In this document: in pieces, positions 1-64,000 of the stretch | Position numbering within the stretch: position 1 is the stretch's first letter | Layout of the letters: every line of letters starts with the position of its first letter | Source: Chloroflexus aurantiacus J-10-fl | Lineage (GTDB): Bacteria; Chloroflexota; Chloroflexia; Chloroflexales; Chloroflexaceae | DNA length: 64,000 bases | Direction of reading: 5' to 3' | Assembly: GCF_000018865.1 (NCBI RefSeq) | Contig: NC_010175.1 | Span: forward strand, 62,001-126,000 | The notes under the pieces: model-generated | Told to the model about the DNA's origin: nothing | Databases searched by the model: none | What the model saw: only the letters and a program-made list of their open reading frames with translations | Made by a program: the position numbers and the translations under genes

Positions 1-830
1 ATTTGAGCAATAAACTCGCTACTTGTCAATAGTGGCCAATAGAAAATAAGCCACTGTGTTGCGATTGCCCGTAATAGAACATACACAACATCAGAAGACC
101 ACTCAACCAGGTTAAAAGCGTTACGCGCAATAATGCACAATGCTCGCAGGAGAGCGAGTTTATAGGTTGCTGTCTTGCGGTCGTGAGCCAACACGGACCC
201 AACCCGTTCCAGACCACGTGAAACATCTCGATCACTCTTCTCCGCCACCATATTAAACCAGCGAATGGATGGCCGGTGCGGATCGGGCAGGTCTTCGGAG
301 AATAAGATTTGTAATCCGCTCGATTCGAGGAGTAACATCAGGCGGGCGGGTGGGATGACGGTGTAGAGGCGGCCATCGTGTGCGCGTTCGCCCTCTGGCG
401 GTGGGGTGCGGTACGAGACGATGAGCCGGCCACCGGGACGCAAGATGCGTGCCAGGTTGATTACAGCGCCAATGAGTTCAGCAGCCGGCAAGTGCATCAG
501 TACGGCTACGCACAGGACGTTGTCGAAGCTGGCATCGGCGATCCCGGCCAGGTCGGGGAGTGCTCCCTGTCGTATTTCGATCCCGGCGTAGGCGGCACGG
601 GCTTCGGCGATCATCCCCGCCGACGGCTCCAATCCAATTGCCTGGTAGCCGTGTTGGTTCAGCCAGGCCACGTCGCGCCCACTGCCACTGCCAATGTCAA
701 TCGTGGGCCGACCGGGGTGAAAGAAGGTCTCCACCAGCCGATAAATGGCCGTTGGCTGGAGATGCCGTTGAAACGCTGCCTGTTCACGGGCCAGTTGATC
801 GTAGCTGCGAATGGTTTCTGCATCGGCCAT
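1..830 (-). CDS. SAM-dependent methyltransferase fused to a second domain (3' end outside window)
   Basis: I translated this frame directly; it starts MADAETIRSYDQLAR and stays open for 276 codons to the window edge. Residues about 1-215 are a class I methyltransferase: the SAM-binding glycine motif I is TIDIGSGSGRD near residue 45, the acidic LEPS follows, and a post-motif ILRPGGRL lies further on. After LERVGSVLAHDRKTATYKL a second helical region begins with the pattern ALLRALCIIARN...WLIFYWPLL. From memory this resembles the N-terminal part of some HNH-nuclease-associated proteins; that is inference. It lies 18 bp downstream of the GH57-like gene and is probably cotranscribed with it. The methyl acceptor is unknown. 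Confidence 0.75.
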   Translation of the reverse strand, partial: MADAETIRSYDQLAREQAAFQRHLQPTAIYRLVETFFHPGRPTIDIGSGSGRDVAWLNQHGYQAIGLEPSAGMIAEARAAYAGIEIRQGALPDLAGIADASFDNVLCVAVLMHLPAAELIGAVINLARILRPGGRLIVSYRTPPPEGERAHDGRLYTVIPPARLMLLLESSGLQILFSEDLPDPHRPSIRWFNMVAEKSDRDVSRGLERVGSVLAHDRKTATYKLALLRALCIIARNAFNLVEWSSDVVYVLLRAIATQWLIFYWPLLTSSEFIAQ

Positions 831-848
831 AGCAACCTGAATTTGTGA

Positions 849-2306
849 TCACGACCTGTGATGCTTTTCGCCAAAAAGACGGTAATTCAGCACTGGAAAG
901 ATGGAGTCGTGGCTCTCGATCTGCTCCAGTGCGAAGAGGTCTGTTGCACTAAGCGATTCCTGACGGGCAAGGAGCAGAAGGTGATCAAAGCGATCAAGAT
1001 ACCGTTGCCAACCGGGATCACTCTCCATCAGCCAGTCACTCATCTCAGCCAGCAATAGCTCACGCGCCGCCTGGGTTAAGACTCGTTCACGCAAGCCTTC
1101 AGCAGCCGGATAGTAGGTCACCAGTTCGGCAAAACGACGTTCGGCCTCATACAATGACTGCCGGTAATGGTCGGTGAATGGCGATTGCCAGGAGGTCGCA
1201 GATGCGTCTGCCTGCGCTGTAGCCTGTAGGACAACCGTATCATTGCTGGAGAGATGGTGCAGTAGACTACCCGGCTGGGTCAGACGCAGACGGGGATCGG
1301 TGGCACAGCGTGTTAATACTGCCTGCAACCAGGTAGGCCCCTCAAACCAGTTCCTGCTCCAAAGCCGTGCATCTATCGGTACTACCAGCGTTGTCTCTGA
1401 TGGAAGCTGGCTCAATCGGAAAAGCAATTGATCGACGAAGTGATTGGCATGTTCCTGGGCACGCCGTAGCGCATCATACGGATCGTATGGCTGCGGGGCA
1501 TCGGCTCCATTGGCGGTATAACCGGTTGGATCGGCAGGGTTGCGGTAGAGCGGATCGCCAGGGTAACCCAGTTCCACCGACCAAATGTGGCGAGCGAGGT
1601 CAGCCTCTACCCCAATCGCAGCCAGCCGACGTGGTACAAGCCAGCCGGGTAGGTGACCGTGTTGGAGTTGGACATTGGAAGGATCGACGATCACATATCG
1701 TAGATCGAGTTCTAGAATAATGCGCTCTAACCCATCACGCCAGGCACTACCGGGCAGCCAGAGTCCTTCCGGTCGCTTGAGGTAGCGCGAGATGTAGAGC
1801 AAGCCGTGCTCAAGTTGGGCGCGAACCATGCCCTCGTGCCCAAGGAAAGGCAGGATTGCATAACTGGCTGGTACGCAGAGTGGGGTAATCAGCCCGGCTG
1901 CTACCAGCTCCTGAAGCCGGCCAAGCGGATTGCGCTGATAGCGGATGGTGAAACTACGCAGTAGTTGACGGTCCCAATCGAGGTAAAAACGGGCCAGATA
2001 TGCCCCATGCTGGTTACCTTCGTGCTCGAAACGAGAGAGTTCGTTTTGGTGGTGGGTTATCCTCCCTTCCAGCCACTGCACAAAATGCTTGTGTACTACC
2101 GGATCACGCCATTGTTCCAGCGCAATCGGTGAGCAGGCCAGCGTGATGGACAGCGGGAGCGAGTGGCGCTGCAATTCACCAATGAGATCGAGCAGGGGGA
2201 TAAGCGTGTGAGCCGTGAATGCGTGCAGTCGCTCCTCCCCAATCGGTTGACGTCCGGGATGACGGAGATATGGAACATGCACTTCTATCACAAATGCGAT
2301 TGGCAT
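849..2306 (-). CDS. GH57-like protein lacking the catalytic nucleophile
   Basis: 485 residues, similar to GH57/DUF1957 1,4-alpha-glucan branching enzymes. The first family motif is kept as VIEVHVPYLRHPG (residues 6-18). The motif that normally reads WLPE, where Glu is the nucleophile, is WLPGSAW here (residue 186 is Gly). The acid motif keeps Asp312 (VPIDARLW) and the WFEGP that follows, but the usual E-L-F-G-H-W is lost. The fold is probably retained without hydrolase or branching activity, so binding or regulation of a glycan is an inference. I chose the ATG at 2306 because AGAAAG lies just upstream; an in-frame start at 2345 adds 13 residues. It lies between the kinase and the methyltransferase on the same strand. 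Confidence 0.7.
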   Translation of the reverse strand: MPIAFVIEVHVPYLRHPGRQPIGEERLHAFTAHTLIPLLDLIGELQRHSLPLSITLACSPIALEQWRDPVVHKHFVQWLEGRITHHQNELSRFEHEGNQHGAYLARFYLDWDRQLLRSFTIRYQRNPLGRLQELVAAGLITPLCVPASYAILPFLGHEGMVRAQLEHGLLYISRYLKRPEGLWLPGSAWRDGLERIILELDLRYVIVDPSNVQLQHGHLPGWLVPRRLAAIGVEADLARHIWSVELGYPGDPLYRNPADPTGYTANGADAPQPYDPYDALRRAQEHANHFVDQLLFRLSQLPSETTLVVPIDARLWSRNWFEGPTWLQAVLTRCATDPRLRLTQPGSLLHHLSSNDTVVLQATAQADASATSWQSPFTDHYRQSLYEAERRFAELVTYYPAAEGLRERVLTQAARELLLAEMSDWLMESDPGWQRYLDRFDHLLLLARQESLSATDLFALEQIESHDSIFPVLNYRLFGEKHHRS

Positions 2307-2393
2307 TGCTTTCTCGCTTGTTGGTGAAGGCCGATCTGTAACCAATTCCTACGGATATACCGGTGTCACGACAATTGGTGTCGGGAAGGGTGT

Positions 2394-4100
2394 CTAGGTT
2401 GGCGTCGGCGAGACGGTCGGTGTTGCCGTTTCCGTTGGTGTCGGCGAGACGGTCGGTGTCGTTGTCTCGGTTGGCGTCGGCGAGACGGTCGGTGTTGCCG
2501 TTTCCGTTGGTGTCGGCGAGACGGTCGGTGTCGTTGTCTCGGTTGGCGTCGCCGTCTCCGTCGGTGTTGCCGTCTCGGTTGGCGTCGCCGTCTCGGTTGG
2601 TGTCGCCGGTTCCGTCGGTGTTAGCGAGACGGTTGGTGTCACCGTCTCCGTCGGTGTCGCTGTGACGGTTGGAGTCGGTGACGGCGGGGGCGGCGGTGGT
2701 GGTGGCGGTGGTGAAGTTGGCGGTACGGGTGTTGGTAGTACCGGTGTCGGCGTTGGCTCGACCGATGGTGTCAGGGTCGGCGTTAGCGTTGGTACGGCAG
2801 TAAAGGTTGCAGTAGCTGTCGGTAGTGGCACAGCGAGCGTCGGTGATGGCCCAGCCGGAACGATTGGAGTTGGCGTCGGAGCATCACTGTCATCAAAGTT
2901 GCGCATAATCAGCACCACAAGTGCGCCAACAATAATAAAAAGTAAACCGCCGATAATGAAAAATGGCCATTGATCCGAGCGATTATTACGAGGTTTTGGC
3001 TCTGCTACGGCAGGTTCTGGCAGATGACGTCGTGGTATCACTGGTGCTGGCGGCAGTGGTGTTGCCCGCTGGTCTTGATTAACCGCCAGGCCGTCCGGTT
3101 GTTTGGGTTGTCTGCTGGCTGTGGGGGTTGAGGATAGAAGTGGTGGCGCGACCGGTTTGGGAGTCGCTGAAGATTGTACCAGTCCCGGAATAGTTGACTC
3201 TACTTGCAACGAGGGATTCAACAGCGCCACCAGCTCGGCAGTTGTTGCCGGTACGATTCCGTTCCGTTCCGCAATATCACGCAGGGCAGCAATGAATGCT
3301 GCACCGGTCTGAAACCGTCGTTCTGGACGCTTGGCCAACGCCCGCGTCAGTACCAAATCAAGGTCAGTCGGTAAATCAGGGGCAAATGAGGTGATAGGTG
3401 GCGGTGGTAACTGAGCATGGGCAACGATCAATTGAGGCGTGGCACCACTAAACGGTACACGACCGGCAATGATCTCATACGCAACTACCGCTAATGAGTA
3501 GAGATCACTACGACCATCAACCCGCCGGGCTTCAGCCTGTTCAGGTGAGATATACTCTGGTGTGCCCATAAACACACCGGTGCGGGTCAATCGTTGTTCA
3601 TCAGCCTCAGGCGTTTGCGCAATGCCGAAATCGGTTAATACCACCCGCCCGTTACGGTCGATCAAAATATTGTGCGGTTTGACATCACGATGAACGGCAC
3701 CGGCCTGATGAGCATAATCGAGGGCAAGCGCGATTGGTTCAAGAATAGCAATAGCGTATTTCAGGCCGAGTGAACCGTATTGCTCGAGGATCGCGTGCAA
3801 CGGCCGGCCATCAATATACTCCATTGCAATGTAGTGCAGTCCCTGATCTTCACCAATGTCGTAAACCGTTACGATGTGAGGATGGCGCAGATTGGCTGCC
3901 GTGCGGGCCTCGCGCTCAAAGCGCTTGATGAACTCTGCGTCCATGCTTAGTTGCGCGGCCAGCACTTTCAGGGCAACGATCCGTTGAAGTTGTGTATCAC
4001 GGGCGCGATACACTCGTGCCATGCCGCCGCGGCCAAGCTCTTCGATCAATTCGTAGCGACCGATTCGCCGTCCGCTTCCACCAGTCACCAGTATCTCCAA
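2394..4100 (-). CDS. PknB-type membrane Ser/Thr protein kinase with Pro/Thr-rich tail
   Basis: 568 residues. The kinase domain spans about 16-275: glycine loop GRGGMARVY, Lys45 in ALKVL, catalytic loop HRDVKPHN (Asp139, Asn144), DFG 157-159 and GTPEYISPE. All catalytic residues are present. A single membrane segment at about 379-399 follows, then a tail of about 170 residues built of TPTETATPT-like repeats, presumably on the outer face and possibly glycosylated. The kinase side is cytoplasmic. Transcribed divergently from an FHA/winged-helix gene, a plausible phospho-Thr reader. The frame ends at a TAG inside the repeat, after which the same frame stays open for 14 more Pro/Thr-rich codons to a TAG at 2349-2351, so the natural C-terminus may be longer. 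Confidence 0.9.
   Translation of the reverse strand: MEILVTGGSGRRIGRYELIEELGRGGMARVYRARDTQLQRIVALKVLAAQLSMDAEFIKRFEREARTAANLRHPHIVTVYDIGEDQGLHYIAMEYIDGRPLHAILEQYGSLGLKYAIAILEPIALALDYAHQAGAVHRDVKPHNILIDRNGRVVLTDFGIAQTPEADEQRLTRTGVFMGTPEYISPEQAEARRVDGRSDLYSLAVVAYEIIAGRVPFSGATPQLIVAHAQLPPPPITSFAPDLPTDLDLVLTRALAKRPERRFQTGAAFIAALRDIAERNGIVPATTAELVALLNPSLQVESTIPGLVQSSATPKPVAPPLLSSTPTASRQPKQPDGLAVNQDQRATPLPPAPVIPRRHLPEPAVAEPKPRNNRSDQWPFFIIGGLLFIIVGALVVLIMRNFDDSDAPTPTPIVPAGPSPTLAVPLPTATATFTAVPTLTPTLTPSVEPTPTPVLPTPVPPTSPPPPPPPPPPSPTPTVTATPTETVTPTVSLTPTEPATPTETATPTETATPTETATPTETTTPTVSPTPTETATPTVSPTPTETTTPTVSPTPTETATPTVSPTPT
2397..2660. repeat. minisatellite encoding the kinase Pro/Thr tail
   Basis: Short tandem units such as GGTGTCGGCGAGACGGTCGG alternate with GTTGCCGTTTCCGTTGG. 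On the coding strand they give T-P-T-E-T-A-T-P-T and T-P-T-V-S-P-T-P-T blocks. Several neighbouring units are identical at DNA level, so copy number is likely to vary between strains. Confidence 0.8.
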
Positions 4101-4133
4101 TCACCTACTATCGCTGTCGTGTGCGATCATGTC

Positions 4134-4162
4134 TGCCACAAGCGAAAATGCCATGGTATAAT
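4134..4162 (+). promoter_or_regulatory. possible sigma-70-type promoter for the FHA regulator
   Basis: A perfect TATAAT lies at 4157-4162, with a weak -35-like CTGCCA/TGCCAC about 17-18 bp upstream. It sits in the 128-bp gap between the divergent kinase and the FHA gene. Only the -10 is convincing. Confidence 0.4.
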
Positions 4163-4228
4163 CAGCAAGGTTAAATCGATTGTACCATATCGCATTCGCG
4201 CATTCAAAGCTCTGGAGGCTGGTGAACG

Positions 4229-4888
4229 ATGCAATCCGCTCCCGCCCCCCAATTGATCGTCAAACGAAGCAACGGCGATTACCGCGAAATAGTGTGGGAT
4301 CAACCGGTCATTACCGTTGGCCGTGATGGTGCCAATGACATTATTATCGATCACCCACTCGCATCCCGACGCCACGCACGATTTGAACGGACTGACGAAG
4401 GTTTTTTTATCCGTGATCTTGATAGTACCAACGGCACATTTCTTAACCAGGAACGATTGATCGGCACGCGCAGCCTGCATCACTCCGATCAAATTATGAT
4501 TGCCGATACGGTTATTATTTTTAACGACCCGGCAGCAACGATGAAGGGAACCCTTGATCCAACACTGTTACGAGCGGTACGCGCTGAAATCCGGGTGGAT
4601 GAACCAACAAAGTCGGTCTATATTCGCGGTGAGCTGTTATCACCGCCGCTCACCGTGAAAGAGTTTCAGTTACTGGCGTTGCTCTATCGCCGGCAAGGCG
4701 AAGTTGTCAGTAAGGAAGAGATCGCCAATCAGGTATGGGATTACGCGATCTTTGATTACAATGCCATTGATGCACTCGTCTATCGCTTGCGGCAGCGCAT
4801 TGAGCCAGATCCGTCAAAACCAAGGTATCTGATTACCCAGCGCGGTTTTGGTTATAAGCTAATTGTAGCGCCTGAACTTGAGTCATAA
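4229..4888 (+). CDS. FHA-domain/winged-helix (OmpR-type DNA-binding) regulator
   Basis: 219 residues with two domains. An FHA phosphothreonine-binding domain (about 25-95) shows the conserved GRDGAND, SRRHA and DSTNGTFLN motifs. A C-terminal trans_reg_C winged helix (about 125-215) includes LTVKEFQLLALLYRRQGEVV, VYRLRQRIEPDP and RGFGYKL. There is no receiver domain; the FHA replaces it. The protein would bind a phosphorylated partner and regulate transcription. The divergent Ser/Thr kinase next door is the obvious candidate partner, by context only. GGAGG lies about 10 nt before the ATG. Confidence 0.9.
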   Translation: MQSAPAPQLIVKRSNGDYREIVWDQPVITVGRDGANDIIIDHPLASRRHARFERTDEGFFIRDLDSTNGTFLNQERLIGTRSLHHSDQIMIADTVIIFNDPAATMKGTLDPTLLRAVRAEIRVDEPTKSVYIRGELLSPPLTVKEFQLLALLYRRQGEVVSKEEIANQVWDYAIFDYNAIDALVYRLRQRIEPDPSKPRYLITQRGFGYKLIVAPELES

Positions 4889-4921
4889 GCGTGAGTTGTC
4901 AGACTGGAGTGGAATCACGTA

Positions 4922-6229
4922 ATGAAAGGTATAACGCTAACCGCCCCTAAGCGATTGCGCGGTGTGATCGAGGTACCGGGCGATAAGTCGATTTCGCATC
5001 GGTCAGTGTTGTTCAATGCCATCGCTACGGGCAGTGCCCACATCACCCATTTCCTGCCTGGCGCTGATTGTCTCTCGACGGTTGCGTGTATCCGGGCATT
5101 AGGCGTGACGGTAGAACAACCCGCCGAACGCGAGTTGATCGTCCATGGTGTCGGGTTAGGTGGCTTACGAGAACCGGCTGACGTGCTTGATTGTGGAAAT
5201 TCCGGTACCACCCTGCGCCTGCTGGCCGGCTTGCTGGCGGGCCATCCGTTTTTCAGTGTCTTGACCGGTGATGCCTCATTGCGTTCACGGCCACAACGCC
5301 GAATCGTCGTCCCGTTGCGGGCAATGGGTGCGCAGATCGATGGCCGTGACGATGGTGATCGGGCACCACTGGCGATTCGAGGTAACCGACTGCGTGGTGG
5401 CCATTATGAGTTGTCAATTGCTTCAGCACAGGTGAAATCAGCGTTGTTACTGGCAGCGTTGAATGCTGAACAACCCTTAACACTGACCGGACGCATAGAT
5501 TCGCGTGATCATACCGAACGTATGCTGGCAGCAATGGGGTTGGAGATTACCGTTACTGCGGATCAGATCACGATCCAGCCACCATCAGAGGCAACTGCCC
5601 CCACTGCGCTCTCGCTGCGTGTCCCCGGCGATCCCTCATCAGCAGCATTCTGGTGGGTAGCGGCTGCCATCCATCCCGATGCTGAACTGGTGACGCCCGG
5701 CGTTTGCCTGAATCCGACCCGGATTGGGGCGATAGAGGTTTTGCAAGCGATGGGGGCCGACCTTACTGTTATGAATGAACGACTGGAAGGAAGCGAACCG
5801 GTCGGCGATGTTGTTGTGCGTTCTTCATCACTGCGCGGCACAACGATTGCGGGTACGTTGATTCCGCGCTTAATCGATGAAATTCCCGTGCTGGCAGTTG
5901 CTGCGGCCTGTGCTAGTGGTGAAACAGTGATTCGTGATGCGCAGGAGCTACGGGCCAAAGAAACCGACCGCATCGCGACGGTGGCTGCCGGCCTGAGTGC
6001 AATGGGCGCAGTCGTTGAACCAACCGCTGATGGTATGGTGATTGTCGGGCAGCCGGGGCAACTCCAGGGTACGACACTCAATAGTTTTCATGACCACCGG
6101 CTGGCAATGGCCTGGGCGATTGCCGCAATGGTAGCTCGTGGTGAGACAACGATTCTTGAACCGGCTGCGGCTGCGGTAAGCTATCCCGAATTCTGGCAGA
6201 CGCTGGCTATGGTACAGGAGGCCGCATGA
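4922..6229 (+). CDS. aroA: 3-phosphoshikimate 1-carboxyvinyltransferase (EPSP synthase)
   Basis: 435 residues, the normal length. It transfers enolpyruvate from PEP to shikimate-3-phosphate in the cytoplasm, the sixth step of the shikimate pathway. Visible motifs: GDKSISHRS near residue 20, DCGNSGTTLRLLAGL near 90, the catalytic-region RLIDEIPVLAVAAA, RAKETDRI and the late HDHRLAMAWAI. The PEP-site loop is Bacillus-like rather than CP4-like. Its stop overlaps the next gene by 4 bp, so translation is probably coupled. Confidence 0.97.
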   Translation: MKGITLTAPKRLRGVIEVPGDKSISHRSVLFNAIATGSAHITHFLPGADCLSTVACIRALGVTVEQPAERELIVHGVGLGGLREPADVLDCGNSGTTLRLLAGLLAGHPFFSVLTGDASLRSRPQRRIVVPLRAMGAQIDGRDDGDRAPLAIRGNRLRGGHYELSIASAQVKSALLLAALNAEQPLTLTGRIDSRDHTERMLAAMGLEITVTADQITIQPPSEATAPTALSLRVPGDPSSAAFWWVAAAIHPDAELVTPGVCLNPTRIGAIEVLQAMGADLTVMNERLEGSEPVGDVVVRSSSLRGTTIAGTLIPRLIDEIPVLAVAAACASGETVIRDAQELRAKETDRIATVAAGLSAMGAVVEPTADGMVIVGQPGQLQGTTLNSFHDHRLAMAWAIAAMVARGETTILEPAAAAVSYPEFWQTLAMVQEAA

Positions 6230-6810
6230 ACGATGGCTTTACCTTTACCGTTGAGATCTTCACACCAACGCTGCTCTGTACTGGTAGTTACACGCTTCCA
6301 ATGTACCGTAGAGTCAGCGATGCGCTCAACAATCGGCTCAGCCGGTTTGTGAATCTGCACGACGTCAGTATCGCTCCGCTCTGGCGACCGCAACAGGCTC
6401 AGCGGGTACAGCATGCGCTGGTCGCCTGGGGGGATGCGTTGCTGGTAGCAGTCCTGGCCGAACCTGAACCGCCACCTGATTACCATCCGGTTGCTCCCCC
6501 ACGGGAAACCCATCCGGTCATGTTTTTCACGGCAGAGTTTGCTGTGCGCGCCGAGATGTATAAGCGCCCAGACATGGATCTGGAAGAGATGCTGAGCGGG
6601 CTGACCGATGATTTTATTCCGCTCCGCAATGTGACGATCTTTCCGATCAATGGCGGCGCACCGCTTCACCGTTCGTTCGTTTGCCTGGCGCAACGCGCGA
6701 TTCAAGTGCTCTACAGTGTGCGTGGCCATACACCGGCAGACCACCACTCTGAACCGCCAGCCGATACAACCGCGACAGTACCTGAGTCCAATACCAATGC
6801 TGAAGCCTGA
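6226..6810 (+). CDS. conserved hypothetical protein in the aroA-galE run
   Basis: 194 residues, not recognised with confidence. The N-terminal [20 protein letters not shown] and a later [11 protein letters not shown] look like beta-rich soluble segments. There is no signal peptide or membrane span. The last 30 residues are polar and low-complexity. It overlaps aroA by ATGA and precedes galE by 20 bp, so it is expressed with them. Reading-frame integrity and coupling support a real gene; no function is offered. Confidence 0.75.
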
Positions 6811-6830
6811 CTGAGAGGGAGACACTCCGT

Positions 6831-7814
6831 ATGAGAATTTTAGTTACCGGTGGTGCCGGCTATATCGGCAGCATTACCAGCGCCGAGCTTATACGTGCCG
6901 GGCACGAGGTGATTGTTATCGATAATCTGTATCAGGGTCATCGGGCCGCAGTACCGCCAGAGGCCACCTTTATCCAGGCCGATCTCGCCAACCGGCAGGA
7001 GTTGAGCGAGATTTTTGCAGCGTACCCAGGCATTGACGGTATTATGCATTTTGCTTCGTATACGCTGGTTGGCGAAAGCATGGAAAAACCCATGCTGTAT
7101 CTGCGTGATAATGTGACCAATGCGGGCAATCTGCTCGAAGTTGCGATTGCTGCCGGGGTGCGTCGCTTTATTCTCTCGTCCACGGCCAATCTGTTTGACC
7201 AGCCGGAGCGGATTCCGATTGCTGAACATGAACGGATTGTGCCCGGCTCACCTTACGGTGAGTCAAAGTTCTTTATTGAGCGGATGCTGCACTGGATGGC
7301 GCGTATTTACGGGATGCGCTACGCCTGTTTGCGTTACTTTAACGCCTGTGGCGATACGCCTGAACGAGGTGAGGATCACGACCCTGAAACCCATTTGATC
7401 CCAATCGTGTTGCAGGTAGCCCTCGGCCAACGCCCACACGTCACGATTTTCGGTGATGATTACCCAACACGCGATGGCACCTGTGTCCGCGACTATATCC
7501 ACGTGCTCGATCTGGCAAGTGCGCACATTCTGGCGATGGAGGCGCTTGATCGGCTGGGTGAGCGACGCTATAATCTGGGAAATGGACAGGGATTTACGGT
7601 GCGCGAAGTCATTGAAACGGCGCGCAAAGTTACCGGTCACCCAATCCCGGCAGTCGTAGGCCCGCGTCGACCAGGCGATCCGGCAGTACTGGTGGCTTCT
7701 TCCGAGACGATTCGGGCTGAGCTGGGCTGGCAACCACGATTTCCTGATCTGGAGTCGATCATCGCATCGGCCTGGGAATGGCACCGCACACATCCACACG
7801 GATATGACGACTAA
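6831..7814 (+). CDS. galE: UDP-glucose 4-epimerase
   Basis: 327 residues. An extended SDR with the N-terminal NAD-binding GGAGYIGS, the catalytic YGESK (Tyr-x3-Lys), a preceding STAN serine/threonine, and RYFNACGD plus the conserved [18 protein letters not shown] of GalE. It interconverts UDP-glucose and UDP-galactose in the cytoplasm to supply surface glycans. GAGAGGGAGA precedes the ATG. The 3' end overlaps the next kinase gene by 11 bp. Confidence 0.95.
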
Positions 7815-9756
7815 TCCTGTTTCGGTACCCAGCCTGCCGCGTTTCTACGGTCACTACGAGGTCGAGCAGCAAATTGGGCGCGGCGAGTCGAGCCGTGTCT
7901 TCCGCGCCCATCACCGTCAGATCAAAGAGCATAAGGTTGCGCTGAAGGTGCTGTTGAGCCAGGAGGCGGCACGCATTAAGCGTTTCGAGCAGGAGGCGCA
8001 AATTGCTGCTCGTCTCCGGCATCCCCATATCTCGCGCTTGCTCGATTACGGCATCCAAAATCCGTTTCACTACGCAGTCTTTGAATATATCCCCGGCAGC
8101 TCGTTGCGCGATCTGATCAAGGGCCACGATCAGCGCTTGCCGCCTGATCAGGTGATGGCATATTTTCAGCAGATAGCCGATGCCCTCGATTACGCACATA
8201 GCCTCGACATCATCCATCGCGATCTTTCGCCGGGTAATATCCTGATTGATACAGAGAACCATAAAGCTTATTTGATTGACTTTGGGATTGCACGCAACCC
8301 CGATCAGTCGTTGACATCGACAAATGTGACGATGGGGACGCCGGGCTTCATCGCGCCGGAATGTATGCATTCGGCAACAAATGCCACCCATCTGTCTGAC
8401 ATTTTCAGCCTGGGGGTGATCCTCTTTCTCATGCTGACCGGTGAGAAGCCGTGGTACGAAATGCCGCAGCCGGGCAGTTCACTCGATCCTTTCTTGCGTA
8501 TCCGGACACTGGCCGATACCGGGGTGAAGCTCCCCAGTGAGGTTGATCGCATCATTCGGGTTATGCTGGCATTTGAACCTGCTCATCGCTACACGAGTGC
8601 CGGGGCAGCGGCCATTGATTTTGTCGCGGTGATGCAGCGTCATTTGAGTGTCACGCAAATCCAGAGCAGTGAGCCGGTCAAAGTCGATCAGACCGCAACC
8701 CGGCGTAAGCACATTGTGCTCATCGAGCCGAATGAAGTGGAACTGGCCTTAAGTGGATCATTATTCCGTGAACCGCTCGAACGGGCATTAATGCGCGCCC
8801 GTCAGCTTGATGAAACGACAATTAAAAGCCTGATCGAGCAATGGGCGAAGAGACAACGTTTTTATCAACCTCACCTTGGGAGAATTGCCCAGATTCAGGA
8901 TACGAAGCATCATAATGTCTTCTTCTTCCAACTGCGCCTGCTTATTGAACAGCGCCTGGATGCCGGAACAGAAGAGGAGCCTGATTCGCAGCAGAAACAG
9001 ATTCCGCCACAACGTGAACTCGAACGCTGGCAGGTCGAGCTACCGCCACCAAAAGATTTTCAGAAACATCCTGGCGGGCGGGTGATCGTGCCGGGTTCCG
9101 AACGGGTTGTCACCTGTCCGTCTTGTAAAGGACACGGAGTGCATATCTGCGCGATGTGCAAGGGTAGTCGACGGGTTACAGTGACCGACCAGGCCGCGAC
9201 AACAACAGAGAATGCTGCGGATTCATCATCGGTTGCCCGTCAACGTGTTGTCCCATGCCCGGAATGTCAGGGACGCGGTTCATTGCCCTGTAAGCGTTGT
9301 GACAGTTTCACTCGCGTCATCCAGCGCAAACTTATTGAGTGGTCGCGCTGGCCTGTGGAAGATCAGGCCCACACTGACTTGCCTGATGTTGATGAAATGT
9401 GGTTGCGCCGCACCTGTAAAGCCGAACTGGTTTACAAGAAGCGGGTGGATCGCATCCCGAAAGAATGGCTTGAGATCACTGAGATCAAAGAGATTTTAGA
9501 ACAACGGCGAAAAAACCTCAACAACGATAGCCGTATCGTGTTGGCCGAGTTGCAGATTCATTTCATTCCTCTGACTGAAGTGACGTTAGATCTCGGTAAA
9601 CAAGGGCCTGGAGAACGTCTTGCAATATACGGCTTCGAGCATAACATTCCACCCGACTGGCGGTTTCTGCATTGGGAGCGAATTATCTGTCTCAGTGTCA
9701 TTGCCCTGCTGTCCATCTTTTTGATGATCAGCCTTGCTTTCATTATCAATGGCTGA
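7804..9756 (+). CDS. Ser/Thr protein kinase with DnaJ-like zinc motifs and C-terminal membrane anchor
   Basis: 650 residues. Kinase domain about 18-280: GRGESSRVF, Lys48, Asp140, Asn145 and DFG at 159-161, with the loop reading HRDLSPGN (Ser instead of the common Lys). A middle linker of about 150 residues is unassigned. Residues 438-499 hold two paired zinc-ribbon-like clusters: CPSCKGHG with CAMCKGS, and CPECQGRG with CKRC, which resembles the CxxCxGxG cluster of DnaJ. A hydrophobic stretch at about 625-648 ends the protein, so it is probably tail-anchored with the kinase and zinc parts in the cytoplasm. It overlaps galE. The combination suggests a kinase that senses unfolded protein or redox/zinc state, which is inference. 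Confidence 0.85.
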
Positions 9757-10069
9757 GCGTGGGGTCAGGTGTACACCACAGAGGCACAGAGGCACAGAGG
9801 GCATAGAGGGATGAATTGGCGCAAGAATCGCCGGTATGACAGGCGTCGTAGGGGCACGGCATGCCGTGCTCCTACTCACTGGTGATACACCTGAACAATG
9901 CATATCGTTGAGCGAGATTTGATATAAGTCCCGCACCCTGGCACACTCCTCTGTATTATCGGCACCCCTGTGGTGATATGCAACCACCGGGCCACGAAAC
10001 GCTTTCCACTCCTGATTTCCAGATAAACCGTGGTACCATACCTGTAGGACAATTTGCGGAGATTCACCA
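9757..10069. repeat. intergenic region with CACAGAGG repeat and inverted repeat
   Basis: 313 bp without a gene. It starts with a CACAGAGGCACAGAGG element at about 9776, the short dispersed repeat seen many times further right. A 28-bp near-perfect palindrome lies at 9848-9875 (GTAGGGGCACGGCA against TGCCGTGCTCCTAC, one mismatch). This is the same design as the 44-bp palindrome at 14191. It may act as a terminator or REP-like element. The rest is unassigned upstream region of the MoxR gene. Confidence 0.6.
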
Positions 10070-11017
10070 ATGCAAACTGCACAATTAGCATCTGCGCTGC
10101 TCAACGAAGCCCGCAAAACACTGGTTGGGCAAGAGGAAAATCTGACACTGTTATTAACGGCTCTGCTAAGTGGTGGCCATGTCTTGCTCGAAGGACCACC
10201 CGGCACGGCGAAAACCCTCATGGCCAAAACACTGGCGCAAATGATTCAGGCCGACTTTCGGCGCATTCAGTTTACGCCTGATCTGATGCCGGCAGACGTG
10301 ATAGGGATACAGGTTTTCGATATGAAAAGTGGCGAATTTCGCCTCTATCGCGGACCGATCTTCACGCAGATATTACTGGGTGATGAGATCAATCGGGCGC
10401 CGGCGAAGACCCAAAGTGCTCTGTTAGAGGCCATGGAAGAGCGACAGGTCACGATTGAAGGGCAGCGCTTACCATTGCCGGAACCTTTTTTTGTGATCGC
10501 CACCCAAAATCCGATTGAGTATGATGGCACGTATCCGTTACCAGAAGCCCAACTCGACCGGTTTCTATTCAAAATTGTGATTGGCTATGCCTCACGGGAT
10601 GTCGAAACTGAAGTATTACGTCGTTACCATCTCGGTTTCGATGCTCATCAATTGACGGCCAGTGGGTTACGACCGATTGTAAGTCCTGAAGCGCTCGCTA
10701 CATGTCGGGCTGAAATCACGCAGGTACAGGTCGAGCAAGGCATTCTCGACTACATCGTGTCGATCATACAGGCAACCCGCAACAGTCCTGAACTGCTGGT
10801 CGGCGCCTCGTTACGGGCCGGTGTTGCGATGTTGCTGGCTGCCAAAACACTGGCTGCCATTCATGATCGCAATTATGTCACGCCCGATGACGTAAAGTTA
10901 CTGGCCCGCCCGGTCTTGCGCCATCGGATCATCCTGCGTCCAGAAGCTGAAATTGAAGGGCTAAACCCTGATATGGCTATCAATCGCATCCTCAATCGCA
11001 TCGAGGTACCGCGCTAG
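10070..11017 (+). CDS. MoxR-family AAA+ ATPase
   Basis: 315 residues, typical of MoxR. Walker A GPPGTAKT (residues 43-50), Walker [10 protein letters not shown], sensor 1 FVIATQNP and the family signature [18 protein letters not shown] are all present. MoxR proteins are chaperone-like ATPases that often work with VWA-domain partners. No VWA or DUF58 gene follows here; an FtsX-type permease begins 1 bp after the stop instead. GGAG lies 8 nt before the ATG. Confidence 0.93.
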
Positions 11018-11018
11018 A

Positions 11019-13568
11019 ATGCTGAGTCGTATGCTTGTACGCAGTTCGCTCCGCTGGATCAGGCAGCATCCCTGGCAGATGTTGCTCTGCATCATCGGGG
11101 TTGCATTAGGAGTTGCTGTCGTTGTTGCTATTGATCTCGCCAATGCCAGTGCCCGGCGGGCTTTTCAATTGGCCGGTGATACGGTAGCCGGGCAGGCAAC
11201 GCATCAGATCGTGGGTGGTCCAACAGGGCTACCCGAAACGGTCTACCCGACTATTCGCCGCCAGTTTCCCACCCTGGCGGCTGCCCCCGTCGTCGAAGGC
11301 TACCTGACGGCACCTGCGCTCGGCCCTGGGGTGTATCAGCTCTTTGGCGTTGATCCTTTTGCTGAAGCGCCGTTCCGGCCCTACCTGGCCGGCAATGGTG
11401 CGGTTGATCTGGCCGCACTGCTGGTAGAACCAGGTGCTGCTCTGTTGGCCCGCACAACAAGTGAACAGGCCGGTCTACAGCCGGGTGATCAGTTACCGGT
11501 TCAGATAGGCGCTCGTCAGACGGCATTACGGATCGTCGGTGTGCTCGATCCGGCGGACGATTTGAGCCGACGGTCACTGGCTGGACTGGTCATTGTCGAT
11601 ATTTCGAGCGCGCAAGAGCTGCTCGACAACACCGGTCGCTTGAGTCGAATTGACCTGATTGTGCCTGAAGCATTTGATCTGGCCGCCCTTACCGCGCAAT
11701 TACCGGCTGGCGTAACCGTCCAACCTGTGGCAGCGCGAGCCGGCACCTTGCAGCAGATGACAGCAGCGTTCGAGTTAAATCTGACTGCCCTGAGTCTGCT
11801 GGCGCTGATTGTGGGCATGTTCCTCATTTACAACACCATGACCTTTAGTGTTGTGCAGCGGCGCGGTTTGTGGGGGACGCTCCGTTGTGTAGGGGTCAGC
11901 CGGGGCCAGTTGGCCGGCATGGTGTTGATAGAGGCATTCATCATCAGTCTGGTGGGTGTTGCCGCTGGGCTGGTATTGGGAGTCGTGCTGGGCCGGGGAC
12001 TGGTTGGTCTGGTCACTCAAACGATCAATGATCTCTATTTCGTAGTCACAGTGCGCGATCTGGCTATCGAGCCGTTGGTGCTGATCAAGGGTACAGCCCT
12101 GGGGATCATCGCCACCCTGCTGGCAGCGCTGGCCCCCACGCTGGAAGCAATGTACACGCCGCCACGCACTGTGCTACGTCGTTCGAGCCTTGAAGAACGG
12201 ATTCGGCGAGCAATCCCCCGTCTGGCCGGAGGTGGTGTCGGTCTTCTGCTGCTGGGAGGGGGACTTCTCCTCATACCTGCTACAGCCGATACAAGCAGCC
12301 TCTACATCGCTTTTGGGGGTCTGTTTGCCATCGTGATTGGGACTGCACTACTCACACCACTTATCCTGATGACGCTGATGGCGGTTTTACGACCGATCCT
12401 TGGGCGAGCAGCGGGGATGTTGGGCAACATGGCAGCCCGTGATGTCGTCAATAGCCTCTCACGAACGGCGGTAGCAGTGGCTGCACTGATGGTTGCCGTC
12501 TCGGTCACTATTGGTGTGGGTATTATGATCGGCAGCTTTCGCCAGACCGTTATCAACTGGCTTGAGCAGAGCCTGATCGCTGATATTTACCTGTCGCCTC
12601 CCAGCAATGTTGCTAATCGAATTGACACTACAATCGATCCGGCTTTACCTGCTGCGCTGGCTTCACTACCAGAGGTCGAGGCGATCACAACATTCCGGAG
12701 CGTGCAGATCGATCTGCCCACCGGGCCAACAACACTTGTTGCCGTGGGAAGCACAACCGACCGTGGTCGCCGGGCACTGCGCTTTCAACAGGGTGGTGAT
12801 GAGGCAACCTGGACAGCCTGGGAAAATGGTGCCGTGTTGATTTCTGAACCGCTGGCGTTTCGTAGCGGTCTGGGGGTTGGTGACACCTTAACAGTACGCA
12901 CTGATCGCGGCCTGCGCGAACTCCCGATTGCCGGCGTCTACTACGATTACACGTCAGATCGCGGCGTTGTCCGCATCAACGAAGCAACGTATCGTCAACT
13001 GTGGGACGACACAGCCCTCTCCTCACTGGCGATTTATGTGCGTGAAGGCTATGAGGTTGATGCCGTGATGGAGCGGGTGCGGGCAATCAGCGCTGCCTAC
13101 GGGACGATCATTGTCAATTCGAGTCGGGCATTGCGCGAAGGGACGCTCATTGTGTTTGATCGAACCTTTGCCATCACCTCTGTACTGCAATTGCTGGCCA
13201 CCATCGTGGCATTCATCGGTATCCTGAGCGCATTGATGGCCTTACAACTTGAACGCACGCGCGAACTGGGTGTGTTGCGCGCAATCGGCTTAACACCCGG
13301 CCAGCTTTGGGGAGTAGTGCTGGGGCAAACCAGTCTGATGGGACTGGCTGCCGGCCTGCTGGCAGCCCCTCTTGGACTGGCACTGGCCGTGGTGCTGACG
13401 TATGTGATCAACAAGCGGTCGTTTGGCTGGACGCTGGAATTTACACTCGATCCCACCCTGTTTGTCCAGGCACTGGCAGTAGCGATTGTAGCGGCACTGC
13501 TGGCCGGCATCTGGCCGGCGCTACAGATGAGTCGTACCAGTCCGGCGGTGGCCTTACGCGATGAGTAA
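11019..13568 (+). CDS. ABC transporter permease with two FtsX domains
   Basis: 849 residues. The architecture is TM helix (about 17-40), a large extracytoplasmic MacB-PCD-like domain, a three-helix FtsX core (about 250-370), a second TM plus periplasmic half, and a final FtsX core (about 725-840). This is the duplicated permease of the lipoprotein/antimicrobial-peptide ABC family. No ATPase or adaptor gene is adjacent, so the nucleotide-binding partner must be elsewhere. The start is 1 bp after the MoxR stop, implying coupled translation. Substrate unknown. Confidence 0.88.
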   Translation: MLSRMLVRSSLRWIRQHPWQMLLCIIGVALGVAVVVAIDLANASARRAFQLAGDTVAGQATHQIVGGPTGLPETVYPTIRRQFPTLAAAPVVEGYLTAPALGPGVYQLFGVDPFAEAPFRPYLAGNGAVDLAALLVEPGAALLARTTSEQAGLQPGDQLPVQIGARQTALRIVGVLDPADDLSRRSLAGLVIVDISSAQELLDNTGRLSRIDLIVPEAFDLAALTAQLPAGVTVQPVAARAGTLQQMTAAFELNLTALSLLALIVGMFLIYNTMTFSVVQRRGLWGTLRCVGVSRGQLAGMVLIEAFIISLVGVAAGLVLGVVLGRGLVGLVTQTINDLYFVVTVRDLAIEPLVLIKGTALGIIATLLAALAPTLEAMYTPPRTVLRRSSLEERIRRAIPRLAGGGVGLLLLGGGLLLIPATADTSSLYIAFGGLFAIVIGTALLTPLILMTLMAVLRPILGRAAGMLGNMAARDVVNSLSRTAVAVAALMVAVSVTIGVGIMIGSFRQTVINWLEQSLIADIYLSPPSNVANRIDTTIDPALPAALASLPEVEAITTFRSVQIDLPTGPTTLVAVGSTTDRGRRALRFQQGGDEATWTAWENGAVLISEPLAFRSGLGVGDTLTVRTDRGLRELPIAGVYYDYTSDRGVVRINEATYRQLWDDTALSSLAIYVREGYEVDAVMERVRAISAAYGTIIVNSSRALREGTLIVFDRTFAITSVLQLLATIVAFIGILSALMALQLERTRELGVLRAIGLTPGQLWGVVLGQTSLMGLAAGLLAAPLGLALAVVLTYVINKRSFGWTLEFTLDPTLFVQALAVAIVAALLAGIWPALQMSRTSPAVALRDE

Positions 13569-13649
13569 TTTTTGACACGGCGCGTCATAGAGTTGCTAAA
13601 AGTATGGTATGATACAGGCGTTACCCGCACACAGTGAGGAGGAAAAGCC

Positions 13650-13916
13650 ATGAGCGATCTGCAAGCAGCGTTCGAGCGCGCCGCGCAAGAGGTACAGCAA
13701 CTACCCCGCCGGCCCGATAACGAGACACTCCTGCAACTGTACGCGCTCTACAAGCAGGCAACCGTTGGTGATGTCCAGGGCAGCCGCCCAGGCGTTCTCG
13801 ATATGACCGGACGGCTGAAATACGATGCGTGGGCGAAGTTGAAAGGTGTTACGGCAGCCGATGCCATGCAGCGTTACATCGAGCTGGTAGAGCGGTTGAA
13901 GCAATCGCTTGCCTGA
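13650..13916 (+). CDS. acyl-CoA-binding protein
   Basis: 88 residues, the standard ACBP length. Helical-bundle signatures include LYALYKQATVGD, RPGVLDMTGRLKYDAW and the following LKGVTAADAMQRYIELV; the Tyr and Lys residues that contact acyl-CoA in ACBPs are kept. It would bind and buffer long-chain acyl-CoA esters in the cytoplasm. GAGGAGGA precedes the ATG. It is monocistronic, 81 bp after the permease. The family is common in eukaryotes and patchy in bacteria. Confidence 0.95.
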   Translation: MSDLQAAFERAAQEVQQLPRRPDNETLLQLYALYKQATVGDVQGSRPGVLDMTGRLKYDAWAKLKGVTAADAMQRYIELVERLKQSLA

Positions 13917-13959
13917 CGCGACGTGCGTGGATGGCTATGGTCTGTCGCCGTTCCCAGAT

Positions 13960-14095
13960 GTGAGTGCGACCCGCCCCACCCTAGCCCGTCCATGCCGGGG
14001 GCAGGAGCACGCATCCACTCCAGTGGCAGTGGGAGAACGCCCCCACCCCAGCCCGCCCCCGCCGGGGGCGGGTGTAAACGGTTCAGCATGGGTTA
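13960..14095. repeat. GC-rich dispersed repeat (CCCACCCCAGCCCGCCCCCG family)
   Basis: Part of the 508-bp gap 13917-14424. It contains CCCCCACCCCAGCCCGCCCC followed by CGCCGGGGGCGGG and a GGTGTAAACGGTTCAGC tail. The same module recurs at about 32755-34100 and 46920-47500, so it is a dispersed family and not local low complexity. No open frame here looks coding. Confidence 0.7.
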
Positions 14096-14190
14096 GATCA
14101 ACTACAACTATTGCTCAACGATGCGAGTCGTTCAGATGTCATACCTGTAGGTGGGTCATTGTGGTCGTATTTCCAGAGCAGCCTGATGCA

Positions 14191-14234
14191 GCGCTTCTGT
14201 AGGGGCGACGCATGCGTCGCCCCTACAGAAGCGC
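14191..14234. repeat. 44-bp perfect palindrome
   Basis: Two 22-bp arms with no loop (GCGCTTCTGTAGGGGCGACG...CA and its exact complement), centred between 14212 and 14213. The arrangement matches the palindrome at 9848-9875 (shared GTAGGGGC core). It lies between the convergent ACBP and RRM genes, where it could end transcription or be a non-autonomous mobile element. Confidence 0.85.
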
Positions 14235-14360
14235 ATCGTTTACGTGCGACACCAGGGTAATAATTGGATAGCGCGTCATCATTTCTCTGCTATCAGAGGT
14301 GCCAGGTTGGAGACGAACCGGTGGCGTGCACGCTCAGAATAACCACACCGCAAGCCACTA

Positions 14361-14398
14361 ACAAAACACAAAGCCGGCAATCACCATTGATTGCCGGC
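14361..14398 (-). terminator. Rho-independent terminator of the RRM gene
   Basis: An 11-bp stem GCCGGCAATCA/TGATTGCCGGC with a 4-nt loop lies 27 bp past the RRM stop codon. On the minus strand it is followed by TTTGTGTTTTGTTAG, a T-rich tract. Confidence 0.85.
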
Positions 14399-14424
14399 CT
14401 GATCACAGTATGAGGGGTGACGCT

Positions 14425-14709
14425 TTAATAGCGGCGACCAAAGCCACCACGCGGTGCATTGCGCGGCTTATCTTCGGCCTCATTCACCCGCAAATTGCGA
14501 CCACCAACTTCAAGACCGTCGGTTGCGCGGATGACAGCAGCGACGTTATTTGTTTCGATCTCGACAAAGCCAAAACCACGCGAACGACCGGTGTCGCGAT
14601 CATTGATCACTCGTGCGCTTTGCACTTCACCATGCGGCTCGAAGATCGAACCCAGCTCAGCGTCGCCCACATTCCACGGCAAATTCCCGACGAACAGTTT
14701 CACCAACAT
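14425..14709 (-). CDS. RRM-type RNA-binding protein
   Basis: 94 residues. A single RNA recognition motif has RNP2 LFVGNLPW near residue 5 and RNP1 RGFGFVEIE near 45. A short basic Gly/Arg tail ends RGGFGRRY. It is like the cold-inducible Rbp proteins of cyanobacteria and other bacteria, which bind single-stranded RNA. I chose the ATG at 14709 (MLVKLFVGN) because a GGAG lies 10 nt upstream; the longer in-frame version adds 21 residues with no family match. It has a long untranslated leader and a clear terminator, so it is monocistronic. Confidence 0.93.
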   Translation of the reverse strand: MLVKLFVGNLPWNVGDAELGSIFEPHGEVQSARVINDRDTGRSRGFGFVEIETNNVAAVIRATDGLEVGGRNLRVNEAEDKPRNAPRGGFGRRY

Positions 14710-15020
14710 TGTACACACTCCACAGAGACTTGGTTTGACACACCTGCGTGGCATATCAAAACCGGCTATCACAGAACTCTCGTACTACCGCTGCCGATGG
14801 AAACCCATCGACCAGTCGCTCCGGTGTTCGACAACGTACCTGCTTCGAGCGCTGAAGCGTTGCCGATTGACCTGAGCCTGAGAGTTCTCTGATGCCGGTC
14901 TCGCAGCACACGACGTTGATTGACCTGCTCAGTGTAACACACTTTTCTGAAATTGCAAGAGGGATTCTGTAAGGAAACTTGACGGGTGGCAGGATCGCGT
15001 TACAGAAGCGGGACATCCGC
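14710..15020 (-). promoter_or_regulatory. long candidate leader of the RRM gene
   Basis: About 300 bp (of a 455-bp gene-free stretch) precede the RRM gene without a convincing ORF. On the minus strand the motif CAGGTCAATCAACG (14914-14927) recurs as CAGGTCAATCGGCAACG (14858-14874) and weakly at 14832-14842. Several short self-complementary segments lie between them. Cold-responsive RNA-binding protein genes often have structured leaders, so regulation here is plausible but unproven. Confidence 0.3.
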
Positions 15021-15164
15021 GCCATCCTGCTTTACTCAAGCACAATCCGATCCAACGCAACGCACGAAAGCATAGCTTCCGCGCACCATATGGACAATGC
15101 TTCCGCTTTCTGACATATCAGGGTATACTACAAAAAGAGCACTACAAACCCCAACGGAGGTCGT

Positions 15165-15749
15165 ATGTCGCGTCCGTTCATTCCCATGACCGCCAAGTGG
15201 CGGCAAGAGTTTATCAAGCCGCGAGGACCGGCCAATGTGCCCGCAGTTGGTAGCGAGGCACCCGATTTTACGCTTCCGTATGCCCAATTCCTCAGTGGGC
15301 CGCCGGAAGATCGGGTTGAATACGGTCGAACGATCACGCTGAGCGCGCTGCGTGGACGGCCCGTTGTCCTCAATCTCACCCGCATTGTCAGTGATCGCTT
15401 CTTCTGACCGCACTGCGCGCCGCAACTGGATGCGTTGCGGGAGCACTATGATCTCTTCGTTCAGCGCAATGCGCACCTGCTGGTGGTCAGCAGCACCGAT
15501 CTCGAAATGACCAGCTACGTCGCCGAGGTGTTGCGTGCGCCGTATCCCATTTTGAGTGATCCCGAATGGGGCGTATTTTACCGCTACGGTATGGGATCGG
15601 CGATGGGAGTGCCCTTGCCGGGTGTATTCGTGATCGATGCTGATGGCATCATCCGCTGGAGCTGGGCTGCACCGTTGTCGGTTGTTTTCACTCCACCACG
15701 TCCGGCAGAGCTGGCGGCAGTGCTTGATGCGCTGGCAAGTGAAGGCTGA
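15165..15749 (+). CDS. thioredoxin/peroxiredoxin-fold protein with in-frame UGA at the first active-site Cys (candidate selenoprotein)
   Basis: Read through the UGA at 15405-15407, the gene gives 194 residues. Before it: VGSEAPDFTLPYAQ, the typical AhpC/TSA opening, and RGRPVVLNLTRIVSDRFF. After it: PHCAPQLDALREHYDLF, then LLVVSSTDLEM, APYPILSDPEWGVFYRYG and PGVFVIDADGIIRW, all standard peroxiredoxin-like landmarks in the same frame. The UGA (position 81) falls on the first Cys of the CPHC motif, giving U-P-H-C. A 7-bp hairpin follows at SECIS spacing. GGAGGT precedes the ATG. Sense codons on both sides are undecayed. Alternatives are a TGC-to-TGA mutation or a sequence error; genome-wide Sec machinery cannot be seen here. 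Confidence 0.72.
15405..15440 (+). promoter_or_regulatory. UGA codon plus SECIS-like stem-loop
   Basis: UGA at 15405-15407 is followed by a perfect 7-bp stem CCGCAAC/GTTGCGG at 15420-15426 and 15434-15440, with the 7-nt loop TGGATGC. The loop opens 19 nt after the UGA and has G in its second position. Both agree with the usual description of bacterial SECIS elements (apical loop about 16-37 nt downstream, early loop G). Confidence 0.55.
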
Positions 15750-15806
15750 GGCGGTTTCTCCACCTGCCTCAGCCTATACATGTCACTGTCTAATGCTCAG
15801 AACGTG

Positions 15807-16511
15807 TCACACCCGCTCATACCACGAGAACGACTTAGAAGATCGTTTCAGTCGATACGGCAGTACGACGTGCCGCTCTGTACGATCACCCTTGCTCAGC
15901 TTTTTGGCCGGGTTGTAGACATCGATCTTCTCAAAGCTCAGATTGGGAGCGCAATCGTCTACCACTTGCATCGTCCCATCAAGCGGAAAATTTGTCTCTG
16001 GTCGGGTCAGTGAGACAAACTCCGCAGGCAAGACTTCGTTGTACGCCGGCACACTCAGAACCTGGACAAATCCACCTCTCTTACCAAGGTAGGTAATATG
16101 AAGCAGCGCATCACGCAGCCAATCGCGTTGATCTGAACCTTCCCAGCCCAGACCAATCGCGAAGTCGCCAAACAGATGGACATACTCGCGATAGCCGATT
16201 GTGCGCTGGAAAAAGCCTTCAAAGTCGGGATCGTTTGGTTTAGCTTCACTCCGACTGGGACGGAGCACCCGTTGAAAGACATTCGAGACGACAGCCTGTG
16301 CGGCGGGGCGCAACGCCACCTCCAGGCGGGCAATAGCCGGCCAATGAGAGCGGGCTACGTCTAGCGACTGGGCACGACACAACGCATCAAAAATGGCCAT
16401 CTTTATCGCAAATGGGGTCGGTGCCAGCAATGTCTTCCCGCCGGATGCCGTTGTGAAACTGGGACGCAGCGAGAAGAGTGAGACTGCCTCGTATTCAGCA
16501 ATCAACCACAT
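15807..16511 (-). CDS. cas5: CRISPR-associated Cas5-like protein
   Basis: 234 residues. The N-terminus MWLIAEYEAVSLFSLRPSFT, the glycine stretch GGKTLLAPTPFAIKMAIFDA and the later LGKRGGFVQ fit the RAMP fold of Cas5, which caps the 5' crRNA handle in Cascade. It sits 2 bp after the cas7-like gene. Assignment depends partly on position. No Cas6 is present, so whether this Cas5 also processes crRNA, as in subtype I-C, is open. The 57 bp after the preceding plus-strand gene hold nothing. Confidence 0.72.
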   Translation of the reverse strand: MWLIAEYEAVSLFSLRPSFTTASGGKTLLAPTPFAIKMAIFDALCRAQSLDVARSHWPAIARLEVALRPAAQAVVSNVFQRVLRPSRSEAKPNDPDFEGFFQRTIGYREYVHLFGDFAIGLGWEGSDQRDWLRDALLHITYLGKRGGFVQVLSVPAYNEVLPAEFVSLTRPETNFPLDGTMQVVDDCAPNLSFEKIDVYNPAKKLSKGDRTERHVVLPYRLKRSSKSFSWYERV

Positions 16512-16513
16512 AA

Positions 16514-17503
16514 TTATGCTCCATTCACCGCCGGCAAGGTAAACGGTTCAGCCTCCTGGATAAGTCGGCTCATCTGTTCGGCAAAGGCACCGAGTGAGTC
16601 GAACGAAAACAGCTCAATCGCATCAGGGTGAAGCTGATTCAGACTCTCGGCAACCCGCTGGACATCGCTCACAAAATCGTCTTTCAGTGGCGAGATACAG
16701 GGAGCCGGGATGACATTCGAGCTAACCGTCATCACCCCACTCACATCGAGAATGTGCGGATTTTGGGCCGTGCGCATCGCTCCGGCAGGTTCGATGAAGG
16801 TGTAGAGAATGCTTTCCAGCAAAGCACGTAGACGTTTCCGACGCTGATCCGCATCCACTGCATAGCGTTGGGAAATATCGTTAAAGCCAATCCGCGCCGC
16901 TTCCACCTGCACAACAATCGCATAGACACCCGACGATGCCGGACGATGGAACGGCGTCTGTTTGCCGGCAATCGAACCAGACTCGTCAACTCCGGCACTC
17001 CCCCCACCGCGCTCGCTCTCAAACTTGACATGGAAGTAGGAGTCGGTCTTGACACTGCCCGGTACGCCTACCACCCACCCAAACTCAACCACACTTTTGC
17101 GCGGCAACGACCGATTCCCGGCGGTGATCAGCGCGCCGGCCATATCGGTCACTGCACAACGCTGGAGAATAAGATCAAGTTCACCCGCATTGCTTTTGGC
17201 CGTCTGCAACTGATTGAGGAACTCTTTATCGAGGTCGAGATCATAGTTGATCCGATTGGCATTAAACAGCCGTGCACCCATTGAGAGAGGCAAGTCTGCC
17301 TGCACAGCCAGGCGGTGCAAATGTTCAGACTGAATGTGCTTGAACATATCGCCACTGATCGCATTCACGCTGTGCAGGCGACCATCGGCGAAGACATTGA
17401 CCATGCGCGTTTGAATCTGATTCCCTTCACCACCTTCGTTGTTCAACGAGTGCAGGTTCAAGACGGCGCGAGCAGCAATTGACAGGCTAAACACTGGCTT
17501 CAT
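16514..17503 (-). CDS. cas7: Cas7 backbone protein of the DevR/Cst2/Csa2 type
   Basis: 329 residues. The start MKPVFSLSIAARAVLNLHSL followed by NNEGGEGNQIQTRMV matches the DevR-type Cas7 family opening; a glycine-rich insertion (FESERGGGSAGVD) and a late FSFDSLGAFAEQM follow. Cas7 subunits polymerise along the crRNA in Cascade. I chose the ATG at 17503 with GGAG 8 nt upstream; an alternative ATG 6 bp earlier adds two residues. DevR-type Cas7 is typical of I-A and I-B systems. Confidence 0.88.
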   Translation of the reverse strand: MKPVFSLSIAARAVLNLHSLNNEGGEGNQIQTRMVNVFADGRLHSVNAISGDMFKHIQSEHLHRLAVQADLPLSMGARLFNANRINYDLDLDKEFLNQLQTAKSNAGELDLILQRCAVTDMAGALITAGNRSLPRKSVVEFGWVVGVPGSVKTDSYFHVKFESERGGGSAGVDESGSIAGKQTPFHRPASSGVYAIVVQVEAARIGFNDISQRYAVDADQRRKRLRALLESILYTFIEPAGAMRTAQNPHILDVSGVMTVSSNVIPAPCISPLKDDFVSDVQRVAESLNQLHPDAIELFSFDSLGAFAEQMSRLIQEAEPFTLPAVNGA

Positions 17504-17533
17504 ACACATGTCTCCATTCGTAAATATGCACGA

Positions 17534-19394
17534 CTACTCTGCTTCAGGCGAATTATCATCATCACCATCACTACTGACCGGCTCTGTCACCTCTTCAGCG
17601 TCGCTATCGGGGGTATAGGTTTCATCACGCTGGAAGGTACTGGCATAGCCATACGCCACCAGCAGGCTGGCAATCATCTGTGGATCGCGATATTCATCCA
17701 TCAGAGCCAGCAATTCATCGATATCCTTGATCGAGACATCACTACGCGCCCCGCGCGGCTGGGAATACCCTTGGCGTTCAAGCCGCTCACGCATCCGGGC
17801 GTTTTCGGCATTGTAATCGTGAATAAACTCGCTCAGGGCAGTAATAAACTCGTTGGGATAGGCGGATTTGCGCAGCAATTCCTGACCAAGCCCGTAGCGC
17901 ACCTCATACGACACATCGTAGCGACCTTGATTTCGCTTCAGGTTGCGCCGATGAGCCTCGACGGTTGCCATGCGAATGGCATAGGCCAGGTTGCGAAAGC
18001 CGCGTGATTGGGTAATCTTGCTTAGGGGTGGCGCAATCGAACTCATAATAACCTCCAGATGATGAACGGTAAACTGAGGCGCGAGTTTGTCGCGCTGGAT
18101 CACAAAGCCAGAGTAGGCATCGGTAAATGCCAGCAGCGCCGTCAATTCGTTGGTCGAAAGAAAATCGCGGTAGAGACGGAGCAATTCATAGTCCTCGCCA
18201 CGCTTCTCATCGAGATTACGAACGATGCGTATATGCTCATCGATCATGTTCTGATAGAGCTGAATATCCTGCCGAACACGTGGCTGCACCCAGGCCGGTA
18301 AGCCAATGCGGGCAATATTCATGACTGCCGCCGACTGGCCGAGGTTCTTGTAATAGGCACTATCGAGGCCGTAGACCAACCTGTTCACGCCTTGATGACT
18401 GCCAAAAATCTGGGTAAGGAGGCGCTCACTCTGCGTAACTGCGGCATAATCCAGTACTGCTCTGGTATAACGCAGCGCAGCCAGCACATCGAGTTGGATC
18501 GCGCCACCTGAGCCGACCATCAAACGGCGAAATTCCTCGCGGATGCCGCGATGATCATGCCAGTCCAGTTGGTTGGGCGCTAACACATAAATCTTGCGAT
18601 CTTTGCTATCCCTGATCAGACGGGTAAATCCGGCCCACCGCAACCCAACCCATTTCAGGTACTCGGTGAGCCAGAAATTGCTCAGGTTCCCCGGTTTGGC
18701 GAAGATCGCCTTACCGTTGGCCGTACCTTTGCCCTGGGTAGGATTGATCACCTGTGAAGCACTGAGCTGCTTTGTATGGTGTAGCCCGTGCTGCTTACAA
18801 ACCGCAGCCCAATGCTTTTCAGCACCTTCCTGATCATTGGGCAACGTACTGGCATAGATCAGCACTGTCTCCAGCAAAGCCGGAAACGCAACCCGTCCCT
18901 GAAACCACTCTGCGGCAGCACTATTGGCAGCCTGCAATGCTGTCGGGTTGATTGCCCGAAAGAGTTCCCAGTCGGGATGCGGTTCAACCGGCGGATGAAG
19001 CTGCGGCTGCTGACCACCAACACTTTTACGCCACGTCCAGTAGGTTTCGTTGTCGGCTTTGGCCTGTTCGTAATCTTCAACCACACCCACCATTGCCGCT
19101 ACATCGGCAAGGGCAAGGCGCGTGCCTTTGATCAACTTTTGTTGTGTTTTGCGATCAACAGTGACTAAAAGAAAAGCGCCGGTAAAAAAACTGGCAGTTT
19201 TTTACCCAATCTTCGCGTAAGGGTGGGTCACAGATAACTGCAAAATGTGATCCGTGGTCTGCAATTGTTACCCGTGCCCGGCTGTCGGCAATCCCATCGA
19301 GAACGTAAGCCAATCCAAACGCAACCAGGTTATCGGCAAAGGTACCGGTGCGCTTTTCAACGTAATACTTACTGCGATAGATTGACGCATTCAT
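17534..19394 (-). CDS. cas8: Cas8-like large subunit, split by a frameshift at a seven-T run
   Basis: Two frames belong together. The 5' frame opens MNASIYRSKYYVEKRTGTFA at 19394 and runs to CQFFYRRFSFSHC, ending at 19155. The 3' frame (to 17534) contains IKGTRLALADVAAMVGVVED and more than 500 further residues but has no ATG at its head, only a TTG at 19135. Removing one T from the run of seven (TTTTTTT on the coding strand, 19192-19198 region) joins them into about 619 residues reading KNCQFFTGAFLLVTVDRKTQ. The position between cas3 and cas7 marks it as the Cascade large subunit. The C-terminus is very acidic. Subtype is not assignable by eye. Confidence 0.68.
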
Positions 19395-19408
19395 AGATAC
19401 TCCACTGC

Positions 19409-21814
19409 TCAGGGAAGCGTTTGCCCGGCGCCCATCTCCGTGCCCCGCTGATCGGCCCGTCGTAAGGCACGAGCCAGTAATGTGTAGGCAATCCAACCGT
19501 AGCGGCTGGTTGGCTTGATCAGCAATTCGGCAAATTGCTGGTGATGATGACTATTCACCCATAAGTCGTTGATATTGAGAGAATAGTTTACCTCTTCTGG
19601 CAGGAATTGTAGCGTATTTTGAATCAGATTGCCTGCCTCTGACACCAACGAAAATGCCTGACAATCCTGAACGAAGGGGGCATGATGACGGGCAATCGCA
19701 GTCAGTATTGCCTGTACCAATTCCTTCTCATGAGATATGTTGAACGCACCGGCCAATATCTGTGCAACTGCCAGTGCTCCTTCCGCGGCATGGCGTGGTC
19801 GAGGCGTGCTACGTGACACCTCTCGCTCGGCCTGGCGATGGGTGGGATTTTGGAAATCAAACGTGGTATGGGCCAGCGCAATCGTTTTGGCAACCGGCTG
19901 ACCAATGGCTTGCTGATAGGCATGCGCCCACTGCTGCCAGCCCTTAGACAGTTTGCCAACATCGTGGAACAGGCATGCCAGCCACGCAGCGCGCAGCACA
20001 CTGCCAGGCGACCACCCGGCAGCACATTCAAGTGCAGATGCGGCAAAGCGGAGTTCCGGGAGCACCAGTTCCTGAAATGCGTCAAGCACGCGCTGGATAT
20101 GCTCGGCATAGGTCTCAACGTACAGGCTTGAGCGAGGCCGGTCGATCAATGGCCTGGCTGGCGGCAACGTCGAGATAAACGGTAGATTACCGGTTTCCGG
20201 TGAAAAGCCTTCGTGCGCCGAGTAGCCGGCTAATGCCGGGTGAACAACAATAATCGCACTTTGCGCCAGTTCCTTGCTATCGTGAACGTCAACCCAACGG
20301 TACAGCGGGCGATTACTCTCTGCCTGATCGCCGGCATCGCTTTCATCGAGCCGGCGCACGCGCCAGGGAGCATCAGTTGGACGCTGCAACCAATCTTTTC
20401 CCATACTCCGCAACGAATAGAGCGGGATATTCAGACCAACCGCATCGTAGGGCGAAGCCAGAAGCTGATCGGGATCGGGATGGATCAGTACCAGGCGGCT
20501 ATCGACATCGCGCACCAGCAGGCGTGACGCTCCCGCACGCTGTCCCTCAAGACAACCCTGAATAGACGCGCGTCGATTGTGACGGTCAGCCTGAATACCT
20601 GCAATAATGTTTTGGTCGCGAGCAGCACTCACGGCATTGACCAGCTCCTGTTCGTGGTCGAAGTCAAACACTGCGCCCTGTCGTTCCTTCAGCCACGCCA
20701 GAGTCGCATCCATCTCGTGCTTGAGGATCTCGTCTGGTTTGAACGCATAAGGGACATATGTTTCAACCGGATACACGATAACTGTGCCGGTATCACCAGG
20801 ATAGCGCGCACAACGTCCGGCACGCTGAATGAGGCTGGCCGGGGGCGCCAGTTCGGTATGCAGCACCTCTACCGAAATATCAACCCCTACTTCAACGACC
20901 TGAGTGGCCACAACGATCAGATTGGCCTGCTGGCGCTGGGAGGACACACCAAGCCGACTCCGCAACTTTGCCTCGATCTGACGACGGTCATCGGGTAAGA
21001 ACTGACTATGGAGGAGAAGGACCTCAGTTTCCGGCGGCGCCTGCTGTTTCAGTTCAGCATAGACCTCGCGCGCCCGCCGGACCGTGTTGCAAATCACCAG
21101 CGAAGCGTGCTGATGATGGGCAAGCACTGCCGCAGCCTGCAACGGCTGATCGGCCACCTGCCACACCCGCTGCCGGGCCGGTTGACCACCACGGGTGTTA
21201 ATCGCTGCAATCTCTGCCGCCGACAGCGTAACCACCTGTGCCGGCTGCAACAACGTCGCCAGTGATTGCAACATTGCACTGCTAAACGTCGCCGTCATCA
21301 GCATAAACGGGGCCAGGCCATGAAGCTGCCGCAGGACGTGGAGGATTGTGGGTAATGCTGCATCAGGATCAAACAAATGAAACTCATCAAAGACCAGATA
21401 CGCACCAGCAAGCGCGCCTGCATTAACATTTGCGAGGCGATACGGCAAACTGTACGGCATCATCAGATAGCTACTGAGAAACTGATCCACGGTACAGAAG
21501 ATAAGATCGCCTTCAAAGCGACGATCTTCCGGCTGCTCACCGGTTTGAATACGCACATCGAGCTGGCGTCCGTGCAGGCGCTGATAGCGCGCAGCAAGCT
21601 CGCGATATTCAGCATAAAACTGATTCGCCAGCACCCGCATCGGCGTGACATAGAGACATTTGCGGGGCGTGGTGTCTGGTCGATCAAAAAATCCCTCAAT
21701 AAACGGCACCAATGCCGCCCGCGTCTTGCCGGCTCCGGTTGGCGCCTGAAGCACAACATTCTCTCCGGCAAGAATGATATCCTTCACCCGCTGCTGGTAC
21801 GGATAGAGTTGCAT
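19409..21814 (-). CDS. cas3: Cas3 helicase-nuclease with C-terminal HD domain
   Basis: 801 residues. SF2 helicase motifs come first: Walker A APTGAGKT near residue 25, DEFH box VFDEFHLFDPD, motif III LMTATFSS and motif VI QRAGRCARYPG. The HD nuclease is C-terminal: CLFHDVGKLSKGW near residue 620, then RHHAP. The usual Cas3 order is HD then helicase; helicase-HD is the reversed arrangement. It unwinds and degrades target DNA recruited by Cascade. GGAGGGTAAGAT precedes the ATG. The gap to the WYL gene is 3 bp and to cas8 14 bp, so this is one operon. Confidence 0.93.
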   Translation of the reverse strand: MQLYPYQQRVKDIILAGENVVLQAPTGAGKTRAALVPFIEGFFDRPDTTPRKCLYVTPMRVLANQFYAEYRELAARYQRLHGRQLDVRIQTGEQPEDRRFEGDLIFCTVDQFLSSYLMMPYSLPYRLANVNAGALAGAYLVFDEFHLFDPDAALPTILHVLRQLHGLAPFMLMTATFSSAMLQSLATLLQPAQVVTLSAAEIAAINTRGGQPARQRVWQVADQPLQAAAVLAHHQHASLVICNTVRRAREVYAELKQQAPPETEVLLLHSQFLPDDRRQIEAKLRSRLGVSSQRQQANLIVVATQVVEVGVDISVEVLHTELAPPASLIQRAGRCARYPGDTGTVIVYPVETYVPYAFKPDEILKHEMDATLAWLKERQGAVFDFDHEQELVNAVSAARDQNIIAGIQADRHNRRASIQGCLEGQRAGASRLLVRDVDSRLVLIHPDPDQLLASPYDAVGLNIPLYSLRSMGKDWLQRPTDAPWRVRRLDESDAGDQAESNRPLYRWVDVHDSKELAQSAIIVVHPALAGYSAHEGFSPETGNLPFISTLPPARPLIDRPRSSLYVETYAEHIQRVLDAFQELVLPELRFAASALECAAGWSPGSVLRAAWLACLFHDVGKLSKGWQQWAHAYQQAIGQPVAKTIALAHTTFDFQNPTHRQAEREVSRSTPRPRHAAEGALAVAQILAGAFNISHEKELVQAILTAIARHHAPFVQDCQAFSLVSEAGNLIQNTLQFLPEEVNYSLNINDLWVNSHHHQQFAELLIKPTSRYGWIAYTLLARALRRADQRGTEMGAGQTLP

Positions 21815-21817
21815 ATC

Positions 21818-22846
21818 TTACCCTCCAAAGAAATCGTGTAGCGTCGTCGAGCCGGTCGGTGTCGGTACCGAGGAAACGTGCCAGCCATACCGTTCGGCCA
21901 ACGCTCGCGCTTCTCCCATAAGCGTCTCGCGAAACTCCAGCGGCTCAAGCACCTCAACGCCAGCCCCCCAACCACGAACCCAGGGCAACATCTCGCGCCA
22001 ATCGGTGACCTGCGCCTGCCACTCACAACCACCGTCGTCAAGCAGAGTGATTTGTTGCGACGGATGCCAGATTGTTTCCTGGACTCGTCGCGTTACCTCG
22101 CCGGGCATAAAGCGCAACCTGACCGTCACCGGCTCCTCATCACCCAACCAGATTCCCCAGGTATGCCGCAACAGTTGCTGTTCATCAAAATCATCGGGAA
22201 TATCGAAGGTCTCCAGGGTTGTCACAGCATCTTCAATGCGTTCCAGCTTAAACGGAACAATATCGCGGGCAATATCACTATACGCAACCACGTACACACT
22301 ATCGCTCCAAAGGGCAGGCTCGATCAGATACGGGCAAATGGTGTGAATCAGTGGTCGGCGGGCGCGCAGTGCCCGATATGTGATTCGCACCTTGCGCTGA
22401 TTGAGCCACGCCATAGTGATTTGCTCAAGAATACTTAACCGCTGCGGCTGCTTTTGCTGCTTCAGCACACTGGTCGAGAGCTGCAATAATCGTTCAGTCA
22501 TCGGCTGCTGAAGACAGGCGGCCAGCTTTTCTACTGCCTGCACAACATGAACATTCGCGAATCGGGTCTGACGCAACAAACGTCGCGCCGGTAAGTAGAG
22601 AAAGAGGGCTTCGTGGGGATTAAGCCGCACCTCAGACACCAGACGACTGCGGTCGATGCGATAGCGCCCTGGCGACTCCTCAACGAACGGGTATTCTTGT
22701 TCCAGAGCAATCCGATCCCGGTACGCAGTCGTCCGATCAATCTCCAGCCGTTCGGCAATTTCGGCATCGCTAAAAGCCCGCTGAACATACAATCGTTTCA
22801 TTTCACTCAGTCGTTCAGCCCGTGAAAGCCCGCGACCTTTTCCCAT
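21818..22846 (-). CDS. WYL-domain transcriptional regulator at the head of the cas operon
   Basis: 342 residues. The N-terminal helix-turn-helix (RLYVQRAFSDAEIAERLEI then DRTTAYRDRIAL) is DeoR-like, followed by the WYL domain (KVRITYRALRARRPLIHTIC, PYLIEPALWSDSVYVVAY) and a WCX-like C-terminus. WYL proteins bind nucleic-acid or nucleotide ligands and often control CRISPR and other defence loci. Being the first gene of the operon, it probably autoregulates the cas genes. Confidence 0.93.
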   Translation of the reverse strand: MGKGRGLSRAERLSEMKRLYVQRAFSDAEIAERLEIDRTTAYRDRIALEQEYPFVEESPGRYRIDRSRLVSEVRLNPHEALFLYLPARRLLRQTRFANVHVVQAVEKLAACLQQPMTERLLQLSTSVLKQQKQPQRLSILEQITMAWLNQRKVRITYRALRARRPLIHTICPYLIEPALWSDSVYVVAYSDIARDIVPFKLERIEDAVTTLETFDIPDDFDEQQLLRHTWGIWLGDEEPVTVRLRFMPGEVTRRVQETIWHPSQQITLLDDGGCEWQAQVTDWREMLPWVRGWGAGVEVLEPLEFRETLMGEARALAERYGWHVSSVPTPTGSTTLHDFFGG

Positions 22847-23230
22847 AACTACTCCTGATTCGATAAGTGCATACTGATCTGCTGTTGCTATGTTAGCACT
22901 TCACCTGACCAAAAATCGCAACAGGTCACAACAGTTTTTCGATATAGTTGTACACAATCCTGTGACAGCAAGATCGTCGTGCGCCATATATCGGCGATAT
23001 GCAGACAAACGTGTTTTTGCGTAAGCACAGTTGTGAGTGAGGCGGCCCAGAAGCGTGGCTTCAACTCTCCGTAAAGCAGTTCCCAGGTAACAGTTGTGCA
23101 CACAATAAGTGGTATACTTGTATAAACGAAACTGGTGTAAAGATTATCCTCGATTCCGCCTGTACAGAAACCGCTGCGACACTGAACAGCCGCGTGTTGC
23201 CGTGCATGCATTGTGCTGATGAGGGCTGCA
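22847..23230. other. divergent intergenic region between the cas operon and the sigma-CHAT operon
   Basis: 384 bp without a gene. It must hold both promoters. On the plus strand GTATACTTGTATAAACG at about 23110 is a plausible -10 region. No CRISPR-type direct repeats occur here or at the other end of the cas operon. Confidence 0.6.
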
Positions 23231-24709
23231 ATGACCACCTCTCACCTGCCGCTTGACCACCTTGTACGCTGCTGCAAGCAAGAACGCCAGTCGTATCGCG
23301 ATTCCGGTGAACTAGCGTCACCATGTTGTATGCACTTATTTCGCCGCGCTTTTGCCGGCGAGCAAGAGGCATGGGGCTACGTCATCGACATTTTTCAGCC
23401 GCTCATTGACTCCTGGCTGCGACGGGTACGTGGTACCCGCCTGGATTTCATTGACGATGATGACTTGACGGCAGTCGCTCATGACGCACTCCTCAAGCTG
23501 CGCGACAGCGCCAACCGGTTACCAGAATTAACGACTGGGGATGACTTGAGTCGGCTCCTCGCTTACCTGAAGAGGTGTGCTATAAGAGAAGTGCAAACAC
23601 TGTTTCGGCGTCGTAACCGATCAAGAGAAATTTCGTATATCAAAGACGATACTCCGCATGTAGCACATTTTCTCGACGCTGAGACAAGAATAACGCTCTA
23701 CCAGCGTCTGCGAGAGGTGTTGAACGAGGATGAACTCTTCGTTATTGAACATCTCTTTTTCAAAGGGTATAAACCACAAGACATTATTCACTATTTTTCC
23801 GAACGATTTGTGGATGTTGATCATATTTATCAGATCAGACAGAATGCTCTGCGCCGTTTACGCAATGATCCGGTGATTCGTGATCTCGTCTTTCCCCAGG
23901 AACAATCGAGCGATCATCGTGATCCACCGATAGACTCGCCGCAAGATCGTCGCCAAAAACCGCGTGGACCAGATTCTCTTAAGATAGAGTTGGATCAAGA
24001 ACAAAAGGAACCAGGGCTTATGGGTACTCCTTGCACACTCGACGAACAGATTCTGCTCGATTACGCTGCCGGACGATTATCGGTAGAGCAGCGTCTGCTT
24101 GTTGAAGCCAATCCTGATTGTGTGGCACAGGCGCAGCGACTGGCGGCTGAAATAGCGGCGATTGAGGCTAGCCTGTACCGTTTACAGTGTCCTGATGTTG
24201 ACACCCTTCACGCCTACTACTATCGCGAACTGGAAGCGACGCAACACCTGATTGTTCATCGGCATGTCGAAGACTGTTTGTTCTGCCGGGAAGAGCTTGC
24301 ACTATTGCAGGTGATGGACGAAACACCATTGATCGAACCATCGCCATTCGAGCGTGTCCGCCAGGTCGTCGAGGCAATCCTGCAACCGGCGCTGGCCTTG
24401 CAACTGCGTGGACAGGCACTCATCTATGCAGCGCCGGAGGTTCTGCTTACCCTGACGGTGCGCCGCACCAAACAGGGGGTGCCACAATGGACGGTCATCG
24501 GTGAGCTGAAAATGCCCGATGGCGCTCCTACAGATCAACCCATCGAGCAGGTGGTTGCAACCGTTACCGACTCGCACACGATTACTGCTGAAATCGATGA
24601 GGATGGCGTCTTCGTCATCCGCGATCTACCGCCAGGGACATACCGCCTCACCGTGTACACACCCGACAAAGAGATCGTCATTCGCTCACTCCAGATAGGG
24701 AACGACTGA
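23231..24709 (+). CDS. sigma-factor-like protein with zinc-finger (anti-sigma-type) and beta-sandwich C-terminus
   Basis: 492 residues. Residues about 35-130 resemble sigma-70 region 2 (FAGEQEAWGYVIDIFQPLID...DDLTAVAHDALLKL). Residues 155-215 resemble region 4 (LNEDELFVIEHLFFKGYKPQ then IYQIRQNALRRLR). Residues about 265-360 contain the zf-HC2 signature H345-x3-C349-x2-C352 (HRHVEDCLFC) typical of anti-sigma factors. The last 100 residues (DGVFVIRDLPPGTYRLTVYT) form a carboxypeptidase-regulatory-like beta domain. I chose the ATG at 23231 with GAGGG just upstream. The CHAT gene starts 1 bp after its stop, so the two act together. Sigma and anti-sigma parts in one chain suggest activation by cleavage, which is inference. 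Confidence 0.78.
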   Translation: MTTSHLPLDHLVRCCKQERQSYRDSGELASPCCMHLFRRAFAGEQEAWGYVIDIFQPLIDSWLRRVRGTRLDFIDDDDLTAVAHDALLKLRDSANRLPELTTGDDLSRLLAYLKRCAIREVQTLFRRRNRSREISYIKDDTPHVAHFLDAETRITLYQRLREVLNEDELFVIEHLFFKGYKPQDIIHYFSERFVDVDHIYQIRQNALRRLRNDPVIRDLVFPQEQSSDHRDPPIDSPQDRRQKPRGPDSLKIELDQEQKEPGLMGTPCTLDEQILLDYAAGRLSVEQRLLVEANPDCVAQAQRLAAEIAAIEASLYRLQCPDVDTLHAYYYRELEATQHLIVHRHVEDCLFCREELALLQVMDETPLIEPSPFERVRQVVEAILQPALALQLRGQALIYAAPEVLLTLTVRRTKQGVPQWTVIGELKMPDGAPTDQPIEQVVATVTDSHTITAEIDEDGVFVIRDLPPGTYRLTVYTPDKEIVIRSLQIGND

Positions 24710-24710
24710 G

Positions 24711-27500
24711 ATGGACGACCTTATCGCCGAACTGATCGACTTGCCCGAAGCGGAGTGGCCGGGTTGGTTGACGACACACGCCAGTCGGTTGTCACTCGAA
24801 ACGGTTGCCCGACTGAAACAGCGGAGTGATCAATTTATCAAGTCAGATTCGGCCAGGGCTGATCGCATCTCGCGGGCAGCAATTGCTGTCGCCGAACAGC
24901 TCCCTACCGAGCCAATCGCAAGGGCACTGGCGTACTGGGCGCGGGGGAATTGGGCAGTGTATCGCCGCCCGGAAGAGGCCGTTGATCTATACCAGAAGGC
25001 TCTCGTGGTCTACGAACAGATCGGTGATAGCGAAGCCATTGCCCGGCTTTCAAGCAATCTGATCCTTGCCTGTACTACGCTTGGCCGTTTCGCAGACGCA
25101 TTGACCTTTGCCGAACGAGCGCAGCGCCTCCTGGAAGAGATCGCAGCAGGGCCGGTTATCTACCGGGTGAAATTCGGCATGAATTACGGTCTTCTCCTCT
25201 ACGAATGTGGCCGTTACCAGGAAGCACTGGATGTCAATGAAAAGATGATAGCCCTCGCCCGCAATCATGGTCTACAAGAGGAGTTGGCCGAGCTTCAGGT
25301 CAATCAAGCCTTCACCCTGGCTGCAATGGGACGACTGGCGGAGTGTGAGCGACTGCTGATCGACAGTCGGCAGCGTCTGGAACAGCTCACTCCCAAACCT
25401 GTGCTCACCATTGCCCGGATCGACCTCAATCTGGGGGATTATTACAGCGCAACTGCCAACCTGTCGGCTGCATTGAACCACTTTCGGGATGCCAGCAAGG
25501 GCTTTCAGGAAGAGAATGTGGCGATGGATTACGCCACCGTCTTGCTCTACGAAGCCAACCTGCTCAAACGGTTGGGTGCCTTGCGCGAGGCGCGCCGGGC
25601 CTATGATCGCGCCTATCAGGCGTTTCGCGAAGATAATCTGACCCAATATGCAGCCCAGGCCCTGCTTGCCGGCGCCGCAGTGCGGCGGGAAATCAACCCT
25701 GCCGATCCCGAACTGCCAGAGATGCTGAACCGCGCCTGTGATATGTTTACAAACCTCCAGCTTCCCATCTGGCGCAACGAGACCCTGCTGGAACAGGCCA
25801 GGCTGGCATTGCTGTTCGGCAATTATGCCCAGGCCGAATCTCTACTCACGACTGCATGGTCGGAGGATGCGGATACGGTGCTGCACCTCGCGATTGATCA
25901 TCAGCTTTTGTGGGGTCGTCTGCGCATGGCGCAGGGTGACGAAGCAGGTGCACTGACTGCCTTCACTTCCGCGCTGACCCAAAGCCAGAACGGTGCCCAA
26001 ATCTGGTCTGAACGTGAGGCGCTGGTTGCGCTCGGCAATCTGTTGGCTGCGCGTCAGCCCGATAGCGCCATCCAATATCTTCAGGATGCTGTTCGCATTG
26101 ACGAGCTGATGCGCGCGGAATTGAGTGTGGCCGAATTGACCGCAGATTTTCAGTCACGGCGGAATGACGCGCTGCCCCTGCTGGCAAAACTCGAATGGCA
26201 GGCCGGGCATTTCCAGACAGCACTCCAGACCGTCTGGCGCTGGAAAGGCGGGGCACTGATTGATCTGATCCGTCGTCACGATGGCTACACTGACGTCAAC
26301 CCAACGATTGCCCAACTCCAGCAACGGATTGCCGTGCTGCGCTGGGAGCTGGAGCGCAAACAACGCGATGAAGAGAGCGAGGAGCGACTGGACGAACTGC
26401 GCAGGCAGATTCGCGACCTGGAAGCGCAGGCGTATCACGAACGCCGCTATCATATCCACAAGCCAGGTCAATCGGATGCGTCGATCTACAACTGGCAAAC
26501 GGTGCTGAGCAAGCTGGATGCCGACTGTTTGATTGAATACGTCAGTATTGACAACGAACTATACGCATGGTGTCTCACCCGCAACGGTGATTGCACCATC
26601 ACCACGCTCGGTTCGACATCGACCATCAGTGAACTGTTACAGCGGCTCGAACTCAAAAACCTGAACGCACTCCGCCTCAACGACGAACAGCGCCAGCAAC
26701 GGGGTGAAACGCTGATTCGCGATGCCAGGGTGCTTTTGCAACGGCTGTACCGCACCCTGATCGAGCCACTCCCGATCCCGGTTGAAGGCAAACTGCTCAT
26801 CGCCCCCTGCGCACCTATCCATCTGGCACCCTTTGCCGCGCTGTGGAACGGCAACAACTACCTGATGGAACGGTATCTGATCGAGCAGATTCCGACTGGT
26901 GCGTTGCTTGGTATACCAGTACCGGCAGGCCCATCAGGCCCGGCGCTCGTCATCGGCGCGTCGGCAGACGGTATGCTCGCCGCCGTGCAGAGAGAAATCA
27001 ACGCGATTGCCGGCATCCTGGCCGACGCTGAGGTCTATCTGGATGATCCGGCAGCACTTACTGCGCTGCACAACCTGACCACAGCGCCACGCATTCTCCA
27101 TTTCAGTGCGCATACCACGTTCGACGAAGAACCGACCATCTTCGCCGGTTTACACCTGGCCGACCGCACCTTCACCATCGAAGAATGCTACCGGCTGAAC
27201 CTGGCCGGCACCGAACTGGTTACGCTCAACGGATGTACCACCGCTTACGGTATGGAGAGCGGTGGTGCGCTGATCGCGTTCCAATCAGCCTTCCTGATTG
27301 CCGGCGCGCAACGCTTGCTCGTCAGCCTGTGGCCAATCAAAGACGAACCTGCCGCGGGTTTGATGGCTCGCTTCTACCAGAACCTGATGCAAACGCAGTC
27401 ACCGGCAGTGGCGCTGCGCCAGACCCAACGCGATCTGTTACACGACCCGGCGCTGGCCCACCCGGCGATCTGGTCGGCGTTTGCGGTGATGAGGCGGTAG
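24711..27500 (+). CDS. TPR-CHAT caspase-like protease
   Basis: 929 residues. A long array of TPR-like helical repeats (about 60-480; for example AVDLYQKALVVYEQIGDSEA, YGLLLYECGRYQEALDVNE) is followed by a coiled coil (about 530-585, LERKQRDEESEERLDELRRQ) and a CHAT domain (about 600-929). The catalytic dyad is visible: His801 in HFSAHTTF and Cys842 in LNGCTTAYG, with the family signature SLWPIKDEPAAGLMARFY. CHAT proteases are caspase relatives; a TPR-CHAT protein is the protease of type III-E Craspase. There is no signal peptide, so it is cytoplasmic. The likely substrate or partner is the upstream sigma-like protein (context only). Confidence 0.9.
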   Translation: MDDLIAELIDLPEAEWPGWLTTHASRLSLETVARLKQRSDQFIKSDSARADRISRAAIAVAEQLPTEPIARALAYWARGNWAVYRRPEEAVDLYQKALVVYEQIGDSEAIARLSSNLILACTTLGRFADALTFAERAQRLLEEIAAGPVIYRVKFGMNYGLLLYECGRYQEALDVNEKMIALARNHGLQEELAELQVNQAFTLAAMGRLAECERLLIDSRQRLEQLTPKPVLTIARIDLNLGDYYSATANLSAALNHFRDASKGFQEENVAMDYATVLLYEANLLKRLGALREARRAYDRAYQAFREDNLTQYAAQALLAGAAVRREINPADPELPEMLNRACDMFTNLQLPIWRNETLLEQARLALLFGNYAQAESLLTTAWSEDADTVLHLAIDHQLLWGRLRMAQGDEAGALTAFTSALTQSQNGAQIWSEREALVALGNLLAARQPDSAIQYLQDAVRIDELMRAELSVAELTADFQSRRNDALPLLAKLEWQAGHFQTALQTVWRWKGGALIDLIRRHDGYTDVNPTIAQLQQRIAVLRWELERKQRDEESEERLDELRRQIRDLEAQAYHERRYHIHKPGQSDASIYNWQTVLSKLDADCLIEYVSIDNELYAWCLTRNGDCTITTLGSTSTISELLQRLELKNLNALRLNDEQRQQRGETLIRDARVLLQRLYRTLIEPLPIPVEGKLLIAPCAPIHLAPFAALWNGNNYLMERYLIEQIPTGALLGIPVPAGPSGPALVIGASADGMLAAVQREINAIAGILADAEVYLDDPAALTALHNLTTAPRILHFSAHTTFDEEPTIFAGLHLADRTFTIEECYRLNLAGTELVTLNGCTTAYGMESGGALIAFQSAFLIAGAQRLLVSLWPIKDEPAAGLMARFYQNLMQTQSPAVALRQTQRDLLHDPALAHPAIWSAFAVMRR

Positions 27501-27547
27501 GTGCGTAGTGCGAAACACCATTTGTTGTATGTCAATATAACTGCCCC

Positions 27548-29068
27548 ATGCCCACCCCCCACTCACCTCACCCACATCCCAACCCACCGCCCGCCCTGCT
27601 GGCGACGCGGGCGGTGCGGGGGAGTCTATGGGTTGTGGCCAGTTCTTACTGGACGATTGGATTTGGGTTTCTGGCCAATATGCTGCTGATGCGCCTGCTC
27701 AGCCCTGATGTGTATGGCGAGTTTGCGCTGGCGATGTTCTTTTTTTCACTCTTCCAGGTACGCAGTAAGATTGCGCTCAACTACGCCTTCGCTCAGCAGC
27801 GGGCCATCACCGGCGAGACGGTAGGAACGCTGTTTGTGCTGGATGTGCTTGCCGGGTGGGGTGGGGTGCTGCTGGCGTTCAGTGTGGCACCACTGTTACG
27901 CTGGTTGGGCTATCCGGCAGCAGTGATCGAGATTATGCTGGTGTTGACGATTCTGTCTGGTATCGAAAGCCTGTTGGGCGTGTTTCAGATCGTACTGGAG
28001 AGTGATCTGCATTTTAAGCCGATAAGCATCATCAACGGGATTGCGATGCCACTGTCGTATATCCCGGCGTTTGTGTGCGCTTTTACCGATCTGAAGCGGT
28101 ATAGCATCCTGGCTCAGAGCACGTCATTTACGCTGTTGTCGTTGATTGGCATTGGGTTGTATGCACTGTATACACAGCGCCATCTGCTACGGCTACGCTG
28201 GCGTTACCAGTCGACGCTGGCGGTAGCGTACCTCCGTTTCGGGATGACGTCCGGTTTGGGGCAGGCGATTGCCGGCCTGACCACGCAGGTAGACAATATG
28301 ATCCTGGGCACTATCGCCGGAACAGTCCACCTGGGCTATTATGATCGAGCCTATCGGGTTGCCCAATGGCCGGCCCTGCTGCTGAGTGCAGTGCTCGGAC
28401 GGGCAGCCATCTTCACGTATAGTCAGTTGCGCGATGATGTGATCCGGTTGCAACGGGCAGTCACACGGGTGTTGTGGGGATCGCTGCATCTGGCGGTGCC
28501 GGTAGCACTGGCAGTGATGTTGAGCGCCAATGAACTGGTGCCGTTGCTGTTCGGCGCTCAATGGGAACCGGCGATACCGCTCTTGCGCGTCCTGATCTTG
28601 CTGGCGGTCATCCGCCCGGTGTGGGACAATCTCAGTGCCTGGTTTATCGGGAGCGGTGAACCGCAGCGGGTCGTGGCATTGTCGGCGATTCAATTGTTGT
28701 TACTGGTGCTGATTGGAACACCGCTGACACTGATGGGCGGTGAATTCGGGATGGCAATTGGTGCCGTCATTGCTGCCGGGTGCAGTTTGTTGATCGCATA
28801 CTGGCAGGTACGGCGGCAGCTTGTTGTTGACCTACGCCAGGTCTTGGGAAACCCGCTGCTGGCGGCGCTGGGGACACTCCTGATCTTCTGGTTGCTGGAT
28901 CGTCTGGTTGGTAGTGGGCAACCGCTCTGGCTGGCCGTCGGCTGGAAGGCAGGTGTAGCGTTTGGTGGGTTTTTCTGTTGGGCATATGTGCTACAACCAG
29001 CATTGTTTCGGCGCCAGATCGGTGAGGTGTGGCGAGCGATCAGGGGCAAGGGCGAGAGAGACGCCTGA
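27548..29068 (+). CDS. oligosaccharide flippase (MATE/Wzx family)
   Basis: 506 residues with about 12-14 hydrophobic helices. The Polysacc_synt landmarks are AVRGSLWVVASSYWTIGFGFLA, LLSPDVYGEFALAM, QVDNMILG and GYYDRAYRVAQWP. It would flip lipid-linked oligosaccharides across the cytoplasmic membrane. The first 20 residues are Pro/His-rich; an internal start is possible, though no better ATG with an RBS is obvious. It follows the CHAT gene by 47 bp, and related glycosyltransferases lie at 31.4 and 35.0 kb. Confidence 0.9.
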   Translation: MPTPHSPHPHPNPPPALLATRAVRGSLWVVASSYWTIGFGFLANMLLMRLLSPDVYGEFALAMFFFSLFQVRSKIALNYAFAQQRAITGETVGTLFVLDVLAGWGGVLLAFSVAPLLRWLGYPAAVIEIMLVLTILSGIESLLGVFQIVLESDLHFKPISIINGIAMPLSYIPAFVCAFTDLKRYSILAQSTSFTLLSLIGIGLYALYTQRHLLRLRWRYQSTLAVAYLRFGMTSGLGQAIAGLTTQVDNMILGTIAGTVHLGYYDRAYRVAQWPALLLSAVLGRAAIFTYSQLRDDVIRLQRAVTRVLWGSLHLAVPVALAVMLSANELVPLLFGAQWEPAIPLLRVLILLAVIRPVWDNLSAWFIGSGEPQRVVALSAIQLLLLVLIGTPLTLMGGEFGMAIGAVIAAGCSLLIAYWQVRRQLVVDLRQVLGNPLLAALGTLLIFWLLDRLVGSGQPLWLAVGWKAGVAFGGFFCWAYVLQPALFRRQIGEVWRAIRGKGERDA

Positions 29069-29215
29069 GAACCTGTTTAAGATACTGTAGGCTGAGCGCA
29101 AGGCAAAACAAATGTTTGATATAATACCATCTGGCATGAAATCAAACTTACAATACCTGACATGTTCAGCAAAAATACCCTTCCGAATTGATTCTTTATA
29201 GATACGGAGTCACAA

Positions 29216-30115
29216 GTGAAGCATCAGCGGACACCATCGCCAATCCTGCAGCGGAGAACGAGAAGACTCATTGCATTCGGCTGGTACGGAGGGAAATACT
29301 CACACCTCGACTGGCTTCTCCCATTACTTCCTCCGTGTCACCATTATTGTGAACCCTTCGGAGGATCGGCTGCTGTATTGCTGAACCGAGATCCAGCACC
29401 TGTTGAGACGTACAATGATATTGACGGTGAAGTCACCAATTTTTTTCGCGTACTGCGCGATCAACCGGATCAATTAACACGAGCGATTGCACTCACTCCT
29501 TTTTCGCGGGAAGAGTTTGCTCTGGCCTGCGAAATAGACCCCTCACTTGAACCAATTGAACGCGCGAGACGATTCTATGTGCGCGCTCGTCAGGTACGAA
29601 CAGGGCTGGCTCAATCTGCTTCACTTGGCCGATGGGCAAATTGCAAACAAACCAGTCGGTCAGGAATGGCGGGTGCAATCTCGCGCTGGTTTGGTGCAAT
29701 CGAAGATCTCCCTGACATTGCCATACGCCTGTTACGTGTACAGATTGAGAATCGACCTGCGCTTGAGGTCATCCGGCTGTACGACTCACCTGACACGCTT
29801 TTCTACTGTGATCCCCCTTACGTCCATGAGACGAGAGGTGACAATAATGCATATGCCTATGAGATGAGCAACGAAGAACATCAACAACTCGCTGATGTTC
29901 TCAATTCAGTACAGGGTTTCGTTGCTATCTCTGGCTACGATTGTGATTTAATGAATGAACTTTATTCGCCTCCGAAATGGATAAAGCATGTAGGACCAAC
30001 AAGAACCATACACTCGACCAAAGACCAACGAACTGAAATTCTGTGGACGAATTACGATCCAATTCTCTATCAATCTCATACATTGTTTGGAGTAGAACTT
30101 GGAAAATCCTCATGA
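29216..30115 (+). CDS. D12-class (Dam-type) DNA adenine methyltransferase
   Basis: 299 residues. The order of motifs is that of alpha-class N6-adenine methyltransferases: SAM-binding GWYGGKYSHLDWLLPLLP and CEPFGGSAAVLL near the N-terminus, then the catalytic YCDPPYVHETRG near residue 200. It starts with GTG at 29216, with GGAG 8 nt upstream. It protects DNA against the restriction enzyme encoded immediately downstream (17-bp overlap). Visibly more AT-rich than the surrounding genes, consistent with transfer. Confidence 0.93.
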   Translation: MKHQRTPSPILQRRTRRLIAFGWYGGKYSHLDWLLPLLPPCHHYCEPFGGSAAVLLNRDPAPVETYNDIDGEVTNFFRVLRDQPDQLTRAIALTPFSREEFALACEIDPSLEPIERARRFYVRARQVRTGLAQSASLGRWANCKQTSRSGMAGAISRWFGAIEDLPDIAIRLLRVQIENRPALEVIRLYDSPDTLFYCDPPYVHETRGDNNAYAYEMSNEEHQQLADVLNSVQGFVAISGYDCDLMNELYSPPKWIKHVGPTRTIHSTKDQRTEILWTNYDPILYQSHTLFGVELGKSS

Positions 30116-31226
30116 AATCCTAAAACGTATCCTGGAATACGTATCTGTTGATCTCTCCAGATCATCAATAACTGACCAGGAGATACGCACACGTATAGAA
30201 TCTGTGTGTCGGCAGATCAGCAATCGGGCATGCACCCGCATGCTTATGGCTTGTTTACTTGCCAAAATTCACCGTCCAGAAATAGACCCTCGAAAACCTT
30301 ATACTGAAATTGGCGGAGAAGACTCTTTTTCTGGACGAACCTATGACGAAAAGTATATTACACACTTTATTAACACCTATCAACTACCGCTCAATCCTAC
30401 CACTGCATTCCTCACACCAGCTTTTCGCAATTTAGACAAGCCGCTTACCACCGACTTAGAGCTAGTAGGCCGACCACGACGCACGTACAAAGACACTCTA
30501 CAACTGCTCGACGATGTTTACAGAGGACGAGTAAGTGCTGAAGATATGTTAGCCGAGATCATCCGAATATTAGTGGTGATTCGTGAAGAGAACCGGAATC
30601 GCATAAGAACGTTACTCGCCGGTCTTGCATCTACTGAAGACCCCTTGCCACTATCGAGTGAAGATATTGTCAGCTTAATTGAACAACACCTGAAATGCAA
30701 AAATTCCAGTAGATTACCAGTCCTGATTATTGCAGCAGCCTATCTTTCAGTCAGTGAGAAGATCGGAGAGTACATACAACCGTTACAAAAACATAACGCT
30801 GCCGATGAACAAACCGGTTCGTTCGGAGACGTTGAAGTATGCCTTGCAAATGACGACCGGGTAGTTACAGTCTACGAGATGAAAATGAAGCAAGTTACTA
30901 TTGATGACATTGATCGTGCACGCGAGAAGGTAGCACGAGCAAGAGATAAGATTCACAATTATATTTTTATCACTACCGATGTTATAACCGACGATGTCAA
31001 GTTCTATGCAGCCAAATGTTATGAAGAAACTAATGACACAGAAATCACAGTACTGGACTGTATAGGGTTTTTACGTCACTTCTTACACCTTTTTCACCGA
31101 TCACGGATACAATTCTTGAACCACTATCAACAATTATTGCTGAATGAACCTGACAGTGCTGTAAATCAACCTTTGAAAGAAGCATTTTTGACTCTCCGGC
31201 GAGCAGCAGAGATTGACAAGGGTTAA
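30099..31226 (+). CDS. type II restriction endonuclease, SacI-like
   Basis: 375 residues. The segment EDSFSGRTYDEKYITHFINT followed by LPLNPTTAFLTPAFRN recalls the SacI restriction endonuclease family (target GAGCTC); this comes from memory, not a search. A D-x(n)-E-x-K-like candidate core is GDVEVCLANDDRVVTVYEMK. It uses a TTG start at 30099 with GGAG 6 nt upstream and overlaps the methyltransferase gene, which delays its translation relative to the protective enzyme. AT-rich like its partner. Confidence 0.7.
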   Translation: MENPHEILKRILEYVSVDLSRSSITDQEIRTRIESVCRQISNRACTRMLMACLLAKIHRPEIDPRKPYTEIGGEDSFSGRTYDEKYITHFINTYQLPLNPTTAFLTPAFRNLDKPLTTDLELVGRPRRTYKDTLQLLDDVYRGRVSAEDMLAEIIRILVVIREENRNRIRTLLAGLASTEDPLPLSSEDIVSLIEQHLKCKNSSRLPVLIIAAAYLSVSEKIGEYIQPLQKHNAADEQTGSFGDVEVCLANDDRVVTVYEMKMKQVTIDDIDRAREKVARARDKIHNYIFITTDVITDDVKFYAAKCYEETNDTEITVLDCIGFLRHFLHLFHRSRIQFLNHYQQLLLNEPDSAVNQPLKEAFLTLRRAAEIDKG

Positions 31227-31458
31227 TCTTATACAGATTTTCATCTTGAATTAGCCCGGTTGAAGTTGAGTGTTCTTCTTTTAATCAAAAATCACCTCTT
31301 CCACCATTGAAAAGCTATACCAAACGGCAAACCACGTTTGGCACCGGGTATACGAAGGAAACAACATTAGGGTTAGCGGTCGTATCAGCGGAACCTGCTG
31401 CGCATATCGTTGAGGAAAGAATTTCCAGGCTGTCTTTACCAATCCTTTCCCGACACCT

Positions 31459-32595
31459 ATGAAAATCCTCTTTATCGCACGCTATCACCACCCTACCACG
31501 CAACGTAAGGTAGAGTATCTGGCGCAGGCACCTGATATTGATCTGTGTCACATTGTGCCGGCGTACCAGCCCCAATCCGCCGATCTACGTCCACTCGATG
31601 AGCAGCGTCGGTATCGACAACTCACCATCCCAATGCTGGGAAGTGTTAGTGATCCGCACCGCGCACTGTACCGCACCGTGACATTTCATCTCCACCGCTT
31701 TCGTCCCGACATCATTCACGCTGAAGAGGAGCCAGACAGTCTGAGTGCGTTGCAAATTGTCTGGGCACGCCGCATATGGGCACCCCAGGCCCGGCTTTTA
31801 CTCCACACCTGGCAGAATCAAGACCGTCGCAAGTCAAGGGCAGTGCGCTGGGTGATCCGGCAAACGCTGGAGGCGGCTGATCTGGTCTTCTGTGCCAATA
31901 GTGAGGCGATCACGCTCTTGCGGCGATTTGGTTTTACCGGACCGGCACCACTCCTGCCGGCAATTGGTGTGGATACAACGCTCTTTCGTCCATGCGCTGC
32001 ATATAATGGCTTGTCAGAGCAGTCTGCCGCGAAGTCTTCGTACACTATCGGCTATATTGGAAGACTGGTTTGGGAGAAGGGAATTGATCTCTTATTACAG
32101 GCGGTTGCCGCTTTGACCAGCGCGATGCCTGACAGGCAGATACAGGTATGGGTGACGGGGGCTGGGCCGCTGCAAGCTGAATTACAGTCACTGGCACGAC
32201 AACTTGGCATAGAAGAGCGGGTAGTCTGGAAAGGCGCACAACCTCCGCACGAGATCGCAAAAATCTTATGTCACCTTGATGTACTTGTGTTGCCCAGCCG
32301 CACCACGAACGTCTGGAAGGAACAGCTCGGTCGCGTCTTGCTGGAAGCAATGGCGTGCGGCGTCCCGGTCATCGGCTCGACATCAGGTGCCATTCCTGAA
32401 GTCATCGGAGATGCGGGATTGATCGTGCCCGAAGGAGATGTTCAGGCATTAACGCAAGCGCTGAAACATCTGCTTTCTACACCTGATCTGCGGCAAACGC
32501 TGGCGCAGCGTGGCCGTATACGCGCTGAAACATATTACACGCAACGTCATCTTGCGGAACAAACGCTTGCTATCTATCGGGAGATCGTGGCTTGA
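31459..32595 (+). CDS. glycosyltransferase family 4
   Basis: 378 residues with a GT-B fold. The N-terminal [12 protein letters not shown] precedes a glycan-transferase linker, and the nucleotide-sugar half has [31 protein letters not shown], the ExxxxE-type [20 protein letters not shown] and [14 protein letters not shown]. It is a retaining glycosyltransferase, probably building surface polysaccharide or glycolipid at the membrane. Sugar unknown. The 232 bp before it hold no gene. Confidence 0.92.
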
Positions 32596-34497
32596 GAGGT
32601 GGAACAGTAGGAAGCTGTTTTTGTCGATGTGAGATTACTATCAGGTCGAACAACAAGGCTCTGTTTCGGCAATAGATGATGGTGGCTTCGATGGAGATGG
32701 CTGTAGGTGTCATCATCCTGACGTTTGCTCACAGAGATGATATGAGACACACCCCTACCCCGGCCCGCCCCCGCTGGGCTATGCATTACCCACATGTCAC
32801 ACAGAAGCCGATGTGATGCCTCATATCACATCATTATGGATACAGTGCAGCATCCGTCACACGCACCAGGCGGTCCTGTGTTCCCCGCAGCGTCCTGCTC
32901 CCCACCGCCAGCCCAGTCCTGCGGTCGTGCGGGCTGAAGCCCTGCTTCACGACCTGCATGCCCTTGCGGGGCTATCCACGAGCACGCCCGGCCCCCACTC
33001 CCCGCCGCCAGGCCAGCCCCGAAGGGGCTTCTACACATTGAGACAGGGTTGTAACCCGCCGACTCGCCAGCCATCACCTCCTCTCCCGCTTGCGCGCTAT
33101 GCAGTATCCAGGTTATGGGTAATGCATAGCGCTGGGAGCGGGTGCACATTCCACTCTGAGCGAGCCGGAGGCTCGCGCTCCCAGTTTCCAGGAGCACCCC
33201 TCCACCCCGGCCCGCTCCCGCTGGAGGCTATGCATTACCCACATGTCACGTTGCGTTAGGACAGGCTGCACGCGCTCCCCGTGGCGGCTTCCCGTGGCGC
33301 AGGCTTCCAGCCTGCGTGGATGCCTCCTCTCGACCGCCGGCAGGGGCTGGACGTGGCCGCTGGTGCGCAGGCTTCTCGCCTGCGCCACGCCCGCGACCGA
33401 CGCCCTGCGATATTGCCCAGGGTTTCCGGCGATGATGTACGGTGTTGGTCAAAATGTGATAGTGGGGATGAGCAAACCAGCCAGATATGCGCTGCACACC
33501 CTCGTCCTCGTGGCCCGCACAGCAACCGCTGCCACCCGCCCGTGATCGTGAGCACGGCTGGCGCAGCAGCATGGCTGCCGCACGCCAAACGTCGCGCCAC
33601 GGGTCATGGTGGTCGGCAACGGTATCCACGCTGAAACGTGATCCCCCTGTGCGGAGAGCTGCGGGGTAACCGCTGCGACCTCCACGAGATCGCAAGCGCG
33701 GCTGGCGCGGCAGCATGGCTGCCGCACGCCACACCGCGCGACACGTGTATGACGAGCGGGTCAGGCAATCCATCCAACACGTGCTGGCACGGCTGGAGCT
33801 GCGCACTGCCACCGGGCCAGTTGCTCAAACAGCACCCATGGCGATCATCCCCGCTGATACGCACGTGGTTGACACCATAAGTGTAGTTGTGGGTAATGCA
33901 TAGCTGCTGGGGGCAGGGGTGAATGATTCAGTGTGGGGCGAGCCGGAGGCTCGCGCTCCCAGCTTCCAGGAGCACGCCCCCACCCCGGCCCGCCCCTGCT
34001 GGGGGCAGGGGTGAATGGTTCAGCGTGGGTCAGGGCGAGCCGGAGGCTCGCGCGCCCAGCTTCCAGGAGCACACCCCCACCCCAGCCCGCTCCCGCTGGA
34101 GGCGGGATCACACCCCTACCCTGAGCGAGCCTCCGGCTCGCGCTCCCAGCTCTCAGGGGGATGCCGGTGCGCACACAGCGATGCAGTGCGCAGATGTAGC
34201 GTCAGGGTCATGACCTGACAGCGGGCCGTGACTTCAATTACGCCAGATTTGGTATCAGAGACACATTGCCATCACAGGTTCTGGGCTACCACTTCTTCGC
34301 GCAGTGAGCTGCTCACAGACCACGTGCTATACTACGGTGAGCTGGCCGGTCTTGCCCGCCCATCGTGCCGTGTCTGATGGATGTTGAATGTTATATGACA
34401 AGATATATGAATCACCAGGTACAAAAGGGGTATCATTCAGCGGAATATTGACTTCAATGTATGCCATCATCCAAACAACCGAATGGAGAACAACGCT
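32596..34497. repeat. 1.9-kb non-coding field of dispersed repeats
   Basis: No frame here has family features. Recurrent modules: TATGCATTACCCACATGTCAC (32781 and 33231, and inverted near 33110 and 33890); CCCACCCCGGCCCGCCCC-type blocks; GCGAGCCGGAGGCTCGC hairpins followed by GCTCCCAG (33158, 33937, 34038, inverted near 34124); GGTTCAGCGTGGG; and GCGGCAGCATGGCTGCCGC hairpins (33560, 33700). The same modules recur at 13.9, 36.2, 46.9-47.5, 48.1-48.7 and 58-60.7 kb. It separates two glycosyltransferase genes and looks like a landing site for nested repeats. Confidence 0.8.
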
Positions 34498-34884
34498 ATG
34501 ACCTCACAACCACCCCAGACAGCGCAGAAAAATCCGGTCGAAATGCTGCAAGATCAGGTAACCCTGCTTGCTCACATTCACCAGACCCAGCAAGAGCAAT
34601 TGCGTTTTCTCGCTACCGATATTTATCGCACTCAACAAGAGCAATTACAGGTGCTTCGTTCACTGAGCGAGCAACTTGCGAGTCTTCAGGTCGAGGTGAG
34701 TCAATTTGCCCAATCGGTGCATCGAGTCCAGGTTGAGGACTTTGATATGCCGTTCACTTCGATGGTGCCTTTCTTACTCAAGAGATCGTTCGCATTAGGT
34801 ATTGTTAGCATTATCCTTGGTGTTATCGGTTTATGCATTTTCTTCGCATTGATAACTTTCGCAGGTCCGTACTTCAGGTTTTGA
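34498..34884 (+). CDS. small coiled-coil membrane protein
   Basis: 128 residues, not recognised. Residues about 20-85 form a coiled coil with a duplicated TQQEQL heptad (HIHQTQQEQLRFLATDIY and YRTQQEQLQVLRSLSEQL). One hydrophobic segment (about 101-121, FALGIVSIILGVIGLCIFFA) is close to the C-terminus, giving a tail anchor with a cytoplasmic coil. I chose the ATG at 34498 because GGAG lies upstream; an ATG 15 bp earlier has none. No neighbour suggests a role. Confidence 0.65.
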   Translation: MTSQPPQTAQKNPVEMLQDQVTLLAHIHQTQQEQLRFLATDIYRTQQEQLQVLRSLSEQLASLQVEVSQFAQSVHRVQVEDFDMPFTSMVPFLLKRSFALGIVSIILGVIGLCIFFALITFAGPYFRF

Positions 34885-34927
34885 ACGGATTATCAAACGT
34901 TCGCATTTTAATTGCGACATAATGAGT

Positions 34928-34966
34928 AGCACAAACATATCGGCCATGTTCTGATATGTTTGTGCT
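34928..34966 (+). terminator. hairpin after the coiled-coil gene
   Basis: A 14-bp stem AGCACAAACATATC/GATATGTTTGTGCT with an 11-nt loop lies 44 bp after the stop. No clear T-tract follows, so intrinsic termination is uncertain. It also covers the head of the longest possible GT2 frame, arguing that this gene starts further downstream. Confidence 0.5.
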
Positions 34967-35004
34967 GCTACTGTACATATCATTCCTGTATGCACCATTC
35001 TGAT

Positions 35005-35862
35005 ATGCGCCAAAACACCTCTCTTTTACCACCTGCCTCGGTTATTGTACTGACGCACAATACCTGTGAGCTGACAATCACCTGTTTGAAACAGTTTTAT
35101 CAACAGGCATTAGATCATGGGTGGCAGGTGATTGTGGTTGATAACGGTTCAACCGATGGTACGTATCAACGACTAACCGGGTTGTTTCCGTCGGTAGAGG
35201 TGATGCGGAGCGAGCAGAATCGCGGCTTCGCCGCCGGTAATAATCTCGGTCTGCGCCGGGCAATGGGTCAGGCGGTGATTCTGCTCAATAGTGATGTGCT
35301 GGCCTCTTTTGCGACACTGAGCCGTCTGCCAGAGTTTCTCGCCCACTATCCGCAGGTGGGTGTCGTTTCACCACAATTGCAAACGGCAAGTGGCTTGCCA
35401 CAAGCCTTTGCATACGGTTGCGATCCCACTCTGCCCTACCTTCTGCAGCGTGGGCTGTGCTGGCTGATCTGGCGTAAGCCGTTGCACGATTGGGGGGTTG
35501 CCGCACCTATCGAAGTTGACTGGGTTTCCGGGGCCTGTATGTGTGTGCGGCGTGCTGCTATCGAGCAGGTCGGGCTGCTTGATGAAGGCTTTTTTCTGTA
35601 CTTTGAGGATAATGACTGGTGTCTGCGTATGCGCAACGCCGGCTGGAAAGTGATGTATGTTCCCACTTACGCCGTGACGCATCTGGGTGGGCAGAGCTGG
35701 CCGACGCCCCGGCAGGCCGGTCAGCATTACCGGCAAAGCCTGCGCTATTTCTATCAGAAGCATTACGGGCCGCTGGCGACCGGATTGCTGGGGGTGGGGT
35801 TGCTGGGGTATCAGGTGTTGCTGAAACTCATGGCGTTCAGGTTGCGGAAGGAAGAAGATTAA
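35005..35862 (+). CDS. glycosyltransferase family 2 (rhamnosyltransferase-like)
   Basis: 285 residues from the ATG at 35005. GT-A fold: [58 protein letters not shown] (the DxD position reads NSD), the acceptor-side [13 protein letters not shown] and [20 protein letters not shown]. It resembles the WsaF/rhamnosyl transferases that extend surface glycans. A C-terminal amphipathic or hydrophobic stretch may tether it to the membrane. Upstream alternative starts (34990, 34960) lack an RBS, and the latter lies in a hairpin. Confidence 0.9.
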
Positions 35863-36451
35863 AATTATGTCAAATTAACAATGTGCGGTAAGCAGTCGCT
35901 AACCAGAAATCATTGCAAGATAGAGCATCGTGACATGCACGCACATCGCCCCCGTGACCGGCAGGGTAGTCTTTGAGGCATCCACGATATAGCTTCACAC
36001 TACGTTGGCAGGGCGACACTGATACCGCTCCCTGTTGGGCGGCCTTCGGCCGCACGTGTGCATCACCTGTACCAGCATTCTCTTCAAATCCGCACCACTT
36101 CTCCCGCACCGTCAAATGAACGGCCAGACCAGGGTACACGACGCGACCGCTTATCCTCGCCAAAATTATCAGAGGCACCACCTCACCATGCGCCTGATCA
36201 CGAGCACGGCTGGTGCGGCAGCGTGGCTGCCGCACTCCGCATTGTGCGCCACGAGCAAGCCTGCCTGGAAACAGCATCCACTCCGGTGTGTGATCCCACG
36301 GCGTGCGCAATTGCTGAGGGCACCGATTGTCGTTATTTACTCTACACTATGCATTGCTACCGCATTGAGAACCTTCAGGAGCGTACAACGGCTCGTTGTG
36401 TCATTACAAGCGGGGGTACTCTGTAGAATACCCCCGCGTCACGCACCAAAC
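35863..36451. other. intergenic region with one dispersed repeat copy
   Basis: 589 bp between convergent genes. A copy of the GCGGCAGCGTGGCTGCCGC hairpin repeat lies at about 36205-36250 next to GATCACGAGCACGGCTGG, matching 33547 and 47165. No coding frame is supported. A hairpin near 36410 may end the giant minus-strand gene. Confidence 0.6.
36410..36437 (-). terminator. possible terminator of the beta-helix gene
   Basis: A 9-bp GC-rich stem GCGGGGGTA/TACCCCCGC with a 10-nt loop starts 15 bp past the stop codon. The sequence after it on the minus strand (TTGTAATGACAC) is only weakly T-rich. Confidence 0.5.
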
Positions 36452-39400
36452 CTATCGTTGAATGACAGGGACGTAGACTTTGCGCTCGCTACCAACGGTG
36501 AACTGGATGGTGTAAGGTGCGCTCAATGTATTACCGGCACTATCCTTTACTCCGGTTGTTACCTCAGCCCGATAGGTGCCATTCGCCAACACCGTGCGCG
36601 GCATCATCACGATCTGATGCACCGCTGCATCATACCGCACCCACGCCGGCACAACCGTTCCATCACTCCGCCGCAAGATGACCGTGGTGGTGGTGACGGT
36701 TGTCGCATCCAGCGGTTCCGACATACCGACTAGAATCTCAGGTACATAGATTGGGCCAGCCGTATCGGTGTACACCGGCGTCGCTAACACAACTACACCT
36801 TTCGCACCATCGGCAGGACTGGTCCACAGCACCCGTGGCGACGTCGTGTCACCCTGGGCCGTCACCATGACGGAGATTTGCGCTGCCCGACTGGTTGACG
36901 TACCGTTGCTCACCCGGAAGGTGAAGGCGTCGGCGCCGGTGAAGTTCTCGCCAGGTGTATAGGTCAGATTGGGTGCTGTGCCGGTGAGTGTGCCACCGTG
37001 CGGACGATCAACAATCTCATAGGTCAGCGGCAACCCGCTTACCTCACGACCACTGAGTGTGATTGGTAGCGGCGCCATATAGGCCGTGGTCAGGCTCTGC
37101 GGTTCAGCGACCAATGGCGTTACAACGTTCACCCAGGTGTTGGTCGGCGTCTCCTCCGGCACGCTGGGGAAGTAGACGGTGGCCTGATTGGCAACGACGG
37201 TACCGGACGGCAGGCCATTGGTCAGCGCGACCGTGTAGGTCAGCACGCCAGACGAACCGGCTTGCCCCTTCGGCGCCAGCTCACCGACTGTCCAGACAAT
37301 TTCGCGGGTGGCGGTCAGATACTGCCCACTGCCGTGGACAAAGGTCAGCGTGCGCTCGTCAAACACCGCCGGCAAGGGGTTGACCACGAACACGCCGTAG
37401 GCCCGGCCTTCCCCTTCATTTTCATAGCGGATGGTGTAGGTCACCACCTGGCCCGGTAGCAGATCACCCGTCGGGCCGGTGATGTCGTTGGGGTCTTTGG
37501 CGCGCAGCAGCTCGAGTTCGCTACACCTGGACGTCTCACCGGCTGCACAGATACCTGGTGATGCGAGGGACACTGCACTGTAGGAAGCTGTCGCTTCCAC
37601 GCAAGATTTACAACCCCCTTCATTTCCATAGCCAGCCACGCAACGTTGACCGCCGGCGCAGTAAATGACTCCGGGTGTCCCGTATGTCCCGGTGGTTCCG
37701 TTGCACTCCTCTTTCACGCATGCGTCACCAAGTAGCTTAGACCAACCGGGAACCGTCCAGCGCACTTGTCCGGTGGTGGTGCAACAATTGGAGTTAGGGT
37801 CAGCTTCACATTCGGTATAGCAATCGTAAATCATCTTGGTGACATCGAGGACTTCAAGAGCCAAAGCTACCGTCCCGCCACTACCGCCGGTAGCGATTGT
37901 CCACATAAACATCTTAGTCAAACTGTCTGCCATGACCTTGAAGTTCACTTGTTGGCCGATGCAGTTGAAGTTACAGTCACTCACCGAACACCCCGTTGAT
38001 GCCCTCAATCCGACAGTTTGTGAATCAGCGCCAGGCATCCAGTCGCCCCAATACGAGCGGGAAAGCCCGTTGAGCGTCATCGTTATCCCTCCGGTGGTGT
38101 CGTGGAGTGTGTAGAGGCCGTCGGCGCTAGTCATCGCTAATGCCATACCTTCATAAAGTGTCAGCAGGCGTACTGCACGGCGATCGGGGGTGCGGAACAC
38201 GGCGCCGGTAACGGACGTGCCATCGTCATAGGTGATACGTCCGGCTTCCAGATAACGGTAGCCCTGTGCAATGGCTTCCTCGTAGAGCGTTTGTAGATCG
38301 GGTACGGTTCTGCGTAGTGCATCAAATTCTGTCTGGCTGACGATGGTCTTTCCAGTAATAACTTCTTCCATCTGATGGGCGAGGTATTCAGCCGTGTTGA
38401 ACGCTCCGGCGTTGTAATTGTCCGCCGCCAGGAGAGTTATTGAACCGTCCTTGTAATCGGCCGGCAGCCCCCACTGGAAGCGCACGCGCACGGAAACAAA
38501 CGCCTCGGCCTGCGGCAGCAAGTCACCTAACTTCCAGAACACCTGATGGCGGTCTGACCAATAGATACCGCCACCGGTGCTGTCTACATACTCGGCGGCT
38601 CGAGGAAGCTGAATCAGCAGCACTGCATTCTCTACGGTAATGCTCATCCCGTTGTAGTACTGAATCGCGTAGTCTACCGTCTCACCTGGGCTAACCCGGG
38701 TGGGTGCACCGGTACGCACTATCATCTCACCGGCCACCTCACCACTGGATGGCGCACTCAGCCACGGATAGAACAGGATATTGTCGCCCACACCGTTGCC
38801 CTGGCCGGTAGGATTCTGGGTTGCGTGGTAGGGACCGGTTGCATGCCCCCAGTAGTTGTACCGTGCGTCGATGGGAGGCGTCCCCCAGGCGGCAACCGCT
38901 AACTCTGCATTATCGTGCAGGTGGTTGTAGCGGAACACTGGTGGTGACGCTGGTGGCTCGTTGTCAAAGTAAAAATGCACCCCCCGCGTACTGGAATGAT
39001 GAATCTCGCAGTTCTGGATATTAGCCACCGGAATACCGGTACGGGGATAACCCCAACGGATTAACAGACTACCGGTGGTTTGGGCACCACCATAGCCGAT
39101 CTCGCAATGGCGTAGCATGAGAGTAGCGCGCTGGCGGGCCTGGATGCCTATCCACCATCCCGGTGTCTGCGTGGCGCCGGTAAAGACGACCGGCCTGGTG
39201 ACTGTGCCCGAAGCGTTCAGCGTCGCCTGATCCTGCACTTCCAGCCACGTCGGCGAGTTGTACTGATTCTTGTCGAAGCGGAGGATTGTCCCCGACAGGA
39301 TGGATAGCAGCGCATTGGGCGTCACATTGATGTCGCCAGCGACACGCACCGGAATACCGGCATCGCCCAAATCCCATCGGCGACCGCCACTTATATCGCA

Positions 39401-41038
39401 GCCGGGTAAAACCAGCTCATTCTGGGTGTTGCCGGTGGCGGTCAGGTTGCGCGCCGTAATCGAACCGTTGCAGTACCAGAGAACGGCGGCGCCAGTGTTG
39501 TTGTTGAAAGAAACACCCTCTAACACAGGATTGATGTTATGGTTGTTGAAGTAAATGCCATGCTTTTCACGGTCAAGGCCACCCGACGCACCGTTCCCGG
39601 CAATTGTCAGGTTGCGCAGTGTCGGTTCGAGGATGCCTTCATAAGTGTAGCCGAAGATGCCTGACCAGCCGTTGCGGCGGATGGCGCCGCCTTCCCATGT
39701 GGGTGCCAGCACCGTGCCGCGTTGAGCTTCCAAATAGACCCCATACTGGCCGTTATCGGATACCTCGACGTTGGATAGTACCGGGCGGATCGTGCTGTTA
39801 TTCTTGCTCGCCAGGTAGAGACCGGTGCGCTTATTGTGATGGATCTTGCAATTCTGCACCTGAGCGTCATCGGTATTGATCTCAAGCCCACCATTGCCAT
39901 AATTGGAATCGGTAGCGTAGCTAATATCGCAATACGCCAGGCGCAGTGTACTGCCTGCCTGCGCCCACAGCCCCAGCCACTCGCTGTTACTCGGAACGGT
40001 ACCGCCTGGAGGTGTCGTTGCCGCGGCAGCAGACGTAAAGATGACCGGCTGCGTCGCAGTTCCCTCAGCGTTCAGAGTACCACCACTGGCGATAGTAATC
40101 CCAAAGGCTGGACCGAGTGCTAACCGTGTACCGGGCCGGATGGTCAGGGTGCGACCATTAGGTATGATAAGCTGACAGAGCGTGGAACCGCAGGTGGCAC
40201 CGAAATTCGTGCCGCCCAGGGTTGCGTTCTGAGTTATCTCACCTTCGAAACTACCGATGGTTACTTCGTTGCGCGTGTTATTGCTGAACGTCAGGTTACT
40301 GTACGTTGGCTGCATGTTGATGGTGGATTGCAGGACAGTGTACCCATAGGATGAACCTGTCGCAGTATGCCCACTTAACTGAACATGCTGAATTGTCGGC
40401 GACAGTCCTGCTCCATTCAGGTAGATACCGATACGTCCACCGTCGCGCACTTCACTATTGGTGAGTGAGAATTGCGCTCCGGCTTTTACCTCAATCTGCG
40501 CTTCGCTCCAGCCATCAAGAGAACTGTTGATCAGATTGCCACCAGCATAGCGAATGCTGACATGATCAAGAGTGGTCTGGCTACCGGTGTTGAGGATCAG
40601 GCCATGCCAGTCACCCGGCGCACCACTGCTGGGGCCATTACCATTGGTATCGCCACCGGCACTGTCGTCGGCCAGGCTGGTAAAAACAATTGGCTGATCG
40701 GCTGTGCCCTGAGCAATGAGGCGTCCATCTACGCGTATGCCACCCCCTCTTGACCCACCGTAGGCAGACACCCAGAAGAACTTGACAATGACGCCCGGTT
40801 GAATCGTCAGCGTTGCCCCACTCTGAACCACCAGGGCACAATCTCCTACCACATACACATTACCCGTCGTCCAGGTGGTATCCGTCGTGATCGGATCACA
40901 CACGCTTATCACCGCCTGCGTGTGTGGCGGCGGCAGGACCGGGATGGTCGCCGACCAGACACTCCGTGAAGCCAGGAGGAATCCGCTGACAAGCACGGTT
41001 GTGCCCAGGATCGCCCAAACATTGATACGGAAACGCAT
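36452..41038 (-). CDS. giant secreted parallel beta-helix surface protein
   Basis: 1528 residues. A Sec signal peptide covers about 1-30 (MRFRINVWAILGTTVLVSGF then LLASRSVWSA). Residues 60-740 carry PbH1-type right-handed beta-helix repeats with recurring LTIRPGT, NSEVRDGGRIGIYL, NCKIHHNKRTGLYL and NCEIHHSSTRGVHF phrases. A DUF11-like domain follows (about 770-860), a Cys-rich section (about 1070-1195), a second DUF11 domain (VTYTIRYENEGEGRAYGVFV), a cadherin-like GADAFTFRVSNG and a Big_5-type domain. It ends KVYVPVIQR, a tail frequent in secreted Chloroflexota proteins. AAGGAGGAG gives a strong RBS. The role is likely cell-surface adhesion or polysaccharide interaction. Confidence 0.9.
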   Translation of the reverse strand: MRFRINVWAILGTTVLVSGFLLASRSVWSATIPVLPPPHTQAVISVCDPITTDTTWTTGNVYVVGDCALVVQSGATLTIQPGVIVKFFWVSAYGGSRGGGIRVDGRLIAQGTADQPIVFTSLADDSAGGDTNGNGPSSGAPGDWHGLILNTGSQTTLDHVSIRYAGGNLINSSLDGWSEAQIEVKAGAQFSLTNSEVRDGGRIGIYLNGAGLSPTIQHVQLSGHTATGSSYGYTVLQSTINMQPTYSNLTFSNNTRNEVTIGSFEGEITQNATLGGTNFGATCGSTLCQLIIPNGRTLTIRPGTRLALGPAFGITIASGGTLNAEGTATQPVIFTSAAAATTPPGGTVPSNSEWLGLWAQAGSTLRLAYCDISYATDSNYGNGGLEINTDDAQVQNCKIHHNKRTGLYLASKNNSTIRPVLSNVEVSDNGQYGVYLEAQRGTVLAPTWEGGAIRRNGWSGIFGYTYEGILEPTLRNLTIAGNGASGGLDREKHGIYFNNHNINPVLEGVSFNNNTGAAVLWYCNGSITARNLTATGNTQNELVLPGCDISGGRRWDLGDAGIPVRVAGDINVTPNALLSILSGTILRFDKNQYNSPTWLEVQDQATLNASGTVTRPVVFTGATQTPGWWIGIQARQRATLMLRHCEIGYGGAQTTGSLLIRWGYPRTGIPVANIQNCEIHHSSTRGVHFYFDNEPPASPPVFRYNHLHDNAELAVAAWGTPPIDARYNYWGHATGPYHATQNPTGQGNGVGDNILFYPWLSAPSSGEVAGEMIVRTGAPTRVSPGETVDYAIQYYNGMSITVENAVLLIQLPRAAEYVDSTGGGIYWSDRHQVFWKLGDLLPQAEAFVSVRVRFQWGLPADYKDGSITLLAADNYNAGAFNTAEYLAHQMEEVITGKTIVSQTEFDALRRTVPDLQTLYEEAIAQGYRYLEAGRITYDDGTSVTGAVFRTPDRRAVRLLTLYEGMALAMTSADGLYTLHDTTGGITMTLNGLSRSYWGDWMPGADSQTVGLRASTGCSVSDCNFNCIGQQVNFKVMADSLTKMFMWTIATGGSGGTVALALEVLDVTKMIYDCYTECEADPNSNCCTTTGQVRWTVPGWSKLLGDACVKEECNGTTGTYGTPGVIYCAGGQRCVAGYGNEGGCKSCVEATASYSAVSLASPGICAAGETSRCSELELLRAKDPNDITGPTGDLLPGQVVTYTIRYENEGEGRAYGVFVVNPLPAVFDERTLTFVHGSGQYLTATREIVWTVGELAPKGQAGSSGVLTYTVALTNGLPSGTVVANQATVYFPSVPEETPTNTWVNVVTPLVAEPQSLTTAYMAPLPITLSGREVSGLPLTYEIVDRPHGGTLTGTAPNLTYTPGENFTGADAFTFRVSNGTSTSRAAQISVMVTAQGDTTSPRVLWTSPADGAKGVVVLATPVYTDTAGPIYVPEILVGMSEPLDATTVTTTTVILRRSDGTVVPAWVRYDAAVHQIVMMPRTVLANGTYRAEVTTGVKDSAGNTLSAPYTIQFTVGSERKVYVPVIQR

Positions 41039-41792
41039 GATCTCCTCCTTGAGCTAAATACCTGAATGCGCCGAGAGCTGCTGGGGGTTGCAGATATGAT
41101 GAAGCGAGGAGAAGATGCATGCGTCTCGATGCGATCTTGACCTCGTTCAGCGGTTATGCAAACCGCACCTTCGCCGCCCGGTACGTGAGGTCTTCACAAG
41201 GAGACCAATATCAATTGCCAGTCTATTATAGGTTTTGTGAGCAATCATAACCTGTATAAACTGCTTTACTTATCGTGAATGTTAAAAAACTCGTTTGTGA
41301 TAAAATGAACATACAATTTTTGCTTGAAAAATAAGAAATTTTTCATCCAAGTTATAGGATTATGTAGCAAGTAACATATCATTCATCCGAAATCGACTTT
41401 GCCACAGTTATAGAAAGCTTTCAGGCACGCATACCACTGTAGTGGAAGAGCACGAAGATCAGCGTAGGCGTTTCCGGTAATATCTACGATCACATAGACG
41501 CCAGAGATGTGCTTGCACGAATCATCATCCGTAGCCTGTGGTGAGGAAGGGAATGTATAGTCATTCGGAACAGAAATCTTTTACCCTGAGAGGCTAGCGA
41601 ACGCAACAACGTTGCTCATCATCAGGGCTTTGATTTGGGAGCGATACTAACCTTTGATTTGATCACCATTGTCAGGATTATGAAGTACAATGACACAGCA
41701 ACCGGATGTCCCGCTACAAAACAGAGCGCATTCCAGGGTCAAGTATGCAGTAACATGGATCGTACTCTGGATTTTTGTGAAATGACACATCC
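41039..41792. other. 754-bp gap with an AT-rich core
   Basis: About 41225-41400 is conspicuously AT-rich against the surroundings. The segment adjacent to 41038 must hold the promoter of the giant surface gene. The only coding-like signal is the broken minus-strand frame described separately. Confidence 0.5.
41383..41580 (-). pseudogene. possible remnant of a small Cys-containing protein
   Basis: One minus-strand frame shows protein-like sequence interrupted by stops: YLTLECALFCSGTSGCCVIV (near 41700), a TAG at 41647, then a TAA at 41581, then 65 open codons including DDSCKHISGVYVIVDITGNA and YACLKAFYNCG before a TGA. Composition looks like a secreted beta-rich domain, but no start codon fits. 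This could be chance. Confidence 0.25.
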
Positions 41793-42938
41793 ATGCCCCG
41801 TCTAAATCCAGCCATACATCTAACCTTTTTACTGATTCTGACGTGTTTCGTGCGTTTGCTGGCAAGTATTTTCGCAAACGATATTATCGATGTACGTAAT
41901 TATCAGCAAGTCGCTGAAGTCATTGATCGCTTTGGCGTATCTGGTCTGTACCGCCACACACCGGACATCTATCCCTACCCACCATTGTGGGCAGGGTTTG
42001 AGGTAGCTGCATACTGGCTTGCCCAAAACAATATCCTGTCCTTTTCGCTGGCGATCCGTCTGCCGATCATTGCCGCCGATGCGGGCATTGTGGCGGTGAT
42101 CTGGCAATGGGTGCATCGCCACAGTGGGTCGTCACGGCAAGCAATGCAGGCGGCAATGATCTACGCACTGAATCCGGTGTCGATCATTGTTTCGTGCTGG
42201 CACGGCCAGTTCGATGCACTGCCACTGTTCTGGGCAGCGCTGGCAATGATCTGCACCGCCTGGCAGTGGCAGGCCATTGCACTGAGCATTGGGATTGCGC
42301 TGAAATCGTTTCCCGTGTTGCTGGTTCCGGCGTTTCTGTGGCACTTGCAGCCGCTACGCCGACAGGTGCAGTTCGGGCTGCTCGCGCTGGTGCCGGTGCT
42401 TTTGCTGCTGGCACCGTTTGTTGTCGATGATGCTTCCGCAGTTGTCCGTGAGTTGTTCGGGTATCGTGGGCATGCGTTGCTGGGGATCATGGTGCCGGTA
42501 CGAACTGTGTATGTGCCGCTGGTCGGTGAACGTTTTCCGGTGGAAACGACCCGCCTGCTTATTTCGCTGTCGGCGTATGGATTTCTGATCCTGTACGCGC
42601 TGACTGTGTGGTCTATGAAGCGTCGGTCAATGAGTGTGCCGATGCAGGCAACGCTGATCGTTTTGCTCTTTTATGTCGTGTACGCTGGGATCGCGCCGCA
42701 GTATCTGCTGTGGGTGTTGCCGTTTATGATTATGGCTGCCCGTCCGGGAGCGGTGCTTGTCTATTCCGCTGTCTCTACGCTGGCTTTACTGGGGTTCTAT
42801 CTGTACGCAGTGCCCGATATTTTTCCCTTTGCGCTCACCGTCTCACCCCGGCTGGCTCAGGTTGCCTACGGTCTGTTCGGTTCGTTGTGGTGGCTGACTT
42901 GCGGCGGTTTGCTGGTGTGGTTCTGGCGGCAGAGGTGA
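41793..42938 (+). CDS. GT87-like multi-pass membrane glycosyltransferase
   Basis: 381 residues with about nine to ten hydrophobic helices. The N-terminal loop carries the acidic DIIDVRNYQQVAEVIDRFGV and YPYPPLWAG of GT-C enzymes. ALNPVSIIVSCWHGQFDALP and IALKSFPVLLVPAF are typical GT87/DUF2029 phrases. It would use polyprenyl-phosphate-linked sugars (in characterised relatives, mannose) on the outer membrane face. The acceptor is unknown. Confidence 0.85.
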   Translation: MPRLNPAIHLTFLLILTCFVRLLASIFANDIIDVRNYQQVAEVIDRFGVSGLYRHTPDIYPYPPLWAGFEVAAYWLAQNNILSFSLAIRLPIIAADAGIVAVIWQWVHRHSGSSRQAMQAAMIYALNPVSIIVSCWHGQFDALPLFWAALAMICTAWQWQAIALSIGIALKSFPVLLVPAFLWHLQPLRRQVQFGLLALVPVLLLLAPFVVDDASAVVRELFGYRGHALLGIMVPVRTVYVPLVGERFPVETTRLLISLSAYGFLILYALTVWSMKRRSMSVPMQATLIVLLFYVVYAGIAPQYLLWVLPFMIMAARPGAVLVYSAVSTLALLGFYLYAVPDIFPFALTVSPRLAQVAYGLFGSLWWLTCGGLLVWFWRQR

Positions 42939-42978
42939 GAAGATCAGGTAATGATCAGCCCGAATGACACTGCTCACA

Positions 42979-43014
42979 ATAATAAAGCGGGCAAAGAGAG
43001 AACCCTTCGCCCGC
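42979..43014 (-). terminator. terminator after tRNA-Arg
   Basis: Stem GCGGGC/GCCCGC extended by AAG/CTT across one mismatch, loop of about 8 nt, followed on the minus strand by TTTATTATTGT. It lies 7 bp from the tRNA 3' end. Confidence 0.7.
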
Positions 43015-43020
43015 CGCTGG

Positions 43021-43093
43021 CGCCCCCGGTGCGACTCGAACGCACGACACGCAGTTTAGGAAACTGCTGCTCTATCCCCTGAGCTACGAGGGC
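43021..43093 (-). tRNA. tRNA-Arg (anticodon CCU)
   Basis: 73 nt on the minus strand beginning GCCCTCGTAGCTCAG. The acceptor stem GCCCTCG pairs with CGGGGGC (one G-T) and the discriminator is G. The anticodon arm GCAGT-TTCCTAA-ACTGC gives CCT. The T-arm contains GTTCGAGTC. CCA is not encoded (CGCCAG follows). It reads the rare AGG codon. Confidence 0.95.
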
Positions 43094-43219
43094 ATTGCGC
43101 AAAAAGTCTACCATACTCCGCAATGGCGTGCAAGCAGGTGATGTTGTTCGACGCCCAAAACCTCTCTCCCATGCTCGACCGCCCTGCAGTGCGGAGGGCG
43201 GGAGGATGCACTGTTTTTT

Positions 43220-44434
43220 TCACACCAGTATCAGACTCACCGCCACGGTTAAGATGGTTACCGGTAGACCGACTCTCAAATAGGCACCAAAGGTCACCCG
43301 TACCCCCCAGCGCGCTGCCAGCTCGGCCATAATCAGGTTGGCAACCGATCCCAATAAGGTCAGATTCCCAGCCAGAGTCGCGGTAGCGGCCAGGGTGAGC
43401 CAGGCCCGTTCTTGATCGGCAAACGCCGGGATTAGGCTCTGCAACAGGAGTACTGCCGGTACATTGCTGATCAGGTTCGAGAGTACAACCGATACCAGGC
43501 CGAATGGAACCATGCCGGCCTGAGCCAGCGGGGCCAGATTCGTGAAGAGGATGTCCGTCCAGCCCTGAACATCCAGGGCGTGGGTGACGACGAAAAGACC
43601 GGCGAAGAAGGTGAGCAGGTTCCAGTCGATGGTTTTGAAGACGCGCTCAGGGCGCAGCCGCCGGGTGGCGAGCAGGGTTGCTGCGGCTACGAACGCTGCC
43701 AGCGGTACCGGTACGCCAACCAGAAATGCGATCAGCATCAGGCTGATCACCAGCGCCGCTTTGCGGAGGAGCGGACGGTAGACCCGCGTGCGCAGAACAT
43801 CGGGGGTGGTCAACGGGCCGCCACGAAATTCGTCGCGGTAGACCAGCAATACAACAATCCAACAGATGACCAGACCGATCAGCGCCGTTGGTGATAGGGC
43901 TGCCGCAAAGTCGAGGTACGAGATTTTGGAGGCGCTACCGATGATGATGTTTTGAGGGTTGCCGGTGATGGTTGCCGTTGAACCGACGTTGGCGGCAACC
44001 GCCAGGCCGATCAGGTAGGGCAGCGGATTACGCCGTAACGCACGCGTAACATCGAGCACGATTGGGGTCATCATCAAGACAATCGTGTCGTTGAGAAAGA
44101 GTGCTGAGAGGATGCCGCTGGCGCCAATCACCAGGGCCAGCAGCGAGCGAGGACCACGGGCAAACTGAACGACGCGCTGGGTGATGACGCCAAAGAAGCC
44201 GGCCAGAAACAGGCTGCCGTTGATCACCATCATGCTGAACAGTAGCACGATGGTGTCGAGATCAAGGGCCGCGTAGGCTTCTTCAAGCGACATGGCACCG
44301 ATTCCCAGCAACAGCGCCGCCCCGATGAGTGTGATGGTCGTGCGATCAGCACGCAACAGCGGCCAGCGTCCGACCGCCACCCCGATGATGGTGGCCGCGA
44401 CGATGCCCAGGGTAAGGATCGAGATGATGGTCAT
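43220..44434 (-). CDS. ArsB/NhaD/CitM-superfamily ion permease
   Basis: 404 residues with about 11-12 hydrophobic helices. Superfamily landmarks are SALFLNDTIVLMMTPIVL in the first half, NVGSTATITGNPQNIIIG, and the mirrored SNLISNVPAVLLLQ in the second half. Substrates in the superfamily include arsenite, Na+/H+ and di-/tricarboxylates; none can be picked here. No arsenic operon genes are adjacent. A GC hairpin lies just past the stop (43181-43203). Confidence 0.85.
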   Translation of the reverse strand: MTIISILTLGIVAATIIGVAVGRWPLLRADRTTITLIGAALLLGIGAMSLEEAYAALDLDTIVLLFSMMVINGSLFLAGFFGVITQRVVQFARGPRSLLALVIGASGILSALFLNDTIVLMMTPIVLDVTRALRRNPLPYLIGLAVAANVGSTATITGNPQNIIIGSASKISYLDFAAALSPTALIGLVICWIVVLLVYRDEFRGGPLTTPDVLRTRVYRPLLRKAALVISLMLIAFLVGVPVPLAAFVAAATLLATRRLRPERVFKTIDWNLLTFFAGLFVVTHALDVQGWTDILFTNLAPLAQAGMVPFGLVSVVLSNLISNVPAVLLLQSLIPAFADQERAWLTLAATATLAGNLTLLGSVANLIMAELAARWGVRVTFGAYLRVGLPVTILTVAVSLILV

Positions 44435-44504
44435 ACAGGTTGTCTCAGCGACATTAATGCAGGTGCGACATGACGTATATCAATGGTGATCGGTTGTACC
44501 TCGT

Positions 44505-45578
44505 TTAGAGCGATCCTTCGCGACCCGCATCCGCCGCAGTGACGAAGATGGGGTTGGTGAAGAGCCATGGTTTGCCGCCCCAGTAGGCTTCCACCCGGTA
44601 CACGCCATCATCGGTTACGGTCTGGCGGATGCGCCGAATGCCGCTGGTCATGACTTCGCCATTGACGATCAGACGGGCATAGGCATCAGCACCAACATCA
44701 ACCTCCACCAGCAGCGGCCCGCCGGCCAGGCTGATGGTGTCGCCGATCTCCGCCAGATCACCCGGTCGGCTGAGACGAAAGATGATCGACGGTGCGTCTC
44801 CGTCAAGGCGATTGACAAAATAGCAGCGTCCGGCAGTCAATGCAGCGTAGACCTGATTGGTGGCAGTTGTTGCATCGCTGCTCAATGGCTCAGGCAACAG
44901 CAGATAATTGGTCAGCGTCCGAAAGATCCATGGATAGGGGAAGACTTCGATTTCGCCCCATGGTGCCTTCCGCTTGAAGCCGTGCGCATCAACACCGCCA
45001 ATTCCAAAGGTGCGTCGTCCGACCATGTTCAGCCGATCCCACCAGGCCAGTGTGGCCAGAGTTGGCCCGCTCAGGCCGAGTTGCGGATACAGTACCAGGG
45101 CCAGTTTGTTCCGTTCGGTCAGGTGTTCCCCCCAATCACTCATGAAATTCCACAGTTCAAGCCCAACCACGCGACCGGTCCGCTGACTCGGCCCGTCAAT
45201 CGTCCAGTCATCCCAGCGGTAGATGTCTTTGAAGGAATTACGCACGCGCTCGTCGGGGTGAGCAATGATGCCGAAGCCGCCCCGCTGGTAGACTTCATCG
45301 ATGAATTGCTGCGGTGGCAGTTCGTTGCTGATCACGGTATCAACATTGAGAGCCAGGAAGTGATTGTGATCGGGGGTAATTTCGTGACCGACAATCACCA
45401 GTACATCATCGTGCCAGCCGGCAAACGGTAGCCCTTCGAGCGTATCGTGATCGGTGACAATCACCCAGCGCAAGCCGGCTTCGCGAGCCGCAGCGATCAG
45501 GTGGGGAAAGGTCGCCGAGCCATCCGAATAGGTGGTATGCATGTGGATCGCGCCCGGATAGATGAAAGGATAGTTCAT
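44505..45578 (-). CDS. PHP-domain metal-dependent phosphoesterase
   Basis: 357 residues. PHP metal ligands are visible in AIHMHTTYSDGSATF (HxH), VIVTDHDTLEGLP, VGHEITPDHNHFL and IIAHPDE, with the late GIGGVDAHGF. The C-terminal 120 residues form a beta-rich extension. The family hydrolyses phosphate esters such as histidinol phosphate or nucleotide derivatives; the substrate here is unknown. Start chosen at 45578 with GGAG 8 nt upstream. Divergent from the glycosyltransferase at 45630. Confidence 0.88.
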   Translation of the reverse strand: MNYPFIYPGAIHMHTTYSDGSATFPHLIAAAREAGLRWVIVTDHDTLEGLPFAGWHDDVLVIVGHEITPDHNHFLALNVDTVISNELPPQQFIDEVYQRGGFGIIAHPDERVRNSFKDIYRWDDWTIDGPSQRTGRVVGLELWNFMSDWGEHLTERNKLALVLYPQLGLSGPTLATLAWWDRLNMVGRRTFGIGGVDAHGFKRKAPWGEIEVFPYPWIFRTLTNYLLLPEPLSSDATTATNQVYAALTAGRCYFVNRLDGDAPSIIFRLSRPGDLAEIGDTISLAGGPLLVEVDVGADAYARLIVNGEVMTSGIRRIRQTVTDDGVYRVEAYWGGKPWLFTNPIFVTAADAGREGSL

Positions 45579-45629
45579 GGTACACTCCATGTACAAATAT
45601 TCGCCCTCTGTATGCTACCACAGACCAGT

Positions 45630-46739
45630 ATGATCGTTATTGACATCGATGCCAGTCGGGTCACGGTTGCCCAACGTACCGGCACGGAACGGTACAGCTA
45701 TGAACTGATTGCGGCGCTGGATCGCATTGCTCCGTCTGACATTCACTTTCGCCTGTATGTCAATGGTCGCCGCGATCAGCTTCCCCCGGTAAGCGAACGC
45801 GCTACGATTCACGACATTCGCTTACCACGCCTTTGGACGCACCTGCGGCTTGGCCCGACGAGCTGGCGCGCCCGGCCCCATGTTCTGTTCGTACCGGCGC
45901 ACGTGGTGCCCTTGCTACATCCACCGACGGTAGTGACAATTCACGATGTTGGGTACCGGGCATTTCCCGAAACGCACACCGCCCGCCGACGTCTTGAATT
46001 GGAGCTGACGACACGCTGGAGTCTGCGCGCTGCTCGTCACGTTATCACGATTTCGCACGCCACCAAACGCGACCTGATCAACTGGTACGGCGCCGATCCC
46101 AATCGGATTACGGTGACGCATCTTGGGTGCAGCTCGATCTTTGCACCACCAGCCGACCCGCGTGTCGTGGCAGCGGTCACAGCGCATTACGGTCTTGATC
46201 AACGTCCGTACCTGCTCTACATCGGCACCGTTCAACCGCGCAAAAACCTCAGCCGGGTGATTGATGCCCTGGCTCTGACCATCGCTGCCGGCTACGACCT
46301 CGACCTGGTGATTGCCGGCAAGCGCGGCTGGCTCAGCGAACCGATTGAGCGGCGCGCCGGCGAGCTGGGGATTGCCAATCGGGTGCATTTTACCGGCTTC
46401 GTGGCCGATGCCGATCTCCCGGCGCTGCTGGCCGGTGCGCTGGCGTTTGTGTTTCCGTCGCTCTACGAAGGGTTCGGGATGCCGGTCGTCGAAGCGATGG
46501 CCTGTGGGACACCGGTCATCACCAGTACCAGCTCGTCATTACCCGAAATCGCCGGAGATGCAGCGCTCCTGGTTGATCCGCTCGACACCAATGCGATTGC
46601 GGCTGCTATCATGCGTCTGAGCGATGACCAAGATCTGCGAGCAACCCTGCGCCAACGCGGTCTGGCACGGGCGCATCTGTTCAACTGGGAAACCTGTGCC
46701 CGGCAGACACTGGCAGTGCTGTTACAACAATCGCGGTAG
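45630..46739 (+). CDS. glycosyltransferase family 4 (mannosyltransferase-like)
   Basis: 369 residues. MIVIDIDASRVTVAQRTGTE is the usual opening of this GT4 subgroup; then PHVLFVPAHVVPLLHP, TISHATKRDLINWYG, YLLYIGTVQPRKNLSRVIDA, FTGFVADADLPALLAGA and PSLYEGFGMPVVEAMACGTP. A retaining, cytoplasmic enzyme. In-frame ATGs at 45612 and further upstream are possible, but the family opening fits 45630. It shares a 51-bp divergent intergenic region with the PHP gene. Confidence 0.92.
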   Translation: MIVIDIDASRVTVAQRTGTERYSYELIAALDRIAPSDIHFRLYVNGRRDQLPPVSERATIHDIRLPRLWTHLRLGPTSWRARPHVLFVPAHVVPLLHPPTVVTIHDVGYRAFPETHTARRRLELELTTRWSLRAARHVITISHATKRDLINWYGADPNRITVTHLGCSSIFAPPADPRVVAAVTAHYGLDQRPYLLYIGTVQPRKNLSRVIDALALTIAAGYDLDLVIAGKRGWLSEPIERRAGELGIANRVHFTGFVADADLPALLAGALAFVFPSLYEGFGMPVVEAMACGTPVITSTSSSLPEIAGDAALLVDPLDTNAIAAAIMRLSDDQDLRATLRQRGLARAHLFNWETCARQTLAVLLQQSR

Positions 46740-47678
46740 CAGAGTTTGTATCAAATCTTGCCTGACACTGTGCATTATTCAGGTTGTCAGATCAGTATAG
46801 AAACGCCCGGTACGTTGTTGCTGGCAGAGGTGTACTGTCTGGTTCACGACATCCACGCTCAGAGGCAACGTCAGGGTGATGGGTGCAAGCGGGATACGCC
46901 AGCCATGCTGTCAGCGGGGCTATGCGACACCCCCACCCCAGCCCGCCCCCGCTGGAGGTGGGAACACGCCCCCACCCCAGCCCGTCCCCGCTGGCTATGC
47001 ATTACCCACAACTGGTATCAACAACGGGTGTACCAGCGGGTATGATGGCCATGGGTGCTGTTGTGGGCAACTGGCCCGGTGGCAGTGCGCAGCTCCAGCC
47101 GTGCGATCACGTACTGGATGGGTTGCCTTACGCGCACATCATGTGCGTGTCGCAGAGTTTGGAGTGCGGCAGCCATGCTGCCGCGCCAGCCGCGCTCACG
47201 ATCCGGCGCGTGGGACGCCGTTCCCCATCCTGGTCACGGGGATGCTGGATGTGCTTGTTTCGATCATCGAGTCGGTCAGTGATGAATGCGATACCTGCGC
47301 GTAGACATGTTGTTGTACCAAGTTTGCACACCAACAGCCACGGCCAGCACCTGCCGGCGGTGGCGAGAATGCCTGCACACAGGTTGGAAGCCTGCGCCAC
47401 GGGTAGCCGCCACGGGGAGCGCTTGCCTCCTGGCTTAACGCAGCGTGACATGTGGGGAATACATAGCCTTGCTAGAGGCGGGTGTGAACGGTTCAGCAGA
47501 GGTCAGTAGTGTGTAGTGTGAGGTTTGTGAGCCAGCCGGAGGTTCGCGATCTTGGGAGACGCCGGCATATGCACATCACGACAGAGCACTGACAGGCGCA
47601 GCGTGCGGGTGATGGTAGCGAGTGTGCAATGGCTGGTAGTTAGCTTTGATATGCCAATGCCGGGGCCGGGAGGATGCG
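46740..47678. repeat. repeat-rich non-coding gap
   Basis: About 940 bp without a credible gene. It has two adjacent CCCCCACCCCAGCCCG modules (46927, 46970), GCTATGCATTACCCACAACTG near 46994, a GCGGCAGCCATGCTGCCGCG hairpin at about 47164 and GGTTCAGCAGAGGTCAG near 47485. The segments 47037-47130 and 33775-33900 share long related stretches in opposite orientation (a gatggccatgggtgctgt-like block), so the two fields exchanged or copied DNA. Confidence 0.7.
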
Positions 47679-48044
47679 ATGGGAAGCAGCGATCACCAAT
47701 GCTCTGAAGCGGCAGACGCTTTAGTTTGCGGGATTCATCTGTTCAACCAGGGAGAGTTCTGGCACGCCCATGAACAATGGGAAATCTGCTGGCGTGCTGC
47801 CCAGGGTATGGATGCCGATTTTTATCAGGCACTGATCCAGAGCGCGGCAGCGCTGGTGAAATGGCGCCAGGGCAACCTGCGCGGTTTGCGGCTCAATTGG
47901 GCGAAAGCGCAACGCCGTCTGAGCCGTTTGCCGTCGTTCTACCGTGGTATTGATCTGGCACGCCTGCAAACCGCGATGACAGCGCTGGTCAATGATCCAG
48001 AGCTGGCATCTGCGCCGGTGTTAGACCTTCCGCCAGCGCAGTGA
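47679..48044 (+). CDS. DUF309 family protein
   Basis: 121 residues. The DUF309 signature is clear: CGIHLFNQGEFWHAHEQWEI, then FYQALIQSAAALVKWRQGNL and GLRLNWAKAQRRL. It is a small all-alpha soluble protein of unknown function. I chose the ATG at 47679 with GGGAGG 6 nt upstream, giving the family length; an earlier TTG would add 11 residues. The last codons abut the 88-bp repeat array. Confidence 0.85.
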   Translation: MGSSDHQCSEAADALVCGIHLFNQGEFWHAHEQWEICWRAAQGMDADFYQALIQSAAALVKWRQGNLRGLRLNWAKAQRRLSRLPSFYRGIDLARLQTAMTALVNDPELASAPVLDLPPAQ

Positions 48045-48057
48045 TGGTTTGTACGGG

Positions 48058-48665
48058 GTGATGATCGGTGCGAATGCAGGTGCATTTTGGCAAACCCGAC
48101 AGACGCAAAGCGCACCGGGGGCGCGCGCTCCTAGTGCTGCGCTGGGTGGTGATCGGTGCGAATGAAGGTGCATTCTGGCAAACCCGACAGACGCAAAGTG
48201 CGCCGGAGGCGTGCGCTCCCAGTGCTGCGCGGTATGATGATCGGTGCGAATGCAGGTGCATTCTGGCAAACCCGACAGACACAAAGTGCGCCGGAGGCGC
48301 GCGCTCCCAGTGCTGCGCGGTGTGATGATTGGTGCGAATGCAGGTGCATTCTGGCAAACCCGACAGACGCAAAGTGCGCCGGATGTGCGCGCTCCCAGTG
48401 CTACGCCGGGTGGTGATCGGTGCGAATGCAGGTGCATTCTGACAAACACGGCAGCTCCATAGCGCGCCGGAGGCGCGCGCTCCCAGTGCTGCGCCGGGTG
48501 GTGATCGGTGCGAATGAAGGTGCATTCTGGCAAACCCGACAGACGCAAAGCGCGCCTCCGGCGCGCGCTCCCAGTGCTGCGATTTGTATGAATGAAGGTG
48601 CATTCTGACAAACCCGACAGACGCAAAGCGCGCCGGAGGCGCGCGCTCCCAGTAGCTACACAGCG
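48058..48665. repeat. 88-bp tandem array, about seven copies
   Basis: GATCGGTGCGAATG recurs at 48063, 48151, 48239, 48327 (GATTGG), 48415 and 48503, an exact 88-bp period; a seventh, 10-bp shorter copy starts near 48581. Each unit holds GGTGCATTCTGGCAAACCCG, then ACAGACGCAAAG, then a GCGCCGGAGGCGCGCGCTCCCAG hairpin. In the sixth copy the hairpin is inverted (CGCGCCTCCGGCGCGCG). It is too uniform for CRISPR spacers: the whole unit repeats. It fills most of the gap between the DUF309 gene and lon. Confidence 0.93.
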
Positions 48666-48796
48666 CGCCGGAGGCGTGCGCACTCAGGGGGCAGAGGTGT
48701 CTGATGACCGCTTACCCTGCTTCTGATAACCCGGAGAGATCGCAGAGAGGCAAGGTGCGCTACAGCACGTTGTCGCTGCTGACTGTGGCACCCCGC

Positions 48797-51220
48797 CTAA
48801 TCCTCATCCCGGCGTGGAATGACTCGTGGCGCCCGGCGCGGCTCTTTCGGCGGTGGCGGCCCTAACACCAGCTCAAGCGCCTGCTCGATGCGCTCTATCA
48901 GGTGAATGGTCAGTTGTCGCCGCAAGGCAACCGGTATCTCAACCAGATCGTGCTCGTTGCGCCGCGGCAGAATGATCTGGCGAATGCCGGCCCGATACGC
49001 ACCGAGCACCTTTTCTTTTACCCCGCCAATCGGTAATACACGCCCATGCAGGGTAATTTCACCGGTCATGGCAATGTCGTGCCGTACCGTTCGCCCGGTC
49101 AAGGCCGAAATCAGCGCTGTCGCAATCGTCACCCCCGCTGAAGGGCCATCTTTCGGGGTAGCGCCTTCGGGGACGTGAACGTGAATATCGAGTTTGTCGA
49201 AATGGCGGATTTCGATCCCCAAACGACTCGCGTTCGCCCGCGCAAACGAGAGCGCTGCCTGCGCCGATTCTTGCATCACTTCGCCGAGCTGACCGGTGAG
49301 GAGGAGGTTGCCTTTGCCATCCATCAAGACGACCTCAACCGGCATGATGTCGCCTCCGGCACTGGTGTAGACCATCCCAATCGCTACCCCTACCTGGTCG
49401 CGAGGATCAATCTTGCCAATCTCAAAGCGGGGTGGCCCCAGCAGCTTCGGCAACGCACGCGGTGTAATCTGACGGGGGTAACGTCTTCCTTCCGCAATCC
49501 GACGGGCAATTTTGCGGCAGATCGCGCCAATCTCGCGTTCGAGATTACGCACACCGGCTTCGTAGGTGTAGTTGCGGATAATTGTGTGAATGGTCGCATC
49601 GCCGAAACGAATGGTTGCCGGCGGCAAACCGCTGTCGGTCATCTGGCGGGGAATGAGAAATCGGCGGGCGATATGGAGCTTCTCATCTTCGGTGTAGCCG
49701 GGCAACTCAACCAGCTCCATGCGGTCGAGCAACGGATCGGGAATGTCGTCAGCAACATTTGCCGTCGTGATAAAGAGGGTTTGACTGAGATCGTAAGGCA
49801 GATCGAGATAGTGATCGCTGAAGGTGCTGTTTTGCTCCGGATCAAGAACCTCTAGCAATGCTGCCGCAGGATCGCCCCGAAAATCACTGCCCAGCTTATC
49901 AACCTCGTCGAGCATAAAGACAGGGTTGATCGTCCCGGCAACTTTCATCCGTTGCAAGATGCGCCCTGGCATCGCCCCAATGTAGGTACGGCGATGACCA
50001 CGAATCTCGGCTTCGTCATGAACACCACCCAGGCTGAGGCGTACAAAGCGCCGACCCAGTGCTTCAGCAATGCTCTGCCCAAGACTGGTCTTGCCAACGC
50101 CGGGTGGGCCGACAAAGCAGAGGATCGGTGCCCGCCGCGACGGCCCGGCCAGTTGGCGCACTGCAATGTATTCGAGGATGCGATCTTTCACCTTCCGCAA
50201 ACCATAATGGTTGCGTTCGAGCACTGCCGCTGCCGCTCGCAGATCACGGTTTTCAGGGCTGGCATTACTCCACGGCAGTGAAATCAGCCAGTCGAGATAG
50301 GTGCGCAGCATGCCGTGTTCAGGCGACATTGGTGAGATGAGTTCCAGCCGGGCCAGCTCCTCTTCAAAGCGGGCCATCGCATGGGCGGGCAAACCGGCTG
50401 CCGCCGCCCGTTCACGCAAGAGCATAATCTCGCGCCGTGAGGGGTCTTCCTGCCCAAGTTCACGCTGAATCGCCCGCAATTGCTCGCGCAGAAAGAGTTC
50501 GCGCTGGCTGCGATCAACCTCTTGCTGCACCTGACTATGAATACGATTTTCCAGCTCTAGTAAATCCAACTCTTTAGCAAGCAGAATCTCCAACTGACGC
50601 AGGCGCTGCTGAATATCAGCTAACGCCAGAATACGCTGGCGATCTTCAACTGAGATAGGCAGCAGTGCAGCAATAATATCGGCCAGCTCACCGGGTTCGG
50701 CACTGTTGAGCGCCGACAGGTAAGCGTCATCGGGAAGATTGCGCGAGAGGCGAACGATCTTCTCGAAGGTGGTCAAGATGGTACGGCTCAATGCCTCGAC
50801 CATCAACGCAGCATCCTCATCGAGCGGCGGTGTTTCAAGCGGCGTCGCCAGCACACGCAAGGCGGGATGTTCAGTCACCACACTGACAATCTGCATGCGC
50901 TGACGCCCTTCCAACACGACGCTCAGTGTACCATCGGGCAGTCGGCGCACACGCTGTACAGTCGCTTCTACCCCAACCGGGTAGAGATCATCAATGCCTA
51001 ACGTCAGCTCATCAACCGGGCCGCGCACCGCCACCGCCAGCACCAGGCGATCCTCAGCCACTGCCTGCTCAACCGCATTGATTGCCCGCTCATCACTGAC
51101 AAACAGCGGGGCCAGCATCTGCGGAAACAAAACACTGTCCAGCAGTGGCAAGACCGGTCGCTCATACAATGTGGTACCGGAAGGAGATGGTGACTGTTCA
51201 TTTGCCGGCGTTGTGGTCAT
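48797..51220 (-). CDS. lon: ATP-dependent protease Lon
   Basis: 807 residues. LonA layout: N-terminal substrate domain (LPLLDSVLFPQMLAPLFVSD), a helical linker, AAA+ with Walker A CFVGPPGVGKTSLGQSIAEA and sensor VFMLDEVDKLGSDF, and the C-terminal Ser-Lys protease with PKDGPSAGVTIATALI (catalytic Ser) and GGVKEKVLGAYRAGI (Lys). It degrades damaged and regulatory proteins in the cytoplasm. The ATG at 51220 has GGAG 8 nt upstream; 16 extra codons upstream are unlikely to be translated. No HrcA or CIRCE element was seen in the 252 bp upstream. Confidence 0.97.
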   Translation of the reverse strand: MTTTPANEQSPSPSGTTLYERPVLPLLDSVLFPQMLAPLFVSDERAINAVEQAVAEDRLVLAVAVRGPVDELTLGIDDLYPVGVEATVQRVRRLPDGTLSVVLEGRQRMQIVSVVTEHPALRVLATPLETPPLDEDAALMVEALSRTILTTFEKIVRLSRNLPDDAYLSALNSAEPGELADIIAALLPISVEDRQRILALADIQQRLRQLEILLAKELDLLELENRIHSQVQQEVDRSQRELFLREQLRAIQRELGQEDPSRREIMLLRERAAAAGLPAHAMARFEEELARLELISPMSPEHGMLRTYLDWLISLPWSNASPENRDLRAAAAVLERNHYGLRKVKDRILEYIAVRQLAGPSRRAPILCFVGPPGVGKTSLGQSIAEALGRRFVRLSLGGVHDEAEIRGHRRTYIGAMPGRILQRMKVAGTINPVFMLDEVDKLGSDFRGDPAAALLEVLDPEQNSTFSDHYLDLPYDLSQTLFITTANVADDIPDPLLDRMELVELPGYTEDEKLHIARRFLIPRQMTDSGLPPATIRFGDATIHTIIRNYTYEAGVRNLEREIGAICRKIARRIAEGRRYPRQITPRALPKLLGPPRFEIGKIDPRDQVGVAIGMVYTSAGGDIMPVEVVLMDGKGNLLLTGQLGEVMQESAQAALSFARANASRLGIEIRHFDKLDIHVHVPEGATPKDGPSAGVTIATALISALTGRTVRHDIAMTGEITLHGRVLPIGGVKEKVLGAYRAGIRQIILPRRNEHDLVEIPVALRRQLTIHLIERIEQALELVLGPPPPKEPRRAPRVIPRRDED

Positions 51221-51472
51221 ATGCTCGCTCCTGCGCAGATGCATCCGAGAGAGACGATGGTAAACCATCTGCGCATTGTCATGATAGTATGTTCAGTGTA
51301 GCACATACTGACATGTTGCGCGTTGATGATTGGTAGCACCAGCAATGCCCGATAGTGGCAAGACGTTCACTGTCGGCTGATGCTGAGCGAAGTTTCTCTC
51401 CTCACCCCACGGTAGAGAGGTACGGATGCCGGGGGCAAGATGAGGGATAGGCATAGAGCAGAGGACACAACC

Positions 51473-52276
51473 GTGAAGATCACGATCAACGACATCACAC
51501 TCCACATCGAGATCACCGGCTCCGGGCCGGCCCTCCTCGCTATCCACGGCTTTACCGGCAGTGGTCAAACCTGGCAACCGCTCGTGCCGACACTGGCCCA
51601 GGATCACACCCTGGTGCTGGTTGATCTGATCGGACACGGTGCCAGTGCCGCGCCACCCGATCCGCACCGCTACACGATAGAGCAGTGTGTCACCGATCTC
51701 CTCACTCTGCTCGACTACCTTGGTATCGAACACACTGACCTGCTCGGTTATTCCATGGGTGGCAGGATCGGCCTCCTCCTGACTGCCCATGCACCGACCC
51801 GGATCAGACGACAGATTCTGATCGGAGCCTCGCCAGGACTGGCCGATCCAGCCGAACGTACCGCCCGTTTAGCCAGTGACGAAGCACTGGCCCGTCTTAT
51901 CGAAGAGCGCGGCCTGGAATGGTTTGTTGACTACTGGGCTGCCCAGCCTATCTTTGCTTCCCAACAACGCCTGCCGCCGGCAGTCCTGGCTGCCCAACGC
52001 GCTCAGCGCCTAGCCGGGAGTGCGCAGGGCTATGCCAATGCTCTGCGCGGCATGAGCGTTGGCCGCCAACCGTCATTATGGGCCACGCTGCCGACCATCA
52101 CCACTCCCACCCTGCTCATCACCGGTGCGCTCGACAGCAAGTTCTGCGCCATCGCAGCACAAATGACCGCCCTCATGCCCCATGCCCGACACGAAATCGT
52201 ACCCGATGCAGGGCACGCAGTTCACCTGGAACAGCCAGACGCAGTTGCCACGCTTGTCAGCGCATTTCTGGCCTGA
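51473..52276 (+). CDS. menH: alpha/beta hydrolase, MenH-like (SHCHC synthase)
   Basis: 267 residues from a GTG start preceded by AGAGGA. Alpha/beta-hydrolase landmarks: oxyanion LLAIHGFTGSGQTW, LVDLIGHGAS, nucleophile elbow LLGYSMGGRIGL (catalytic Ser) and the terminal His in VPDAGHAVHLEQPD. These match MenH, which removes pyruvate from SEPHCHC to give SHCHC in menaquinone synthesis. The downstream menB-menA-menE on the same strand support this, though 8.6 kb of unrelated DNA lie between. An upstream in-frame start adds 11 residues. Confidence 0.82.
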   Translation: MKITINDITLHIEITGSGPALLAIHGFTGSGQTWQPLVPTLAQDHTLVLVDLIGHGASAAPPDPHRYTIEQCVTDLLTLLDYLGIEHTDLLGYSMGGRIGLLLTAHAPTRIRRQILIGASPGLADPAERTARLASDEALARLIEERGLEWFVDYWAAQPIFASQQRLPPAVLAAQRAQRLAGSAQGYANALRGMSVGRQPSLWATLPTITTPTLLITGALDSKFCAIAAQMTALMPHARHEIVPDAGHAVHLEQPDAVATLVSAFLA

Positions 52277-52291
52277 CGCCACGTTTGTCTT

Positions 52292-52550
52292 GCACCACAG
52301 AGACACAGAGGACACAGAGGGGGTAGCCACCTCTGTGCCTCTGTAATTCTTCCGCCAGGATTACCCGCGCCGCACCGTTTGGCGTGCAACAACCATGCTG
52401 CCGCACCCATCACGCTCACCGTGGCGGGCGTGTTCCAGCGCTAACCCCGCTGGCAACGAGAAATCTCGTCACGCTTGTTTTGCACCACAGAGACACAGAG
52501 GACACAGAGAGATAAAATCTCTGTGCCCTCTGTGCCTCTGTGGTTAACAC
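52292..52550. repeat. single copy of the 193-bp repeat unit plus CACAGAG elements
   Basis: TTGCACCACAGAGACACAGA at about 52292 and again near 52480 bracket one diverged unit containing GCGTTCCAGCGCTAAC-like and CATGCTGCCGC-like segments of the array at 57.9-59.5 kb. A final CTCTGTGCCTCTGTGGTTAA is the inverted form. It precedes the 3' end of the 4-TM gene exactly as the big array does at 59.5 kb. Confidence 0.8.
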
Positions 52551-52595
52551 CTGATCCACCAGTGCAATGGTGCAAACAGCTTCCAGCCAGAAATC

Positions 52596-53063
52596 CTACG
52601 CGGCTTGCGCATCCTTATTGAGGGACACCAGAAATTGCACGATCCGAACTATGACCAGAATGAAAATAACCGCGTAACACACCAGGGTAGCAGTAGCCGT
52701 TGTCAAAAACAGAGTACTACCCCACTCGATCAAAAATGGTTCCAACCCACGGATGAACGGGAATTTCCCAAACACCACCCAGGTATGATTATTGGCAAAA
52801 TCCGATTGTAACAACCAGGCCAGGAGGAAAAACAGATGGACAGCAATATAGAGCACTGCATCTTTGAAATTTAATCTAAAACTCAGAATGAATGCTGACA
52901 CTATCATCACATGAACAAAAGGCCACATCAATAGCCCTATCCAGGCGAACAGCGACAACCATTCCATAGTCGCTAGTCGCACAAGGCCGAAGATGTAAAC
53001 AAACAGCACCTCTACCCCGACGAGCAAGAATTTGATCCGATCATCCAGTTCTGCTTGTGCCAT
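52596..53063 (-). CDS. small four-helix membrane protein (copy 1)
   Basis: 155 residues with four hydrophobic helices (for example FLLVGVEVLFVYIFGLVRL, MIVSAFILSFRL, LFFLLAWLLQSDF and LVCYAVIFILVIVRIVQFLV). It ends LVSLNKDAQAA, identical to the paralogue at 59577-60044. It starts 15 bp after the small secreted-protein gene, with AAGAGG upstream of the ATG at 53063, so the two form a unit. Family not recognised. Confidence 0.75.
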   Translation of the reverse strand: MAQAELDDRIKFLLVGVEVLFVYIFGLVRLATMEWLSLFAWIGLLMWPFVHVMIVSAFILSFRLNFKDAVLYIAVHLFFLLAWLLQSDFANNHTWVVFGKFPFIRGLEPFLIEWGSTLFLTTATATLVCYAVIFILVIVRIVQFLVSLNKDAQAA

Positions 53064-53077
53064 TGCCATACCTCTTG

Positions 53078-53347
53078 TCAAATTGTGATCGCGACGTTGT
53101 CTGTAGTGGTATTGCGCATGTCGGGCTGGCAGTTTCCATCAGCAGGAGTGAAGGGGAGAGACAATGCCAGGGGCAGGGGGGCTGTTCGGACGCAGGAATC
53201 TCCTGAAAAGACTGCACAATCTCCACCGCCGGCTTGCACAATCTCTGTCTCTACACTGGCGCAGACAATCAACCACAGCCTGATCATTCGGCGCATAGCA
53301 TAACCCAATGGCAACAAACGAGCAAGTGGCATTCTCCGCGTGAGCAT
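53078..53347 (-). CDS. small secreted Cys-containing protein (copy 1, intact)
   Basis: 89 residues. A basic-hydrophobic N-terminus (MRRMIRLWLIVCASVETEIV) looks like a signal or anchor. The mature part contains GGGDCAVFSGDSCVRTAPLP and LPFTPADGNCQPDMRN with three or four Cys. Coding support comes from comparison: the diverged copy at 60.06-60.32 kb preserves the same amino-acid sequence at most positions before it breaks. It ends just before the 4-TM gene. Function unknown. Confidence 0.6.
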   Translation of the reverse strand: MLTRRMPLARLLPLGYAMRRMIRLWLIVCASVETEIVQAGGGDCAVFSGDSCVRTAPLPLALSLPFTPADGNCQPDMRNTTTDNVAITI

Positions 53348-53638
53348 CTACATATATACAATTGCCAGGACTTTTTTTGATTTTTTTCGCTCCCAGATCC
53401 TGCGCCGACCTCCTCTGATACCACACGTTGACCGATAGGGTGACTACTGCACAGAAATGTTATGATCCGCGGCCATCCGCTCCATCCGCGAGTATCCGCG
53501 TCCCCACTCAGCGGTCTCGTCACGCTTGTTTTGCACCACAGAGACACAGAGGACACAGAGGGGATAAAAACCTCTGTGCCTCTGTGGTTAACCCATTCCG
53601 ACCATCACGTCACTCAGACGCTGGGGAAACCTATCCTG
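53348..53638. repeat. duplicated intergenic segment with CATCCGC and CACAGAG repeats
   Basis: ATGATCCGCGGCCATCCGCT and the following CATCCGCGAGTATCCGCG at about 53462-53505 recur twice at 60.38-60.53 kb. GCACCACAGAGACACAGAGG follows at about 53532, with its inverted form near 53575. This is the upstream flank of the duplicated two-gene unit. Confidence 0.7.
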
Positions 53639-56600
53639 CTACATCCCGCGCTTCTTCACATATACCCACCAGCCCAGAAACGCAACCAGCCCGACCAGAG
53701 CAAAGACCAGCCCAGCCCCTACCAACCAGAGTGGTGTTTGCAGGAGGACCATCCATAGCGTAGTCACTACATCGCCTATAACTGACAGCAGCGCTGCAAC
53801 TATACAAACCAGCACAGCAAGCGCTATCAGGAGGCCGACAACGATCCACTGCTGCACACCCCATCCGGTGGAACGAGATGACGGCTGTTGCGGTTCTTGC
53901 TGATCTCGCACCAGCCATTCTTCCAACACTCTCAGAATAGCTATAACCAGATTAAAGAAGTCGACAACGATCCACTGCTGCCCACTCCACCCGGTGGGAC
54001 AAGATGGCGGTTGTGGCGGTTCTGGCTGATCTTTCCCCCGCCAGCCATCCAACAATTCCAGAATAGCTTTAACCAGATCAAGGAGGTTATCCTGCTTCGC
54101 CACTTTCAGCAGTAAATGTATTCGTCGTATCCAGTCATCGCGTTCTTTTGGATCGAGAGGCAATACATCAGGCAAGAGCAAAATCAACGACTCTATCGCC
54201 TTCCTGCGCACATCTTTATTGGGGTCATTCAGTAACTGTATCAGTGATACTACCGCTTTTGCATCGCCGATCTTCCCCAACGCCTCGGCTACGGCCCGCC
54301 GCACCCATTGATCGGTATCGGCCAATGCCTTTTGCAGCGCCTCCACTGCCGACGCATCGCCAATCTTTCCTAGCGCCTCCGCTGCGGCCCGCCGCACCCA
54401 TTGATCGGTATCGGCCAATGCCTTTTGCAGCGCCTCCACCGCCGACGCATCGCCGATCTTTCCTAGCGCCTCGGCTACGGCCCGCCGCACCCATTGATTC
54501 GGTATCGGCCAATGCCCGCTGCAGCGCCTCCACCGCCGACGCATCGCCGATCTTCCCCAACGCTTCGGCTGCGGTCCGGCGCACCCACTGATCGGCATCG
54601 CGCAGCGCCCGCTCCAGGGCTGGGAGCACTGCTGCCGTATCGTCAATCTTTACTAACATCTCGGCTGCGGTCTGCCGTACCCACTGATCGGTATCGCGCA
54701 GCGCCCGCTCCAGGGCCGGTACTATCACGGCTTGATCGCCGATCTTTGCCAGTGCTTCTAACGCAGCTCGCCGCACCCACAGATCGGTATCGCGCAGCGC
54801 CCGCTCCAGGGCCGGAAGCGCTGCTGAGTTACCAGTCTCGCCTAGCGCCAAAGTTGCAATCATCCGTTTGCCAGTATCACCACCGTTAAAGACACTACCT
54901 ATCGCCTCTATTGCCTGGTTACCAATCTTCCACGCCTGAGCATCTTGCCATGGGAACTGCCATTTTCCATCGCTGATCGCCCGCAGGAGCGTTGCGACAT
55001 TACGCGAACCGATCTGCTCGAACGCTTTCATTGTCGTCCAGCGTACTTCAGCATTCGTGTCGCCCAACGCCTTTACCAGTGCGGCTGCCGCTGCTGAGTC
55101 ACCTATGCATCCCAACGCTTCGACAACCTGCTGGCGTACCTGCACATCACCATCACTGAGCGCCTTCGCCAGTGCCGGTACTGCTGCTCCATCGCCAATC
55201 TGGCCCAATGCCCTGGCGGCTGACCGCCGCACCCACGCATGTTCATCGCTCAATGCCCGCGTCAGGGGTAACACCGCTGCCGCATCACCGATGGTACCCA
55301 GCGCTTCGGCCACCGCCTGGCGCACCCACGGATTCTCATCATTCAGTGCTACCGTCAATGGCAACATTGCCGCCGCACCGCCGATCCGCCCTAATGCCCT
55401 GGCCGTTGCCTGACGTACCCATACGTTCTCATCATTCAGTGCCTGCGCCAGCGCTACCACTGCTGCCGCATCACCAATGGCACCCAGCGCCTCGGCCACT
55501 GCCTGACGCACCCACGGATTCTCATCACGCAGTGACTGCACCAGTGCTGACACTGCTGCTGCATAACCAGACTCACCCAATGCCCTTGCCGCCGCTTCAC
55601 GCACATTCGCACGTTTGTCAGCAAGCGCCTTTACCAGCGCAGGCATTGCCGCATCACCTATCTCCAGCAATGCCTGTCCTATCACCCGGCGCACCTCCGC
55701 ATCATCGTCGCCGAGCGCTTGCACCAGGGTGTCAACTGCCGCATTGCCGACCGCAACCAATGACGCTACTGCCGCCCACCGCACCTCTGGCTGGGCATCA
55801 TTCAACGCTTGCGCCAGCACCGGCACTGCTGCATCGCCAACCAGACCTAACGCCTGCACGACAGCACGTCGCACCTCTACAGATGGATCGTTGAGCGCCT
55901 GCGCTAGCATTGGCACCGCCGGTTTCCCCACCCGCGCCAGCACCGCCGCCGTCTCTTTAGACAGGTGCTCACGCCTCAACGCACGGGCCAGTTTCGGCGC
56001 CAGCGACTCCCACACTGAATGGATGTACCCACTCTCAACAGCCAGGTTAGCTGTCAGCAACAGATCACGGCACAGCAGGCGCTCTTCAGATGATTTGGCA
56101 TGCAGAATCTGGCGTAGCAGATGCTGCGCTTCACTTTCCGTCAGCAGTCCTACCAGCAATGCCAGCGGTTCGCGCCATTCCGGCAGGTGCAGGCGCGGTT
56201 GCAGGAAGCGCCATGTACGGTGTTTACCCCGCTGCCAGGCTTGTTGCAAACGCAACGCCACCAGGTACTCGCGCAGGGTCTGATGGGCAAAGACATACCG
56301 AACGTGTGCCAGACCATCCTGTCCTGTGCTCAACCGGAGCAGGAGTCCAGTCTGTGCTTGCAGGCGATGCAGCAGATCGGCAGCAGCACGGTCATCGGCA
56401 GCCAGCCCGCTGGTACGCAATACCGTTTGCAAGGCGGTTTCGGTGTTGTCTCTACCGGCATGCAGATGCCAGGCCAGCGTATGGAGTGCAATCAGGTAGT
56501 GTGGTTCTTCGGTCGCTGCGGCACCTCGCCAGCGGGCACGCGCCCACGCCTCTGTCACCCACTGCCGATAGAGATCGGCACGGTTCCATGCAATATCACC

Positions 56601-57440
56601 GGTGGTGACGAAGTACTGCACAATCAGACGCAACAGAAGAGGATTACCGATCAGAGAACGCAGCGCAGGACTGGCCCGCAACTTCGTCATCACATCCTGC
56701 GCTACGTTGTCCACGACCTGCGCCTGCAAGTCGGGTTTCAATACACGCAACCATCCCTTCAGGTAGGGCAACACATCCCGATCAAAGTGCTCGAAAGGTT
56801 TGAGCGTATACTCGTCCAGGCCACCCAGGTGCAGTAGCACCGACGGGCGAGAGGTAATAATCACTCTCCCGATTCCACTACGCATGAGCGTCTTGATGCG
56901 CTCCCGCACCTGCACCCGCAATGCTACCGGAACTTCGTCCAGGCCATCGAGCAGAATGATCACTCCAGGCCACTCCTGCCACGAGCGCAATACAGCCTCG
57001 GCTTCAGCAGCCGAACACTGCAACCGGTCGCGTACTTCGGCCACCATCGCCTCACGCACGGTCTGCTGAGTGATGGTTGAAGCGCTGACCGGTAAGCGCA
57101 GATAAACCGGAACAGCCGGTCGAGTAATCGAAAGCCGCTCGACCGGCTGCTGTGCAGTGGCAAGAGCATAACTTAGCCCAATGAATTGTAACGTGGTTGA
57201 CTTCCCGGCCCCCGGTTCACCCAGAATAGCCAGATGTCTACGAGTGTGCAGGATCGTCTCCAGAGGTATAACTGGCGCCGACGCAACATCCGATACGGAC
57301 ACGCTGTCGGAGCGGGCAGAAGCATGACCTTCACCTACCGCAACGTATCCAGTGTCCGTCGCCTGCTGAGCAGATGGCTCAGAAATGGGCGGCGATGGCG
57401 CTAACGAGGGCCGTTCAGGTCGCGGGCAAACCTGACGCAT
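53639..57440 (-). CDS. NACHT NTPase with HEAT-repeat array and C-terminal membrane helices (frameshifted)
   Basis: The first frame (57440 to 54225) gives a NACHT domain: Walker A LGEPGAGKST (74-82), Walker B IILLDGLDEVP (160-171) and sensor VIITSRPS. A helical linker and HEAT repeats of about 31 residues follow (DTDQWVRRAAAEALGKIGDA type, more than 15). At about 54498 one extra base (GATTCGG against GATCGG in sister repeats) throws the frame out. The other frame then continues the same HEAT repeats and ends at 53639 with two hydrophobic segments (VVGLLIALAVLVCIVAALLS; GAGLVFALVGLVAFLGWW). Without the extra base the protein has about 1265 residues. Bacterial NACHT proteins include anti-phage NLR relatives (bNACHT). 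The small EAD10-like gene overlaps its start. Confidence 0.82.
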
Positions 57441-57777
57441 AAATAAAGACCCCGGTCAACGGTACCCGCCGATCCTCACCACGAGTTAAGACCGTCAGAT
57501 ACTGCCAGTCCTCAATGACGGCACGCAGATAACGAACAGTCAGGTCGGCCAGCTTCACCTGATTGGCAGCGGTACCACGCAACCGCTGCAAAACATTGCC
57601 ATCACGAGTGACGACCAGCACAGCATCGCCACTGCCACCGATTGCCCCTCCAGGCGTGGGGGTGCTGAGTCTAATCTGCCCAGACTGCAAGGCAGCACGT
57701 ACAACCTCCAGATCAGACGAGGTGCATATACCATCGCGGAGTCGTTGCAGGGCTTGTTGCAATTGCAGGGAAATCAT
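57415..57777 (-). CDS. EAD10-like effector-associated domain protein preceding the NACHT gene
   Basis: 120 residues. LQQALQRLRDGICTSSDLEV then RLSTPTPGGAIGGSGDAVLV and VTRDGNVLQ resemble effector-associated domain 10 (helical start, GGS plus a GDGN-like RDGN turn), known from bacterial conflict proteins where such domains recruit effectors by homotypic contact; recognised from memory. EAD10-like domains are normally fused in front of NACHT modules. Here the stop overlaps the NACHT ATG by 26 bp in another frame, implying coupling or an ancient split. No clear SD precedes the ATG at 57777. Confidence 0.65.
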   Translation of the reverse strand: MISLQLQQALQRLRDGICTSSDLEVVRAALQSGQIRLSTPTPGGAIGGSGDAVLVVTRDGNVLQRLRGTAANQVKLADLTVRYLRAVIEDWQYLTVLTRGEDRRVPLTGVFIYASGLPAT

Positions 57778-57822
57778 TGTTGTTGTTGTAGGGTTAATTA
57801 CATTGAGTGATAACTGAAATCT

Positions 57823-57828
57823 ATTATA
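57823..57828 (-). promoter_or_regulatory. -10 element of the NACHT operon
   Basis: A perfect TATAAT (extended as TTGTATAATAG) lies 46 bp before the EAD10-like ATG. No good -35 is seen 16-18 bp upstream. Confidence 0.4.
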
Positions 57829-57877
57829 CAACACAGTACAACGTCTAGCCGGAAACCTTTAAAAGGGGAATGTTGTA

Positions 57878-59480
57878 CCACAGAGATACGGAGGATACAG
57901 AGTTGCCTCTGTAGTTGGTATTGCACCACAGAGATACAGAGGACACAGAGGGGATAAATACCGAGGTCTCCCACAGCGGCAAGAATACCCTTCCCGCCAG
58001 GATTGCCCGTGTTTGGTGTGCGGCAGCCATCCTGCCGCACCCACCATGCTCACCGTGACGGGCGTGTTCCAGCGCTAACTCCGCTGGCAATGGGAAGTCT
58101 TGACACGTCTGTATTGCACCACCGAGACACAGAGGACACAGCGAGGATAAATACCGAGGTCTCCCACAGCGGCAAGAATACCCTTCCCGCCAGGATTGCC
58201 CGTGTTTGGAGTGCGGCAGCCATGCTGCCGCGCCCACCACACTCACCGTGGCGGGCGTGTTCCAGCGCTAACCCCGCTGGCAATGGGAAGTCTTGACACG
58301 TCTGTATTGCACCACCGAGACACAGAGGACACAGCGAGGATAAATACCGAGGTCTCCCACACCGGCAAGGATACCCTTCCCGACAAGATTGCCCGTGTTT
58401 GGAGTGCGGCAGCCATGCTGCCGCGCCCACCACACTCACCGCAGCGTGCGTATTCTAGCGCTAACCCCGCTGGCAAGGGGCAGTCTCGTCACGCTTGTTT
58501 TGCACCACAGAGACACAGAGGACACAGCGAGGATAAATACCGAGGTCTCCCACAGCGGCAAGAATACCCTTCCCGCCAGAATTGCCCGTGTTTGGAGTGC
58601 GCCAGCCATGCTGCCGCGCCCACCACACTCACCGTGGCGGGCGTGTTCCAGCGCTAACTCCGCTGGCAATAGGAAGTCTTGACACGTCTGTATTGCACCA
58701 CCGAGACACAGAGGACACAGCGAGGATAAATACCGAGGTCTCCCACAGCGGCAAGAATACCCTTCCCGCCAGGATTGCCCGTGTTTGGAGTGCGCCAGCC
58801 ATGCTGCCGCGCCCACCACACTCACCGTGGCGGGCGTGTTCCAGCGCTAACTCCGCTGGCAATAGGAAGTCTTGACACGTCTGTATTGCACCACCGAGAC
58901 ACAGAGGACACAGCGAGGATAAATACCGAGATCTCCCACAGCGGCAAGAATACCCTTTCCCGCCAGGATTGCCCGTGTTTGGAGTGCGGCAGCCATGCTG
59001 CCGCGCCCACCATGCTCACCGTGACGGGCGTGTTCCAGCGCTAACTCCGCTGGCAATGGGAAGTCTTGACACGTCTGTATTGCACCACCGAGACACAGAG
59101 GACACAGCGAGGATAAATACCGAGGTCTCCCACAGCGGCAAGAATACCCTTCCCGCCAGGATTGCCCGTGTTTGGAGTGCGCCAGCCATGCTGCCGCGCC
59201 CACCACACTCACCGTGGCGGGCGTGTTCCAGCGCTAACTCCGCTGGCAATGGGAAGTCTTGACACGTCTGTATTGCACCACCGAGACACAGAGGACACAG
59301 CGAGGATAAATACCGAGGTCTCCCACAGCGGCAAGAATACCCTTCCCGCCAGGATTGCCCGTGTTTGGAGTGCGGCAGCCATGCTGCCGCGCCCACCACA
59401 CTCACCGTGGCGTGTGTCTTCCAGCGCTAACCCCGCTGGCTATGGGCAGTCTCGTCACGTCGGTATTGCACCACCGAGAC
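57878..59480. repeat. 193-bp tandem array, eight near-identical copies
   Basis: TGCCCGTGTTTGG recurs at 58004, 58197, 58390, 58583, 58776, 58970, 59163 and 59356: a 193-bp period with a single 194. Each unit has ACCACCGAGACACAGAGGAC, ATAAATACCGAGGTCTCCCA, a GCGGCAGCCATGCTGCCGC hairpin, and CCAGCGCTAACTCCGCTGG (a second hairpin). A period of 193 is not a multiple of three, and the overlapping frames that start at every unit are by-products. It is adjacent to the NACHT operon promoter. Confidence 0.96.
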
Positions 59481-59576
59481 ACCGGTCACAATAAAAAACC
59501 TCTGTACCCTCTGTGCCTCTGTGGTTAACACCTGATCCACCAGCGCGATGGTGCAAACAGCTTCCAGCCAGCAACC

Positions 59577-60044
59577 CTACGCGGCTTGCGCATCCTTATT
59601 GAGGGACACCAGAAATTGCACGATCCGAACTATAACCAGAATGAAGATAACCGCATAACACACCAGGTTCACCGCAGTCGCGATCAAAAACAGCGTGCCG
59701 CCCCATGCCGCCAAAAATGGCTCCAGACCGCCAGTGAACGGGAACAACTGAATCACCCACCTGACCCGCACATCATCGGCATCGGATTGAAATAACCAGG
59801 CCAGCAGGTAAGACAGATGAACGGTAATGAAGAGCACCATATCCATGGTGCTTGATCTGAGATTCAGAATGAATACTGACATCAGCACCAGGTGAAACAC
59901 CACCCATGCAATCAGCAGAAAGCCAAAAATTAACACCAGCCAGCCCGTAATTGCAATGCGCATCAAGCTGAGGATGCCAACAAACAGCACCTCTGCGCCA
60001 ATCAGCAAGAACTTGATCCGAATATCCAGGTCTTTGCGCGCCAT
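59577..60044 (-). CDS. small four-helix membrane protein (copy 2)
   Basis: 155 residues, paralogue of 52596-53063: same length, IRIKFLLIGAEVLFVGILSL against IKFLLVGVEVLFVYIFGLVR, and an identical C-terminus from CYAVIFILVIVRIVQFLVSL. Synonymous and conservative differences between the copies show that the protein sequence has been under selection. The ATG at 60044 follows AAAGAGA. Confidence 0.75.
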   Translation of the reverse strand: MARKDLDIRIKFLLIGAEVLFVGILSLMRIAITGWLVLIFGFLLIAWVVFHLVLMSVFILNLRSSTMDMVLFITVHLSYLLAWLFQSDADDVRVRWVIQLFPFTGGLEPFLAAWGGTLFLIATAVNLVCYAVIFILVIVRIVQFLVSLNKDAQAA

Positions 60045-60057
60045 GATGATGTCTCTT

Positions 60058-60319
60058 TCACGCGGTGATCGTGATGTTGCCCGTATACGAATTGCGCATG
60101 TCGGGCCGGCAGTTTCCACCAGCAGGAGTGAAGGGGAGAGACGATGCCAGTGCAGGGGGCTGTTCAGACACAGGAACTTCCTGAAAAGACTGCCCAATCG
60201 CTACCGCCGGCTTGCCCAATCTCTGCCTCAACCCTGGCGCAGACAATCAACCGCAGCCTAATCATCTGGCGAATAGCATAACCCAACGGTAGTAAACGAA
60301 CAAGTGGCATTCTCCACAT
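60058..60319 (-). pseudogene. small secreted Cys-containing protein (copy 2, disrupted)
   Basis: Matches the intact 53078-53347 gene: MPLVRLLPLGYAIRQMIRLR, then AVFSGSSCV followed by TGA where the intact copy has CGA. A length change in a C-run shifts the frame before SLPFTPAGGNCRPDMRN resumes. One nonsense mutation plus one indel indicate decay. Confidence 0.7.
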
Positions 60320-60913
60320 GGGCATCGACAGTAACTGCCGAAACTTTTTGTCCCTCCCAGATGCTGCGCCACACCAACATGGTATCATCCGCGACCATCC
60401 GCCCATCCGCGAGTATCCGCGTCCCCCACCCAGCGCACCAGGTGCCCCACGCGCTGGTGGTGCCGAGCGTCGCACCAACATGGTATCATCCGCGGCCATC
60501 CGCCCCATCCGCGCGTATCCGCGTTCCCCACCCAGCGCTCTCGTCACGTTTGTCTTGCACCACAGAGACACAGAGCACACAGAGAGGGTAATATCAAATG
60601 CGGTGGCATCCCACACCGGCAAGGATACCCTTTCCCGCCAGGATTGCCCATGTTTGGAGTGCGGCAGCCATGCTGCCGCGCCCACTGTGCTCACCGTGAC
60701 GGGCGTGTTCCAGCACTAACCATGATGGCGATGGGAAGTCTCGTCATGTTGGTACACCACAGAGACGTAGAGGAGATACTTTTAAAACCTCTGTGCCCTC
60801 TGTGCCTCTGTGGTGAAATACGTCAGGCCATTCCGCACATCGCCAAACCACCGACACCAATGATTGTGGTACATTATTAATAGGGAACGATAAGCACAAG
60901 TGCGAGGAAACCT
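60320..60913. repeat. repeat-filled gap upstream of menB
   Basis: CACCAACATGGTATCATCCG with CATCCGC runs occurs twice (about 60372 and 60474, spacing 102 bp). One further diverged 193-bp unit spans about 60559-60750, and CTCTGTGCCTCTGTGGTGAA lies near 60797. The final 100 bp hold the menB upstream region with GAGGAAACCT as RBS. Confidence 0.8.
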
Positions 60914-61741
60914 ATGCCAATCGAGTGGGTCAAAGTTCACGATTATACCGACATCATCTACGAACACGATGCTGCCGGTGAAGGCATTGCCAAAATTACC
61001 ATCAACCGTCCCGAAAAGCGCAACGCATTTCGTCCGGAAACCGTCAACGAGCTGATTGACGCCTTCTCGCGTGCACGCGACGACGAACGGATCGGTGTGA
61101 TCCTCTTCACCGGTGCCGGCGACAAAGCGTTCTGCTCCGGCGGTGATCAGAGCGTGCGCGGCATTGGCGGGTACGTCGGCAAAGACCAGATTCCACGCCT
61201 GAACGTGCTCGACCTCCAGCGCCTGATTCGCATCATTCCCAAACCGGTCATCGCCCTGGTCGCCGGCTACGCCATCGGCGGCGGACACGTCTTGCACGTC
61301 GTCTGCGACCTGACCATCGCTGCCGACAATGCCATCTTTGGTCAGACCGGGCCAAAAGTGGGAAGCTTTGACGGCGGTTACGGTTCAAACCTGCTGGCCC
61401 GCATGGTCGGCGACAAAAAAGCGCGTGAAATCTGGTACCTCTGCCGCCAATACAACGCACAGCAGGCACTCGAAATGGGGCTGGTCAACGCCGTGGTCCC
61501 CCTCGAACGCCTCGAAGACGAGGGCGTGCAATGGGCACGCGAAATCCTCGAAAAGAGTCCACTGGCCATCCGCATGCTCAAAGCCAGCATCAACGCTGCC
61601 GCCGACGGCTATGCCGGACTCCAGCAACTGGCCGGTGACGCAACCCTGCTCTACTACCTGACCGAAGAGGCGCAGGAGGGCAAACAAGCCTTCCTCGAAA
61701 AGCGCAAGCCCAACTTCCGCCGCTTCCGTCGCTACCCGTAA
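60914..61741 (+). CDS. menB: 1,4-dihydroxy-2-naphthoyl-CoA synthase
   Basis: 275 residues, the family length. A crotonase fold with the MenB-specific [36 protein letters not shown], the oxyanion-hole [20 protein letters not shown] and [20 protein letters not shown], and the C-terminal [12 protein letters not shown]. It cyclises o-succinylbenzoyl-CoA to DHNA-CoA in menaquinone synthesis. menA follows after 469 bp. Confidence 0.97.
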
Positions 61742-61764
61742 ACGCGACACACCGGTAGGCAAGG

Positions 61765-62175
61765 GCACACCCCCACCCCCTCCCCCAACTCCTCCCCCCA
61801 GCGGGGGAGGCCGAAAAAATTGACAACTCCTCCCCCCAACGGGGGAGGCCGAAAAAGATAACTCCTCCCCCCGTTGGGGGGAGGCTGGGAGGGGGGCCAG
61901 GAAGTGATGTGCGAAGGAGAAACACCCTCACCCCAGCCTGCGCCCAACTCCTCCCCCCAGCGGGGGGAGGGTGGGAGGGGGGCCGGTGACCGGAAGCCAC
62001 CCGGAGCACGCCCTTCCCTACTCCCCCGCTCCTCTCCCGGCGGGGGAGAGGAGCGGGGGCTGGGGGGTGAGGTGAGGGGACCGATGACCGGAAGCCACCC
62101 GGAGCACGCCCATCTCCCCTCCCCTAACTCCTCCCCCCAGCGGGGGGAGGCTGGGAGGGGGGCGAGGGGTGAAGT
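61765..62175. repeat. cluster of CTCCTCCCCCC/GGGGGGAGG hairpins between menB and menA
   Basis: At least five copies of CTCCTCCCCCCAGCGGGGG-type inverted repeats, some followed by GGCTGGGAGGGGGGC, and two copies of GACCGGAAGCCACCCGGAGC with CACGCCC (61987, 62088). These G/C-rich hairpins and G-tracts fill the 469-bp gap. No gene. Confidence 0.88.
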
Positions 62176-62210
62176 GAGCGCCACCACTCACGTGACAGAA
62201 AGAGCACACT

Positions 62211-63116
62211 ATGACAACCAAAGCAACATCAGTACCACCATCACACCTCAAAATCTGGCTAATGGCGAGCCGCCCGGCAACACTCCCGGCAGCCGTCGTA
62301 CCGGTACTGGTCGGCTCAGCCCTGGCCTACAGCAGTGACGCATTTCAACCACTGGTGATGCTGGCTGCACTACTCGGTGCACTCTTCATTCAAATCGGCA
62401 CCAATCTCGCCAACGACTACTTCGATGCCCAAAAAGGCGCCGACACCAGCGAACGCCTCGGCCCGGTACGGGTCACCCAGAGCGGCCTGCTCCCCGCACG
62501 CACAGTACTCACAGCAGCCCTGGTGAGCTTTGGCCTGGCGGCCCTGGCCGGCATCTACCTGATCACCGTTGCCGGCTGGCCCATCCTGGTCATCGGCTTA
62601 CTCTCAATCGCCGCCGGCATCCTCTACACCGCCGGCCCCTTCCCCCTCGGCTACCACGGCCTCGGCGACCTGTTCACCTTCGTCTTCTTCGGATTGGTAG
62701 CCGTTATCGGCACCGACTTCGCCCACACCGGCCAGTTCCGCTGGATTGCCCTATGGGCAGCGTTACCGATAGCCATGCTGGTCACCGCGATCCTCGTCGT
62801 CAACAACCTGCGCGACGCACCCACCGACCGCAAAGCCGGCAAACGCACCCTGGCCGTCATCTTCGGCGAACGGTTCGCCCGCAGCGAATTTGCCATCCTG
62901 GTCATCGGAGCATTCGTATCACTGCCCCTGGCCTGGATGTGGGGCGGAGCCTCACCATTCACCCTGCTGGCCTGGCTAACCGCACCAATGGCACTCAACC
63001 TGATCGACTTCGTCAACCGCGAACGCGGTCGGGCCCTCAACAAAGCCCTGGTCGGCGCTGGCCGATTACATCTGGCGTTCGGCGTACTCTTCGCAATTGG
63101 GTTGTTATTTGGCTAA
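62211..63116 (+). CDS. menA: 1,4-dihydroxy-2-naphthoate polyprenyltransferase
   Basis: 301 residues with about eight to nine membrane helices. UbiA-superfamily Asp-rich motif 1 is NLANDYFDAQKGADTSERLG and motif 2 lies in NNLRDAPTDRKAGKRTLAV. MenA attaches the polyprenyl tail to DHNA with decarboxylation at the membrane, giving demethylmenaquinone. AAAGAG precedes the ATG. Its last 60 bp recur three times downstream as decaying copies. Confidence 0.96.
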   Translation: MTTKATSVPPSHLKIWLMASRPATLPAAVVPVLVGSALAYSSDAFQPLVMLAALLGALFIQIGTNLANDYFDAQKGADTSERLGPVRVTQSGLLPARTVLTAALVSFGLAALAGIYLITVAGWPILVIGLLSIAAGILYTAGPFPLGYHGLGDLFTFVFFGLVAVIGTDFAHTGQFRWIALWAALPIAMLVTAILVVNNLRDAPTDRKAGKRTLAVIFGERFARSEFAILVIGAFVSLPLAWMWGGASPFTLLAWLTAPMALNLIDFVNRERGRALNKALVGAGRLHLAFGVLFAIGLLFG

Positions 63117-63638
63117 TCCAGACACCAGACCGACCGGCACCCCAGGCCGCGCATCCACACTGTCCGGCCCTGCCAACTGGCGAGAGTACCTTGCCGTACA
63201 ATGTCGTGGCTGCTCACACCCTGATTGGCGCTGGCCGGTTACACCTGGCGTTCAGTGTGCTCTGTACAATTGGGGTATGATGTGGCCGATACAGACACCA
63301 CACTAACCAGCGCCCAGGCTGCGCCGCACTCCCACCGTCCGGCACTGCCAACTGGCGAGAGTACCTTGCCGTACAATGTCGTGGCTGCTCACACCCTGGT
63401 CGGCGCTGGCCGGTTACACCTGGAGTTCAGTGTGCTCTGTGCAATTGGGGTATGATGTGGCCGATACAGACACCACACTAACCAGCGCCCAGGCTGCGCT
63501 GCATCCCCACCGCCCGGCCATGCCAAATGGCGAGAGTATCTTGCCGTATAATGTCGTGGCTGCTCACACCCCGGTTGGCGCTGACCGCTAACAGCTCATC
63601 TTCGGTGTTCTGTTCGCGATTGGAAGACAGTTTGACCC
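63117..63638. repeat. three decayed tandem copies of the menA-menE junction
   Basis: GGCGAGAGTACCTTGCC recurs at 63179, 63354 and (as GGCGAGAGTATCTTGCC) 63529: a 175-bp period. Each unit joins a degraded menA 3' end (GGCGCTGGCCGGTTACACCT then GGCGTTCAGTGTGCTCTG) to a degraded menE 5' end (GCACTCCCACCGTCCGGCAC). A final menA-like tail TTCGGTGTTCTGTTCGCGAT abuts the menE ATG, probably the ancestral junction. Confidence 0.85.
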
Positions 63639-64000
63639 ATGCTCATACCTGACTGGCTGGCTCGCAGAGCCGCATTGCATCCACACCGTCCGGCACTGAT
63701 CTACGCCGGCACAACATACACCTTCGCCGAACTTGATCGCTGGGCCGGTGCAGTTGCATCCCACCTGCGCCAACTGGTTACACCCGGCGCACGAGTCGCC
63801 CTACTGTCGCGTAATCGCCCCGGCTTTGTAGCCATTGTCCACGCCGCACCACGCACAGCAATCACCCTGGTGCCACTCAATACCCGCCTCACAGCAGCCG
63901 AGCTAGCGTTCCAAATCCAGGACAGCGACCCGGCATTGTTGATCATCGAACACGACCTGCTACCGGTCGCACGCGAAGCGGCGGGTAACCGTCCCCTGAT
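63639..64000 (+). CDS. menE: o-succinylbenzoate-CoA ligase, N-terminal part (runs off window)
   Basis: The frame from ATG 63639 stays open for 120 codons to the edge: MLIPDWLARRAALHPHRPAL then IYAGTTYTFAELDRWAGAVA, GARVALLSRNRPGFVAIVHA and TLVPLNTRLTAAELAFQIQD, the usual N-terminal ANL-superfamily acyl-CoA ligase pattern. Placement directly after menA and menB identifies it as MenE, which activates o-succinylbenzoate for MenB. The adenylation motifs lie beyond the window. Confidence 0.88.
   Translation, partial: MLIPDWLARRAALHPHRPALIYAGTTYTFAELDRWAGAVASHLRQLVTPGARVALLSRNRPGFVAIVHAAPRTAITLVPLNTRLTAAELAFQIQDSDPALLIIEHDLLPVAREAAGNRPL

What the first reader, a model, noticed from the sequence alone, without database searches (positions are those of the whole stretch)
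15405..15440. In-frame UGA at the first Cys of a CPHC redox motif with a SECIS-like hairpin
The frame from 15165 to 15749 encodes a complete thioredoxin/peroxiredoxin-fold protein except that UGA replaces the first active-site Cys (UPHC). Both flanks are intact in the same frame. A perfect 7-bp stem with a 7-nt loop (G at position 2) opens 19 nt after the UGA, matching bacterial SECIS geometry. Sec at the first position of UxxC is the classic selenoprotein substitution. An annotation pipeline would truncate this gene to 80 residues.
Basis: partly seen in the sequence, partly recalled or inferred. Interest (0 to 1): 0.88.

Follow-up and report, generated by a model that had tools for sequence, protein, structure and literature searches.

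The report
Real selenoprotein, misread as truncated gene
The stop codon in this bacterial redox gene is almost certainly read as the rare amino acid selenocysteine; this is a genuine member of a known kind of selenium protein, and neighbouring species show it being replaced by an ordinary cysteine copy.

Summary
Window 15165-15749 (+) is one 194-codon frame broken only by TGA at 15405-15407, encoding an AhpC/TSA (peroxiredoxin-fold) protein with motif U81-P-H-C84. One error: the stem starts 12 nt after the UGA; the loop starts at 19 nt. Alone, the hairpin is weak evidence. The comparative evidence is decisive. Of 28 family genomes with a close copy, 27 have TGA at exactly this codon and one has only TGC. 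Codons 82-93 are synonymously frozen. The genome has SelA, SelB, SelD (itself with TGA) and tRNA-Sec. The TGC-only genome lacks SelA, SelB and SelD over cut-off, and both TGC copies lack the hairpin. Purifying selection continues past the TGA. Best reading: a UxxC Prx-like thiol:disulfide oxidoreductase, a known selenoprotein kind, possibly already counted among three Chloroflexi selenoproteins by Zhang 2006. The fresh part: one syntenic locus with Sec-only, Cys+Sec tandem and Cys-only states, read as a Sec-to-Cys replacement caught with its intermediate, beside loss of Sec genes.

The parts
15165..15749 (+). Selenoprotein gene: UxxC Prx-like (AhpC/TSA-fold) redox protein, 194 aa with TGA read as Sec
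   Evidence: frame; Pfam AhpC-TSA 83.6 bits; peroxiredoxin fold, mean pLDDT 90.3, best Z 21.5
15156..15160 (+). Probable ribosome-binding site GGAGG, 4 nt before ATG
   Evidence: sequence, read by eye; GGAGG-like stretches also precede several relatives
15405..15407 (+). In-frame TGA, Sec codon (U81)
   Evidence: TGA at the same codon in 27 close copies and TGC in the other 2 of 29
15414..15416 (+). TGC, Cys84, partner of U81 in the UPHC motif
   Evidence: invariant column of 18 rows; U81 and C84 are the only Cys/Sec in 24 of 28 family proteins
15420..15440 (+). SECIS hairpin: arms 15420-15426 and 15434-15440, loop 15427-15433 (GG at loop positions 2-3)
   Evidence: pair counts; synonymous freeze

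Best explanation
The gene is a true selenoprotein gene. Ribosomes read UGA 15405-15407 as selenocysteine because SelB with Sec-tRNA-Sec is recruited by the hairpin 12 nt downstream (components shown; insertion inferred). The product is a single-domain protein, without an evident signal peptide by eye, on a peroxiredoxin backbone whose active site is thioredoxin-like: Sec81 sits where AhpE has the Thr of its TxxC, Cys84 where AhpE has its Cys, and Pro152 where AhpE has an Arg. It most likely works as a thiol:disulfide (selenenylsulfide) oxidoreductase cycling Sec81-Cys84, rather than as a classical peroxidase (inferred).
For: Machinery: SelA 7.1e-141, SelB 342.6 bits with neighbours against cut-off 242.25, SelD 367.9 bits with 1 TGA, tRNA-Sec 70.7 bits and ARAGORN tRNA-SeC. 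Conservation: of 41 family genomes, 28 have a close copy; 27 have TGA at this codon and G230 has only TGC; G086 has both. SelA is present in 26 of 27 TGA genomes against 8 of 14 others (Fisher p 0.004); SelB over cut-off in 23 of 27 against 6 of 14 (p 0.010) (kinship ignored). RNA: synonymous diversity in codons 82-93 is 0.47 of expectation against 0.88 elsewhere, 0 of 100,000 permutations as low; G000 against G126 has no synonymous change in codons 82-93 and 43.5 in 94-190. The hairpin with bulge pairs in 95.7% of cells, with one compensatory GC/CG pair. Both Cys copies lack the hairpin. dN/dS downstream of the TGA is 0.02-0.10 in 7 of 7 pairs. Active site: AhpE alignment; 9 of 10 distant UxxC/CxxC relatives have Pro at 152.
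Against: No protein or selenium measurement. The hairpin alone is near chance, MFE folds of single sequences often differ from it, Rfam gives no match, and covariation rests on one pair (the count of such pairs is reached by 480 of 500 shuffles). The stretch 82-93 was chosen after seeing the alignment; the freeze also reaches codons 78-80, before the TGA. TGA genome G400 has no SelA, no SelB over cut-off and no tRNA-Sec hit; G375 and G238 have no SelB over cut-off; G411's SelB match is cut at a contig end; G086 has no SelD over cut-off; G413 has no tRNA-Sec hit. All are multi-contig assemblies, so gaps are likely but not shown. Among Thr/Ser-type relatives only 2 of 4 align an Arg at 152. The enzyme activity is inference from motif and fold.
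Confidence: 0.96

Rival explanations
1. Pseudogene or sequencing error: TGA is a nonsense mutation or a misread TGC/TGT.
For: A single base change at the third codon position would give Cys, the residue of the two Cys-type copies.
Against: Same TGA in 26 further genomes; dN/dS 0.02-0.10 after the TGA; frozen codons just after it. Of the 27 TGA copies only G409's is frameshifted, in an assembly of 780 contigs.
Confidence: 0.01
2. UGA is read, but not as Sec: readthrough or suppression inserting Trp or Cys, or an internal restart at TTG 15435 making a 104-aa second protein.
For: An ORF 15435-15749 from TTG exists mechanically.
Against: The full Sec machinery is present, and SelA/SelB go with the TGA copies. 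The Cys form, not Trp, replaces UGA. The Pfam domain spans the TGA. A restart would not conserve the UGA.
Confidence: 0.03
3. It is a selenoprotein, but works as a peroxiredoxin-type peroxidase rather than a thiol:disulfide oxidoreductase (a sub-question of the main reading, so its odds do not add to those above).
For: Peroxiredoxin fold; matches include AhpE, Prx1 and Bcp; Cys84 lies at AhpE's Cys.
Against: Sec stands at AhpE's Thr and Pro at its Arg in the alignment; P-L-P is kept in 28 of 28 family proteins.
Confidence: 0.25

Closest known systems
Prx-like thiol:disulfide oxidoreductase selenoproteins (PF00578, UxxC/UxxU; tables in PMC1794560, PMC9312934, PMC13188914, passages seen)
   Same: AhpC/TSA domain over its Pfam cut-off, UxxC motif, hairpin after the UGA, Sec and Cys forms
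   Different: Not compared in sequence with the reference member of those tables. This subfamily has its own TRIVSDRFFUPxC stretch, with a 4-residue insert before the motif against 5 distant relatives. Copies above 60% identity were found only in genomes of this family, plus one record titled Gracilibacteria (one search finds close relatives only)
SelL-related redox proteins (NCBIfam NF040769)
   Same: Best NCBIfam match, best stretch residues 79-146
   Different: 37.5 bits against a cut-off of 120
AhpE / 2-Cys peroxiredoxins
   Same: Fold (Z about 21) and position of Cys84
   Different: AhpE's Thr replaced by Sec and its Arg position occupied by Pro
ResA-type thiol:disulfide oxidoreductases (NF002854)
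   Same: Matches residues 27-164; CxxC-type motif (the ResA motif is recalled)
   Different: 29.5 bits against cut-off 170; no membrane anchor seen by eye

Membership tests
Bacterial selenoprotein gene | In-frame UGA inside an otherwise intact, conserved coding sequence | tested here: met
Bacterial selenoprotein gene | SECIS hairpin just downstream with G in a small apical loop | tested here: met
   12 nt to stem, 19 nt to loop, GG in loop; conserved in relatives; weak on the single sequence; bSECISearch was not run
Bacterial selenoprotein gene | SelA, SelB, SelC (tRNA-Sec) and SelD encoded in the genome | tested here: met
Bacterial selenoprotein gene | Homologues with Cys at the UGA column | tested here: met
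   G086_C and G230_C have TGC; distant L059, L064, L066 have Cys
Bacterial selenoprotein gene | Selenium in the full-length protein | not testable with these tools
   needs 75Se labelling or mass spectrometry
Prx-like thiol:disulfide oxidoreductase (UxxC) | AhpC-TSA domain (PF00578) | tested here: met
   83.6 bits, cut-off 26; 18 of 18 members of A1 match at E <= 0.001
Prx-like thiol:disulfide oxidoreductase (UxxC) | UxxC or UxxU motif | tested here: met
   U81-P-H-C84
Prx-like thiol:disulfide oxidoreductase (UxxC) | Direct sequence relation to the published members | not tested
   accession WP_010940744.1 seen in tables of PMC9312934 and PMC13188914; its sequence was not fetched
SelL-related redox protein (NF040769) | Score above the curated cut-off | tested here: not met
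   37.5 against 120 bits
Classical peroxiredoxin | Peroxiredoxin fold | tested here: met
Classical peroxiredoxin | TxxC active-site Thr and catalytic Arg | tested here: not met
   Sec at AhpE's Thr, Pro at its Arg (that these residues are catalytic is recalled); P-L-P in 28 of 28 family proteins

The most novel reading that the evidence does not exclude
At one syntenic locus, beside the same divergent rhodanese/MBL gene, Chloroflexus species show the steps of a Sec-to-Cys replacement: Sec copy alone (L024, L025), Cys and Sec copies in tandem (G086/L027), Cys copy alone (G230/L049), the last in a one-contig genome without SelA, SelB or SelD over cut-off that still holds a tRNA-Sec hit. The replacement went by tandem duplication, not by a point change in place.
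Probability: 0.6. Interest if true: 0.5.

Novelty: new member of a known kind. Interest (0 to 1): 0.42.

Why it matters
It restores a full-length gene that a standard reading would cut to 80 residues, and adds a well-supported UxxC selenoprotein subfamily conserved across a phototroph family. Sec-only, tandem and Cys-only states at one locus would let one study how an organism leaves selenium dependence. Zhang 2006 (PMC1794560; table passages and section 9 seen) counted 15 Sec-to-Cys events in four families, none in the Prx-like oxidoreductases; a 2026 review (PMC13188914, passages) calls such changes rare, with documented cases mainly in FdhA and SelD.

Tried and rejected
Hairpin as stand-alone proof: rejected, near chance. 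A 7-bp stem as the family-wide structure: its top pair fails in 16 of 23 rows, and the bulged form fits better. Rfam scan of 14700-16000: no match at E <= 1. Promoter/terminator scan of 14800-15900: none found. Conserved operon partner: none seen in the two loci whose ORFs I listed, L030 and L024. A selenocysteine formate-dehydrogenase type gene in this genome: 6 molybdopterin matches, none with a stop. Papers: 9 searches. Those pairing Chloroflexus or Chloroflexi with selenium terms listed no paper whose title or shown abstract describes this gene; one search showed 15 of 67 papers. One search returned unrelated papers. In PMC5029168, PMC9312934, PMC2398784 and PMC13188914 the word Chloroflex does not occur in the main text. 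Supplements could not be opened, so an earlier listing of this gene is not excluded.

Full report
What is there. Window 15165-15749 (+) is a single frame from ATG to TGA, interrupted once, at 15405-15407. A conventional reading stops at 80 residues. Read through, the 194-residue product matches Pfam AhpC-TSA over residues 28-165 (83.6 bits against a cut-off of 26) and Redoxin (56.5 against 26.6), so the TGA lies inside one domain. The residue is the first position of U-P-H-C. The hairpin is as described, except that the stem starts 12 nt after the UGA and the loop 19 nt after.

Source. Named relatives from genome contigs include Chloroflexus islandicus, Viridilinea and Oscillochloris, which agrees.

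Machinery. SelA (7.1e-141), SelB (342.6 bits over two stretches of one frame, cut-off 242.25), SelD (6.7e-110, with its own TGA) and tRNA-Sec (70.7 bits; ARAGORN tRNA-SeC with anticodon TCA) are all present. Other likely selenoproteins of this genome: SelD (L021; fold) and a DsbG-like protein with a TGA, which I read by eye as FLUTVC in L088. A molybdopterin search found 6 matches without stops. Zhang 2006 (PMC1794560; passages, section 9) counts 3 families and 3 selenoproteins in Chloroflexi. SelD, DsbG-like and the present gene would make three, so this gene may already be counted there as a Prx-like thiol:disulfide oxidoreductase; that is inference, as supplements could not be opened. PMC9312934 (passages) lists a DsbG-like accession annotated only in truncated form; no call ties that accession to this genome.

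Conservation of the UGA. Of 41 genomes of the family, 28 hold a close copy. In 27 it has TGA at exactly this codon; G230 has only a TGC copy, and G086 has a TGC copy beside its TGA copy. The other 13 gave only weak matches or none. One TGA copy (G409) is frameshifted further on. G400 also has a second, partial TGA-bearing match (residues 1-100) that I did not read.

Machinery goes with the TGA. SelA is present in 26 of 27 TGA genomes and 8 of 14 others (Fisher p 0.004); SelB over cut-off in 23 of 27 and 6 of 14 (p 0.010). These tests ignore kinship. tRNA-Sec at E <= 1e-9 is found in 25 of 27 TGA genomes. Exceptions: G400 lacks SelA, SelB over cut-off and a tRNA-Sec hit, but has SelD with TGA; G375 and G238 have SelA, SelD and tRNA-Sec but no SelB over cut-off; G411's SelB match (239.3 bits) is cut by a contig end; G413 has no tRNA-Sec hit; G086 has no SelD over cut-off (SelD was searched in 12 of the 41). 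All six are multi-contig assemblies. G230, a one-contig genome, has no SelA match, no SelB and no SelD over cut-off, but keeps a tRNA-Sec hit of 70.9 bits.

RNA constraint. On 26 TGA genes (G409 left out), synonymous codon diversity in codons 82-93 is 0.47 of expectation against 0.88 elsewhere; 0 of 100,000 permutations were as low. The stretch was chosen after seeing the alignment, and the freeze reaches back to codons 78-80. Codons CCG86 and CTG88 are the same in 26 of 26. For G000 and G126, codons 82-93 show no synonymous difference while codons 94-190 show 43.5. Structure on 23 distinct rows: the 7-bp stem of the window pairs in 85.1% of cells and fails at its top pair in 16 of 23. A 5-bp stem, 2-nt 3' bulge, 2 inner pairs and 5-nt UGGAN loop pairs in 95.7% (0 of 500 shuffles as high), with one pair switching GC to CG in 7 rows, and is what RNAalifold picks. 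In the 8 genomes with the switch, codon 87 reads His for Gln and codon 90 Gly for Ala, so the RNA pair is kept across two amino-acid changes; His87 also occurs without the switch in the two Cys copies, so this is a hint only. In Chloroflexus the inner pair is A-C and the continuous 7-bp form is available instead. The two Cys copies lack CCGCA...UGCGG.

Against over-reading: as a single sequence the hairpin is not significant (7 of 179 positions; 312 of 5000 draws), its own MFE fold differs, and covariation rests on a single pair.

Selection on the protein. In 7 species pairs, dN/dS is 0.02-0.10 downstream of the TGA and 0.02-0.23 upstream. A pseudogene would not show this.

Fold and active site. 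AlphaFold2 on an 18-row alignment (12 Sec-type and 1 Cys-type family members, 5 distant relatives; TGA read as Cys) gives mean pLDDT 90.3, pTM 0.88. Nearest structures are peroxiredoxins: Foldseek 6j13 2.2e-12; VIA-align Z 21.5, rmsd 1.9, 157 residues. In the phmmer alignment with AhpE, residue 81 falls on a Thr, Cys84 on a Cys and P152 on an Arg (that these are AhpE's catalytic residues is recalled). P-L-P is kept in 28 of 28 family proteins. Of 15 distant loci, 10 have U or C at 81 with C at 84, and 9 of these have Pro at 152 (the tenth, L062, did not align there). Of 4 Thr/Ser types, 2 have Arg; L067 aligns a Pro and L083 a Met, each with an Arg 2 to 4 residues on. The fifteenth, L038, is misaligned at the motif and has Arg. 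U81 and C84 are the only Cys/Sec in 24 of 28 family proteins; the other 4 have one more. This fits a thioredoxin-like Sec-Cys pair on a peroxiredoxin backbone; the activity is inferred.

Wider relatives. Among the same 15 distant loci (top-ranked matches only), 7 have TGA at the same column with UxxC (L057, L060, L061, L062, L063, L065, L082). A stem of at least 5 bp can be drawn after each, not tested against chance. Their Sec machinery was not checked. Five of the seven were scanned against NCBIfam, all below the cut-offs shown.

Sec-to-Cys change. A tree without column 81 places the two Cys copies together (100/100) inside a Chloroflexus set (100/99) and, less firmly (88/84), among its Sec copies; the other 20 rows are all Sec (the root is assumed to lie outside Chloroflexus). 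Synteny: the divergent 394-aa rhodanese/MBL gene lies beside the Sec copy in L024 and L025, beside the Cys-Sec tandem in L027 and beside the lone Cys copy in L049 (93-94% identical). Three other Chloroflexus loci with a Sec copy (L026, L039 of the window's genome, L040) gave no match to that neighbour within the DNA held. I read this as tandem duplication, Cys conversion of one copy, then loss of the Sec copy with loss of Sec genes. The order is inferred, and two genomes with a Cys copy are a small sample.

Verdict. Real selenoprotein gene, correctly spotted; known kind, new or quietly listed member; the evolutionary series at the locus is the most interesting part.

Noticed in passing
L024 1064-3076, L027 352-3082, L049 117-2094: Same divergent rhodanese/MBL neighbour beside Sec-only, Cys+Sec tandem and Cys-only forms of the gene: a Sec-to-Cys replacement series.
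   Followed up: yes
G230 C1:4496440-4496532: A tRNA-Sec hit kept in a one-contig genome without SelA, SelB or SelD over cut-off; G353 has a weaker tRNA-Sec hit without SelA.
   Followed up: partly
L088 1558-1560 (G000 C1:3577169-3577666): DsbG-like (Thioredoxin_4) gene of the same genome with in-frame TGA, read by eye as a UTVC motif, and a possible hairpin after it.
   Followed up: partly
L057, L060, L061, L062, L063, L065, L082: Distant AhpC/TSA-type genes in other Chloroflexota with TGA at the first position of UxxC; the five scanned (not L060, L082) fall below the NCBIfam cut-offs shown.
   Followed up: partly
window 16514-22846 (-): CRISPR-associated genes next door: DevR/Csa2 (16514-17509), Cas3 (19409-21814) and a WYL-domain protein (21818-22846).
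   Followed up: no
L037 / G409 C617: A 5,558-base contig whose record title says Gracilibacteria; a contig of the same length and match position sits in a genome that the genome search places in the window's family, so the title is probably wrong.
   Followed up: no
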